Position numbers and translations under genes: made by a program. Below the pieces are notes generated by a model. It worked only from the letters and a program-made list of their open reading frames with translations. It was not told the DNA's origin and made no database searches. This document shows, piece by piece, positions 1-45,621 of a stretch of 45,621 nt of DNA. Every line of letters begins with the position of its first letter. Within the stretch, counting starts at the first letter, position 1. The stretch lies in NCBI GenBank assembly GCA_947631155.1, contig CANRKG010000011.1:1-45621 (forward strand), given 5' to 3'. This DNA comes from an uncultured Bacilli bacterium (GTDB lineage: Bacteria; Bacillota_I; Bacilli_A; RF39; UBA660).

Positions 1-1218
1 AATTGTAGAAAATATGATAATGATAGAGAAAATATTGAAGTTATTAGAGGTTCATTTTCGATAGTTGATGATGTTAAAAAATTATATATAGATGAGTTCG
101 AAGAAGCAAAAATTGAATATAATAACCAACAAATTCGTGATGATAGAAAAATAGAAGATTACTTCACTCATATTAGCAATAACTCTAAAAAAGATTTAGC
201 TTGTGAAATAATTATTGAACTTGGTGATATGGAATTTTGGAATACAAAAGATATGGATTATAAAAAGAAAATGACTAATGTATTTAAAGAACAAGTTAAT
301 GATTTAGAAACTGTTGTACCTAATTTTAAAATAGCAAGTGCAATCATTCATTATGATGAAACAAGTCCACATCTTCATATAATTGGTGTTCCAGTTAAAT
401 ATAAAAATAAATATGGTATGTCTAAACAAGTTGGTAAATCTGATGTTTTTACTAAAGAATCATTAACAAAAATTCAAGATAAAATGAGGGTGCGTTGTAT
501 GGAATCTTTTAACAAAGAATATCAAGTAAATTATCAATTAAAGACGAAATTAAAAGGCAGAAATCGAGATTATCATATAACTGAAATGGAAAACTATCAA
601 AAAATAAAAAAGTCTATTGAAATACACCAAAATAATTTAAAAAGTGCTAAAGAAAAAACAGAAAAATTGTCTAATAATATTTCTGAAATTAAAGAAATTC
701 TTGAAAGTTTAAAAGCAAAAGGATTAATTAAAAATCAATTAGCTATAGATGTTAAAGATCGAGATAAGGCAATTGTTTTTATAGATTTAATAGATAAAAC
801 TATTGCTGAATATCAAAATATTCAAGAGTTATCAGTTACTTTAAAAGAAATAAGTAATGAGTTAATTAGTAATCGACAGAGATTAAATTTATTAACCAAA
901 AATAACGAATCACTCAATCAAGAAGTTGATAAATTAAACGAAAATATCAAAGAAAGGGAAAATGAAATTCAAGAATTAAAAAAAGAAAATCATTCTTTAA
1001 AATCAACACTTGAACACTTTAAAGATATGATTTATAGATTAGTTCAACTCCTAATGGATAAAATTTTTGTTAAAAAAGATAAAAGATATGAAGATTTTGC
1101 TCAAGAATTATATGAACATGGTGCTTTAGATAAAGATAATTTTAAGATAATTTCAAATCCAAATAAATTAAGTGAATCAAAAGATTATGTAAAAGAAAAA
1201 GATGATATTGAGCATTAA
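1..1218 (+). CDS. MobV-family relaxase (Mob/Pre), N-terminus outside window
   Basis: The reading frame is open from base 1, so the gene is cut by the window edge; the first ATG in frame (229) is internal. Residues encoded at about 340-395 contain the family's metal-binding motif HYDETSPHLH (HxDExxPHxH), which defines MobV/Pre relaxases that nick oriT for conjugal mobilisation of small plasmids and mobilisable elements. Behind the catalytic part lies a long charged helix, with a predicted coiled coil at about 640-1020 (many E/K/L/N heptads), as usual for the C-terminal dimerisation region of this family. The acidic tail ends just before the stop. The gene converges on an ABC exporter gene and the two share a hairpin terminator. 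A MobV-type oriT is present at 40771-40802, but whether this relaxase acts on it cannot be told. Confidence 0.9.
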   Translation, partial: NCRKYDNDRENIEVIRGSFSIVDDVKKLYIDEFEEAKIEYNNQQIRDDRKIEDYFTHISNNSKKDLACEIIIELGDMEFWNTKDMDYKKKMTNVFKEQVNDLETVVPNFKIASAIIHYDETSPHLHIIGVPVKYKNKYGMSKQVGKSDVFTKESLTKIQDKMRVRCMESFNKEYQVNYQLKTKLKGRNRDYHITEMENYQKIKKSIEIHQNNLKSAKEKTEKLSNNISEIKEILESLKAKGLIKNQLAIDVKDRDKAIVFIDLIDKTIAEYQNIQELSVTLKEISNELISNRQRLNLLTKNNESLNQEVDKLNENIKERENEIQELKKENHSLKSTLEHFKDMIYRLVQLLMDKIFVKKDKRYEDFAQELYEHGALDKDNFKIISNPNKLSESKDYVKEKDDIEH

Positions 1219-1238
1219 TGCTTTAAATCATCTTTTTA
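1198..1238. terminator. Bidirectional terminator between relaxase and ABC exporter genes
   Basis: Arms AAAGATGAT (1198-1206) and ATCATCTTT (1227-1235) form a stem followed by a T run on the plus strand, and the A run before it gives a T run on the minus strand. It overlaps the 3' ends of both convergent genes. Confidence 0.7.
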
Positions 1239-2826
1239 AATTTATCAAATTATGATTATCAAAAGTATAAAATTTATTACATATTTCATTTATTTTTTCA
1301 TTATGTGTTGCGATAATTAATGTTTTGTCGTTAAAATATTTTAAAATAAAATTAACTACAACTTCTTCAGTATGTTTATCAAGATTAGATGTTGGTTCAT
1401 CTAAAATATAAATATCTTTATCCATAAAATAACTTCTTAAAATATTAATTCTTCTTTTTTGACCAGTTGATAATTTTAATCCTTTTTCCCCAACTATCGT
1501 ATGTATTCCGTCTTCAAATAATAATATTTCATCTAATTCTAGTTCTTTTAAATAGTTTATAATTTCTTCATCAGATATTTTTTTATCTAAACATAAATTA
1601 TCTTTGATAGACATATTAAACAATTCAATTTCTTGACTTACTACGCCTATATCTAGTTTCTTATCTTTTATGTCACAATCATCTATTAAAATTGTCCCTT
1701 TATAAGAACTAATATTTCCTAAAATCAAATTAATAATAGATGTTTTACCTTGTCCTGACTGACCAGTAATTGATATTTTATCCTTTTTATTTACTAAAAA
1801 TTCATCCGCTTTTATTTCTAGGTTAGTCTTTGGATATTTTATAATTATATTTGATAATTTAATTTTATGAAAATCATTTAGTAGAATTCGTTCATCCAAG
1901 TCTTTAAAAATATTTTTCAATTTATTTTTAATAGCTTTAAGTTCATACCAACTTATTATATTTCCTGATAATTCTTCAAAAACAAAACCCATTTCAACAT
2001 GTATAGAAATATAGAATGTTATTATTCCAAGAGTATCAATACCATTCGATAAATCAATTGCTGCTTTTATTAATCCTAAAATAAAGGGAATAACAATCAA
2101 TATATTACGTAATACTTCTTCAAATGAATAAAATTTAACATACTTTTTATTTTCATTAAAACATTTACATCCTTCTTGATTAATTTTATGTAAAAAATAT
2201 TTATCATTATTTAGTAATTTTACTGTACGAATATTACTGATAAAATCATTATAAACAGAAGAGTATTCATATTCTTGTTCGTATAAAGTTTCTACTTGTT
2301 TATTTGCCTTTTTTAATATTCTTATACTCAAATATATACATAAGACACTTGTTACAAATGATATTATGAATAGCATAATAGATTGGTTATATAATGTATA
2401 AAATAAAAAAACAAAAGTAATTACAATACTTACATATTCTGCTTGTAATATAGTTTTTACTAAACTACTAATTTTTTCTATTATATTTTCAAAATAGCCA
2501 GTTTGATACTTTGAAATTGTTTCAGTTGGTACCTTGCTTAATTTTTTGTAAAATTCAGAATATTGTATATTTGAATATTCATATAAATAATTATCACTAC
2601 ACTTTCTTAATAAATAATTACCGCCAACTCTTAATGTCTTGGATATAATAAAAATTGCGATTACAATAATTGCTTTTTCTATTGTAAATGGTAGTGTTAA
2701 AAATAAAGTAAAAGCAAATGGGACAAAATAATAGATAAAATCCAAAAATGCTTCTATTAATAAACAAATTGTTATTTTCTTTTTATTAAGACTTCTAAAT
2801 ATAAAGTTAATATTATCTTTTTTCAT
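1228..2826 (-). CDS. ABC exporter, fused membrane and ATP-binding domains
   Basis: A half-transporter of 532 residues: about six hydrophobic segments in the first 300 residues, then a nucleotide-binding domain with Walker A GQSGQGKTS, signature LSTGQKRR, Walker B IYILDEP followed by TSNLD, and a switch histidine in IIATHNE. The layout is that of ABCB-type exporters for lipids, drugs or peptides; no N-terminal C39 peptidase domain is present. The ATG at 2826 is preferred over the GTG at 2835 because AGGTGG (2837-2832) sits 5 bases before the ATG. It is the last gene of a tight operon: the 70-aa gene stops 14 bases upstream. That context fits export of a peptide or lipid linked to the operon, but the substrate is unknown. 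Confidence 0.88.
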   Translation of the reverse strand: MKKDNINFIFRSLNKKKITICLLIEAFLDFIYYFVPFAFTLFLTLPFTIEKAIIVIAIFIISKTLRVGGNYLLRKCSDNYLYEYSNIQYSEFYKKLSKVPTETISKYQTGYFENIIEKISSLVKTILQAEYVSIVITFVFLFYTLYNQSIMLFIISFVTSVLCIYLSIRILKKANKQVETLYEQEYEYSSVYNDFISNIRTVKLLNNDKYFLHKINQEGCKCFNENKKYVKFYSFEEVLRNILIVIPFILGLIKAAIDLSNGIDTLGIITFYISIHVEMGFVFEELSGNIISWYELKAIKNKLKNIFKDLDERILLNDFHKIKLSNIIIKYPKTNLEIKADEFLVNKKDKISITGQSGQGKTSIINLILGNISSYKGTILIDDCDIKDKKLDIGVVSQEIELFNMSIKDNLCLDKKISDEEIINYLKELELDEILLFEDGIHTIVGEKGLKLSTGQKRRINILRSYFMDKDIYILDEPTSNLDKHTEEVVVNFILKYFNDKTLIIATHNEKINEICNKFYTFDNHNLINLKR

Positions 2827-2840
2827 TTTTACCACCTGTA

Positions 2841-3053
2841 TTATCTATACCCTCTTGCAAAAGCTTCTTTTTCTTTATCCTTTTCTACTTTTCTATTATT
2901 TTTCTCTATAACTTTACCAATTCCTTCAATAAGTAATTCAATTAATCTTTCAACATATTCATTATTCAAATAATATTTTAGATCAGGATCTTTTTCTATT
3001 TCCGTTTTTAATTCTCTTACTACTTCGTCTTTACTCATTCCATAGGTTGACAT
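2841..3053 (-). CDS. 70-residue charged helical protein, unknown
   Basis: A small hydrophilic protein, predicted mostly helical, rich in E and K, ending in AFARGYR. No signal peptide, no Gly-Gly leader and no cysteine are present, so it is not an obvious bacteriocin or RiPP precursor. It lies between a membrane protein gene (6-base gap) and the ABC exporter gene (14-base gap), so all three are surely co-transcribed. A ribosome binding site (AAGGTGATT type, about 3060-3068) precedes the ATG. It could be a small partner of the transporter, an exported leaderless peptide, or a regulator; I recognise no family. Confidence 0.75.
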   Translation of the reverse strand: MSTYGMSKDEVVRELKTEIEKDPDLKYYLNNEYVERLIELLIEGIGKVIEKNNRKVEKDKEKEAFARGYR

Positions 3054-3059
3054 TATAAA

Positions 3060-3899
3060 TCACCTTCTTTGTTTTTCATATTTTATATTAATTTCTAAAA
3101 TTAGTAATTCCAATAATTTTATAGTTTCATCTTGAATACTTATCCAATCATTATAAGCATTCCTTATTGTTTTTATTTCTTCAAAATTATTGCATTTACT
3201 CGATATTTTTGATGCTACTTCGTCCCATTTATCATTAGAGTTTTCATCTTCTCCTGATAAATGCCAATAACTTTTTAGTTTGTTACCTGTTAGTGTATTA
3301 TCTAATATTTCATCAGATAAACAACTACCTAAATTAGTAATTGCATTTTCCTTTCCAATTTCATCTTTTACGGTTTTATTAATTACACTTTGAATAATTT
3401 CATTTGCTTCATTTCTCACTTTAGTATAATTTTCAATTGATTTAAGGTATCTTTGATATTGTTCTTTTAAAACATTAGGAGTATCTAGTATTCTACTATC
3501 ACTGCATATTCTTTGCCAAGCAGTAATTTGAGGATGCCTAGTTATTGTTTGTTGACCTTTTTGGTATCTCACATAAGTTGGATAACGATTCTCTATTTCA
3601 ATTATTTTTTTTGTATCTAATAATTCATCATACAAAGGTCTATATATTACGTTCTTTTTTTTAATTTCAGATTCACTAATTATTTTCTTGTTGTTAACAT
3701 ATACTGAACCAATAAGAGAAAATAATCCCCCAACAATTGCTCCGAGTAATGTTCCTAAAACACCAATCGTTGTTGGATCGTTTGGCATTGAAATTTTAAA
3801 TGAAATTTTAGACATTATTAATAGCATAGATAGTATTAATATTAAATATGTGATAATTTTGTGTTCTAAAAAAAATAATCTAATTTTTAACTTTAACAT
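3060..3899 (-). CDS. Membrane-anchored protein with two N-terminal TM segments, unknown
   Basis: Residues about 15-37 (YLILILSMLLIMSKISF) and 45-68 (VLGTLLGAIVGGLFSLIGSV) are hydrophobic segments, the second Gly-rich; the remaining 210 residues are soluble, charged and mostly helical. No catalytic motif is recognised. It is the first gene of the operon with the 70-aa protein and the ABC exporter. Only 44 bases separate its ATG from the end of an inserted IS element, so its original upstream promoter sequence has been replaced; a possible extended -10 (TGG TAAAAT) remains at about 3925-3933. Confidence 0.75.
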   Translation of the reverse strand: MLKLKIRLFFLEHKIITYLILILSMLLIMSKISFKISMPNDPTTIGVLGTLLGAIVGGLFSLIGSVYVNNKKIISESEIKKKNVIYRPLYDELLDTKKIIEIENRYPTYVRYQKGQQTITRHPQITAWQRICSDSRILDTPNVLKEQYQRYLKSIENYTKVRNEANEIIQSVINKTVKDEIGKENAITNLGSCLSDEILDNTLTGNKLKSYWHLSGEDENSNDKWDEVASKISSKCNNFEEIKTIRNAYNDWISIQDETIKLLELLILEINIKYEKQRR

Positions 3900-3935
3900 A
3901 ATTACACTTCCGCATCTAATATTAATTTTACCATA

Positions 3936-3943
3936 AAATCACA
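3936..3943. repeat. Target-site duplication, left copy (AAATCACA)
   Basis: Identical to 5632-5639 on the other side of the insertion sequence; an 8-bp duplication. Confidence 0.93.
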
Positions 3944-3973
3944 CAGCAAAAAAGAGTAAATTAAATTAAAAAG

Positions 3974-4018
3974 AAAAACTTTATGAATTTTAGGAATTAA
4001 AAATATCATAAAGTTTTT
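3974..4018 (-). terminator. Terminator behind the transposase gene
   Basis: A perfect 13-bp stem, aaaaactttatga (3974-3986) with tcataaagttttt (4006-4018), followed by a T-rich tract on the minus strand. It lies about 100 bases behind the transposase stop, inside the IS, and also has a T run on the plus strand. Confidence 0.8.
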
Positions 4019-4115
4019 TTTCGCATATATTTAGACATATTAAAAAAATTTTATATAAGAAAAATTTAAAATCTCATCAACACTACTTTTCAAAGAACGC
4101 TTTTAATGTTATAAT

Positions 4116-5552
4116 TTAATCATCAAATCTTAATTGAAAGTTTAAATCTAAGCTTTCTAGATTTGTGATTGTGGAAGAAATAAGTGTGTTGATGAGATTT
4201 TTGCTTATTTCTTTTTTTGTTACAAATTTTTTTACTTCTTTATAAACAATAGAACCTAATTCTAATAATTGTCTAATTGTATGTGCAATTTGTATAAATA
4301 TATAATGAATTTTTAAAGCATTCTCAAATCTACTACATAAATGACTTATTTTATAAGTGCCATTTTTTTGTTCATTGAAACCCTCATTTTCAATTTTCCA
4401 ACGACTTCTACCCATAACCACAATTTCCTCAATATTATAACTATCTACCTTTAAATCAGTTATATAATTAAAAACAGTAGTTTTGTCTTCTTTTGTTTCA
4501 ATATATCTAAAAGCATTTAGCATATTTCCGTTAAACTCAATATTTGAAGATAAATAATAATTTTCTTTTGAAACTTCATTTTCATAATTTAGATTATCTT
4601 GAAATTCTTGATAGATACTTTTTAATCTGTCTTTTTTTAAATTGAAGATATAATGCCAATTATTATTTTTACAAATATTAATCATTGGTGTAGTTGCATA
4701 TAAAGCATCACCTGTAACTATAAATTTTAATTTTGGATAGTTCCTTTTAATTCTTTCTTGCATTCTTTTAAAAGCATTTATTTCACAATCTTGTTTATCT
4801 GATTCATTATTTAATTTATTATTTTCAATCCATTCAGAATCAATACTAATAACGATATTTCCAAATACTACTTTAGCTTCTAAAACATATTTATAATATT
4901 TAGTTTTACCATCTCTAATTCTAGTTAAACAATTTCCGTTTAAGTTATAATCTAAAGCAGTAAGTCCAGTAGCATCAACAATTAATTGAATGCAACCATT
5001 ATAGCGAAATCTATCAAACATTTTACTTCTTAAAAGAGCTTTGAACATATATTTTCTAATATCATTAATTTCATTATAATCTAATTGTTCAATAACATCT
5101 TGAATAGTTTGCCAATTAGGGATTTCATCTAATTTTTGATTACAAATTTTAGATAAATTTTTAATTGCTTCTTCAGTATTAAATTCTTCATTTATACCAG
5201 TCATAGTAGTAATACCACATAAAAGAGCAAATAATTTAGTCATAATTATGGTACGCATTTTATAAGTAATATAGCTTTTATGTCTTTTATCAGTAAGGTT
5301 AGAAAACAAGGACATTAAATTTGGAAAATATTTAAGTATAATTTTTCTTAATTCATTTAATAAATTTTTATCATTTAATAGCTCTCTTTGCTGTTTTCTA
5401 TTTAAACCATCAGATTTAGTAAATGTCTTTCCAGATTTAATTCTTATTGTTTTATCCTTGTGTTTCTTTTGCAAATATCTTTCTTTTTTTCTTCTTTCTA
5501 ATCTTCCTAAATTTTTACTTTTCTCGATTTCTTCAATTAATTCTTCACACAT
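4116..5552 (-). CDS. DDE transposase of the insertion sequence
   Basis: A 478-residue transposase with an IS4-like RNase H fold. The catalytic triad is visible as D in LIVDATG (about residue 193), D in VTGDALYA (about 282) and E in the region IENEGFNEQ (about 388), preceded by RSRWKI. The basic N-terminus (LERRKKERYLQKKHKD) and a helical region up to about 170 probably bind the ends. The ATG at 5552 follows AAGGTGG at good spacing. It is full length with no frameshift. The 8-bp duplication fits several DDE groups (ISAs1, ISL3 or unclassified); I do not assign one. Confidence 0.92.
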   Translation of the reverse strand: MCEELIEEIEKSKNLGRLERRKKERYLQKKHKDKTIRIKSGKTFTKSDGLNRKQQRELLNDKNLLNELRKIILKYFPNLMSLFSNLTDKRHKSYITYKMRTIIMTKLFALLCGITTMTGINEEFNTEEAIKNLSKICNQKLDEIPNWQTIQDVIEQLDYNEINDIRKYMFKALLRSKMFDRFRYNGCIQLIVDATGLTALDYNLNGNCLTRIRDGKTKYYKYVLEAKVVFGNIVISIDSEWIENNKLNNESDKQDCEINAFKRMQERIKRNYPKLKFIVTGDALYATTPMINICKNNNWHYIFNLKKDRLKSIYQEFQDNLNYENEVSKENYYLSSNIEFNGNMLNAFRYIETKEDKTTVFNYITDLKVDSYNIEEIVVMGRSRWKIENEGFNEQKNGTYKISHLCSRFENALKIHYIFIQIAHTIRQLLELGSIVYKEVKKFVTKKEISKNLINTLISSTITNLESLDLNFQLRFDD

Positions 5553-5631
5553 AATATAACCACCTTATTATGTATCAATTATATCAAACTTCTTTGCGAA
5601 AAAAATATTACAAATTTACTCTTTTTTGCTG

Positions 5632-5639
5632 AAATCACA
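5632..5639. repeat. Target-site duplication, right copy (AAATCACA)
   Basis: Identical to 3936-3943; directly abuts the right inverted repeat of the insertion sequence. Confidence 0.93.
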
Positions 5640-5715
5640 TATTTTCCGAGACATTAAAGATAATTTGTGCTAGAATATTATTAGTGATTGATATTTTATA
5701 TATCAAATCGTTTAC

Positions 5716-5753
5716 GAGTGAAAGTTGTAAATATCTTCCACAATCGCTCCATT
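5716..5753 (+). repeat. Imperfect palindromic repeat R1
   Basis: The core is an imperfect palindrome centred on the ATATC region, running from GAGTGA at its start to TCGCTC at its end. It shares 28 bases with one change (AAAGTTGTARATATCTTCC then ACAATCGCT) with 7223-7260 and 7912-7939, all in the same orientation. The similarity to the 7223 copy extends about 20 bases further upstream. It is followed by a terminator hairpin at 5765-5788. Confidence 0.85.
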
Positions 5754-5764
5754 TTGTATTTTAG

Positions 5765-5788
5765 TCGAACTTTTTAGTTCGATTTTTT
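5765..5788 (+). terminator. Terminator hairpin after palindromic repeat R1
   Basis: TCGAACT (5765-5771) pairs with AGTTCGA (5776-5782), followed by six T. The upstream arm resembles the TTCGAAC stretch that accompanies the related elements at 35.7, 38.4 and 41.0 kb. Confidence 0.8.
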
Positions 5789-5804
5789 AATGCAAAAATG
5801 ATAT

Positions 5805-5837
5805 GTGGTCGAAAAGTGGTCGAAAAGTGGTCGAATA
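5805..5837 (+). promoter_or_regulatory. Three tandem 11-bp iterons upstream of the AlbA_2 regulator gene
   Basis: GTGGTCGAAAA at 5805-5815, again at 5816-5826, and GTGGTCGAATA at 5827-5837. The 11-bp period puts successive copies on nearly the same face of the helix. The array ends 2 bases before the -35 box of the following gene, a likely operator for the encoded DNA-binding protein. Confidence 0.85.
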
Positions 5838-5839
5838 CA

Positions 5840-5868
5840 TTGATAATATTTTTTATTTTGTATATAAT
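5840..5868 (+). promoter_or_regulatory. Promoter of the AlbA_2 regulator gene
   Basis: TTGATA (5840-5845), 17-base spacer, TATAAT (5863-5868). Transcription should begin near 5875, only about 10 bases before the chosen ATG, so the leader is very short. Confidence 0.75.
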
Positions 5869-5884
5869 ATAATTGGTGATGAAA

Positions 5885-7189
5885 ATGTATAAGGAAGATC
5901 AAAAGACTGAATTAAAAGTTGAACTTACAAAAGATATAAAGAAAGAAGTAGTTGCTTTTGCTAATTCTAATGATGGAACAATTTATATAGGAATTGATGA
6001 TAACGGTAAAATCATTGGATTAAAAAATGCTGAAAAAGATTTAGAGGCATTAAGTGGAATGATTCGTGAAGGAATATGCTCTGATTTAACTCTTTATACA
6101 AAGATATATATTGAAAATATAGAAAATAAAGATATTATTATAGTAAAAGTTAGTGAGGCTCCCAATAAACCTTATTATTTAGCAGAAAAAGGATTAAAAT
6201 CATCTGGTGTGTATTTAAGACATGGTAATGTTTCAGTTCAAGCTAGTGAAGAAGTTATCAAAAAGATGTTATTAGAAAGTAATAGCAATTCATTTGAAAA
6301 TAATATTTCAATCAATCAAAATTTGCATTTTGAATACTTAAAAGAAGTATTTAAAAAACATAATATTGAAATAAATGATAACAAATTTAAATCTTTAAAT
6401 ATAACAACCTTAAATGGTCAATATACAAACCTTGGATTACTTTTATCAGATGAATGCCCATACTCTATAAAATGTGCTATTTTTAATGGAAATAATAAAA
6501 TTGAATTTAAAGATAGAAAAGAGTTTACAGGTTCAGTTTTAAAACAAGTAAATGATACATATGAATATTTAGATTTATACAACAAGACTAAAGGTAAGAT
6601 AGTAGGTTTAGAAAGACAAGACATAAGGGATTATCCAGAATATGCTTTAAGAGAATCTTTATTGAATGCAGTTATTCATAGAGATTATAATTTTACAGGA
6701 AGTATTTTAATTTCTCTTTTTGATGATCACTATGAAATTACCTCTTTGGGTGGATTAGTAAAAGGAATAAGTCTAAAAGATTTATATGCTGGGGTATCAG
6801 AATCACGAAATCCAAATTTAGCAAATATTTTTTATAGATTAAGATATGTTGAAAGTTTTGGGACAGGAATAGGAAGAATTTTAGAATCCTATCAAGAATA
6901 TGAAAAGAAACCTTTAATATTAGATTCTGATAATGCCTTTAAAGTAACATTATTTAATGTAAATTATATTGATGTTGATGACTATATACAATTGTTGCCA
7001 TCAAATTTAACACAGGAAGAGCAAATAGTAAAATACTTAAAGAAAAATAATAAAATAAATAGATTAACAGTTGAAGCTTTGTTAGAAGTTTCTAAAACAA
7101 GAGCAAATGATATTCTAAATAAAATGATTGATGACAATATTTTAATACAAACAGGTTCTGGTAAAAATATATATTATATGTTAAAATAA
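5885..7189 (+). CDS. AlbA_2 (Schlafen-type) domain protein with HATPase_c_4 module
   Basis: A 434-residue protein of the family often annotated as RecG-like transcriptional regulator or divergent AAA-4. The N-terminal AlbA_2 domain (about 1-125) is shown by KTELKVE, EVVAFANSNDGTIYIGIDDNG and VYLRHGNVSVQAS. The C-terminal part contains LRESLLNAVIHRDY and the ATP-binding-like FGTGIGRI, as in HATPase_c_4 proteins, then a winged-helix-like tail. The ATG at 5885 is chosen because GGTGAT (5875-5880) precedes it by 4 bases; earlier TTG/GTG/ATG codons lie within or before that site. Such proteins are regulators or defence-associated; three iterons sit just upstream. It stands alone between palindromic repeats R1 and R2. 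Confidence 0.85.
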   Translation: MYKEDQKTELKVELTKDIKKEVVAFANSNDGTIYIGIDDNGKIIGLKNAEKDLEALSGMIREGICSDLTLYTKIYIENIENKDIIIVKVSEAPNKPYYLAEKGLKSSGVYLRHGNVSVQASEEVIKKMLLESNSNSFENNISINQNLHFEYLKEVFKKHNIEINDNKFKSLNITTLNGQYTNLGLLLSDECPYSIKCAIFNGNNKIEFKDRKEFTGSVLKQVNDTYEYLDLYNKTKGKIVGLERQDIRDYPEYALRESLLNAVIHRDYNFTGSILISLFDDHYEITSLGGLVKGISLKDLYAGVSESRNPNLANIFYRLRYVESFGTGIGRILESYQEYEKKPLILDSDNAFKVTLFNVNYIDVDDYIQLLPSNLTQEEQIVKYLKKNNKINRLTVEALLEVSKTRANDILNKMIDDNILIQTGSGKNIYYMLK

Positions 7190-7222
7190 AATTGATTGAT
7201 TTACTATATATTAAATCGTTAT

Positions 7223-7260
7223 GAGTGAAAGTTGTAGATATCTTCCACAATCGCTCCATT
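7223..7260 (+). repeat. Imperfect palindromic repeat R2
   Basis: Second copy of the 38-bp element, differing from R1 by one base in the core (GTAGATATC instead of GTAAATATC). It begins 33 bases after the AlbA_2 gene stop codon; the upstream flank (about 7203-7222) also matches R1. Confidence 0.85.
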
Positions 7261-7312
7261 GTGATAATTACTCACACCCTCGTGTTAGTTTTCTTTTATT
7301 TAAAAAATTATT

Positions 7313-7921
7313 TTGTCAAAAGTAAATAATGGAGATAATACGAATATTACACATTTAGTAGATTATATATTTTATATGGTTGAAAATGAAAATTATGTTG
7401 CAGGACATGCTATTTTTAATAGAGATAATTGTATCAATCATACTTTACCAAATAAAATATTAAAAGAAGGCCTAATTATACAAGATGATTCATATGGCAT
7501 CGCTTTTACCTCAAGACGCTTTAATTTGCCATATGAAGAATGTTTATATGATTTACGTTCTTTTATAAATGATACAGACAATGCAGTAATAATTCTCTGT
7601 ATTCCTAAAGAATTATTATTTCCTTATGAATCAAAATATTTTATTTCTTGTAGTAATACTTCTATTGTGCTTGAACCAACTGATAAATTATCAAGTGATT
7701 ATCATGACATTTATGGTAATCCAACACATATAGCACTCTTATCATCAATATTTATATTAGGATATTTTGATGTACAGAACAACCAATTTGTTGAGAATCC
7801 TAATTATGGATTCAAAGATAATTTTCGCAATGCAAATATATCTAAGTTAAAGCCATATTTGGATAAAAAATATGAAGAAATATTAAAACAAAATCAGCAA
7901 TGTTTAATAAAAAAGTTGTAG
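7313..7921 (+). CDS. Unrecognised protein, start uncertain, between two palindromic repeats
   Basis: The frame is open from 7304 and the only usual start near its beginning is TTG at 7313; no ribosome binding site or promoter is seen upstream, and the next ATG (about 7376) is also poor. Either the start is unusual (ATT/TTG) or the 5' end was lost when the upstream repeat R2 was joined to it. The product (about 200 residues) is soluble; the part NKILKEGLIIQDD followed by FTSRRF recalls the start of ADP-ribosyltransferase-like folds, too weakly to assign. Its stop codon (TTG TAG) lies inside repeat R3, which argues that the repeat and the ORF end travelled together. Confidence 0.6.
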   Translation: MSKVNNGDNTNITHLVDYIFYMVENENYVAGHAIFNRDNCINHTLPNKILKEGLIIQDDSYGIAFTSRRFNLPYEECLYDLRSFINDTDNAVIILCIPKELLFPYESKYFISCSNTSIVLEPTDKLSSDYHDIYGNPTHIALLSSIFILGYFDVQNNQFVENPNYGFKDNFRNANISKLKPYLDKKYEEILKQNQQCLIKKL

Positions 7922-7939
7922 ATATCTTCCACAATCGCT
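7912..7939 (+). repeat. Imperfect palindromic repeat R3, containing a stop codon
   Basis: Third copy of the 28-base core, identical to R2 over its length. The TAG of the preceding ORF is the TAG within GTTGTAGATATC. Confidence 0.85.
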
Positions 7940-7970
7940 TATAGTATCCTAATATAAGCACTATCATTTT

Positions 7971-8030
7971 GAAAGACTAAATCTGGACTATGGCTATAAC
8001 ATCAATGTAGGATATAAAATAATCTACAAC
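7971..8030 (-). repeat. Possible inverted relative of the gene-end element
   Basis: Read on the minus strand this begins GTTGTAGAT and ends with CCAGATTTAGTCTTTC, similar in order and spacing to the element at 32239-32290 (GTAGATAACC, then ACCAGATTG, then ACTTAGACTTTT). It would lie just behind the minus-strand lipoprotein gene, tail to tail with R3. Similarity is weaker than among other copies. Confidence 0.4.
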
Positions 8031-8081
8031 TATACAAAATATCATTAATATTTTGATAAAGATATTCAAAAAAAAAAGACA

Positions 8082-8110
8082 ATTTAAGATTTGCAGAGCT
8101 TAAATTGCTA
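8082..8110. terminator. Terminator behind the lipoprotein gene
   Basis: CAATTTAAG (8082-8090) and CTTAAATTG (about 8098-8106) form a 9-bp stem with T-rich flanks on both strands; it serves the minus-strand gene that ends at 8115. Confidence 0.7.
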
Positions 8111-8114
8111 TTTT

Positions 8115-9239
8115 TTAATCATTGATTTTTATAAGTGCAAAATTAATTACAGAATCAATATCACATTGTGAATATCGTATTTGTTCTATATAATAGTCAC
8201 CTACAATTCCTATTTTTATAGTAGAATCTATTCCATAATAGCTTTCAATAAAATGTTTTTTATTTCCATTAACATTACATTCTGAAACAAGATATATTTT
8301 GTCAGATTTTTTTGCGTTAACTTTTTCTATAGGAAAGTAAATATATAAAAATGAATCTGATGAAGGAATTGAATATGCATTTGTTACTTGCACTATTTTT
8401 TTATCGCTTAGTTCAGGATAGGATTCCTTATAATAATTTAAATCGTCTAAATTTGTAAGGGATATTTCGTACTTATTATTATCTTGTGAAGAATATACAT
8501 ATGCATCATCATTATAATTAGTTATGTTATCATAATTATAAAATGTTTTTTGTCCTTGAGATAAAGTTAACATACTACTTTTATAAATATTTTTCATATT
8601 ATCGTCCGATAAACTCACATTTTCAATTTCGGCTTTTTTATAAGCATTACACTTTTCACGAGTTTTAAAATTTATAAGATTTATAGATTCAGAATGATTT
8701 TTAAATTTTTCTTCTAAACTATTGATATTTAATTGGTTTAAATCATTTTCTCCAATATAATATAATTCTATGTTTGATATATATGAAATCATATCATCTA
8801 AGTTATTATTGTAATATTCGTGTATTCCTCTTGAATTAAATTCTAATTTATAATCATATAAATTTAAAGCAATGTTATTTCGAAAAAATTCAATAAAATC
8901 TGTTTCTATTTCTTTAAATTGATAATCATCAATAGCTTCATTTGATTTATATTCTCCAGTTACATAAACATAAAAGTCTTTATTATTAGCATTAAGTTTA
9001 ACCCTTACACTGCCATTAGGACTAGAACTTAAACATCCCCAGATAGAATCACAATTAATTTCTTCATCAACTGATTTCACTGTTGCATTAAAATTGTATT
9101 TTGCTTTGACATAATTTATAGCATTAATTTTTCCTTGTTTTCTATATCTTTTTGCTAATTCATTTGCTTCTTTTGAATAACAACCCGTTATAAAAAATGT
9201 AATTATTACAATTATCAAAATTAATTTATTCTTTTTCAA
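8115..9239 (-). CDS. Lipoprotein of unknown function
   Basis: The TTG at 9239 is taken as start: AGGTGG lies 6 bases upstream, and the product then begins LKKNKLILIIVIITFFITGC, a clean signal peptide II with lipobox ITGC; the longer frame from 9278 would put 13 odd residues before it. The mature protein (about 355 residues) carries several aromatic-rich stretches and alternating beta patterns but no motif I recognise. It should be anchored on the outer face of the cytoplasmic membrane. It is transcribed away from the HExxGH gene at 9406 and belongs to a group of envelope genes. Confidence 0.8.
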   Translation of the reverse strand: MKKNKLILIIVIITFFITGCYSKEANELAKRYRKQGKINAINYVKAKYNFNATVKSVDEEINCDSIWGCLSSSPNGSVRVKLNANNKDFYVYVTGEYKSNEAIDDYQFKEIETDFIEFFRNNIALNLYDYKLEFNSRGIHEYYNNNLDDMISYISNIELYYIGENDLNQLNINSLEEKFKNHSESINLINFKTREKCNAYKKAEIENVSLSDDNMKNIYKSSMLTLSQGQKTFYNYDNITNYNDDAYVYSSQDNNKYEISLTNLDDLNYYKESYPELSDKKIVQVTNAYSIPSSDSFLYIYFPIEKVNAKKSDKIYLVSECNVNGNKKHFIESYYGIDSTIKIGIVGDYYIEQIRYSQCDIDSVINFALIKIND

Positions 9240-9273
9240 AGCTATCCACCTCTTCCTAACATAGTATAATTTT

Positions 9274-9302
9274 ATCATATTTTTTATATATAATCAGTAC
9301 AA
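9274..9302 (-). promoter_or_regulatory. Promoter of the lipoprotein gene
   Basis: On the minus strand: TTGTAC (9302-9297), 17-base spacer, TATGAT (9279-9274). Confidence 0.65.
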
Positions 9303-9405
9303 ATTTTTTTAACTGATATAATAATGGTAAAATAAAACTAATGATTTAGAACGAGTATTTTTGTGATACAATATATACATAAGATATATATTATGGAGAG
9401 ACGTT

Positions 9406-10866
9406 ATGAAAAAAGAAAATTTTAAATATTTATATAGTTTCAAATATAATAATAAAGAATATATTTATTTAATATCCAAAAATTATCCATTCTATTTTTT
9501 AGAGTATAATTCTACTACAAATAATTTTTATTATCCAGATATTAATATATTTAAAGAGTTATATAGAAAATTTTATTCTAATGATACTCTATTATCCTTT
9601 GATATAAAAAGTAATTTAAAAAAAATTAAAGAAACGTTATGCAATATGAATATTGAAATTACTCCTATGATAAGGACTACAAGTGGTTTACTATCAATTA
9701 TTTTAGCTTTATCTATGTGTGGTTGCAATGAAATAAATAGTGACAATCAAAGTAACAATGAAAGTATAGAAAGTATTGAAAGGCAAGATAAAAGTGAAGA
9801 AATTTATAATTACTTTAAAAATTACAATATGGAGGTTATAGATAAAGAATATGATAATAATGATTATATTTTTGTTGAAGACTTTGTAAACAGCAATAAT
9901 AAACATCAAATTACTATTCCAAATCATGATGAATTTAGAAAATTCAAGAATATAGATTTTATTCCTACTTGGGATGATATAATTAAGACATTTAAAAATA
10001 ACGAAAATATTGATAACGACAAAAAAGATATAATTTTAGATTGCATTAATAATATGAGAAATAGTGAAGAACTTAAAAATATAGATTTAAGTGTTTTATA
10101 TGCTAATGCTAAAAGGATGAAATTCCAATATCTTTCATCTGAAGAAATGATTAATACAATGAATAAAGATTCGGTATATGCTTATTTTGATACTGTATCA
10201 GGAGTAGTTTATTTACCAAGTGATAAACCATTAGAAAAATTTGAATTTATTCATGAGGTTTTAGGTCATGGAACTTTATCGTATCGAGAAGAAACAGAGA
10301 ATTCATTAATAGTATTTGATTGTACAAATTATTTAATGTTACCAACAGATAATAATTATATGGGTTATTCAGTAGGTATTATGGTTAGTGAGGGTGGTGC
10401 TAATATGATTGCTCATTTAGCAACCAACGATTATAGTGTTAGTAGTTTTTATGAACTATATGAAGAAGAATTAAGAGTTATTGCAGAATTATGCAATGTT
10501 TCTATTGGAGAATTATTTAACCATAAAGGAATTAGCTTATATGACTTGATGTATAAAAATGGAATTAATACACCTGTAGAGTATATTTTTAAAATGGATA
10601 GTATATATAAAGGACAATTATATTGTGAATTTTCAGACTTGATGGAAAGATTACTTATAGATGCTACAGAAGAAAAGTTTATTAATTCAAACGATAATAA
10701 ACAAGAAGAAATTATTAGAGATACAATTAAAATAATAAGAAATAGCTATTTTAAAGAGAAAAAAGAATTACATTTTGATTATACTAGTGGATCAATTAAT
10801 TATAATTTTGAAGAAAGTGCAAATAAGTATGAAGAAAGTATGAATCAATTAAAAGGAAGTAAATAA
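9406..10866 (+). CDS. Membrane-anchored protein with HExxGH zinc-peptidase-like motif
   Basis: A cytosolic-looking N-terminal part of about 90 residues is followed by one hydrophobic segment (LLSIILALSMCGC, about 95-107) and a long acidic, mostly extracytoplasmic region. At about residue 285 is FIHEVLGHGTLSY, an HExxGH motif as in dipeptidyl-peptidase III-type zincins rather than the standard HExxH, and about 45 residues later SEGGANMIAHL could give the third ligand (E). This supports a metallopeptidase fold but not a substrate. GGAGAG precedes the ATG. It is monocistronic, with a promoter for the next gene right behind it. The CGC after the hydrophobic segment resembles a lipobox, though too far from the N-terminus for a normal lipoprotein. 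Confidence 0.65.
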   Translation: MKKENFKYLYSFKYNNKEYIYLISKNYPFYFLEYNSTTNNFYYPDINIFKELYRKFYSNDTLLSFDIKSNLKKIKETLCNMNIEITPMIRTTSGLLSIILALSMCGCNEINSDNQSNNESIESIERQDKSEEIYNYFKNYNMEVIDKEYDNNDYIFVEDFVNSNNKHQITIPNHDEFRKFKNIDFIPTWDDIIKTFKNNENIDNDKKDIILDCINNMRNSEELKNIDLSVLYANAKRMKFQYLSSEEMINTMNKDSVYAYFDTVSGVVYLPSDKPLEKFEFIHEVLGHGTLSYREETENSLIVFDCTNYLMLPTDNNYMGYSVGIMVSEGGANMIAHLATNDYSVSSFYELYEEELRVIAELCNVSIGELFNHKGISLYDLMYKNGINTPVEYIFKMDSIYKGQLYCEFSDLMERLLIDATEEKFINSNDNKQEEIIRDTIKIIRNSYFKEKKELHFDYTSGSINYNFEESANKYEESMNQLKGSK

Positions 10867-10880
10867 TTTCAATAAAAAAT

Positions 10881-10909
10881 ATGACAATATATCTTTTGTT
10901 TGCTATAAT
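10881..10909 (+). promoter_or_regulatory. Promoter of the DUF3137-lemA operon
   Basis: ATGACA (10881-10886), 17-base spacer, TATAAT (10904-10909). Confidence 0.75.
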
Positions 10910-10956
10910 AAAAATGTTAGATAAATTTAAATAAAAATACGATGTGGAGTAAAGCT

Positions 10957-11892
10957 ATGAATATTGAAGAATTAAAATCACTGCAATCAATTATTATTAG
11001 AAAAAATCGAAAATGTAATTTAATCGGAACGATTATTATTGGAATTTTAATTGTAATGTCAATATTTGTTATAACATCAAGTAAAATCGAATTTTATTTT
11101 GCTATAATCATAATATTGATTGAACTTATTTTTTCGATAATAATACTGAATATTATTAAGAATATTGTTAATGGTAAAGATATTTATATATTTTATAAAG
11201 AATTTAAAAGTATTTTTGTATTAAACTCACTTCATTGTTTTTTTGAAAATATTGATTATAAATCTGAAGAGGGGTTTAGTAAGAAATATATTATGGAAAA
11301 TGTTGGTATGCTTAATACAGGTGATAATTTTTATTCCAATGATTATATTTCAGGCACTTATAAGGGTATTAAGTTTGAACAATCTGATATCCATATTGAG
11401 GAAAAACATGAAGAAGAAGATGACGGAAATAAAAAAGACGTATGGGAAACAATTTTTATGGGAAGATTAATGGTATTTGACTTTAATAAAAGTTTTAAAG
11501 CTAATATACAAGTTGCAAGTCATCACTTTAGAGCTAATACATTACCTTGGAAAAAGAAATTTTCAAACGTTAAAATGGAGGATGTTGAATTTAATAAACA
11601 ATTTTCTGTTTATGCAGAGAATGAACATGAGGCATTTTATATCTTAACACCACACTTTATGGCAAAAATAAAAGATATTATAAAAAAACTAAATTGTGAT
11701 ATTATGTTTGGATTTGTTGATAGCAGATTATATATAGCGATAGATAATCATGATGATTCCTTTGAGTATAATGTTTTTAAACCGATTAACGAACAAGAAA
11801 TAGAAGAAGATATAGTTAAAGATATAAAGGTAATTACAAATTTTGTAGATGAGTTAAATCTAGATAATAATTTGTTTGGAAAGGAGGTGTAG
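10957..11892 (+). CDS. DUF3137 membrane protein
   Basis: Two hydrophobic segments near the N-terminus (about 22-43 and 48-70) are followed by a soluble domain with the family's signature order: SHHFRAN, KMEDVEFNKQFSVYAENEHEAFYILTP in pieces, and a final YIAIDN. DUF3137 proteins are regularly encoded beside LemA, as here (1-base gap). The ATG at 10957 is preferred because GGAG (10946-10949) lies 7 bases upstream, whereas the ATG at 10942 would overlap that site. The function of the pair is unknown; a role at the cell envelope is likely. Confidence 0.82.
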   Translation: MNIEELKSLQSIIIRKNRKCNLIGTIIIGILIVMSIFVITSSKIEFYFAIIIILIELIFSIIILNIIKNIVNGKDIYIFYKEFKSIFVLNSLHCFFENIDYKSEEGFSKKYIMENVGMLNTGDNFYSNDYISGTYKGIKFEQSDIHIEEKHEEEDDGNKKDVWETIFMGRLMVFDFNKSFKANIQVASHHFRANTLPWKKKFSNVKMEDVEFNKQFSVYAENEHEAFYILTPHFMAKIKDIIKKLNCDIMFGFVDSRLYIAIDNHDDSFEYNVFKPINEQEIEEDIVKDIKVITNFVDELNLDNNLFGKEV

Positions 11893-11893
11893 T

Positions 11894-12442
11894 ATGAATC
11901 CACTATACATATTAATAGCAGTAATAGTAATTATATTAGTTTTTATAATATGGTATATTTCGACATCTAACAAATTAAATAGATCTGTTGTTAAAATAGA
12001 TGAAGCACTTTCGGGAATTGATGTGGCATTAACTAAAAGACATGATGTTTTAACTAAAATGATTGAAGTAGTTAAATCTTATACTAAACATGAAAAAGAA
12101 ACATTGTTTGAAGTGGTAAAACTTCGTAAAAATATGTCTATAGAAGAAAGAAATGATGCAAATCATGCTATGGATGAAAATTTCAGAAAAATTAATGTTG
12201 TAGCCGAAAGTTATCCAGAATTAAAATCAAGTGAAAATTATAAAACATTACAACAATCTATAGCAGATGTAGAAGAACATTTACAAGCTGCGAGAAGACT
12301 TTATAATTCTAATGTTTCATTATATAATCAATTATTAGTTTCATTCCCAACAAGTAATATTGCAAAAAATAAAGGAATGTCTAAAAAAGAGTTTTTTGAA
12401 GCAGATGATGTAAAAAAAGATGATATAAAAATGGATTTATAA
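11894..12442 (+). CDS. lemA: LemA family protein
   Basis: One N-terminal TM segment (IAVIVIILVFIIWYI), then the LemA helical domain: KIDEALSGIDVALTKRHDVL, TLFEVVKLRKNMS and AARRLYNSNVSLYN in pieces, followed by the family's typical FPTSNIAK. 182 residues is the normal length. The ATG at 11894 follows AAGGAGGTG, which lies in the end of the DUF3137 gene, so the two are translationally linked. LemA proteins sit on the outer membrane face; the role is unknown. Confidence 0.92.
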   Translation: MNPLYILIAVIVIILVFIIWYISTSNKLNRSVVKIDEALSGIDVALTKRHDVLTKMIEVVKSYTKHEKETLFEVVKLRKNMSIEERNDANHAMDENFRKINVVAESYPELKSSENYKTLQQSIADVEEHLQAARRLYNSNVSLYNQLLVSFPTSNIAKNKGMSKKEFFEADDVKKDDIKMDL

Positions 12443-12484
12443 AAAATAAAAGATAATTTAGAAAAATACTAAATTATTTTTTTT
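12443..12484 (+). terminator. Terminator behind lemA
   Basis: ATAATTTAG (about 12453-12461) pairs with CTAAATTAT (about 12469-12477), followed by a run of T. Confidence 0.7.
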
Positions 12485-12682
12485 AACTCAAATAAAGCTT
12501 CTCACAGTATATTACTTTTAGAAATTAATATTTTAGTATCTTTTTCTAAGCTATGAAAAAAGTTTAAAATAACTTAACGAATCACTATGATGATAAATCT
12601 GTTCTAATTTTACGAACTTTCAATAAAAGAATTGATAAAAATATTTTTGATAAATTTTAAAAATAGTAAAGTTTCATAACCT

Positions 12683-12711
12683 TTTAGAAAACACAAAAGT
12701 TATGATATAAT
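12683..12711 (+). promoter_or_regulatory. Promoter of the cyclophilin gene
   Basis: TTTAGA (12683-12688), 17-base spacer, TATAAT (12706-12711). Confidence 0.65.
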
Positions 12712-12728
12712 ACGAATGGAGGAATTGT

Positions 12729-13421
12729 ATGAAAAAATATTTGAAATTAATAATAGTTATTTTATTAGTTAGTATATGTTGTGGATGTAGTAAAAACCAA
12801 GAAAAAGCAAAAGAAGAATTATTAGGTATTAATTTTAATATCGAAGGGAATATAACTACACTCAATAAATATGAAACTGAAAATCCAGTAGTAGCTATGC
12901 GAGTTGAAAATTATGGAGCAATTGTTATAGAATTATATCCTGACAAAGCAGAAAATACCGTTAATAATTTTATTTCTTTAGTAAAAAGTGGATTTTATGA
13001 TAATAATACTTTCCATCGATTAGTACCTGGCTTTGTATTACAAGGTGGTGATCCAACAGGAACAGGAACTGGTGGTCCAGGTTATTCAATAAAAGGAGAA
13101 TTTATTAATAATAATTATTTAAAAAATGATTTAAAACATAATCAAAAGATAGTATCTATGGCTAGAAGTCAGGATTATGATTCAGCGGGAAGCCAATTTT
13201 TTATTATGCTAGATACAGCATCTTATCTTGATAAAGAGTATGCTGCCTTTGGTAAAGTAATAGATGGTTGGGATATTATAGAACAAATTGAATCTACTGA
13301 AGCAATAGAAGATAGTACAACAGGAAAACTTGCTAATAACTTAGTACTAAAGAAAGCCATAGTTGATACAAAAAACAAAGAATATCCAGAAGTAGAAAAA
13401 ATAGAATCTAAAAATGAATAA
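12729..13421 (+). CDS. Cyclophilin-type peptidyl-prolyl isomerase, lipoprotein
   Basis: The signal peptide KKYLKLIIVILLVSICCGC ends in a lipobox, so the enzyme is anchored outside the membrane. The cyclophilin domain (about 55-215) shows NTVNNFISLV, FYDNNTFHRLVPGFVLQGGDP, MARSQDYDSAGSQFFI and AAFGKVI; the catalytic arginine lies in FHR. It should assist folding of exported proteins. GGAGG precedes the ATG; a promoter (TTTAGA, 17 bases, TATAAT at 12706-12711) and a terminator make it monocistronic. Confidence 0.93.
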   Translation: MKKYLKLIIVILLVSICCGCSKNQEKAKEELLGINFNIEGNITTLNKYETENPVVAMRVENYGAIVIELYPDKAENTVNNFISLVKSGFYDNNTFHRLVPGFVLQGGDPTGTGTGGPGYSIKGEFINNNYLKNDLKHNQKIVSMARSQDYDSAGSQFFIMLDTASYLDKEYAAFGKVIDGWDIIEQIESTEAIEDSTTGKLANNLVLKKAIVDTKNKEYPEVEKIESKNE

Positions 13422-13425
13422 TTAA

Positions 13426-13455
13426 AATAGTCTTTAGATTATTTTAATTTTTTCT
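13426..13455 (+). terminator. Terminator behind the cyclophilin gene
   Basis: AAAATAGTCT pairs with AGATTATTTT (one G-U pair), followed by a T-rich run. Confidence 0.7.
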
Positions 13456-13483
13456 TTGCAAATTTATTAAAATATGATATAAT
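13455..13483 (+). promoter_or_regulatory. Promoter of the 213-residue protein gene
   Basis: TTTGCA (13455-13460), 17-base spacer, TATAAT (13478-13483). Confidence 0.7.
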
Positions 13484-13552
13484 AAGAAAGCCTTAGAGGT
13501 AATATTAAATTCAAAGTTAATTTGTAAAAAGAAAATTAAGGGGGGTAATATA

Positions 13553-14194
13553 ATGACAAAAGAAGAAGCAGAACAATTAGCTGAGAAATATCTTTCAGGA
13601 AATATAGTTACAAAAAAAGAATTTTATAGTTTAAATCATATATCTACTCATCAAGCTGTTGAAATGCGAAAATTATTAAAAGAATACAATTTAGAGTTGT
13701 TTGAAAGGTTTTCAAATGTTCGAAAATATCCTAATCCAGGTATCATATTAAAAAATAAAAAGGAATTTGAAGCCAGTAAAGAAGAATTAGATAAAATAGT
13801 AGAAGGCTTATTATTTGGAATCGATGGTAGAAATTTTGACTTATTAGATTATTATATGATTACTAAGAAAAATTTTCAAGAAATTATGAGACTTTTTGAA
13901 CAGTCTGACTATGGTGCAGTAGAACGAGCAGCATTAATAAAATTTTTCGCTAAAAATGGAAGTTGTCTTAGTTATAAGTATTCAGGAAGAACTTCACCTG
14001 ATTTAATTAGTAAAAAACAAGAATTAGAAGGAAAAACAATTATTGGTGGAGTAGAAGTAAGTTTAGAAACTAAACTAGAAACATTTAAATTTTTAGAAGA
14101 AAATAATATTCCTCAATATACGATTCTATATGGAATTAAATTAAGAAGAATATTACAAGAAAAAGCAGCATTACAATATTGTAAAAAAAGATAA
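13553..14194 (+). CDS. Unrecognised soluble helical protein
   Basis: 213 residues, charged and helical, no TM segment or signal. Pieces such as TKKEFYSLNHISTHQAVEMRK could form a helix-turn-helix near the N-terminus, and the C-terminus (TILYGIKLRRILQE) may form another, so a DNA-binding role is possible but unproven. A strong AAGGGGGG site precedes the ATG. It lies alone before valS. Confidence 0.75.
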   Translation: MTKEEAEQLAEKYLSGNIVTKKEFYSLNHISTHQAVEMRKLLKEYNLELFERFSNVRKYPNPGIILKNKKEFEASKEELDKIVEGLLFGIDGRNFDLLDYYMITKKNFQEIMRLFEQSDYGAVERAALIKFFAKNGSCLSYKYSGRTSPDLISKKQELEGKTIIGGVEVSLETKLETFKFLEENNIPQYTILYGIKLRRILQEKAALQYCKKR

Positions 14195-14215
14195 TGTCGT
14201 TTATAATATAAATAA

Positions 14216-14244
14216 TTGACTTAATATAATAAGTTGATTATTTT
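14216..14244 (+). promoter_or_regulatory. Possible promoter of valS
   Basis: TTGACT (14216-14221), 17-base spacer, TATTTT (14239-14244). No T-box leader is present; only about 30 bases separate the -10 from the start codon. Confidence 0.5.
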
Positions 14245-14276
14245 TGATATTTAAAAGATTTAAGTAGGTGATGGAT

Positions 14277-16700
14277 ATGTTAGATAAGAAATATAATGCA
14301 CAAGAAAAAGAAAATAAATGGTTAGAATATTGGCAAAAAAATAATATTTATAAGTTTAAGCCTGATAATCGAGAAGTGTTTTCTATTGATACACCTCCTC
14401 CAACAGTAAATGGTAAAATCCATATTGGGCATATTTTTTCATATTCTCAAACTGAGATGATTGCTAGATATAAAAGATTAAGAGGATATAATATTTTTTA
14501 TCCATTCGGTTTTGATGACAACGGCTTACCAAGTGAAAGATTAGTTGAAAAAGAACAAGGCAAAAAAGCTCACGAAATTGGCCGTGAAGAATTTTCTAAA
14601 CTTTGTTATGAAACTACAGATAAGTATGAAGAAGAATTTAAAAATTTATTTAGTAAAATTGGTGTAAGCACAGATTGGGATATACATTATAAAACCGTTA
14701 GTCCATCTACGATAAAAATAAGTCAAATGTCATTTTTAGATTTGAATGAAAAAGGACATTGTTACCATAAAGAAAGTCCTGCATTATGGTGTAATGAATG
14801 TTTAACATCTATCGCTCAAGCAGAACTTGAAACTAAAACCATAAAAACTACATTTAATTATATTAATTTTAAAACAGTCGAAACAGATGAAGAATTTACT
14901 ATAGCCACAACTAGACCAGAATTGTTACCTGCAATAGTATGTGTATTTGTAAATCCCAATGATGAAGCACATAAGTCTTTAATTGGAAAAAAGGCTCATA
15001 TTCCAGTTGTTAATGTCGATGTTCCTATTATGGCAGATGAAAAAGTAGCTATAGATAAGGGTACAGGTGTTGTTATGTGCTGTACTTTTGGAGATCAAAC
15101 AGATATTGAATGGTGGAAAAAATACAATTTACCTTTAAAATATATTTTTACTGATAATGGAAGAATTATTTCAGAAGTTCCAAATTATGGTGGAATGAAA
15201 ATTAAAGAAGCTAGAAAGCAAATTATTGAAGATTTACAAGCTGGTGGATATGTAGTTAAAATTGAAGAATTAGAACATGAAGTACAGACACATGAAAGAT
15301 GTGGAAAAGAAGTTGAGTATTCAGTTATGAAACAATGGTTTATAGATATTATGAACCATAAAGAAGATTTCTTAAAGATTGGTCAAGAGATTAAATGGCA
15401 TCCAGAATATATGCATACTAGATACGAAGAATGGGTAAATAATATTGCATGGGATTGGTGTATTTCAAGACAAAGATATTTTGGTGTACCATTTCCAGTT
15501 TGGTATTGTAAAAAGTGTGGAAAACCAGTATTTGCAGAAAAAGAAGATTTACCTGTTAATCCATTAGTGGATAATCCTAAAGTAAAAGAATGCTCTAAAT
15601 GTAAATGTAGAGAATTTATACCAGAAACAGATGTCATGGATACTTGGGCAACATCTTCAGTAACACCTTTAATTAATATGCGATATGGAGAAAAAGAAAA
15701 CTATGAAGATATATTAAAGCCAATGAGTATTAGAACAAATGCCTCAGAAATTATAAGAACTTGGGATTTTTATACCATCGTAAAAAGTTTTTATCATTTC
15801 GGTAGTAGACCATGGGATAATGTCATGATTTCTGGGTATGTTAAAGCCGGAGATGGTAATAAAATTAGTAAATCAAAAGGAAATAGTAAAGAAGAACCTC
15901 TTGATATTATAAATCAATATTCGGCTGATATAGTAAGATATTGGGCAGGTTCAGGACGATTAGGAACGGATATAAACTATAGTGAAGAAACACTACTAAG
16001 AGGTAAAAAATTAATAAATAAAATATGGAATGTTTCTAAATTTATTGAAATGCACTTACAAGATTATAAAGATAAAGAATTTAGTGATTTTGAATATGTT
16101 GATAAATGGATTTTGGGATCTTTTCAAGAAATGGAAAAAGGATTTATTAAATATTTAGATGAATATGAAGTTGGATTAGCTTTAAATCATTTAGAAAAAT
16201 TCTTCTGGAATTTCTGTGATAATTATATTGAAATAGTAAAACATAGATTATATAGACCAGAAGAGTTTGGAGATATTCCAAGATATTCAGGACAAAAAAC
16301 TATTTATACGATTCTTTATAAACTATTACAAGACTTTAGTATTTTCTTCCCATATATTACTGAAGAAATATATCAAGAATTATATCATGATAAAAAATCA
16401 ATTCATTTAACTGAAATTAAACCACTTGATTATGATTTTAATAAAGAAGTTAAAATTGGTAGTGATATGATTGATATTATTAGTCAAGCTAGAGGAGAAA
16501 AATCAAATAAAAACGTTTCTTTAAAAACACCAATTAAGAATTTAGGTTTAAGTTTAAATAAAGATTTAAAAGCTGCTATAGAATTATCAATAAAAGACTT
16601 TAAAGCAACATTATTTATTGAAAATATGAATATTAAAGAAATTAATGATGGTTATTCTATTGATAATATTGAACTAAATTTAGAAACTGAAAAAAATTAA
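14277..16700 (+). CDS. valS: Valyl-tRNA synthetase, short form
   Basis: Class I synthetase charging tRNA-Val. Visible are the HIGH motif (KIHIGHIFSYS), zinc-like Cys pairs (WCNEC; YCKKCGKPVF with CSKCKC), the editing domain (TTRPELLPA), and the KMSKS loop as GNKISKSKGN. At 808 residues it lacks the C-terminal coiled-coil arm usual in bacterial ValRS of about 880 residues, and resembles the shorter, archaeal/Rickettsia-like type. The ATG at 14277 follows AGGTGA with 5 bases between; the GTG (14268) and ATG (14271) upstream overlap that site. Two terminators follow. Confidence 0.95.
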   Translation: MLDKKYNAQEKENKWLEYWQKNNIYKFKPDNREVFSIDTPPPTVNGKIHIGHIFSYSQTEMIARYKRLRGYNIFYPFGFDDNGLPSERLVEKEQGKKAHEIGREEFSKLCYETTDKYEEEFKNLFSKIGVSTDWDIHYKTVSPSTIKISQMSFLDLNEKGHCYHKESPALWCNECLTSIAQAELETKTIKTTFNYINFKTVETDEEFTIATTRPELLPAIVCVFVNPNDEAHKSLIGKKAHIPVVNVDVPIMADEKVAIDKGTGVVMCCTFGDQTDIEWWKKYNLPLKYIFTDNGRIISEVPNYGGMKIKEARKQIIEDLQAGGYVVKIEELEHEVQTHERCGKEVEYSVMKQWFIDIMNHKEDFLKIGQEIKWHPEYMHTRYEEWVNNIAWDWCISRQRYFGVPFPVWYCKKCGKPVFAEKEDLPVNPLVDNPKVKECSKCKCREFIPETDVMDTWATSSVTPLINMRYGEKENYEDILKPMSIRTNASEIIRTWDFYTIVKSFYHFGSRPWDNVMISGYVKAGDGNKISKSKGNSKEEPLDIINQYSADIVRYWAGSGRLGTDINYSEETLLRGKKLINKIWNVSKFIEMHLQDYKDKEFSDFEYVDKWILGSFQEMEKGFIKYLDEYEVGLALNHLEKFFWNFCDNYIEIVKHRLYRPEEFGDIPRYSGQKTIYTILYKLLQDFSIFFPYITEEIYQELYHDKKSIHLTEIKPLDYDFNKEVKIGSDMIDIISQARGEKSNKNVSLKTPIKNLGLSLNKDLKAAIELSIKDFKATLFIENMNIKEINDGYSIDNIELNLETEKN

Positions 16701-16722
16701 AAAGCATAAATTTATGCTTTTT
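16699..16722 (+). terminator. First terminator behind valS
   Basis: Palindrome AAAAAGCATA/TATGCTTTTT starting inside the valS stop codon region, ending in T. Confidence 0.75.
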
Positions 16723-16737
16723 CTTTGTTATAAAAAT

Positions 16738-16766
16738 ATGTACATTTTTCTGTACATATTTTTTTT
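16738..16766 (+). terminator. Second terminator behind valS
   Basis: ATGTACA (16738-16744) pairs with TGTACAT (16751-16757), then a run of eight T. Confidence 0.75.
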
Positions 16767-16813
16767 CGACAAATTATTACAACCAGATTTGTTAATATGT
16801 ATTTGGTGATAAG

Positions 16814-17269
16814 ATGAAACGATTAATAATTATTATGATAGCAGCGATTATTTTGGGAGGTATTAGTGGAAAAATACTATTCTCTAAATATCAGGATATA
16901 GACAAATATATATTTAGTTCAGAAAAAAAAGTTTACTTTTTAGAAGAGGGAGTTTACTCTTCAAAAAAATCATTAGAGAACAACACTAAAGATATTACAC
17001 CAAAACTGGTAGTCAAGGATAATGATAAATATTATGTTTATGTAGGAATTACTAAAAATATTGATAATGCTAATAAAATAAAGAAAATTTATACTGATAA
17101 AGGATATTCAATCTATCAGAAAGAGAAAAATATTACTGATTCAGAATTTTTAAGTAATGTAGAACAATTTGATATTTTAATAGAAAGCACAAAAAAAGAA
17201 AGGGATATTTCTACTATTCAAGAAGTTGTGTTAGCAAATTATGAAGAAATGGTCATAAATCAAGGATAA
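16814..17269 (+). CDS. SPOR-domain membrane protein, SpoIIB-like
   Basis: 151 residues: one N-terminal TM segment (IIIMIAAIILGGISGKIL), a short linker, and a SPOR-like peptidoglycan-binding domain with YYVYVGITKNIDNANKIKKIYTDKGY in pieces. In Bacillus subtilis spoIIB, which encodes a SPOR protein that helps septal peptidoglycan thinning during engulfment, lies between valS and radC; this gene holds the same place. Sequence identity to SpoIIB cannot be claimed by eye, so the assignment rests on domain and position. GGTGAT precedes the ATG. Confidence 0.65.
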   Translation: MKRLIIIMIAAIILGGISGKILFSKYQDIDKYIFSSEKKVYFLEEGVYSSKKSLENNTKDITPKLVVKDNDKYYVYVGITKNIDNANKIKKIYTDKGYSIYQKEKNITDSEFLSNVEQFDILIESTKKERDISTIQEVVLANYEEMVINQG

Positions 17270-17306
17270 ACTTTTATTTATTCTCAATAATATATTGAGG
17301 TGAATT

Positions 17307-17999
17307 ATGAATTATAAAATTAAAGAGATTCCTAAGGATGAAAGACCTAGAGAAAGATTAATTAAAGAAGGTGTTGCTAAATTAAGTAATGAAGAGTTAA
17401 TAGCTATTATATTAAAAACAGGAACAATTAATAATAGTGTTAAAAATATTTCTTTAGAAGTTTTAAAAATGTGTAAAACAATTGATAATTTAAAAAATAT
17501 GACTGTTCCTATGTTAAAAAGAATAAAAGGTATAGGTAATGTTAAAGCAATTGAATTAGTAGCTAGTATTGAACTTGGACGTAGAATATTTTTAACTAAA
17601 AGTAATTCTAATAATAGAAGATTATGTAATCCTAAAGATATATGGGAAGATACTAAATATTTATTTTTTGGTAAGAAACAAGAATATTTTTACTGTTTAT
17701 ATTTTAATAATAAACAAGATTTAATTGAAAGGAAGTTATTATTTATGGGAACAATTAATAAAAGTATAGTTCATCCAAGGGAGGTTTTTAAAGAAGCGTA
17801 TTTATTAAGTGCATCAAATATAGTGTGTATACATAATCATCCATCTGGAGATGTAACACCTAGCAAAGAAGATTTACACTTTACTAATAATTTAGTAGAG
17901 ATAGGTAGGATGCAAGGAATTCCAATTATTGATCATATTATAGTTAGTGATAATTCTTATTATAGTTTTTATGAAAATAAAGATATTTTTACTTTATAA
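17307..17999 (+). CDS. radC: RadC family JAMM-domain protein
   Basis: An N-terminal UPF0758/helix-hairpin-helix part (ERPRERLIKEGVAKLSNEEL; PMLKRIKGIGNVKA) is followed by the JAMM metalloprotease-like domain with HNHPSGDVTPSKED, the zinc-binding signature. 230 residues is the family length. Its role in repair is disputed; in Bacilli it stands before mreBCD, as here before mreC. Preceded by GAGGTG. Confidence 0.95.
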   Translation: MNYKIKEIPKDERPRERLIKEGVAKLSNEELIAIILKTGTINNSVKNISLEVLKMCKTIDNLKNMTVPMLKRIKGIGNVKAIELVASIELGRRIFLTKSNSNNRRLCNPKDIWEDTKYLFFGKKQEYFYCLYFNNKQDLIERKLLFMGTINKSIVHPREVFKEAYLLSASNIVCIHNHPSGDVTPSKEDLHFTNNLVEIGRMQGIPIIDHIIVSDNSYYSFYENKDIFTL

Positions 18000-18002
18000 T
18001 TA

Positions 18003-18031
18003 TTGTAACAATTGTTATTTTATATTATAAT
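18003..18031 (+). promoter_or_regulatory. Promoter of mreCD
   Basis: TTGTAA (18003-18008), 17-base spacer, TATAAT (18026-18031). The region also forms a small hairpin (TTGTTAT/ATAACAA). Confidence 0.65.
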
Positions 18032-18058
18032 AACAAAGAAATGAAGAGGTGAAGCAGA

Positions 18059-18853
18059 TTGTATAAGAAGAAAAAAAATAAAAATAAAATTTTAATCATA
18101 TTTATAAGTGTTATAGCTATTTTTATACTATTATTTTTGTCTTTTACATTAGATAGAGATTATACTTTGTTAGAATCAATTGGTAAAGATATCGTTATGG
18201 TTTTTAATAAAGTAATTATGTATCCTTTTACAGCCCTAAATAAATCTAAAGGCGAAGATATGTCAAAAAGTTATATTATACAAAAAAATGTCAACTCTTC
18301 TTTAGAAAAAGAAATTCAGGAATTAAAAGAAACTTTAGAATTAAAGAAAACCTTAACTGAATATGATGCTGTAGTAGCAACAGTATTATCTAGAAATAAA
18401 AGTTATTGGTTTAATACGTTAACTATAGATAAGGGGAAAAAATCAGGAATAGCTACAGATATGGCAGTAATTACTAAAGATGGTTTTGTTGGTAAAATAA
18501 GCAAAGTTAGTGCTAATTCAAGTGAAATAAAATTAATAACCGCAGATGATATTAATTATAAAGTATCAGTTTCTATTACGACAGAATCTGGAGATACAAA
18601 TGGAATTTTAAATGGTTATGATAAAAAAAGTGGATTATTAATGATAAACGGAGTAAATAAAACTTTCAATATTAAAGAAAATGATAAAGTTTTAACTAGT
18701 GGTTTAGGTGGTAAAGAGCCAAGAGGAATATATATTGGTACAGTAAAAAAAATAAAATCTGATAAATATAATTTAAGTAAAATAGTCTACTTAGAAACTA
18801 GTCAAGATTTTAATAATATACATTACTTGACTGTTTTAAAGGAGAAATCATAA
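18059..18853 (+). CDS. mreC: Rod shape-determining protein MreC
   Basis: 264 residues: a short basic N-terminus, one TM segment (ILIIFISVIAIFILLFLSFT), a coiled coil at about 75-105, and the double beta-barrel domain with VLSRNKSYWFNTLTIDKGKKSG, AVITKDGFVGKI and VLTSGLGG in pieces, all typical. It links the elongation machinery to the wall. The start is TTG: GAGGTG lies 7 bases upstream of TTG 18059 and no ATG follows nearby. It overlaps mreD by one base. Confidence 0.92.
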   Translation: MYKKKKNKNKILIIFISVIAIFILLFLSFTLDRDYTLLESIGKDIVMVFNKVIMYPFTALNKSKGEDMSKSYIIQKNVNSSLEKEIQELKETLELKKTLTEYDAVVATVLSRNKSYWFNTLTIDKGKKSGIATDMAVITKDGFVGKISKVSANSSEIKLITADDINYKVSVSITTESGDTNGILNGYDKKSGLLMINGVNKTFNIKENDKVLTSGLGGKEPRGIYIGTVKKIKSDKYNLSKIVYLETSQDFNNIHYLTVLKEKS

Positions 18854-19368
18854 TGCTTATTAGTGTAATTATTATTGCGATTTCATTTTGCCTAGATGGA
18901 ATTTTAACCAACTTTTTACCATATGGAGTTGGTGATTTATCTTTATTTACTCCTCTTACTACTTTAGTATCAATTGTTGTGGTTTATAGTTTATTTCATG
19001 ATAGTCATAGTGATAAAAAATATTTAATTACTAGTTTTGTTGTAGGTTTTTTATATGATTTGTGTTATACCAATCTATTATTCTTTAATGCTATATTATT
19101 TTTATTTATTGCTTATTTAAATAAAATTTTTGATAAACAATTTGGTCATAGCTATATTAAAATAATCATAAAAATGTTTTTAATAATTGTTATATATGAA
19201 TTAACCACAGTCTTGTGTATAATTATATTGAATTTAGTTCCAATTAATATAGATAGAATTGTATATAAAATTAGTCATAGTCTTATTTTAAATTTAGTAT
19301 ATGCAGAAATTCTCTATATTATTGTAAAATTAATTCCCAGAAAATATCGAAAAATTAAGCTATATTAG
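18853..19368 (+). CDS. mreD: Rod shape-determining protein MreD
   Basis: 171 residues, about five TM segments, with SFCLDGILTNFLP and FVVGFLYDLCYT matching the MreD family. The ATG overlaps the mreC stop (TAATG), and AAAGGAG lies in the mreC end. Terminator hairpin AAGCTAT/ATAGCTTTTTT spans its stop codon. Confidence 0.88.
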   Translation: MLISVIIIAISFCLDGILTNFLPYGVGDLSLFTPLTTLVSIVVVYSLFHDSHSDKKYLITSFVVGFLYDLCYTNLLFFNAILFLFIAYLNKIFDKQFGHSYIKIIIKMFLIIVIYELTTVLCIIILNLVPINIDRIVYKISHSLILNLVYAEILYIIVKLIPRKYRKIKLY

Positions 19369-19383
19369 TCATAGCTTTTTTTT
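19358..19383 (+). terminator. Terminator at the mreD stop codon
   Basis: AAGCTAT pairs with ATAGCTT across the TAG, followed by nine T; it would separate mreCD from the spoIVF genes. Confidence 0.7.
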
Positions 19384-19416
19384 TATATCATATTATTTAA
19401 TGAGGAGATTAAGAAT

Positions 19417-20007
19417 ATGAACGTAGAAGATTATAGAAGAAAAAAAACAGTACAAAAAAAACTTACATTAAAAAAGGGTGTTAGAAGCTTTATTAATAGG
19501 TCATTAATAGTAACTATATTATTCTTATTTTGTTTAATCTTTATAAAAAGTAATACTACTTTCAAAAATAACATTATAAAATATGTGTATGAAGATAGTT
19601 TTAAATTTACCAAATTAAAATCAATCTATGAAAAATATTTTGGTAATATTTTATCAATTGATAAAGTAACTCCAAAGGAACAAGAAGTATTTAATGAAAA
19701 ATTGAAATATGAAAAAGCTAATGTTTATAAAGATGGGGTATTATTACAAGTAGAAGAAAATTATATGATTCCCACATTAGATAGTGGTATCGTTGTATTT
19801 ATGGGAGAAAAAGAAGGTTATGGAAATACTGTTATTATTGAACAGGTTAATGGTATTGATGTATGGTATGCTAATATAAAATCTAATGATATTAAAATGT
19901 ATGATTATATTGAAAAAGGAAATTTAATAGGGGAGGCTAATGGTAAAAAATTATATATGGTATTTCAAAAACAAGGAGTTTATCTAGATTATAAAGAATA
20001 TATATAG
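19417..20007 (+). CDS. spoIVFA: SpoIVFA-like protein with degenerate LytM (M23) domain
   Basis: 196 residues: basic N-terminus (RRKKTVQKKLTLKKGVR), one TM segment (SLIVTILFLFCLIFI), then an M23-like domain without catalytic histidines: DSGIVVFMGEKEGYGNTVIIE and WYANIKSNDIKMYDYIEKGNLIGEA in pieces. In Bacillus SpoIVFA holds the protease SpoIVFB inactive in the forespore membrane until sigma-K is needed. Position beside an M50 protease gene supports this. GAGGAG precedes the ATG. Confidence 0.82.
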   Translation: MNVEDYRRKKTVQKKLTLKKGVRSFINRSLIVTILFLFCLIFIKSNTTFKNNIIKYVYEDSFKFTKLKSIYEKYFGNILSIDKVTPKEQEVFNEKLKYEKANVYKDGVLLQVEENYMIPTLDSGIVVFMGEKEGYGNTVIIEQVNGIDVWYANIKSNDIKMYDYIEKGNLIGEANGKKLYMVFQKQGVYLDYKEYI

Positions 20008-20746
20008 ATATATTGAGATTAGTCCCTTATTTTTAATATTTGCATGTATTGCTGCACTAATAGGTGCATTTATGCCTTTTTGTATATTAGTATCATTAAT
20101 TTTAGTTCATGAATTAGGGCACTTTTTATGTGCCATTTTTTTTAAAATAGAAGTAGATAAAATATATATTTATCCATTTGGAGGAATTAGTAAGCTAAAT
20201 ATTTCTCTAAATGAAAATTTATGGAAAGAACTATCAGTTTTATTAATGGGACCAATATTTCAAATGATATTTTCTATTATACTTATGAATATAAATTATT
20301 TATCATCTTATCAAGAATTAATAAAAATATATAACTGTACAATTCTATCATTTAATCTCTTACCAATTTATCCATTAGATGGTGGTAAATTACTAAATGT
20401 AATTTTATCCTTTAACATATCGTTTAAAAAGAGTTTAAATATATCATTATTAATTTCTTATTTAACAATATTTAGTTTATTTATATTTTGTTTATACAAA
20501 GATATTAAATTTAACTTAATAATTATAATTAGTTTTTTGATTTATAAAGTTTTTATAGAAACCAAGAACAAAGAATATATTTTTGATAAATTCCTATTAG
20601 ATAGGTATTTACATAGATATCATTTTAAAAGAATAAAAAATGTTGATGATACTGATAAATTTATGAGAAATAAAAACCATATAATAAAAATCGGTGACAA
20701 ATATTATACAGAAAGAGAAATATTAAATAAAAAGTTTAATAGATAA
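19988..20746 (+). CDS. spoIVFB: SpoIVFB-like intramembrane M50 protease, probable ATT start
   Basis: Metal site LVHELGHFL (HExxH) and, later, YPLDGGKLLN (the N/LDG motif) identify an M50 site-2-protease; next to spoIVFA it should process pro-sigma-K. The first ATG (20072) would begin in the middle of the first TM segment. The frame is open up to 19988, where ATT ATA AAG AAT follows AAGGAG with 9 bases between, and gives MIKNIYRYIEISPLFLIF, the form expected for SpoIVFB N-termini (basic start, SPLF, first TM helix). No ATG, GTG or TTG lies in that extension. Translation from ATT (as in infC), overlapping spoIVFA by 20 bases, is the best reading. 252 residues, about six TM segments. Confidence 0.8.
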   Translation: MIKNIYRYIEISPLFLIFACIAALIGAFMPFCILVSLILVHELGHFLCAIFFKIEVDKIYIYPFGGISKLNISLNENLWKELSVLLMGPIFQMIFSIILMNINYLSSYQELIKIYNCTILSFNLLPIYPLDGGKLLNVILSFNISFKKSLNISLLISYLTIFSLFIFCLYKDIKFNLIIIISFLIYKVFIETKNKEYIFDKFLLDRYLHRYHFKRIKNVDDTDKFMRNKNHIIKIGDKYYTEREILNKKFNR

Positions 20747-20787
20747 TAATATTATATGTTATAATTTCAATATAGAGAGGTAAAAAT

Positions 20788-21741
20788 ATGATTACAAGAG
20801 ATGAAATATTAGATTCTATAAAATATGTAGTAGATAATTCTACTTATGTAAAAATAAATACAAATAATATTGATAAGATTATAAATCAGTTGCAAGAAAA
20901 TAAAAAAAAGCCATGGTTAGATAATGATTTTCTTGATATAGATAAATATTCTAAAAATCAAGTATTAATGTATTTAATATTGTGTGAATCACTTAATTTT
21001 TGTTATTGGAATTCAGATGTTAAATGGAAAATTGAGTATAAAGGAAAATGGTATTCTGGATCATATGGTTTGTTTTATGCTATATCTAAAGCTATAAAAA
21101 ATGGATATGATTTATTAAATATAGATTATTTGGAACATTTAACAATTGAAGAGTTTGATAAAATATTTAAAGGAACAACGTCAATACCCTTATTAAATGA
21201 AAGATTTAATATTCTTAAACAATTAACTTCAGAATTTAAAACGATAGTTGATTTATCAAAAATTATTAATGGTAATAGTGATATTGAACTTTTAAATAAC
21301 ATTATAAGACATTTTAGTAATTTTAGAGATATAAGTCCATATAAAGGAAGAGATATATACTTTTTTAAAAGAGCAATATTATTAGTTGGCGATTTAATTT
21401 TAAACATGGATTATATAAAAGAAAATATTAAAAATTATGATAATATGATAGGCTGTGCTGATTATAAAATTCCACAGGTATTAAGGCATTTAAAAATTTT
21501 AGAATATTCTCCTGAGTTAGCAGAATTAGTGGATAATCAACAAGAAATAAAACATAATAGTGAAATGGAAGTTGAAATACGTGCTAATATGATATATGTA
21601 ATAGAATTAATTAGAGAACATTTACAACAAAAAGGAATACAATTAAATTCTACTCAAATAGATAATTCTCTATGGCTTTTAAGTAAAAATAAAGAATTTA
21701 AAGAAAAACCTCATCATCTAACTAAGACTATTTATTATTAA
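20788..21741 (+). CDS. Queuosine salvage protein, Qng1/DUF2419 family
   Basis: Signature pieces run through the protein: CYWNSDVKWKIEYKGKWYSGSYGL, IPLLNERFNIL, FRDISPYKGRDIYFFKRA, CADYKIPQVLRHLKILEYS, EVEIRANMIYVIE and IDNSLWLL. These match the potential queuosine salvage family, whose members release queuine from queuosine 5'-monophosphate. The invariant ADYxxPQ segment and the FxKRA helix are present. 317 residues, normal length, cytosolic. GAGAGG precedes the ATG. It follows spoIVFB but a separate promoter-like TATAAT (about 20758) suggests it is independent. Confidence 0.85.
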   Translation: MITRDEILDSIKYVVDNSTYVKINTNNIDKIINQLQENKKKPWLDNDFLDIDKYSKNQVLMYLILCESLNFCYWNSDVKWKIEYKGKWYSGSYGLFYAISKAIKNGYDLLNIDYLEHLTIEEFDKIFKGTTSIPLLNERFNILKQLTSEFKTIVDLSKIINGNSDIELLNNIIRHFSNFRDISPYKGRDIYFFKRAILLVGDLILNMDYIKENIKNYDNMIGCADYKIPQVLRHLKILEYSPELAELVDNQQEIKHNSEMEVEIRANMIYVIELIREHLQQKGIQLNSTQIDNSLWLLSKNKEFKEKPHHLTKTIYY

Positions 21742-21745
21742 AATA

Positions 21746-21778
21746 AAACTACTTTTAATTTTGAAAGTAGTTTTTGCA
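21746..21778 (+). terminator. Terminator behind the queuosine salvage gene
   Basis: ACTACTTT pairs with GAAAGTAGT, followed by five T; converges with the next minus-strand gene. Confidence 0.75.
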
Positions 21779-21787
21779 TATTAATTT

Positions 21788-22084
21788 CTAAGGTTTTCTA
21801 AATTGTTTGTTATTGTGATTATTTTTTCTTTGTATTCTTAATTGTTTTGCTTTCTTATTATCTAAACTATCATAATTTTGGCTAATAGTTTGTTCTATAG
21901 TTGCAGTTTGTTTTTCGGTATTTTGATTATTATATTCAATAAGTCTGTCAATAGCGCTATTTAATGCTTTAAAACTTAATGGATCTTCGCTTTGAGATAA
22001 TTCTTTCATTTTTTGTAAATATTCAGGTATAAACATCATTTTTAGTTGTTGTTTCAAGTTTAATAACTTTTTTTTAACTACCAT
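21788..22084 (-). CDS. Small basic protein, unknown
   Basis: 98 residues, basic, with helical and Gln/Asn-rich parts (RIQRKNNHNNKQFRKP at the end). No TM segment. AAAGGAGGG precedes the ATG and TATAAT lies further upstream, so it is well expressed. No family recognised. Confidence 0.65.
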   Translation of the reverse strand: MVVKKKLLNLKQQLKMMFIPEYLQKMKELSQSEDPLSFKALNSAIDRLIEYNNQNTEKQTATIEQTISQNYDSLDNKKAKQLRIQRKNNHNNKQFRKP

Positions 22085-22215
22085 CTTAACCCTCCTTTAT
22101 GAAATTATTATATCACAGATTTGTATTTTATTATTGACTAATCTTTAGATGAGTAATCTTGTCAAAATAATATTACTATGATACTATATATTAAATAAAA
22201 GGTTACCGTAATGGT

Positions 22216-22252
22216 TAAGCACTTATAAGTAAATTGAGTGCTTTTATCATAT
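22216..22252 (+). terminator. Hairpin before the cardiolipin synthase gene
   Basis: AAGCACTT (about 22218-22225) pairs with GAGTGCTT (about 22236-22243), then TTTAT. It may end a short leader transcript or an upstream RNA. Confidence 0.5.
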
Positions 22253-22288
22253 TAATATAAATCATATAATAGTAGAGGAGTTATACTT

Positions 22289-23797
22289 ATGTTAAAAACA
22301 ATAAAAAGAGTGATAATAGTAATACTAGGAGTGCTTTTACAATTTGGATTTTCTATTATGATTAGATTATTTTTTTATAAATATCTTGGAATTATTACAT
22401 TATTTTATAGTGTTATAAGTGTTTTAATTGTACTTGGTATATTAAAAGAAAGTACTAGGCTTTCAAATGATTTACCCTGGATAATATTGATTTTAATATT
22501 TCCTATATTTGGAACAATTCTATTAATTACTTTAGGAAGAAATTATTCTAAAAATAAACTATTAAAAAATATCTTTGAATATGAAAAAAAGTATAGTAAA
22601 TATTTAGTTCAAGATGGTAAGTTAAAAAAAGAAATAGATGATAAAAACGTAGATAATATTAATTACTTAATAAATAGAACAAATTATTTTGTAAGTACAA
22701 ATAATGAAATTACTTATTATAATTTTGGAGAGGTATTCTATCCAGAGTTATTAAAAGAATTAAAAAAAGCAGAAAAGTTTATATTTATGGAATATTTTAT
22801 TATTAATGAAGGCATTATGTGGAATGGTATTTTAGATATATTGAAAGAAAAAGCTGCACAAGGTGTTGATGTTAGAATCTTATATGATGATATGGGAAGT
22901 ATGGGTTTGCTTTCAACAAATTATTCTAAGACATTAGCTAAGTTTGGAATTAAATGTATTCCATTTAATCAACTAAGTCCTTTTAGAGGAATATTTATGA
23001 ATAATAGAGATCACCGTAAAATTACTGTTATAGATGGTATAGTGGCTTTCTCGGGTGGAGTTAATTTAAGTGATGAATACATAAATGTTAATAGTAAGCT
23101 CGGTATATGGAAAGATAATGGTATTAAAATTGTTGGGGACGCTATTTGGAATTTAACCGTTATGTTTTTAACTTTATGGAATGCTAATGTAAATGAAGAT
23201 CAAGATATTACGAAATTTAAACATAAATTTGCTACTAATGGTGGTAGGAATAAAGGATATGTTATTCCTTATGGAGTAGCACCACTTCATAAAGATTTAA
23301 TTGGAGAAGATGTTTATATTAATATGATTAATGGTGCTAAAGATTATTTATATATTATGACTCCGTATTTAATAATCGATACTGATATGGTTAATTCACT
23401 TTGTAGAGCAGCTAAAAGAGGAGTAGATGTAAGAATAATAGTACCTGGTATTCCTGATAAAAAAATCGTTTATACTCAAACAACATCATTCTTTAAAGTT
23501 TTACATGATAGTGGAGTAAAGATCTATAAATATACTAATGGTTTTGTACATTCAAAAGTATTTTTATCCGATGATATTAGAGCAGTAGTAGGAACAATAA
23601 ATATGGATTACAGAAGTTTATATCTTCATTTTGAAAATGGAATTTATATGGAAAATGTTACTGAAATAAAGAAAATTGCCAAAGATTTTGATGATACATT
23701 TAAAGATAGCAAAGAATTAAATGACCAAGATGTTAAAGTAGGTTTTATAAAGTCCTTATGGCAAGCTATCTTAAGATTATTTGCACCACTTTTCTAA
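22289..23797 (+). CDS. cls: Cardiolipin synthase
   Basis: 502 residues: two to three N-terminal TM segments, then two phospholipase D motifs, NRDHRKITVIDG (about 250) and VHSKVFLSDD (about 425), each HxKxxxxD, with GG(V)N and G(T)INMD following. It joins two phosphatidylglycerol molecules to cardiolipin at the membrane. Standard length. GAGGAG precedes the ATG. Confidence 0.94.
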   Translation: MLKTIKRVIIVILGVLLQFGFSIMIRLFFYKYLGIITLFYSVISVLIVLGILKESTRLSNDLPWIILILIFPIFGTILLITLGRNYSKNKLLKNIFEYEKKYSKYLVQDGKLKKEIDDKNVDNINYLINRTNYFVSTNNEITYYNFGEVFYPELLKELKKAEKFIFMEYFIINEGIMWNGILDILKEKAAQGVDVRILYDDMGSMGLLSTNYSKTLAKFGIKCIPFNQLSPFRGIFMNNRDHRKITVIDGIVAFSGGVNLSDEYINVNSKLGIWKDNGIKIVGDAIWNLTVMFLTLWNANVNEDQDITKFKHKFATNGGRNKGYVIPYGVAPLHKDLIGEDVYINMINGAKDYLYIMTPYLIIDTDMVNSLCRAAKRGVDVRIIVPGIPDKKIVYTQTTSFFKVLHDSGVKIYKYTNGFVHSKVFLSDDIRAVVGTINMDYRSLYLHFENGIYMENVTEIKKIAKDFDDTFKDSKELNDQDVKVGFIKSLWQAILRLFAPLF

Positions 23798-23826
23798 ATA
23801 AATAGTGTGAATTTCCATAAAAAATC

Positions 23827-23857
23827 TTGACATTTTTAATATTTTCATTATTATAAT
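23827..23857 (+). promoter_or_regulatory. Possible promoter upstream of the 273-residue protein gene
   Basis: TTGACA (23827-23832), 19-base spacer, TATAAT (23852-23857); spacer longer than optimal. Confidence 0.45.
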
Positions 23858-23885
23858 AAATAATTTACGAAAGGGGAATTTTGAA

Positions 23886-24707
23886 ATGGGTAAAGAATTT
23901 ATAGAATATCATAGTGAAAATGGAAGAATACCTTATTCAGCATCTACTCTTTGTTTTTGTCTTACACAGTATGCTAAAGATTATATAAGCGAAAATCGTA
24001 AAATTACTTCTAATATAGATAAAAAGATAAGAGATGCAGTATTAATTGATGCTATCAATTATTTAGGGGTACAATGTTGTTTTAATTTTGCTTTACATAC
24101 AAAGGATTTATATGATGGACAAAAACATAAAGAAGAAGTTGACCCTCAATGTTTATTAACAACTATAATTAATTACTATGCATATTATATGTTTAATCAA
24201 GGAATTGTTGAATCAGTTTTAAGAAGTAATTGTATAAATGAATGTACTGAACAATTTGATGCTAATGATGGTGCTGTTGTTTTATTAGATTTTATTAATT
24301 ATATCTCTAAAAGAAATGACTTTGATAGAACATTTACAATTAAAGAGCTATACGAAAAATTTAAGGTACAAAAACATAATAACGAAATGGATAAATTAAA
24401 GAAATTTTTAGAATTAACTAGCAAATATAGTGAAGAATTAGTAAATGGTCATAGTATTGATGCTATATTTGAAAGTATGGCACGTAATCACAATTTAAAA
24501 TATGTTGCTGAAGACGGAACATATCATTATACGGATATAATAAGTAATAGGATAGGACAAAGTCAAATGTATTCTTGGGACGCCAAAGAAGTAGACGAAG
24601 AAATTTATGCAATGGCTTATGCTTATGGAAAAATGAATAATGATAGTAAGCAAGTTCCCCAAACTGAAATAATTAATAAAAAAATTCTTGAAATGAAAAA
24701 AAGATAG
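23886..24707 (+). CDS. Unrecognised soluble protein, 273 residues
   Basis: Soluble, mostly helical, with a cysteine-containing N-terminal half (STLCFCLTQYAKDYI; LGVQCCFNF) and a charged C-terminus. No known motif. AAAGGGGAATTTTGAA precedes the ATG. It is the first of a run of large unknown proteins with similar composition (24.9, 25.8, 26.7, 27.8 kb), perhaps lineage-specific. Confidence 0.75.
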   Translation: MGKEFIEYHSENGRIPYSASTLCFCLTQYAKDYISENRKITSNIDKKIRDAVLIDAINYLGVQCCFNFALHTKDLYDGQKHKEEVDPQCLLTTIINYYAYYMFNQGIVESVLRSNCINECTEQFDANDGAVVLLDFINYISKRNDFDRTFTIKELYEKFKVQKHNNEMDKLKKFLELTSKYSEELVNGHSIDAIFESMARNHNLKYVAEDGTYHYTDIISNRIGQSQMYSWDAKEVDEEIYAMAYAYGKMNNDSKQVPQTEIINKKILEMKKR

Positions 24708-24709
24708 TT

Positions 24710-24740
24710 AAAAGTATATAGGCATTTACTTATATGCTTT
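24710..24740 (+). terminator. Terminator behind the 273-residue protein gene
   Basis: AAAAGTATATA pairs with TATATGCTTTT (one G-U), then T-rich sequence. A second GC-richer hairpin, TTTGCC/GGGCAAA, follows at about 24746-24770. Confidence 0.7.
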
Positions 24741-24816
24741 TTCTTTTGCCTAAATCTAATTATGGGCAAACGTGCTTTTTTGTGATATTAATAGATCTAT
24801 CATAAAATAAAAAAAC

Positions 24817-24839
24817 GACTTATTGATAAGTCTTTTTTT
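24817..24839. terminator. Bidirectional hairpin between convergent genes
   Basis: GACTTAT (24817-24823) and ATAAGTC (24826-24832), with seven T behind and an A run in front. Confidence 0.7.
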
Positions 24840-24944
24840 AGAGAAAATTATTTGAATTTTCTTACTTGCTCTAGATTTTAAATTTAGTGTGTCTATCAGT
24901 TTAAATATATCGCTTGGGACTTTAAAGAAAAAAGTAGAATAACT

Positions 24945-25643
24945 TTATTTTATTAATTTTTTATTACTTTGATTTTGTTCATTATACTGCTGCTCAGCTT
25001 CATCAGCATCACATCTTAAAAAACATGCTTGTTGCATATAACTTTCATATTTTCTTACTTTTTGATTAGTGTTAACATCAGTATAATAACCTGAATCATT
25101 ATATATATCTTTAAATTTTATTGCTTCTTGTTCTAATTGCTCACCTTTTTCAAATAAATATGCTGCTCTTAATGAATTAAATCCGTGCATATCACAATTT
25201 TTTTTCATAATATCTTCTAGATATTCTTTAATGTAACTTGGTCTTTCAACTATTTCTATATTATAGTCATTAGCTTTTTTCTCTGGGACTTTTATATTTA
25301 ATAAAAGTTCTAACCATGCAGCTACTATATGTCTATGGCAAAATTCTGAATTGTCTTCATAACATAAAAGAATTGAGTTATCTATCTTTCTATAAATTTT
25401 TTCTGGATCTAATTTAGATAATACTTGTTTATAATAACATTCCACATAATATTTATTGTTTTCTTCTTCCGATATAATTCCAAGTTCTTTATTTTTTTGC
25501 CATTCTTTCCAAAAAGAAAATTTTGGTGCTAATATTGGCAAACAAGAACCATGATATCCTGCTTTTTTTCCACGATCTCCAGATATAGAATATGTTTTAT
25601 ATTTATCGGATTGCCAATTTCTATAACTACTTGTACTTATCAT
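24945..25643 (-). CDS. DUF488-like protein
   Basis: Residues about 85-115, ILLCYEDNSEFCHRHIVAAWLE in pieces, match the DUF488 core (LLCyE..CHR), a small domain of unknown activity with a conserved Cys-His pair; the N-terminal GDRGKKAGYHG and PKFSFWKEWQ also fit. The C-terminal 90 residues are helical and extra. AGGAGG precedes the ATG. Cytosolic; role unknown. Confidence 0.65.
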   Translation of the reverse strand: MISTSSYRNWQSDKYKTYSISGDRGKKAGYHGSCLPILAPKFSFWKEWQKNKELGIISEEENNKYYVECYYKQVLSKLDPEKIYRKIDNSILLCYEDNSEFCHRHIVAAWLELLLNIKVPEKKANDYNIEIVERPSYIKEYLEDIMKKNCDMHGFNSLRAAYLFEKGEQLEQEAIKFKDIYNDSGYYTDVNTNQKVRKYESYMQQACFLRCDADEAEQQYNEQNQSNKKLIK

Positions 25644-25818
25644 ACGATAACCTCCTCTTGAGTAGTTATTCTATCATAATTGATAATATTTGTATATATT
25701 TTTATGGTAAACATTTAAATTTCTTTTCTTAGTATAAAATAGATGATATAATATAAGTGTAAAATAGATAATTTAATTTTAAAGTAAAATTAGAGAAAAT
25801 ATGTTAGGTGAAGATATA

Positions 25819-26457
25819 ATGAATGAAAAAGAAATATATACAAATTCGATTATGACATTTGCTTTCACAAATGATGGACGTATGATTGTAAAAAAAGACA
25901 AAGATGGAAAATTGGATACTCTACCTTGGCTTTTTACGGGTTATCATGAAAAAAATAGTAAAATAGATTATGAAGATAGTATTGGAGTAATTAATAATAT
26001 GAATGAATATAAAGAAAGAATTCAAGTATTTTTTGCATATCATTTAAGAGATTGTAGAGAAGCAATTTTAAATGGTTTTTTTACTGGAGAAGGTAGCTAT
26101 TTATTAGATTGCGGTGAACTTTATGAAAAAATTGCCAATTATCAGATTGAAGAAATGAAAAATATACATAATCCTAGTTATATAAGAGTAAATAGTGGCC
26201 TATATGATGGTGGTATAAATGAAAATGGCCAACAGATAATTAATAGAATAGAAACTAGATATGTTGTTTTACCTAATGATGATAATATAGAAAATTATCC
26301 AGATTTAGAAGCAAAAACAATTGATGAATTAAGAGAAAATTATAGTCTATTATCTAATAAAGTAATATTGGGAATATCAGGTGAAGATGGAAAAATTATG
26401 GAATCATTTATTAATCGATTAAACTCTACAAATAAAAGTGTTTCTCCTAAACCATAA
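25819..26457 (+). CDS. Unrecognised protein, 212 residues
   Basis: Soluble, no motif recognised. The ATG at 25819 is preferred because AGGTGA (about 25805-25810) lies 8 bases upstream; the ATG at 25801 would place that site inside the gene. A TATAAT at about 25748 is the likely -10. Confidence 0.7.
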   Translation: MNEKEIYTNSIMTFAFTNDGRMIVKKDKDGKLDTLPWLFTGYHEKNSKIDYEDSIGVINNMNEYKERIQVFFAYHLRDCREAILNGFFTGEGSYLLDCGELYEKIANYQIEEMKNIHNPSYIRVNSGLYDGGINENGQQIINRIETRYVVLPNDDNIENYPDLEAKTIDELRENYSLLSNKVILGISGEDGKIMESFINRLNSTNKSVSPKP

Positions 26458-26694
26458 ATTTTATATTACTTTTTTTTGTGGGAAAACAATGTAAAAACAA
26501 AAATAGAATTTGTTGCTTTACCTACCTTAAGTCTAATCAAAATAAAATATAATTTGTATTATAATTACTTTAAGACAAAATTTGAGACTATAAAAAAGTT
26601 AAATTATTATTAATTTTATTACTAGGAATATTTTTAATAACTTTGATATTATATAGTTTATTCTTTATACTTAACTTCGTTAAATATTTTAAAT

Positions 26695-27582
26695 TTATCT
26701 ATAGTAATTTGATCTTTTGTTTAATGGAACTAATTTCTTTATTGCCTTTATTTCTTCTTTTAATCTTAATTCACTATCAGGAATTGAAAATTGGTTTTGT
26801 TTATATGGAACATACATTTTTTTAGAGTCATCGTATATCATACAGGGAATTTGATGAATTGTGAAATCATTTAATAAATAATTATAAAAAGTTTCATATG
26901 GTTTCAAGTCACAAGTTGTAATTCCTTTCTCACATCTTTCTATTAAATGATAATGCATATATTCAATAATAACTGTTTTATACCAGTTTAGCATTAAATC
27001 TTTTTTATACCAATAATAATCGCTTTCAAGAAATTGATTACGCCTTTCACGATATTGTTCTTCTGTTTCATTTGATTCTTTTTTATATATATTTTTTCCA
27101 GAGCAAAACTTTTGATAAAATTCTGATTTATTCAAAGAAATACAATTTTGTCCAAATCCCTCTATAAATGTATCTGCTTGATAGCAATTATAGAAGAATA
27201 TATCTAAATCATTTTGAAATTTCACATATGGATCGTTTGTAATACCATATTTTGCTACATTTGCACGTTCATTAAGTCTGTTCTTAAAATATTTAAATTT
27301 ATCTTGAGCATATTCTTGTTCAAAGTCTAAATTTATAACATTTTTTCCTTCGGTTTGTTGTATCCATAAATCATGAGTAGGCATACGAAAATAATATTCA
27401 AAATAGGTTGTTAGGGGATTATCATTATGCCCTCCAATTCCAAGTGGTTGACTATAATCTAAAACTTCCCCATATTTATTTAAATATCCTATAAATTTAG
27501 GATGTTCAAAATTATGTTTTGAATATTCACCATCATTGATTATTTGTTCTTCAAATGGTAAGGTCATATTAAATTTCTCCAA
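26695..27582 (-). CDS. Unrecognised protein, 295 residues
   Basis: Soluble, rich in aromatic residues and Asn/Gln, with pieces such as IGGHNDNPLTTYFEYYFRMP. No family recognised. The ATG at 27582 follows GGAG. It faces the previous gene; the 237 bases between the two hold a hydrophobic reading frame without a good start, probably a relic. Confidence 0.7.
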   Translation of the reverse strand: MEKFNMTLPFEEQIINDGEYSKHNFEHPKFIGYLNKYGEVLDYSQPLGIGGHNDNPLTTYFEYYFRMPTHDLWIQQTEGKNVINLDFEQEYAQDKFKYFKNRLNERANVAKYGITNDPYVKFQNDLDIFFYNCYQADTFIEGFGQNCISLNKSEFYQKFCSGKNIYKKESNETEEQYRERRNQFLESDYYWYKKDLMLNWYKTVIIEYMHYHLIERCEKGITTCDLKPYETFYNYLLNDFTIHQIPCMIYDDSKKMYVPYKQNQFSIPDSELRLKEEIKAIKKLVPLNKRSNYYR

Positions 27583-27803
27583 TCAATTCATTAATTGCTA
27601 TTTATTTTATCATAATTTTCAATTATTTCAAAAATGATTTCAGTTTTTATTATAATTTTATAGATATACTGTTTATAATAATTAAATTTTATTTTACCAA
27701 AATCACAAAAAGTTAATTTAGATACAAAATTCAAATTTTTATGGTTCAAATTTTAAAATTTTTTAATTTATGCTATAATAAAGTTATTTAGGGAGGTTAA
27801 TTT

Positions 27804-29654
27804 ATGATTGATTTAAAACAATTAGATGTAGAGTATAACAATTATAAAGAGATTAGAAATTTATATATTAAATATAATATTGAATTTTCAAAGTTTAATA
27901 AACAAAATAGTGAAAAATTAACTGATATATTAAATATCTACAATATAATAAAAAAAATGAAAGGAAATAGTTCTAAAAAAGATACTCCTGTTGATGCAAT
28001 ACTTGAAATTGTTAGAGAACAAAATCCTTTATTAAAAAAATGGTATGAATTAGATTGTCTTGTAAAAAAATATCAAAATGAATTAAGAGAATACTCTCAT
28101 AATACTTACGCGATTATGGAACGTTCTAAATGTATTTGTTTAAAGCATAAAGAAGATGATGGGTACGATTTAATAGATTTAGATACACAAGAAAGACTAG
28201 ATTTAAGCCAATATGATAATAGTAAACAACAATACATTATAAATGATTTAAAAAATCATCATTCATTTATTGGTTATGTAACGCAAGATGAACTACCAAT
28301 TTTAATGCAAGTATATAAAGAATTAGATAAAGAAGTTATCTACAACGACACTGATACTGAAGAAGAAATGGAAGAAAAATGTTGGGATGAAATGACTAGA
28401 TGCTATACAATTGAACAGGAATTTGAGAAAAGAAAAAAGTCAACTCAATTAAAAAAAGTAAATAATATTGAACATGAAAAAAAATTATTAGAATTATTAG
28501 GATATAATTTGATTGGACCAGATAAATCAAATCGTTGGTTAATTCTAGATGAAGATAATAAGCAAGTTGGTTTTATACAATATAAAAAATTATTTAAGAA
28601 AAATGTTAAAAAAGGTACTCCTGCAATATATGGATATCATACGGAAATAGATAGTAAAGATATTTGTTATAATGCAACAAGAAAAATCAATGATATTCAA
28701 GATAAAAATAACTATGGTTCTATATTTAATTATGAATTTGACATTAAAAGAGAAAATAATGATGTTGATCATTTAGAATTTAATGTTGGAGAAACACCAA
28801 GTTTAACTTTATGGAGTAAAGAATATGGATTTATGCGTTTTCAAATATCTAGTGATAAATTATTCTTAAATTTCCAAAGCAAAACCGAAAACTTTAATGT
28901 TCAAGAAATTATTGTGTACCAACTTTATAATAGACAATTTAGCAATCATCCAAATGAATATACTTATCAATTGAATTATTGTAATAAAGATATTGATCTT
29001 AATGATGATTTTGCCAAAGGTATTAAAGGACGTTTAATAACTGGTGAAAGTAGTCCAGAACAACAAGATAATAATGAAATAAAAATATTAGAAAGATCTT
29101 GGATAAATAATAAATTGAGAGTTAATCGTGAAAGTGTAGTTATTGGTAATCTTGAAGAAATGATAACAAAGCATAAAATGGGAATAGATTCCTTTAAACA
29201 TTTTAGATTTTTGATAAATCAAATTTTACCATTTAAACAAGAAGTCGTTTCTACAATGTTAGGAGAAAAATCCGGGGAAAATTTATCATTATTTATTCCT
29301 GAATTAGGAAAAGTAACTGAAAAAATAGCAGAACAAAGAAGTAATCGTGACTGTAAAGAAAATAATGGGATTAAAAAAATGCATGAAGTTGCATCAAAAT
29401 TAACTAGAGAAAAGAGTATGGAATTTATTTCTAATCGAGAGGAATATATTCAACAACAAATGCAAAAAATAGCAGAAGAAGAATATCAATCAGAAGTATT
29501 AGGAATGATAGAAGATGAAAATTATAATAATGAAGATTTTAATATGATTTTAGGTTCATGTTCTCCCGTTAACTTATCAAATACAAATGATGGACAAGAT
29601 AAGAAATTTGTTAAAAAAGAAGATAATAATAAATTTAAGCCAGTAAATAAATAA
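27804..29654 (+). CDS. Large unrecognised protein, 616 residues
   Basis: Soluble, with two helical parts (1-100 and about 480-570) and a beta-rich middle. A repeated feel (LIDLDTQERLDLSQYD near 125; ILDEDNKQVGFIQYKK near 250) may mark two related beta domains, seen only by eye. AGGGAGG precedes the ATG. No motif gives a function. Confidence 0.75.
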   Translation: MIDLKQLDVEYNNYKEIRNLYIKYNIEFSKFNKQNSEKLTDILNIYNIIKKMKGNSSKKDTPVDAILEIVREQNPLLKKWYELDCLVKKYQNELREYSHNTYAIMERSKCICLKHKEDDGYDLIDLDTQERLDLSQYDNSKQQYIINDLKNHHSFIGYVTQDELPILMQVYKELDKEVIYNDTDTEEEMEEKCWDEMTRCYTIEQEFEKRKKSTQLKKVNNIEHEKKLLELLGYNLIGPDKSNRWLILDEDNKQVGFIQYKKLFKKNVKKGTPAIYGYHTEIDSKDICYNATRKINDIQDKNNYGSIFNYEFDIKRENNDVDHLEFNVGETPSLTLWSKEYGFMRFQISSDKLFLNFQSKTENFNVQEIIVYQLYNRQFSNHPNEYTYQLNYCNKDIDLNDDFAKGIKGRLITGESSPEQQDNNEIKILERSWINNKLRVNRESVVIGNLEEMITKHKMGIDSFKHFRFLINQILPFKQEVVSTMLGEKSGENLSLFIPELGKVTEKIAEQRSNRDCKENNGIKKMHEVASKLTREKSMEFISNREEYIQQQMQKIAEEEYQSEVLGMIEDENYNNEDFNMILGSCSPVNLSNTNDGQDKKFVKKEDNNKFKPVNK

Positions 29655-29689
29655 AGTTGAAAAGAATTATTTAAGGAGATAAAACAAAT

Positions 29690-29912
29690 AATTATCTATG
29701 ATATAAATATAAATCATGGAAACAATTAGATCGGAGAATAATACTAGAAACACTTAGTAATGATGTTTACGTATTATGAAAATCCAATTGATGAACTTTG
29801 TAAAAAATTTGAAGAAGTCATAAATTTATGGAATGTTGTAGAAAAAATTAAAAAGATATTGATTATAACTATCAAATAATATTTTTTAATGATAAAGAGA
29901 AATTTACTAGAT
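29690..29912 (+). pseudogene. Decayed ORF with several frameshifts
   Basis: Three frames in turn carry protein-like sequence: WKQLDRRIILETLSNDVYVL (about 29715-29775), YENPIDELCKKFEEVINLWN (about 29773-29835), then KKDIDYNYQIIFFNDKEKF (about 29850-29910). An AAGGAG site lies before the first (about 29685). It looks like a small gene broken by indels. Family not recognised. Confidence 0.55.
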
Positions 29913-29964
29913 AAATTTTTAAGTTTAAAAGTATGCTTAAAAATTAAACAATAGAGGTGTTATT

Positions 29965-30570
29965 ATGTCTAATAAAGAGTTATTAGAAAATATAAAAAGA
30001 TTATCAAATCAAGAAATGAGAAATATTTCTTATGAAAATTTAGTTGAAATAATGAGTCAATTAAAAACCAATGAAATTATTGAATTAAGTAATATCATTG
30101 GTTATCCAGTATTTACAAGGTTGTGTATGGGAGTATTAAAACATAAATTTGTTTTATTGCAAGATGGAGCTGCTGCTATTATTGTAAATGAAAAGGGACA
30201 AATTTTACTTCAATCAAGATCAGATAATGATAAGTGGGGACTTCCCGGTGGATGTCAAGAATTGGGAGAAAGATTTGAAGATACTATAATACGTGAAGTT
30301 AAAGAAGAAACAAACTTAGATATAACAGAGGATAATTTAGAGTTAATAGCAGTTGTCTCTGGTGATAGTAGAAGAAATGAATATCCAAACGGAGATGTCG
30401 TTATTAATAATACAATTCTATATAGTGTTAAAAATTATTCTGGAACATTAAAATGGAATGATGAATCAAAAACTATGGAATTCTTTGATTTAGATAATTT
30501 ACCTATTAATCAAAATGATTCAGATTTAATTGAAATTTATAAGAAAACATTAAACCAAAAGTCTTTATAA
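29965..30570 (+). CDS. Nudix hydrolase
   Basis: 201 residues. The Nudix box is GGCQELGERFEDTIIREVKE plus ETNL: it keeps the catalytic REVKEE core, but Asn replaces the usual Gly near its end. An N-terminal helical extension of about 60 residues precedes the domain, as in Nudix proteins acting on nucleotide sugars or alarmone-like compounds. The substrate is unknown. GAGGTG precedes the ATG. Confidence 0.88.
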   Translation: MSNKELLENIKRLSNQEMRNISYENLVEIMSQLKTNEIIELSNIIGYPVFTRLCMGVLKHKFVLLQDGAAAIIVNEKGQILLQSRSDNDKWGLPGGCQELGERFEDTIIREVKEETNLDITEDNLELIAVVSGDSRRNEYPNGDVVINNTILYSVKNYSGTLKWNDESKTMEFFDLDNLPINQNDSDLIEIYKKTLNQKSL

Positions 30571-30621
30571 TAAAATTATATCAAACAAATACATAGTATG
30601 GAAAATAAGTGGAGGATTAAC

Positions 30622-31374
30622 ATGAAACAAAATATATACGATGATAAGACTTTTTTGATGAATACAACACTATGCGAGAAACAAAAAAGGGAATAAGTGC
30701 TAATGATTTGATTGAAATCCCAACAATTAGATCTTTATTACCTTCTTTAATTAATAAAAAAAATTCTTGAATTAGGATGTGGATTTGGGCAAAATTGTTC
30801 TTATTTTATAAAAAATGGAGCTAGTTATGTTTTAGGTACCGATATATCTTGTAATATGATTAATTTAGCAAAAGAAAGAAATCAAAATGAAAAAATAGAC
30901 TATAAAGTATTAGCCATGGAAGATATAAATGAACTAAAAGACAAATATGATTTAGTTGTTAGTTCTTTAGCTATTCATTATATTAAAGATTTTGATAAAT
31001 TACTGAATGAAGTATATGAATTATTAAATGATAATGGATATTTTATATTTTCGCAAGAACATCCTATAGAAACTGCAACAATCTTAAATGAAGAATGTCA
31101 TGGTAAAGATAATATTGATATAGGAAATAAAAATTATTTTTTAATATCTGACTATAATATAAATGGAAAAAGAATTGTAGATTGGCATAATTGCAAAGTT
31201 ATTAAATATCATAGAAACTTTAGTAATATTATTAATTCTATTATAAAAAGTGGTTTTCAAATTGAAGAAATTGTTGAACCAATTCCTAACTCTAAAATTT
31301 TAAATTTAAAACCAAAATATAAAAATCAATTTGATAGACCATATTTTATTTTTATTAAACTTATAAAAAAATAA
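30622..31374 (+). pseudogene. Class I SAM-dependent methyltransferase with two frameshifts
   Basis: From ATG 30622 (after GGAGG) the expected protein starts MKQNIYDDKTFF, but a run of six T (30651-30656) is one short of the seven needed, and a run of eight A (about 30756-30763) is one too many before ILELGCGFGQN, the SAM-binding motif I. The two indels almost cancel. Downstream the frame is intact: GTDISCNMINLA, DLVVSSLAIHYI and the C-terminal FSQEHPI. Both faults lie in homopolymers, so this may be sequencing error rather than decay. The open part alone starts at 30856. Confidence 0.75.
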
Positions 31375-32160
31375 CTATTTATTATGAGTTTTAATAAGAA
31401 TTCTATAGTCTCTTTCATTTAATAAAACATTTCTTTTTGAATAGTTAAATAATTTTTCAGCATTATGTAATAATAAATCTTTATTATTAGTTGTAGCTGT
31501 AATAGATTGTAAATACATTTGTATAAAATTATCTTCAGGAATATTATCTTTGTAAAATGACTTTCTGTAATTTTCGTCAGTATATACTCTAAATACCTTT
31601 GAAGTTTGAACTTCAGGTAATCCATTTAATTTATGATAAAATTTTCTAATTTTTTCTATTGTTAAATGATATAAATGAATAAAATATGGACTATTTTCTT
31701 CTGCTGCTATTCTTAATTTTTCCATTCTATTAGTAATAATTGAAACCCATTCTCTTGCATCTTCTTGATCTAATGAAGGTAAAGGCTGTGAAAACTTTTC
31801 TTTTGTATAGTCTTGTAGTTGTTTTAAATATCCTTTTTTATCTAATATTATTTTTGATGTTCCTATAATTGACAACAAAGCATTATTTTGATTTTGATAA
31901 TCATTTTGTATAGATAAGTATATATCTTCAATAGGCTTTTCAAAATATTCAAGCCTTATTCCTTTAATATATGTTGAACCTCTAATCAAATGCTTTGGAT
32001 TATTATTATCAAAAATAACATGTAAATCAATATCTGAATTTTTATTATTATAACCAGTTAAATAGCTTCCATAAAAATAAATGCCAAGTACATGTTCATT
32101 TTGTAAATATTCCATTTTTTCAATAAATTGATTTATTATTAATAATATCTTTTTTTCCAT
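31375..32160 (-). CDS. Nucleotidyltransferase (aminoglycoside adenylyltransferase-like)
   Basis: GIYFYGSYLTGYNNKNSDIDLHVIF (in pieces, about 25-50) is the GSxxxG...DxD motif of Pol beta-type nucleotidyltransferases. The C-terminal helical domain resembles KNT/ANT-type resistance enzymes in layout only; the substrate is not predictable. 261 residues. Its stop abuts the end of the methyltransferase on the other strand without a gap. An AAGGGGG-like site precedes the ATG. Confidence 0.8.
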   Translation of the reverse strand: MEKKILLIINQFIEKMEYLQNEHVLGIYFYGSYLTGYNNKNSDIDLHVIFDNNNPKHLIRGSTYIKGIRLEYFEKPIEDIYLSIQNDYQNQNNALLSIIGTSKIILDKKGYLKQLQDYTKEKFSQPLPSLDQEDAREWVSIITNRMEKLRIAAEENSPYFIHLYHLTIEKIRKFYHKLNGLPEVQTSKVFRVYTDENYRKSFYKDNIPEDNFIQMYLQSITATTNNKDLLLHNAEKLFNYSKRNVLLNERDYRILIKTHNK

Positions 32161-32238
32161 TTAATCCCCCTAAAGTATAACATACATAGCAATTATAAAA
32201 ATTATAGAATAAATTCAAACATTTGAAAAATCGAATTA

Positions 32239-32290
32239 TAAAAGTCTAAGTTTGGTATCAATCTGGTTCAGTTAAGAAGGTTATCTACGA
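32239..32290 (-). repeat. Gene-end element, copy a
   Basis: On the plus strand AAAAGTCTAAGTTTGG then TATCAATCTGGTTCA; it matches 39534 onward in about 23 of 31 positions. On the minus strand it begins at the stop codon of the 227-residue gene, with GTAGATAACC, the same GTAGATA that holds the stop in R3. Confidence 0.6.
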
Positions 32291-32964
32291 TTTTTGTTAT
32301 ATTTTTTAATTTGTACTAAGTCTTTACTCAAATCTCCTAAAATTTGCTTTTTAAACATTTTTATATCAATAATGTTTTCTATTCCATTTATACTTTCTAA
32401 ATTATAAATAACTAAACGAATTTCATTATAAGTTTCTTCTGCTGATAAATCAAGAGGACCTAAACTATATAATCTATTTTTATTATAGTATCTTGTATGA
32501 TAAGTACTACCTGTTTTATCATGTTTCGCTCCAAAATAACGATATTCATTTGTAGTTATATCAAAAGTTATAATTCTTTCTTCAGTTATATTTTCTTTTT
32601 GTTCTTGTTCATCAAATTCTATTTTAGTTCTTTCATCAATTTTTATCTCTTCGTCAGTAAATGAAATATTATAAAGACGATTAGCTTTCGATATAACATA
32701 AAATATTCCTTTATTAATTTTTTGTTTTCCACTGTTCCATAACACACTAATACATAATGAATCTAATAAATGAAATTCATCACTAGATTCAATTTTTTTT
32801 ACATAATCACCAATAGTAATATAATCACTAATTACAATTTTAGAAATATTATTTTCACTTGATATAGTAATTTCAAAATCACTTTGTTCTTCAATAGCAT
32901 TTTTAGTAGTTTTATTATTTGTATCATTATCTTGTAATTTTTGTTTCGTTAAATTTTTAAACAT
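32281..32964 (-). CDS. Unrecognised protein, 227 residues
   Basis: Soluble; acidic, low-complexity N-terminus (residues 10-30) and a beta-rich middle. No family recognised. The ATG at 32964 follows GGGGG about 6 bases upstream. Its stop codon is part of a gene-end element. Confidence 0.7.
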   Translation of the reverse strand: MFKNLTKQKLQDNDTNNKTTKNAIEEQSDFEITISSENNISKIVISDYITIGDYVKKIESSDEFHLLDSLCISVLWNSGKQKINKGIFYVISKANRLYNISFTDEEIKIDERTKIEFDEQEQKENITEERIITFDITTNEYRYFGAKHDKTGSTYHTRYYNKNRLYSLGPLDLSAEETYNEIRLVIYNLESINGIENIIDIKMFKKQILGDLSKDLVQIKKYNKNRR

Positions 32965-33053
32965 TGTATTGTACCCCCATTGAATAATTTGATAAAAAAC
33001 ATGAGTTTATAATACTATAGTAAAGAATAAAAGTCAATTATAGGCTTTAGGGA

Positions 33054-33073
33054 TTTTGACAAGTGTATCAAAA
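33054..33073. repeat. 20-bp inverted repeat, copy 1 (TTTTGACAAGTGTATCAAAA)
   Basis: Flanked by TAGGGA before and TA after; differs by one base from 40979-40998, which has TAGGTA before. As RNA on the minus strand it forms a hairpin, possibly a terminator. Confidence 0.6.
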
Positions 33074-33122
33074 TATAATAGGGGAGAAGAGAATAATAAA
33101 AGTAATCAATGTTCTTCTTTTT

Positions 33123-33325
33123 TTATTTAAAAATAATATGGTAAGGGTAACCTTGTTTATCAATATCATACAAATTTAATTCAAGTTTTTGAGCTAATTT
33201 CAATAAATTATAATATTCTTTAACAGCTTTTTCATCATATTTTTTTACTTCAATTTCTATAAAGTAGCCTAATTTTTTTACATAATCTAAAGCTATTTCA
33301 TATTTATTACTAAGAATATTTTAGT
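33123..33325 (-). pseudogene. C-terminal fragment of a CYTH-domain (class IV adenylate cyclase-like) protein
   Basis: Translated on the minus strand the fragment reads NKYEIALDYVKKLGYFIEIE, then KAVKEYYNLLKLAQKL and YPYHIIFK before a stop. The pattern iALDyVxxLGxFiEiE is the second half of the CYTH fold. No start codon and no N-terminal half are present; the frame closes upstream. It lies directly behind the 648-residue gene. Confidence 0.7.
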
Positions 33326-33359
33326 AAAAAGAAAAGATATAACAATAATTTAGAATTTT

Positions 33360-35306
33360 TTATTTTCTTCTTTTCTTAGCATTTCTTTTTAATCTTAATG
33401 CTTTTGGTTCTTGTACTTCTTGTTCCAAATGTTTTTTCCAAGCTTTCTTATTTAATGGTTTTAAAGCGACATTAATTTTCTTTTCAATTGATATAAGTGC
33501 ACTTTCTTGTTTTTCATCTGGTCTATTTGGAATATTTTCAAGATTGTCATATTCACTCGTGTATACACCAATTGTTTGTGGGGGAGATAAAGATCCTTTT
33601 TTAGATAGTGTTTGAATTTCAAAAATTCTCAAATTGTTATGTTGACATGTTTTTGGAAAAACAATAGCACATAATGTTCTATTTTGATAAACATTTTCAA
33701 CTCTAATACTATCTTTTCCTTCTATAATTTTCATTCCCTCTGGAATTTGATCTATTAGTCCATTATTTCTATAGTCTAAATAGCTTATAATTGAATTTCT
33801 TATGTTATCGAATTGTCTGATAGGAGCAAGTTCTGCTTCTTTTTTCTTTTCTTTATTATTATAAGCATTTATATAATCTTGATTTATTTCTTCTGCGGTT
33901 TTGAAATCTAAATCACTTATTGTAGGCTTACTTCTTTGGATTAAAGCTTGATTATAAAAATTAACAGATGATTCTAGAATGCTTTTTATTTGAGAATATT
34001 TTTGTTCATATTTTGTCCAATATTCATCTTTTGCTTTAACCTCAGGTAATTTTAGAATTTTAATTTCGTTGCTATGATATTCAGAGTCTGGTGCATAGTT
34101 TCCTCCATACGCATATTTTAATTTGATGCGATATGCTAAATCAGTATCAACCCCCCAATAAAGATTATCATACGTTACTAAAAGGGTTAGTTCTTTTCCG
34201 GTATCTTTACATTGCTCTGTACTTTCGTGATTCATATTTAAAAGATTCCTTGAATATTGCTGTGTTGCAATAATAATATCATATTTGCCAAGATTACTTT
34301 TAACATATTTACCTAAGCTACTATTCGTATCATCTTTAAAATCGACATTTAGACCTAATTCACTAGAAATTTCACTAATTCTATCAAAATACTTACAAAC
34401 AGGATCTAAGTATAATATTTTTAAATCAGACTTTTTGGTTGGTAAAGGTAATCGATTTGGATTGATGTAGTCTTGAATTGGTACAAATTTCTTGCCGTTT
34501 AAATTCCCTTTTTCTAATATCTGATTAATTAGCATATTTTCTACAATTCTATCAAAGAGACCTTGATAAGTTAATTCTGTTGTTTTCCAAAATCTATGAT
34601 TTTTTCTATCAGACAAATGGGTATCTAACTCCATATGATCAGAATAAATATATCTATGCAAAGAAGTTATCAGAATTTGTTGTTTATTGTTTAATCTGAA
34701 TATTGTTCCGTTTAATGAAACATCACCCTCAAAACAACAGTGCTGAACATTTTGATTTCCTTCTAAAATAATATGATATTTTTCTAATTCATCTGGATGT
34801 TTAGCAAAATAAGAATCCGCTCTTATAATCGATTTGAAATAGTCTACATTTTTAAAGCCATATTTTATAAGTTCATCGTAATCATCCTGTATATCTGATA
34901 TAAGTAATACGTTTGCTTCATTTAAAACGTTTTCTTTGTTTGTTTTTAAAGCATTTTCTTTTTCTGTTTTATACTTTTCTATATCTAAACTACTAAAATA
35001 GTTAGCGACTTTATTTCCCGCTATTTCCAATAATTTTTTTCGTAAAGTACATTTTTCTTCTTCAATAAAATAATCTAATGATATGCCATCCTTTAATTGA
35101 ATAGTTCCATTCTCAAGTGTTTCAATATATTTTCTTAAATAATTAGGGGAATAATTCCACAAGATTCCAACTATTTCTGTATTTAGTTTTTCTTTCAAAT
35201 CAATAACTAATAAACTAAAGTCAATGTTATCAAGTGATTCGAATTTTAATAATGCTCCTGCAATGATTGAATCATATTGTATTTTATCCATTTGTCTTTC
35301 TTTCAT
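33360..35306 (-). CDS. Large unrecognised protein, 648 residues
   Basis: Soluble; apparent order is a helical N-terminus (1-150), an alpha/beta part with ILYLDPVCKYFDRI (about 305) and YDIIIATQQYSRN (about 345), which looks like a Rossmann-like or restriction-like fold, and a basic C-terminal tail (ALRLKRNAKKRRK), suggesting nucleic-acid binding. AGGGAGG precedes ATG 35306. No known family. It is followed by a CYTH fragment and preceded by a type I toxin locus on the other strand. Confidence 0.75.
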   Translation of the reverse strand: MKERQMDKIQYDSIIAGALLKFESLDNIDFSLLVIDLKEKLNTEIVGILWNYSPNYLRKYIETLENGTIQLKDGISLDYFIEEEKCTLRKKLLEIAGNKVANYFSSLDIEKYKTEKENALKTNKENVLNEANVLLISDIQDDYDELIKYGFKNVDYFKSIIRADSYFAKHPDELEKYHIILEGNQNVQHCCFEGDVSLNGTIFRLNNKQQILITSLHRYIYSDHMELDTHLSDRKNHRFWKTTELTYQGLFDRIVENMLINQILEKGNLNGKKFVPIQDYINPNRLPLPTKKSDLKILYLDPVCKYFDRISEISSELGLNVDFKDDTNSSLGKYVKSNLGKYDIIIATQQYSRNLLNMNHESTEQCKDTGKELTLLVTYDNLYWGVDTDLAYRIKLKYAYGGNYAPDSEYHSNEIKILKLPEVKAKDEYWTKYEQKYSQIKSILESSVNFYNQALIQRSKPTISDLDFKTAEEINQDYINAYNNKEKKKEAELAPIRQFDNIRNSIISYLDYRNNGLIDQIPEGMKIIEGKDSIRVENVYQNRTLCAIVFPKTCQHNNLRIFEIQTLSKKGSLSPPQTIGVYTSEYDNLENIPNRPDEKQESALISIEKKINVALKPLNKKAWKKHLEQEVQEPKALRLKRNAKKRRK

Positions 35307-35360
35307 AAAGCAAACCTCCCTAAATATCTATATTATAACATAAATTTAATCAATGTTCGA

Positions 35361-35389
35361 TTGTTTTATAACATTAATTATCGTATAAT
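35361..35389 (+). promoter_or_regulatory. Promoter of toxin mRNA 1
   Basis: TTGTTT (35361-35366), 17-base spacer, TATAAT (35384-35389); start expected near 35396. Confidence 0.7.
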
Positions 35390-35456
35390 TTTAAATAGGA
35401 ACATTTAATGTGAGTGTCTGCCTCTAATCTTGAAAAAGAAAGGGGGATTGATAAGT

Positions 35457-35549
35457 ATGAAGAAAAGAATTTTTATAATAAAGATTCTTCGCTACATTGC
35501 TATCATTTTATTTCTCCTATCTTTATTGGTAGCAGTAATAAAAAATTGA
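35457..35549 (+). CDS. Type I toxin candidate 1, 30-residue hydrophobic peptide
   Basis: Sequence MKKRIFIIKILRYIA then IILFLLSLLVAVIKN: a basic N-terminus and one TM segment, the usual build of type I toxins that act on the membrane. AAGGGGG precedes the ATG by 10 bases. The mRNA has its own promoter and a strong terminator, and its 5' end (35410-35424) can pair with the 3' region (35588-35601), which would hide the start region, as in Fst/hok-type loci. A convergent antisense promoter lies behind. Too short for routine gene calling. Confidence 0.75.
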   Translation: MKKRIFIIKILRYIAIILFLLSLLVAVIKN

Positions 35550-35651
35550 CACTCTTTCATCGCTGAACGAGTGCCGTAATTCATAACGAGGCGACATTCA
35601 CTTTCGGAATTGAATGTTCCTCTTTTTTTATTTTATGCAAGTTTCCTTGAC
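35540..35651 (-). ncRNA. Antisense RNA of toxin locus 1
   Basis: Minus-strand promoter TTGCAA (plus 35681-35686), 17-base spacer, TATTAT (plus 35658-35663), start expected about 35651. A minus-strand terminator is formed by GGCACTC/GAGTGTC (plus 35569-35575 and 35548-35554) and a T run over plus 35540-35545. The RNA, about 110 bases, would cover the toxin terminator and end at the toxin stop codon. Confidence 0.7.
35588..35629 (+). terminator. Terminator of toxin mRNA 1
   Basis: GAGGCGACATTCA (35588-35600) pairs with TGAATGTTCCTC (35611-35622), followed by seven T. Confidence 0.85.
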
Positions 35652-35657
35652 AAATAC

Positions 35658-35686
35658 ATAATAACATAAAAAAGAACTTTTTGCAA
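35658..35686 (-). promoter_or_regulatory. Antisense promoter 1
   Basis: TTGCAA, 17 bases, TATTAT on the minus strand. The 35629-35670 segment is nearly identical to that at the second toxin locus (38337-38379). Confidence 0.75.
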
Positions 35687-35692
35687 GTTCTC

Positions 35693-35764
35693 TATATCAA
35701 AGTCCGAAAAAGTTTGAACAAATTCGTCACTGGTGCGAATGTCATATGTATCTACAACTCACCA
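35693..35764 (-). repeat. Gene-end element, copy c
   Basis: The first 43 bases match 41021-41063 at 34 positions, including CGAAAAAGTT and GTCACTGGTG. The rest forms an imperfect palindrome (GGTG...CACC) that on the minus strand contains GTTGTAGATA, as in R1-R3. It begins about 60 bases behind the stop of the 212-residue minus-strand gene. Confidence 0.7.
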
Positions 35765-35824
35765 CTCAATTAGAAATTAATACAATGTAATATCAATTTT
35801 TTAATAGAATTATAAACTGATTTA

Positions 35825-36463
35825 CTATATTTTTGTTTTTTTATTAAATTGTTTAATTATTCTTAAATGTTTTCTTTTTCCAGTTAAATCTTTATCTGCT
35901 TCAGGTTCTTGATGTAAAAAATTTTCTTCCATCTCTTTTAATTTTTGTAAGTAAATCATTTCATTAAGTAATTTCTTTTTTTGTTTAAGTTGATTTAATG
36001 AATCATTTTCACTAATTACAATATGTTTATTATCATCTATACTAGATCCATCAACTTTAATCATTTCATCCATTTTACTAATTATATTTTCTTTTACTCT
36101 AAATATAGTATTTTGATTAAATATATATTTCTTTTCTTCTAAAAATTCTAGTACTTCCTGATTATCTAAACTATCAAGAATAGTTTTATATTCGCAATCT
36201 AGTTTTTTAGTAATAATTTGAATAAATGGATATAAATTAGAAACTGGAAACAAGGACAATAATATTCTTGTAGCGTACTTCCCACGATCAACTACTTCAT
36301 CAGCTATTAAAGAAAATAAATTATGATCATCCGTCTTTTCATATCCTTTATCCTTTAATTTTTTGTCAAATTCTAAATGCAATTTTATCTCTTTTCTACC
36401 CATATATATAACATTTATTAAAGAAGGTATATATAATAATCCTATTATCGGTACATATATCAT
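35825..36463 (-). CDS. Unrecognised protein with short N-terminal membrane segment
   Basis: 212 residues: hydrophobic start MIYVPIIGLLYIPSLINVIYM, a second weak segment (ATRILLSLFPVSNLYPFIQ, about 70-90), then a charged helical C-terminus ending KQFNKKTKI. Likely membrane-associated. GGAGG precedes the ATG. No family recognised. Confidence 0.7.
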   Translation of the reverse strand: MIYVPIIGLLYIPSLINVIYMGRKEIKLHLEFDKKLKDKGYEKTDDHNLFSLIADEVVDRGKYATRILLSLFPVSNLYPFIQIITKKLDCEYKTILDSLDNQEVLEFLEEKKYIFNQNTIFRVKENIISKMDEMIKVDGSSIDDNKHIVISENDSLNQLKQKKKLLNEMIYLQKLKEMEENFLHQEPEADKDLTGKRKHLRIIKQFNKKTKI

Positions 36464-36726
36464 AAGTAATAACCTCCAACTTAATTATATCAAAATAATA
36501 ACTTTGACACAAGTATTAAACTTATTAGTGGAAAGAAAAAATTGTATTTGTTCGTTTGTTTATGTATTTATAATATGATAATATTTCTTACAATAGTTAC
36601 ACTTATATTATTTTGTTTTTCTTGATCATTAAATAATATTTTTCTTAATTGTAAAACATATGATAAAGAGTCAATTATTCTCTTTTATAAAATTACAAAC
36701 AATTATAAAAGTATTATGAAATTATT
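36464..36726. other. Non-coding gap between two minus-strand genes
   Basis: No ORF with a start and ribosome binding site, and no repeat element, was found; only the upstream region of the 212-residue gene and AT-rich sequence. Confidence 0.5.
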
Positions 36727-37080
36727 TTATTTATATATCGTTTTAGTTAATGCACGTTTGTATAGTTTTGTTTTACCTTTGAAATAATCATCTAAAGGTT
36801 CTCCTTTAGCAATTATTTCTCGAAAAAAATCATTTATTTCTGAATATAAAATAAAATCTCTATTTTCACAGATATTTAAGGCTCTATGAGCTCTTTTAGT
36901 TAATAAAGCCGCATTATCTTTACATAATTGCCCACCATCTGCGACTTTTACTACATGGTGTAAAGTCAATATATTACCATTTGTTATTTGATAATTTAAC
37001 CAATCAGCCCCATCAGGTTCATATATTTTTATTAGTTCTCTTAATAGCAATTGATTTTTATTATAATAAACATTTCCCAT
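36727..37080 (-). CDS. HNH-type nuclease domain protein
   Basis: 117 residues. LTLHHVVKVADGGQLCKDNAALL (in pieces, about 38-60) with AHRALN following is the HNH pattern: HH, an Asn some 15 residues later and a final His. No Cys-x-x-Cys is present. Small stand-alone HNH proteins cut DNA in phages, defence or homing elements. GGCGGTG precedes the ATG. The promoter is a copy of the antisense promoter of the toxin loci. Confidence 0.75.
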   Translation of the reverse strand: MGNVYYNKNQLLLRELIKIYEPDGADWLNYQITNGNILTLHHVVKVADGGQLCKDNAALLTKRAHRALNICENRDFILYSEINDFFREIIAKGEPLDDYFKGKTKLYKRALTKTIYK

Positions 37081-37181
37081 AAATTCACCGCCATATTAAT
37101 TTTAATTATTACTATAAACTTTATGCTATCCTTGAAATGATATATATACATATGCCAATATGCAGTTTTTTTGACATATAC

Positions 37182-37210
37182 ATCATAACATAAAAAAGGC
37201 TTTTTTATAA
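37182..37210 (-). promoter_or_regulatory. Promoter of the HNH gene, related to the toxin antisense promoters
   Basis: Minus strand: TTATAA (37210-37205), 17-base spacer ending TTTTTTATGT, TATGAT (37187-37182). The stretch TTTTTTATGTTATGATGTAT is shared with the two antisense promoters. Confidence 0.65.
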
Positions 37211-37230
37211 GTTGTTTTCTATTTCACTTG

Positions 37231-37289
37231 AAGTTCGAGTTTCTTATCATAGTGGTGTGAATGACGTAGGAATCTATAACTTTTCACAC
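37231..37289 (-). repeat. Gene-end element, copy d
   Basis: AAGTTCGAGTTTC, then TAGTGGTGTGAATG and a palindrome with GTGTGAA/TTCACAC arms; on the minus strand it holds AAAGTTATAGATTCC, parallel to AAGTTGTAGATAtc of R2. It lies 10 bases behind the stop of the 231-residue gene. Confidence 0.6.
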
Positions 37290-37298
37290 ATAACAATT

Positions 37299-37994
37299 TT
37301 ATTTTTCATTTTCCAGATATTCGTATAAAATAGGGCAAATATTTTTTAAATCAATTGTGGTATTATTTACTGCATAATTAAAGATATCTTTGAGCTTATA
37401 TGAATCTTTTATATAACATAATTTTATTTTGCTATTATTTATACTGTGATCAGATAGACAATGTAAATTCCATTTATCCATATTATTGTTTTCTAATGAT
37501 GAATATTTCTTTGAATAACCCATTAATTCTAAATGTCTTTTTTTATAATTTCTAGATTTAATTTCATCAATATCATCATATCTAAAATCAACATTTTTCT
37601 CTAAATCTAATTTTAATAAAATAGATTCATTTAACAATTTATTAAATACTTTATAGGCTCTATTTTTATGTATTTTAGTCTTATTCAGTATCCAAAAGTA
37701 TATATCTGCTATAAATTGAGGAAACCATCTCTGCCTTAAAAAATGTGCTCCCAAATTATAAACAATAGGAATTTTAGGCATATAGTAAAAAACATTAATC
37801 CAACAATCAAACAATATTAACAAATTGTCTAATCCTTCAACAAAAAAGATTTTTTTTGTTTTCTCGATATATTTGGCGTGCTTTCCAATAGAAGGAATTA
37901 GTCCCTGATTTTTTATAGATTCCAAATTACTTTTAAAAGTAAAATGAAAATAATGAGCCGTTATATCATTAATAGATATTTGATATTTTTCCAT
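37299..37994 (-). CDS. Possible ADP-ribosyltransferase-fold protein
   Basis: The N-terminal part YHFTFKSNLESIKNQGLIPS is the H-[YFT]-T...NLxSIxxxGL pattern that opens many ART-like folds (Tpt1/KptA, DarT and DUF4433-like). Further expected motifs (a Y- or S-based second strand, a final E or Q) cannot be placed with certainty; a hydrophobic stretch at 58-75 is unusual. 231 residues. Toxins and tRNA-phosphate-removing enzymes share this start, so the function is open. An AGGAGA-like site precedes the ATG. Confidence 0.5.
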   Translation of the reverse strand: MEKYQISINDITAHYFHFTFKSNLESIKNQGLIPSIGKHAKYIEKTKKIFFVEGLDNLLILFDCWINVFYYMPKIPIVYNLGAHFLRQRWFPQFIADIYFWILNKTKIHKNRAYKVFNKLLNESILLKLDLEKNVDFRYDDIDEIKSRNYKKRHLELMGYSKKYSSLENNNMDKWNLHCLSDHSINNSKIKLCYIKDSYKLKDIFNYAVNNTTIDLKNICPILYEYLENEK

Positions 37995-38081
37995 ATATAT
38001 TCTCCTAATTAGAAATTATATATAATAACAAATCAATATGCAAGTGTGTTTTCTAAATTGTCAAAATTTAATATAAAAACA

Positions 38082-38110
38082 TTGTGTTAAGAACATTTGT
38101 TTGATATAAT
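38082..38110 (+). promoter_or_regulatory. Promoter of toxin mRNA 2
   Basis: TTGTGT (38082-38087), 17-base spacer, TATAAT (38105-38110). Confidence 0.7.
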
Positions 38111-38180
38111 TACTTTAGGAATACTTAGTTAGTTTAGGTACTATTCTCCTTTACTTTTTAAAGTGGAAGGAGGTGAAGTT

Positions 38181-38273
38181 ATGAGAAAATCAGAGAAATA
38201 TCTTTGCTCTATCATAATACTCCTTATTATTGTGATTTTAATCATATTAATAAAAATAGTACCAACTGTATAG
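38181..38273 (+). CDS. Type I toxin candidate 2, 30-residue hydrophobic peptide
   Basis: MRKSEKYLCSII then ILLIIVILIILIKIVPTV: basic start plus one TM segment, the same length as candidate 1 but with no clear sequence identity. GGAGGTG precedes the ATG. TTAGGTACTATTC in the leader (38134-38146) is the exact complement of GAATAGTACCTAA (38298-38310) in the terminator arm, so leader and 3' end can close over the message. The antisense promoter behind it is a near copy of that at locus 1. Confidence 0.78.
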   Translation: MRKSEKYLCSIIILLIIVILIILIKIVPTV

Positions 38274-38359
38274 GTCGGTACTGGTCTAAAATTTTTGGAA
38301 TAGTACCTAACTCATCAAAATTAGGTATTCCTTTTTTATTTTATGCAAGTTTCCTTGAC
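38252..38359 (-). ncRNA. Antisense RNA of toxin locus 2
   Basis: Promoter TTGATA, 17 bases, TATGAT on the minus strand (plus 38394-38366); start about 38359. A minus-strand hairpin AGTACC/GGTACT (plus 38277-38282 and 38258-38263) followed by a T-rich run ends it within the toxin's last codons. Length about 105 bases. Confidence 0.7.
38297..38340 (+). terminator. Terminator of toxin mRNA 2
   Basis: GGAATAGTACCTAA (38297-38310) pairs with TTAGGTATTCC (38321-38331) with a small bulge, followed by six T. Confidence 0.8.
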
Positions 38360-38365
38360 AAATAC

Positions 38366-38394
38366 ATCATAACATAAAAACGCACTTTTATCAA
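38366..38394 (-). promoter_or_regulatory. Antisense promoter 2
   Basis: TTGATA (38394-38389), 17-base spacer, TATGAT (38371-38366), close to consensus. Confidence 0.8.
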
Positions 38395-38400
38395 GTACGT

Positions 38401-38460
38401 TATCTATTTGAAAAAGTTCGAACGAATTCGCCACTGGTGTCCTAAAGTAAGACGCATGAC
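38401..38460 (-). repeat. Gene-end element, copy e
   Basis: TTTGAAAAAGTTCGAACGAATTCGCCACTGGTG matches copies c and g; the adjoining palindrome is GTGTC/GACGC. It lies just behind the hydrolase fragment on the minus strand. Confidence 0.65.
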
Positions 38461-38482
38461 AATTTATCTTTTTAAATCTCTT

Positions 38483-38585
38483 TTAAAATTTTCGAAAAAA
38501 ATTATATCCAGTTTCTTCATTTAAATGACCACTGTTATGGATTATGATTTCTTTAGCATTTATAGATTTAGCAATTTTTTTAAAT
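38483..38585 (-). pseudogene. C-terminal fragment of an RBBP9/YdeN-type serine hydrolase
   Basis: On the minus strand: KKIAKSINAKEIIIHNSGHLN then EETGYNFFRKF and a stop. The pattern sGHfNxxxGYxxFp is the C-terminal active-site His region of the RBBP9/YdeN hydrolases. Nothing of the N-terminal part remains. It follows the 255-residue gene by a few bases. Confidence 0.65.
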
Positions 38586-38596
38586 AGCTATGATTT

Positions 38597-39364
38597 TTAT
38601 TTATTATTATTTTCTCTTGTTTTAACAAAAGAATAATTCTCTTGTTGATCATTGTCATCAGAAAAATCTTCTTCTAACATTTTAGAAAAAAATGATAGTT
38701 TTTCTTTTTTTAACTTTTCCTCTTGATTTTCACTTAAAGCAATAAACTCTTTACAATGTCCATAATATAAATCTTTTATTTGAACTTCTTTTTTTGGATA
38801 AATTTCACTTTCAAAAATTCCATCTTTTGCCATATTGTGTTTAAATTCTCTAAATGTTAAGTATGTTTCTGGGTTATTTCCTTTAGTAATCTTATCATGT
38901 AAATCTTTTACATTATAAATAATTGTATCTGCTAATCTTTCAATATCTGTAGTATAAACATCGCCATATTCATTTACATGAAAATCTAAATCTACAATAC
39001 GATCCCATCCTTCTTGTGAAATAGTACCTTCTTTTATTTTAGCTAAATCTTCTAATATTTCAAAAAGGGTTTTGCATTTTTCCTTTAAAATTGATGTATA
39101 GGTTTTAAAATATTGTAATGAATCAGGCTCAAAACTATAACGACTTTTCAAAATTAAATTTCCAAATATTCTAGCTTCTCTATGAATATCATCTTCTGTC
39201 CATTCTGCAGGATTATTCGAAATAGGCTTATAAGGTTTTTCTAATTGTTTTCTTAATGTTGGTTCTTCTTCATCCATTTTCTTATCTAAAAAGTTCTTTA
39301 TTTCACTTTCAGTTATTGATATTTCACAAGTATTTACATACTTTTCAATATCACTAAATGACAT
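38597..39364 (-). CDS. Unrecognised protein, 255 residues
   Basis: Soluble, acidic, helical (QLEKPYKPISNNPAEWTEDD; LDFHVNEYGDVYTTDIERLAD in pieces). No family recognised. Its start lies 8 bases behind a 37-residue ORF, so the two form one unit. GGAG precedes the ATG. Confidence 0.7.
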   Translation of the reverse strand: MSFSDIEKYVNTCEISITESEIKNFLDKKMDEEEPTLRKQLEKPYKPISNNPAEWTEDDIHREARIFGNLILKSRYSFEPDSLQYFKTYTSILKEKCKTLFEILEDLAKIKEGTISQEGWDRIVDLDFHVNEYGDVYTTDIERLADTIIYNVKDLHDKITKGNNPETYLTFREFKHNMAKDGIFESEIYPKKEVQIKDLYYGHCKEFIALSENQEEKLKKEKLSFFSKMLEEDFSDDNDQQENYSFVKTRENNNK

Positions 39365-39372
39365 TTGGAGCT

Positions 39373-39486
39373 TTAACTATCCACTACCATTGTATGTATA
39401 ATGTGTGAATCTACATAATAACCATTTTCACCATATAAGGTATATCGACTTAATAAGTCAACATATTTATCAACTCTAGCGTTCAT
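39373..39486 (-). CDS. 37-residue leader ORF
   Basis: ATG 39486 follows AAGGGAG with 7 bases between, and a TATAAT lies about 30 bases upstream of it. The product begins MNARVDKYVDLLSRYTLYGE and ends HTMVVDS, with no hydrophobic segment. It may be a small protein of its own or the surviving N-terminus of a longer one. Confidence 0.55.
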   Translation of the reverse strand: MNARVDKYVDLLSRYTLYGENGYYVDSHIIHTMVVDS

Positions 39487-39533
39487 AATTGATCTCCCTT
39501 GTTAAAAGTATTATATCATAAATTATACAAATT

Positions 39534-39592
39534 AAAAGTCCGAGTTTAATATTACTCTGGTGCCAAAAGAGAGGAAGTACGACAACCACTCT
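39534..39592 (-). repeat. Gene-end element, copy f
   Basis: AAAAGTCCGAGTTTAATATTACTCTGG then TGCC, close to copy a; followed by a stem AGAG/CTCT. Unlike the others it lies upstream of the minus-strand promoter with a plus-strand gene on its other side. Confidence 0.55.
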
Positions 39593-39711
39593 ATTGCCAA
39601 AAAGTAGTTAGTAATAAACTACTAACTATAACAAGTGATTTGTGTAGCATATTTTCATATAATTCGCATAATCGCTTAAAAATAGAATACTTTATAATGG
39701 AGGAACAATTT

Positions 39712-40431
39712 ATGAGTCAATTAGAAGAATTAAAAGGAATAAAAGAAAAACTTGATAATGGGACGTGTACTATAAGCGATTTAAAAAATATCTATGAATT
39801 TGTAAATACAAAATCGGAAGTAATAGTTGCAAAAAAATGTGATACCCAACACCTTTATTATCGTGATAATAAAAATGGAACTGTAAAATTAGAAAAAAAT
39901 TTAATTCCTTATGAGAGGAAAATAATTGAAACATGGGAACCTGAAATGTATCCTCTTGATTTATGTACTCTTAAGTTCTATGATGAAATAACAAATAGAT
40001 ATGGTCAAGGAATTATTCTTCCTCGTCTTAAAAAATTTGTTATGGTAGATGATATGAACTTAATCAAAAAACCACCTACAGCTTCCTTTCGTACTAGAGG
40101 TATTAATGAAAACAATGAAAATTGTAGTAGTATAGTAGATTTAAAAGGAAATATCTATCGTATGTATGGATATGGTGAGGAAGATGAAGATTTTACTTTT
40201 AGCAAAATTGAAGGTTTAACTCCTCATACATTTCATAAAAAAATTTATGGAACTTTAGTTTATTATCAGAATAACACTGTATATGCTGACGTTTGTATAT
40301 CACCATATATTATTCTAAATCAAGAATCCTTAAGAAAATATGTAGGAAATTTGGAATATACATATATTAAACAAGATATTGAAAAATTTGATGATGGCTT
40401 TATGCAAGGAAAAAGATATGTAAAAAAATAG
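39712..40431 (+). CDS. Unrecognised protein, 239 residues
   Basis: Soluble; charged helical N-terminus and a beta-rich C-terminal domain. No family recognised. ATG 39712 is preferred to ATG 39640 because GGAGG (about 39699-39703) lies 8 bases upstream. It is one of few plus-strand genes in this stretch. Confidence 0.7.
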   Translation: MSQLEELKGIKEKLDNGTCTISDLKNIYEFVNTKSEVIVAKKCDTQHLYYRDNKNGTVKLEKNLIPYERKIIETWEPEMYPLDLCTLKFYDEITNRYGQGIILPRLKKFVMVDDMNLIKKPPTASFRTRGINENNENCSSIVDLKGNIYRMYGYGEEDEDFTFSKIEGLTPHTFHKKIYGTLVYYQNNTVYADVCISPYIILNQESLRKYVGNLEYTYIKQDIEKFDDGFMQGKRYVKK

Positions 40432-40545
40432 AAATTTGCATATCCTTTTTTTGGGAAAAAGGAACAATATTACTTACGTAGTTTGTAATATGTTGCTTTA
40501 AAGGGGTTTCCAAAGGGGTTCTCCCTCAATGTCATCAGTTTAAGG

Positions 40546-40575
40546 AACTACATAAGAAATTGTGTAGTTTTATTA
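40546..40575 (+). terminator. Terminator hairpin downstream of the 239-residue gene
   Basis: AACTACA (40546-40552) pairs with TGTAGTT (40563-40569), then TTAT. Ahead of it (40499-40527) the G-rich AAAGGGGTT occurs twice. Confidence 0.6.
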
Positions 40576-40621
40576 TGTGTAAATGATAAAATAGATATAC
40601 AGAATAAAAGGAGTTAAATTA

Positions 40622-40714
40622 GTGGTAAAATTTAATAAAGAAGGAATTGAATTAATTAGAAATAAAATAAATTCAGAAGAATTAAAAAATATAGGGGAGA
40701 TTAACACCAAATAA
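40622..40714 (+). pseudogene. Short ORF, probably a truncated gene start
   Basis: GTG 40622 after AAAGGAG gives a 30-residue peptide beginning VKFNKEGIELIRNKINSEEL and stopping at 40714. It reads like the N-terminus of a soluble protein whose rest is gone. Confidence 0.4.
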
Positions 40715-40770
40715 TTTTACTAGAGAAAGAAAAATGGGATATTAAATTTTAAATATAAAAGCAGAAATAG

Positions 40771-40802
40771 TAACACACTACTAAGTTGGTAAACCAACTT
40801 AG
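40771..40802 (-). other. MobV-type origin of transfer (oriT)
   Basis: On the minus strand, CTAAGTTGGT-tt-ACCAACTTAG (40802-40781, 10-bp perfect inverted repeat) is followed at once by TAGTGTGTTA (40780-40771). This is the build of pMV158-type oriT sites: an inverted repeat bound by the relaxase and the nick site TAGTGTG/TTA beside it, so the expected nick is between 40774 and 40773. No relaxase gene follows it here; the only MobV gene in view is at 1-1218. Confidence 0.8.
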
Positions 40803-40978
40803 ATGTAAGTGAATAAATACCTTTTGAAATCATTTAAACAACATATTATCAACTAATTGTAAATAATACTATCGCCTGTTTATTTAAACTTGTTTTAAAT
40901 AAATAATTTAACTGAAAATATAGACAAAACCAACAGAAATAATGATGTGTCATTAAATCAAATAAAGACCCCTAGGTA

Positions 40979-40998
40979 TTTTGACAGGTGTATCAAAA
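40979..40998. repeat. 20-bp inverted repeat, copy 2 (TTTTGACAGGTGTATCAAAA)
   Basis: Same as 33054-33073 with one change. On the minus strand, downstream of tRNA-Thr, TAGGtTATTTTGA pairs with TCAAAATAcCTA, which may end the tRNA transcript. Confidence 0.6.
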
Positions 40999-41020
40999 TA
41001 ACCTAATGGGCTATCTTTTT

Positions 41021-41063
41021 TATATCAATATTCGAAAAAGTTCGAATAGAAATGTCACTGGTG
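41021..41063 (-). repeat. Gene-end element, copy g, abutting tRNA-Thr
   Basis: 34 of 43 bases equal copy c. On the minus strand it starts with the tRNA's CACCAGTGAC and includes the hairpin TTCGAA/TTCGAA. The copies elsewhere keep the CACCAG although no tRNA precedes them. Confidence 0.7.
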
Positions 41064-41132
41064 CCGATTGCGAGAATTGAACTTGCCTCTGATCCTTACC
41101 AAGGATCTGTTTTACCACTAAACTAAATCGGC
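41059..41132 (-). tRNA. tRNA-Thr(GGT)
   Basis: Acceptor GCCGATT/AATCGGC, D stem GTTT/AAAC, anticodon stem GATCC/GGATC around TTGGTAA (anticodon GGT), T loop TTCAATT, encoded CCA at 41061-41059. The T stem has one mismatch. Confidence 0.93.
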
Positions 41133-41145
41133 AACTAAAATAAAA

Positions 41146-41165
41146 ACGTTGAAATTTCAACGTTA
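41146..41165 (-). terminator. Palindrome between the two tRNA genes
   Basis: A perfect 20-bp palindrome (arms AACGTTGAAA/TTTCAACGTT) followed on the minus strand by TTTATTTT; it lies between tRNA-Ala and tRNA-Thr and could terminate or serve as a processing signal. Confidence 0.55.
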
Positions 41166-41174
41166 TAAACAATA

Positions 41175-41250
41175 TGGTGGAGCATAGCGGGATCGAACCG
41201 CTGACCTTCACGGTGCAAACGTGACGCTCTCCCAGCTGAGCTAATGCCCC
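41175..41250 (-). tRNA. tRNA-Ala(TGC)
   Basis: Starts GGGGCATTAGCTCAGCTGGG, anticodon stem TCACG/CGTGA with loop TTTGCAC (anticodon TGC), T arm GCGGTTCGATCCCGC, acceptor end ATGCTCC, A and encoded CCA. All standard features are present. Confidence 0.97.
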
Positions 41251-41472
41251 AAATATGACTCATAAGCAAGCCAGTAATAAGATTATAGCATAGTGATATT
41301 TTAAAAGTCAATATAATTTATAAAATTTTTATATATTATATTTTCAATATTTATTATATGCAATTAGTGGATGATAAATACAGAAATATTTTATTAAATT
41401 AACTAATATATATTTTATTTTTTCGTATATAATAAATTTATAAAGTTAAATTTATTATAAAGGAGATTCATA

Positions 41473-42309
41473 ATGTTGATATATAAAAATACTTTTGATA
41501 ATGTAAAAACTATAAATTGTAATTTTCCTATTGAAGATCAATTTTATGCCGATGATATACAAGCTATTGTAGCAGATGGGATTACTAGAGATCCTATAGG
41601 TGTACTTGATTTATCAAGTTGTTCTTTTGAAGAAATGCTTCAAAAGTATCCAAGACCAAGTGGAGCAGAATTAGCAGCCAAAGAAATTGTGACGACATTT
41701 TCTAAAAGTAGTGGCTCATTAAAAGAAAGATTAATTAAATGTAATAATAGTGTCAAAAAATTAAATGATAAATATATTAAAAAGTGTGATTATTTACAAA
41801 ATGATTATTATGGAGCTGTTGCATCATGTGTTTCAATAAAAAATGATATTTTATATTATGCTTATATTTGTGATTGTGGAGTTATTGTATATAATGAATT
41901 AGGAAAAGTACGATTTCAAACTAGAAATGATAAACAACAAGATAGTGATAAATATATTAAGAATATTGGTATTCCTTGGAATTTACCAGAATCTAGGGTA
42001 ATTATTAGAAGAGATTATAGAAATAATTTAGATAACATTGTTAATGGTAAATGTGTATCTTATGGTGCACTAACAGGAGAAAAACAAGCGGAAGAATTTA
42101 TAAGAATTGGTAGTTTATCTCTCAATAAAGGAGATATAATTGTAGTTTATAGTGATGGTTTTATGAATTTTCTACATGATAATAGTTTTATTAATCATAT
42201 ATTAAATTTTAACAAAGATGAATTTGAACAGTATGTAGAGAAAAAATCAAACACTGATTATGATAAATATGGTAAAGAAAAAACAATTATATTATTAAAA
42301 TATTTATAA
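41473..42309 (+). CDS. PP2C-like serine/threonine phosphatase family protein
   Basis: 278 residues. The pieces DIQAIVADGITRDP, YGAVASCVSIKNDILYYAYICDCGVIVY and LNKGDIIVVYSDGFMNFL follow the order of the PP2C/SpoIIE fold; the metal-binding Asp residues in VADG and YSDG are present, though DGxGG of classical PP2C is replaced by DGITR. It may be an active phosphatase on an unusual target. GGAG precedes the ATG. It stands on its own upstream of DUF362 and copA. Confidence 0.7.
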   Translation: MLIYKNTFDNVKTINCNFPIEDQFYADDIQAIVADGITRDPIGVLDLSSCSFEEMLQKYPRPSGAELAAKEIVTTFSKSSGSLKERLIKCNNSVKKLNDKYIKKCDYLQNDYYGAVASCVSIKNDILYYAYICDCGVIVYNELGKVRFQTRNDKQQDSDKYIKNIGIPWNLPESRVIIRRDYRNNLDNIVNGKCVSYGALTGEKQAEEFIRIGSLSLNKGDIIVVYSDGFMNFLHDNSFINHILNFNKDEFEQYVEKKSNTDYDKYGKEKTIILLKYL

Positions 42310-42390
42310 ATAATTTTAATAATAGAAGTAAAAGTGATATAATAATATAAATATACCAATAAATTTATTATTTCAAAGGAGAGATATTAT

Positions 42391-43278
42391 ATGGAAAAAT
42401 CAAAAGTATATTTTACTAAACAAATAACAAAAGAAGCTTTAGTGACAATTTATGAGAAGTTAGGAATCAAATTAGAAAAAAATGTTGCCGTTAAACTTCA
42501 TTCAGGAGAAAAGGGAAATCAAAATTATGTAAAACCTGAGTTTGTTCAAAATATAATTGAACATGTTTCAGGAACCGTTGTAGAATGTAATACAGCTTAT
42601 GAAGGGGCAAGAAACAGTACTGAAAAACATAAAAAATTAATGGAAGAGCATCAATGGAATAAATATTTTAATGTTGATATTATGGATGCGGATGAACCTG
42701 ATCTTATTTTAGATATTCCTAATGGTCAAGTAATTAAGAAAAATTATGTTGGTAAAAATCTTCAAAATTACCAATCTATGTTAGTTTTGTCTCATTTTAA
42801 AGGACATCCAATGGGAGGATACGGTGGTGCTTTAAAACAATTATCTATTGGTGTTGCTTCTAGTAGGGGAAAAGCTTATATTCATACAGCTGGAGCTACT
42901 ACTGATCAAACTAAATTATGGGATAATGTACCAGAACAAGATAAGTTTTTAGAAGCAATGGCAGATGCTGCTTCTTCAGTAGTGGATTATTTTAAAGGAA
43001 ATATTTGTTTTATAAATATAATGTGTAATTTATCGGTTGATTGCGATTGTTGTAATGTTGCGGAAGATCCATGTATGAATGATATAGGTATTTTAGCAAG
43101 TTTAGATCCAGTAGCTATAGATCAAGCTTGTATTGATTTAATATATAATTCGACTGATAAAGGAAGAGACCATTTTGTGGAAAGAGTAGAAAGACAAAAT
43201 GGAATACATACGATAGAACAAGCCTCTAAGATTGGAATTGGTAGTAGAGAGTATGAACTTATAAATATTGATGACTAA
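42391..43278 (+). CDS. DUF362 protein
   Basis: 295 residues: VAVKLHSGEKGNQNYVKP near residue 32, LSHFKGHPMGGYGGALKQLSIG near 135, and CNLSVDCDCCNVAEDPCMNDIGIL near 215 are the family's signature parts, the last a Cys-rich stretch near ASLDPVAIDQA. Members are thought to bind Fe-S clusters or take part in redox or cofactor steps; no enzymatic role is firm. The usual ferredoxin extension is absent. AAAGGAGAG precedes the ATG. Confidence 0.88.
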   Translation: MEKSKVYFTKQITKEALVTIYEKLGIKLEKNVAVKLHSGEKGNQNYVKPEFVQNIIEHVSGTVVECNTAYEGARNSTEKHKKLMEEHQWNKYFNVDIMDADEPDLILDIPNGQVIKKNYVGKNLQNYQSMLVLSHFKGHPMGGYGGALKQLSIGVASSRGKAYIHTAGATTDQTKLWDNVPEQDKFLEAMADAASSVVDYFKGNICFINIMCNLSVDCDCCNVAEDPCMNDIGILASLDPVAIDQACIDLIYNSTDKGRDHFVERVERQNGIHTIEQASKIGIGSREYELINIDD

Positions 43279-43310
43279 AAATATATTATATATATAGAAA
43301 GATGATTAGT

Positions 43311-45530
43311 ATGAGTAAAATTATTTTAAGTATTGGTGGTATGAGCTGTAGTGCTTGTTCATCAGGATTAGAAAAATATTTAAATAAACAGGAAGGAATA
43401 ATTAGTGCTAGTGTTAATTTAGTTTTAGCTCAGGCTTTTATAGAATATGAAGATAGTATTACTATTGAAAAATTAGAAGAGTATATAAAAGAAGCTGGTT
43501 TTGAAAGCTTAGGTGTTTATGATGAACAGAAGGAATTAAAAAAGGATAAATCTTTATCTTTTTTAATTATCTTTGGAGTATTAGCTTTAGTAGTATTATA
43601 TATATCAATGGCACCAATGTTTAAATTACCAACTATACCTTATGTTGATATGCATAAAAATCCTATTAATTATGCTCTTTGTTTATTCTTTTTGACAGTA
43701 ATATTCATCATTTATGGTAATGATATTTTTAAAAGTGGTTTAAAGAATGCCTTACATCGTACATCTAATATGGATACTTTAGTCTCTATAGGTGTGGTAG
43801 CAAGTTTTGGTTATAGTCTATTTAATATGGTGATGGTCTTAATAGGTAATGATGTAATGTATTATATAGATAATTTATATTTTGAATCTTGTGCTATCAT
43901 TATTTATTTTATTAAGTTAGGACGTTATATTGATAATAGAAGTAAAGAAAAAACTAAAGAAGCACTAAAAGAATTAGTTCAGATTACGCCAACAAGTGCA
44001 TTACTAAAACGTAATGATACAGAAGTGGAAGTAACAATTGATGAAATAAAAAAAGATGATATATTAATATGTAAACCAGGTATGAAAGTGGCCGTAGATG
44101 GGGTCGTAGTAGAAGGTAATACACATGTTAATCAATCATTTATAACGGGTGAAGCCAAGCCAATTAAGAGAAAAATTAACGATAAAGTTATCGCTGGAAG
44201 TGTAAATCTTGATGGATATATTGAATATAGGGCTCAAAAAATTGGTAAAAACTCAACTATATCAGAAATAGTTAAATTAGTGGTTGAAGCCACTAATACT
44301 AAAGCTCCAATTCAAAGAATTGCCGATAAAGTCAGTGGCTATTTTGTTCCGTCAATCATTGCAATAGCAATTGTTACTTTAATTGTTTATTTACTATGCG
44401 GCTATACCTTTAGTCAATCTATAATGACTTTTGTTACTGTTTTAGTAGTAGCTTGTCCTTGTGCCTTAGGCTTGGCAACACCTTTAGCTATAGTAGTGAG
44501 TGAAGGTTTATGTGCTAAAAATGGTATTTTAGTTAAAAATAGTAAAACTTTAGAAAATGCGCATAAAGTTGATACCTTAATTTTTGATAAAACGGGTACC
44601 TTAACTTATGGAAATTTGAAAATATTTAAAATATTTAATTATAGTAAATATAGTGATAAAGATTTAATAAAAAGAGTTGCTAGTATAGAGTCTAAAACTA
44701 GCCATCCTATTGCTAAAGCGTTTGATAGTTATGTTCAAGAGCATAATTTAACTCTTAGTGATGTAAAAAGTTTTAAAAATATCTCTGGTATGGGTTTACA
44801 AGGTAAAATCGATAATAAAACATTGTATATTGGAAATGATAAATTGTTTAAAAAATTAAAAATAGAAAACTCTAAGAAAAAAGATGAACTATATTTATCG
44901 CAATTAGGTAATAGTATTATTTATGTTATCGAAGAAAGTAAAATAATAGGACTAATAGGAGTGCAGGATATAGTTAGAGATAATGCTAAAGAAACGATTA
45001 CTAAATTAAAAAAATTAGATAAAGATATTATTATGTTAACAGGGGATGGCCAAAATATAGCCAATATTATTGCTGATTCTTTAGGAATTAAAAATGTTAT
45101 TGCAGATGTTATGCCACAAGATAAAACAAAAGTAGTAAAAAAATTACTAGCAGAAGGTAAAACAGTTATGATGATAGGTGATGGAATTAATGATGCTCCA
45201 GCTTTAGCTAGTGCTAGTATTGGTGTTAGTATTAATGATGCCACAGATATCGCAGCTGATTCATCAGATGTTATTTTAATAAATAATGATTTAGAAAAAA
45301 TAATTTCCTTAATTCATATTAGTAAAAAAACAGTTATCAATATTAAACAAAATCTATTTTGGGCCTTTTTTTATAATTGTTGTATGCTTCCTATTGCGAT
45401 TGGTTTATTAAAACCTTTTGGCATTAATATGAATCCAATGATTGCTGGTCTTGCCATGACACTCAGTAGTTTAACGGTAATTTTAAATGCTTTAAGATTA
45501 AAAAGAATAAAAATTAAAAGTAGTAATTAA
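43311..45530 (+). CDS. copA: Copper-exporting P-type ATPase
   Basis: One N-terminal HMA domain (GGMSCSACSSGLEKYL, CxxC), about eight TM segments with the CPC motif in VACPCALGLATP, the phosphorylation site FDKTGTLT, HP in SHPIAKA, the hinge GDGINDAPAL, and the last helices FYNCCMLPIA and AMTLSSLTVILNALRL, which are the Cu+ (P1B-1) signature. ATG 43311 has GAAAG 9 bases upstream and is preferred to ATG 43302. Single HMA domain as in many Firmicutes. No copZ or copY is seen nearby. Confidence 0.95.
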   Translation: MSKIILSIGGMSCSACSSGLEKYLNKQEGIISASVNLVLAQAFIEYEDSITIEKLEEYIKEAGFESLGVYDEQKELKKDKSLSFLIIFGVLALVVLYISMAPMFKLPTIPYVDMHKNPINYALCLFFLTVIFIIYGNDIFKSGLKNALHRTSNMDTLVSIGVVASFGYSLFNMVMVLIGNDVMYYIDNLYFESCAIIIYFIKLGRYIDNRSKEKTKEALKELVQITPTSALLKRNDTEVEVTIDEIKKDDILICKPGMKVAVDGVVVEGNTHVNQSFITGEAKPIKRKINDKVIAGSVNLDGYIEYRAQKIGKNSTISEIVKLVVEATNTKAPIQRIADKVSGYFVPSIIAIAIVTLIVYLLCGYTFSQSIMTFVTVLVVACPCALGLATPLAIVVSEGLCAKNGILVKNSKTLENAHKVDTLIFDKTGTLTYGNLKIFKIFNYSKYSDKDLIKRVASIESKTSHPIAKAFDSYVQEHNLTLSDVKSFKNISGMGLQGKIDNKTLYIGNDKLFKKLKIENSKKKDELYLSQLGNSIIYVIEESKIIGLIGVQDIVRDNAKETITKLKKLDKDIIMLTGDGQNIANIIADSLGIKNVIADVMPQDKTKVVKKLLAEGKTVMMIGDGINDAPALASASIGVSINDATDIAADSSDVILINNDLEKIISLIHISKKTVINIKQNLFWAFFYNCCMLPIAIGLLKPFGINMNPMIAGLAMTLSSLTVILNALRLKRIKIKSSN

Positions 45531-45595
45531 AATTTAATTACTATTCAGACTGTTGACAAAGCAAAATTTGAAAATAGTCTTTTTATATTTAAAAA
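45526..45595 (+). terminator. Terminator region behind copA
   Basis: AGTAATT/AATTACT stem across the stop codon, then AGACT/AGTCT (45546-45580) followed by TTTTTAT. Confidence 0.6.
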
Positions 45596-45621
45596 AATGT
45601 ATTATAATTAAATTGCGAGTT

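Follow-up and report, generated by a model that had tools for sequence, protein, structure and literature searches.

The 32-base site at positions 40771 to 40802 of the stretch of 45,621 nucleotides analysed here (the window) is very probably a real origin of transfer (oriT). Our best explanation, to which we assign a probability of about 0.7, is that it is the oriT of a family of integrative mobilisable elements (IMEs) of uncultured gut Bacilli that encode a MobV relaxase of a second type, here called MobV2, and that the window carries it as an orphan, most likely a decaying relic. The relic could perhaps be moved by a MobV2 element that enters the cell and acts in trans, but not by the resident MobV relaxase that the window encodes. 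The relevant features are, by position in the window:

40771–40802, minus strand: oriT core, made up of inverted repeat IR1 (CTAAGTTGGT/ACCAACTTAG) and nick region TAGTGTG^TTA; read from the sequence, with the putative nick position taken from pMV158
40760–40881, minus strand: match to the MobV2-IME oriT unit under model R1, with hairpin A, a remnant of the spacer/hairpin B, and the oriT core; hairpins C and D deleted
40455–40521, plus strand: inverted, truncated second copy of the unit, with hairpin A intact and the start of hairpin B, cut before IR1; from repeats, BLAST and R1
40519–40752, plus strand: IS-like remnant between the two partial oriT copies, 94% identical to G000:C7:43049-43282
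41059–41132, minus strand: tRNA-Thr(GGT), apparent integration target, with a 44-nt duplication of its 3′ end in G007
41016–41063, plus strand: att-like end of an element (TTCGAAAAAGTTCGAA..CACTGGTG), directly next to the tRNA-Thr 3′ end and repeated at 35688–35736 and 38405–38439
35688–35736, plus strand: att-like copy, repeat of 41016–41063
38405–38439, plus strand: att-like copy, repeat of 41016–41063
40966–41008, minus strand: degenerate type-1 (MobV1) oriT-like motif ATTTTGATACACCTGTCAAAAT + ACCTAGGGGTCTT; MobV1 genes have a similar motif on their 5′ side
33030–33082, plus strand: second degenerate type-1 oriT-like motif (ATTTTGACAAGTGTATCAAAAT..TAGGGG), of which 28 nt are 93% identical to 40973–41000
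1–1218, plus strand: 5′-truncated gene of a MobV1 relaxase, which is not the site's cognate enzyme; the sole Mob_Pre match in the genome

The flagged site has the layout of a MobV-type oriT

Read on the minus strand, positions 40802 to 40771 spell CTAAGTTGGT-TT-ACCAACTTAG-TAGTGTGTTA (in continuous form CTAAGTTGGTTTACCAACTTAGTAGTGTGTTA), which is exactly the perfect 10-bp inverted repeat with adjoining motif in the pMV158 layout that the original prediction had described. IR1 directly abuts an exact TAGTGTGTTA, which contains the nick core GTGTG^TT, and ends 7 nt before the G^T, so that the repeat lies a few nucleotides 5′ of the putative nick as is expected of a MOBV oriT. The same layout, an IR1 hairpin just upstream of GTGTG^TT, is found in pMV158 (MOBV1, relaxase MobM; PMC5863519). 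The comparison with the oriTs of MobV plasmids that had been suggested at the outset bore this out: pYSI8, pTB19 and pSK37387 carry TAGTGTG(T/C)TA and a repeat 50–75 bp 5′ of mob on the same strand, and the TAGTGTGTTA of pYSI8 is identical to that of the flagged site. The IR1 core is predicted to fold into a single-stranded DNA hairpin (z −3.6). With up to three mismatches allowed, the flagged-site sequence is present as a single copy in the 1.48-Mb genome assembly. An Rfam scan matched tRNAs alone, a plasmid search with the window site yielded no match, and neither did a phage search with the fuller unit described below.

A conserved candidate oriT unit in uncultured gut Bacilli

A BLAST search of the site region against relatives retrieved homologous segments from other genomes, located at unrelated positions. 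The unit that emerged (the MobV2-IME oriT unit or oriT2, a class defined in the present analysis) consists, in this order, of hairpin A, a spacer, IR1, TAGTGTGTTA, hairpin C and a terminator-like hairpin D; an example of the outer hairpin A is GGCAACAATATTACTTACG..TTAGTTTGTAATATGTTGC, and the spacer carries GGGGTTTCAAAAGG..CCTTTGCACACA. The covariance model R1, which was built from five sequences of the site with its flanks, the window among them, and whose E-values are rough, located 67 places down to an E-value of 5e-4 and matched 55 of 193 family genomes at 0.01. In alignment A4, which was fitted to R1 so that the counts lean towards the model, 89.9% of the cells of both modelled hairpins are paired, 127 cells have changed on both sides as against a shuffled mean of 39, and the covariation score is 0.36 as against 0.02–0.07 when the partners are slid. 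The arm sequences visibly change together, as in CTAAGTTGG/CCGACTTAG and CGTTATTGG/CCAATATCG; TAGTGTGTTA is nearly constant across the copies of the unit, with exceptions such as TAGCGTGTTA in L027 and TAGTGGGTTA in L108. Of 87 distinct sites with a repeat and the exact motif, 77 have a CACAC in front of IR1 that is able to pair with GTGTG, and the extended hairpin predicted in this way has −10.4 kcal/mol (z −5.4) in L150. Intact members of the family thus resemble pMV158 also in having an IR3-like extended hairpin over the nick region. An exact-pattern scan of GTDB contigs with one arm variant gave 102 stretches, listed as 80 loci, most of them titled uncultured Bacilli or related gut bacteria.

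The window copy shares hairpin A, IR1 and TAGTGTGTTA with the unit. It matches L027 by BLAST at 4e-20, independently of R1, and scores 113 bits with R1, but the window helped to build that model.

Two further elements of structure were noticed on the way. The loop of hairpin A, CTTACGATTAGTTTGT, is nearly constant in A4 while the stem covaries, and loops of a similar kind (TTACGAAGTTT) were seen close to type-1 mob genes (L043, L045, L054). Outside oriT2 there is a conserved imperfect hairpin, AATACGTGGCACGTTTTGTT-GCGAAGC-AATGAAAGTGGCGATAGTATT, a similar one being found near type-1 mob genes; it was noted in L150, L144, L139, L047 and L054, that is, near both types of oriT, has no Rfam match in the loci scanned, and is possibly a single-strand origin or a structured RNA.

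MobV2 as the proposed cognate relaxase

The distant MobV matches of a first protein search coincided with oriT2 sites. Going by sequence and gene linkage, the TAGTGTGTTA unit has this distinct second MobV type as its cognate relaxase (the MobV2 query matches Pfam Mob_Pre at 1.2e-29). A MobV2 gene or fragment lies within 15 kb on the same contig at 39 of the 67 R1 sites, and at 37 of these 39 linked sites oriT2 is situated 3′ of mobV2 in convergent orientation, at distances from 15 bp to 7 kb. The same arrangement was seen in 46 of the 47 loci from the GTDB scan with a MobV2 gene, a set that overlaps in part with the former (e.g., L210/G021:C6 and L238/G104:C2) and is therefore not fully independent of it. 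In some elements a tyrosine integrase or a serine recombinase is encoded beside mobV2, and the common order in intact members is recombinase, mobV2, optional cargo, oriT.

This is a variant layout, because classic MobV plasmids and IMESag-rpsI have oriT on the 5′ side. In pYSI8, pTB19 and pSK37387 oriT is 5′ of mob and co-directional, whereas in MobV2 elements it is 3′ and convergent and has additional conserved outer hairpins. IMESag-rpsI resembles the MobV2 elements in being an integrated element with a MobV relaxase (MobSag), an inverted repeat-type oriT and a GTG(C/T)G^TT nick, but its oriT is located 5′ of mobSag, with ssoA on the 3′ side (PMC5090054). Among plasmids, the closest relatives of MobV2 (Priestia, L158, L159) contain no TAGTGTGTTA within one mismatch.

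The remaining 28 of the 67 R1 sites are solo, lacking a mobV2 neighbour on the same contig up to a distance of 15 kb; they include contig-edge cuts and copies near a serine recombinase, and the solo site L140 lies beside secA, followed by an apparent 3′ remnant of mobV. Two solo sites from G148 (L102 and L103) have a shortened hairpin A; type-1 MobV alone was found in that genome, as in the genome of the window.

The flagged site, too, has no mob gene next to it, as had been noted originally, on neither the 5′ side nor, in convergent orientation within a few kb, on the 3′ side as is usual for the MobV2 family. On the contig and in the assembly of the window, the MobV2 query had the resident MobV as its sole match (28% identity); a mobV2 gene could have been missed, the assembly being a draft of 64 contigs (95.9% complete, 6.9% estimated contamination).

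In pMV158 the nick site is found at the 3′ end of IR3, and binding of MobM shifts IR3 to IR1 (PMC5863519). By analogy, the MobV2 relaxase would bind the IR1 hairpin, the longer IR3-like hairpin in which CACAC pairs with GTGTG would melt before nicking, and the relaxase would cut TAGTGTG^TTA on the strand given above. The nicked strand would then pass to a helper type IV secretion system. The genome of the window may hold a helper conjugation system, since, besides a single PF03432-family relaxase, it encodes two TraG/VirD4-type proteins (T4SS-DNA_transf).

The window copy as a probable relic

Of 57 columns conserved in the other copies, the window copy differs at 9, whereas most of the others differ at 0–6. 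Unlike pMV158, it lacks the IR3-like arm as well as a relaxase: its CACAC is lost and with it the extended hairpin over the nick region. Hairpin C and most of hairpin D are deleted, only TTTCTGCTTTT being left of the latter. The second, inverted copy (46 bits with R1 over 40455–40592) is cut off where the 234-bp repeat shared with G000:C7:43049-43282 begins. This repeat, 40519–40752, reads as the terminus of an element followed by the first codons of a frame resembling a transposase gene, from which we infer that it is insertion sequence-like; it may be the truncated ORF that the original prediction had placed nearby. The window also holds a DDE_Tnp_1 transposase gene (4116–5552, 478 aa), to which no relation of the remnant was found. 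Yet another copy of the unit in the same genome (C49:6184-6313) has its nick motif destroyed (CATATTATATAG).

These observations are most simply explained by a loss of the element and subsequent decay. The relaxase, the integrase, the CACAC arm and the distal hairpins are gone, and the IS-like remnant now splits two partial inverted oriT copies, the whole residing in a putative att-bearing island at tRNA-Thr. Against a relic, IR1 and TAGTGTGTTA are still perfect, which leaves use in trans possible, and neutral decay would eventually erode both. Besides, the loss of the outer hairpins need not mean a loss of function, because in pMV158 IR1 plus 8 nt are enough for MobM binding (PMC5863519).

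In agreement with the original prediction of tRNA genes nearby, tRNA-Thr starts 257 bp from the flagged site. That it served as an integration target is supported by the same-genus genome G007, where 44 nt of the tRNA-Thr 3′ end are duplicated and a copy of att is present, both within 3 kb of the tRNA. Two other genomes of the genus (G002, G003) have tRNA-Thr and lack att and oriT2; in G008 att is present, and the contig begins about 110 bp before the match. An orthologous site at tRNA-Thr was found in none of the same-genus genomes in which the locus is readable, contrary to the expectation that the site would be kept in relatives; the sequence family itself is widespread elsewhere.

An alternative that we regard as unlikely is that the site remains in use. 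On this view the att-bounded segment (38440–41063 or 39545–41063) would be a mobilisable oriT-only cassette, for which a visiting element supplies in trans both a recombinase for excision and a MobV2 relaxase for nicking. IMEs with an oriT and no relaxase are a recognised class, the iOriT elements (PMC11389934), and the window resembles them in having an oriT without a relaxase of its own, in what may be an att-bearing segment. The perfect IR1 and nick motif, the att-like repeats that seem to bound the segment, the frequency of solo oriT2 sites (28/67) and the TraG/VirD4-type coupling proteins in the genome would all fit. However, the CACAC arm, hairpins C and D and part of A and B are lost or changed, two partial copies surround the IS-like remnant, no recombinase of the integrase/resolvase families was found among the 30 window ORFs scanned with Pfam, several of the solo sites are contig-edge cuts or come with mob remnants, and the site is missing at the same locus in other genomes of the genus. 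In contrast to iOriT elements, the window site shows a sequence decay that suggests a relic.

The att-like repeats around the oriT segment have their right end at tRNA-Thr; the left end may lie at 38440 or at 39545. They belong to a row that extends over 33000–41063, with CACTGGTG cores at about 35736, 38439 and 41063 and weaker ones at 37245 and 39545; the repeats separate mostly single genes without Pfam matches, and the row, which ends at tRNA-Thr, gives the impression of elements or cassettes that have accreted. The type-1-like motif at 40966–41008 sits between the flagged site and tRNA-Thr. It is a doubtful idea, and we mention it as such, that the island is a row of mini-cassettes with an att site at the end of each, beside an oriT-like motif of type 1, type 2 or both; if true, two different MobV relaxases acting in trans could each pick up relaxase-less gene cassettes and spread them in gut Bacilli. 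At 31375–32160 the window encodes a protein with a nucleotidyltransferase domain that weakly matches the PADLOC candidate PDC-S09 (1.2e-7), beside an ORF of unknown family.

Other explanations of the site

It is very improbable that the unit is mainly an RNA feature, with terminator or attenuator hairpins marking the 3′ end of mobV and TAGTGTGTTA not serving as a nick site. The terminator-like appearance of hairpins A and D and the position of the unit 3′ of mobV2 would be in line with such a role, but against it speak the IR1/IR3 arrangement, the conservation of the unit even at distances of up to 7 kb from mobV2, and a motif of 10 nt that hardly varies and that a MobV plasmid carries in identical form.

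The original prediction had offered two readings, a relic of a lost element, which is now the best-supported one, and mobilisation in trans of the surrounding chromosome segment or the array, for which it pointed to the MobV gene at the other end of the window. The gene is indeed there, as a 5′-truncated Mob_Pre gene at 1–1218; its own upstream region is unreadable because the contig start cuts the gene. The resident MobV belongs to the same superfamily as MobV2 and shares the contig with the flagged site, but the two are of different types and only about 28% identical. Relatives of the resident protein, of which the closest with a readable upstream region are about 72% identical, have an inverted repeat (e.g., ATTTTGTTAGTATGACAAAAT) followed by TAGGGGGTTA immediately 5′ of the gene, and not the repeat and nick site that the pairing had led one to expect there. 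More distantly, the MobV1-like relaxase gene of the Leptotrichia wadei plasmid pJMUB3934p4 (L160; 43% identity over 46% of the query) is preceded at 38 bp by the oriT-like repeat GAGTATTG..CAATACTC plus TAGGGAGTTA, and not by the 40771 type. The unit of inverted repeat and exact TAGTGTGTTA is absent from all 30 type-1 loci fetched. An action of the resident MobV on the site is accordingly even less probable than the RNA reading, and a comparison of the regions upstream of type-1 mob genes led us to reject it as cognate relaxase. A different oriT at the relaxase and a lack of the site in relatives, which the original prediction had named as speaking against itself, have thus largely been found.

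In L048 a repeat with TAGTGTGTTG was set aside, as it lies between ORFs, 3′ of a type-1 mob gene whose locus has a TAGGGGGTTA site upstream. In L160 (NZ_AP019839.1), the repeat and TAGGGAGTTA occupy positions 1–70 just 5′ of the MobV-like relaxase; MOB-suite types this plasmid as non-mobilizable.

The exact TAGTGTGTTA occurs twice, where order-1 Markov sequence of matching composition would give 0.095 copies per window; the other copy (32740–32749) lies within an ORF without an adjacent repeat. The genome is AT-rich and has many weak inverted repeats, but chance resemblance can be dismissed, as TAGTGTGTTA with an adjacent perfect repeat of at least 9 bp is expected only about 7e-5 times per window under the same model and the homologous unit in dozens of genomes refutes it.

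Significance

The flagged site itself is probably a remnant. What it has led to is a sequence-defined candidate oriT, backed by covariation, for a large IME group carried by uncultured gut Bacilli, in which oriT is placed 3′ of mobV and convergent with it, unlike in pMV158 and IMESag. The model could be used to pair resident relaxases with candidate oriTs or to separate them, and it could find oriT-only hitchhikers and relics in metagenomes that are missed when relaxase genes alone are searched for.
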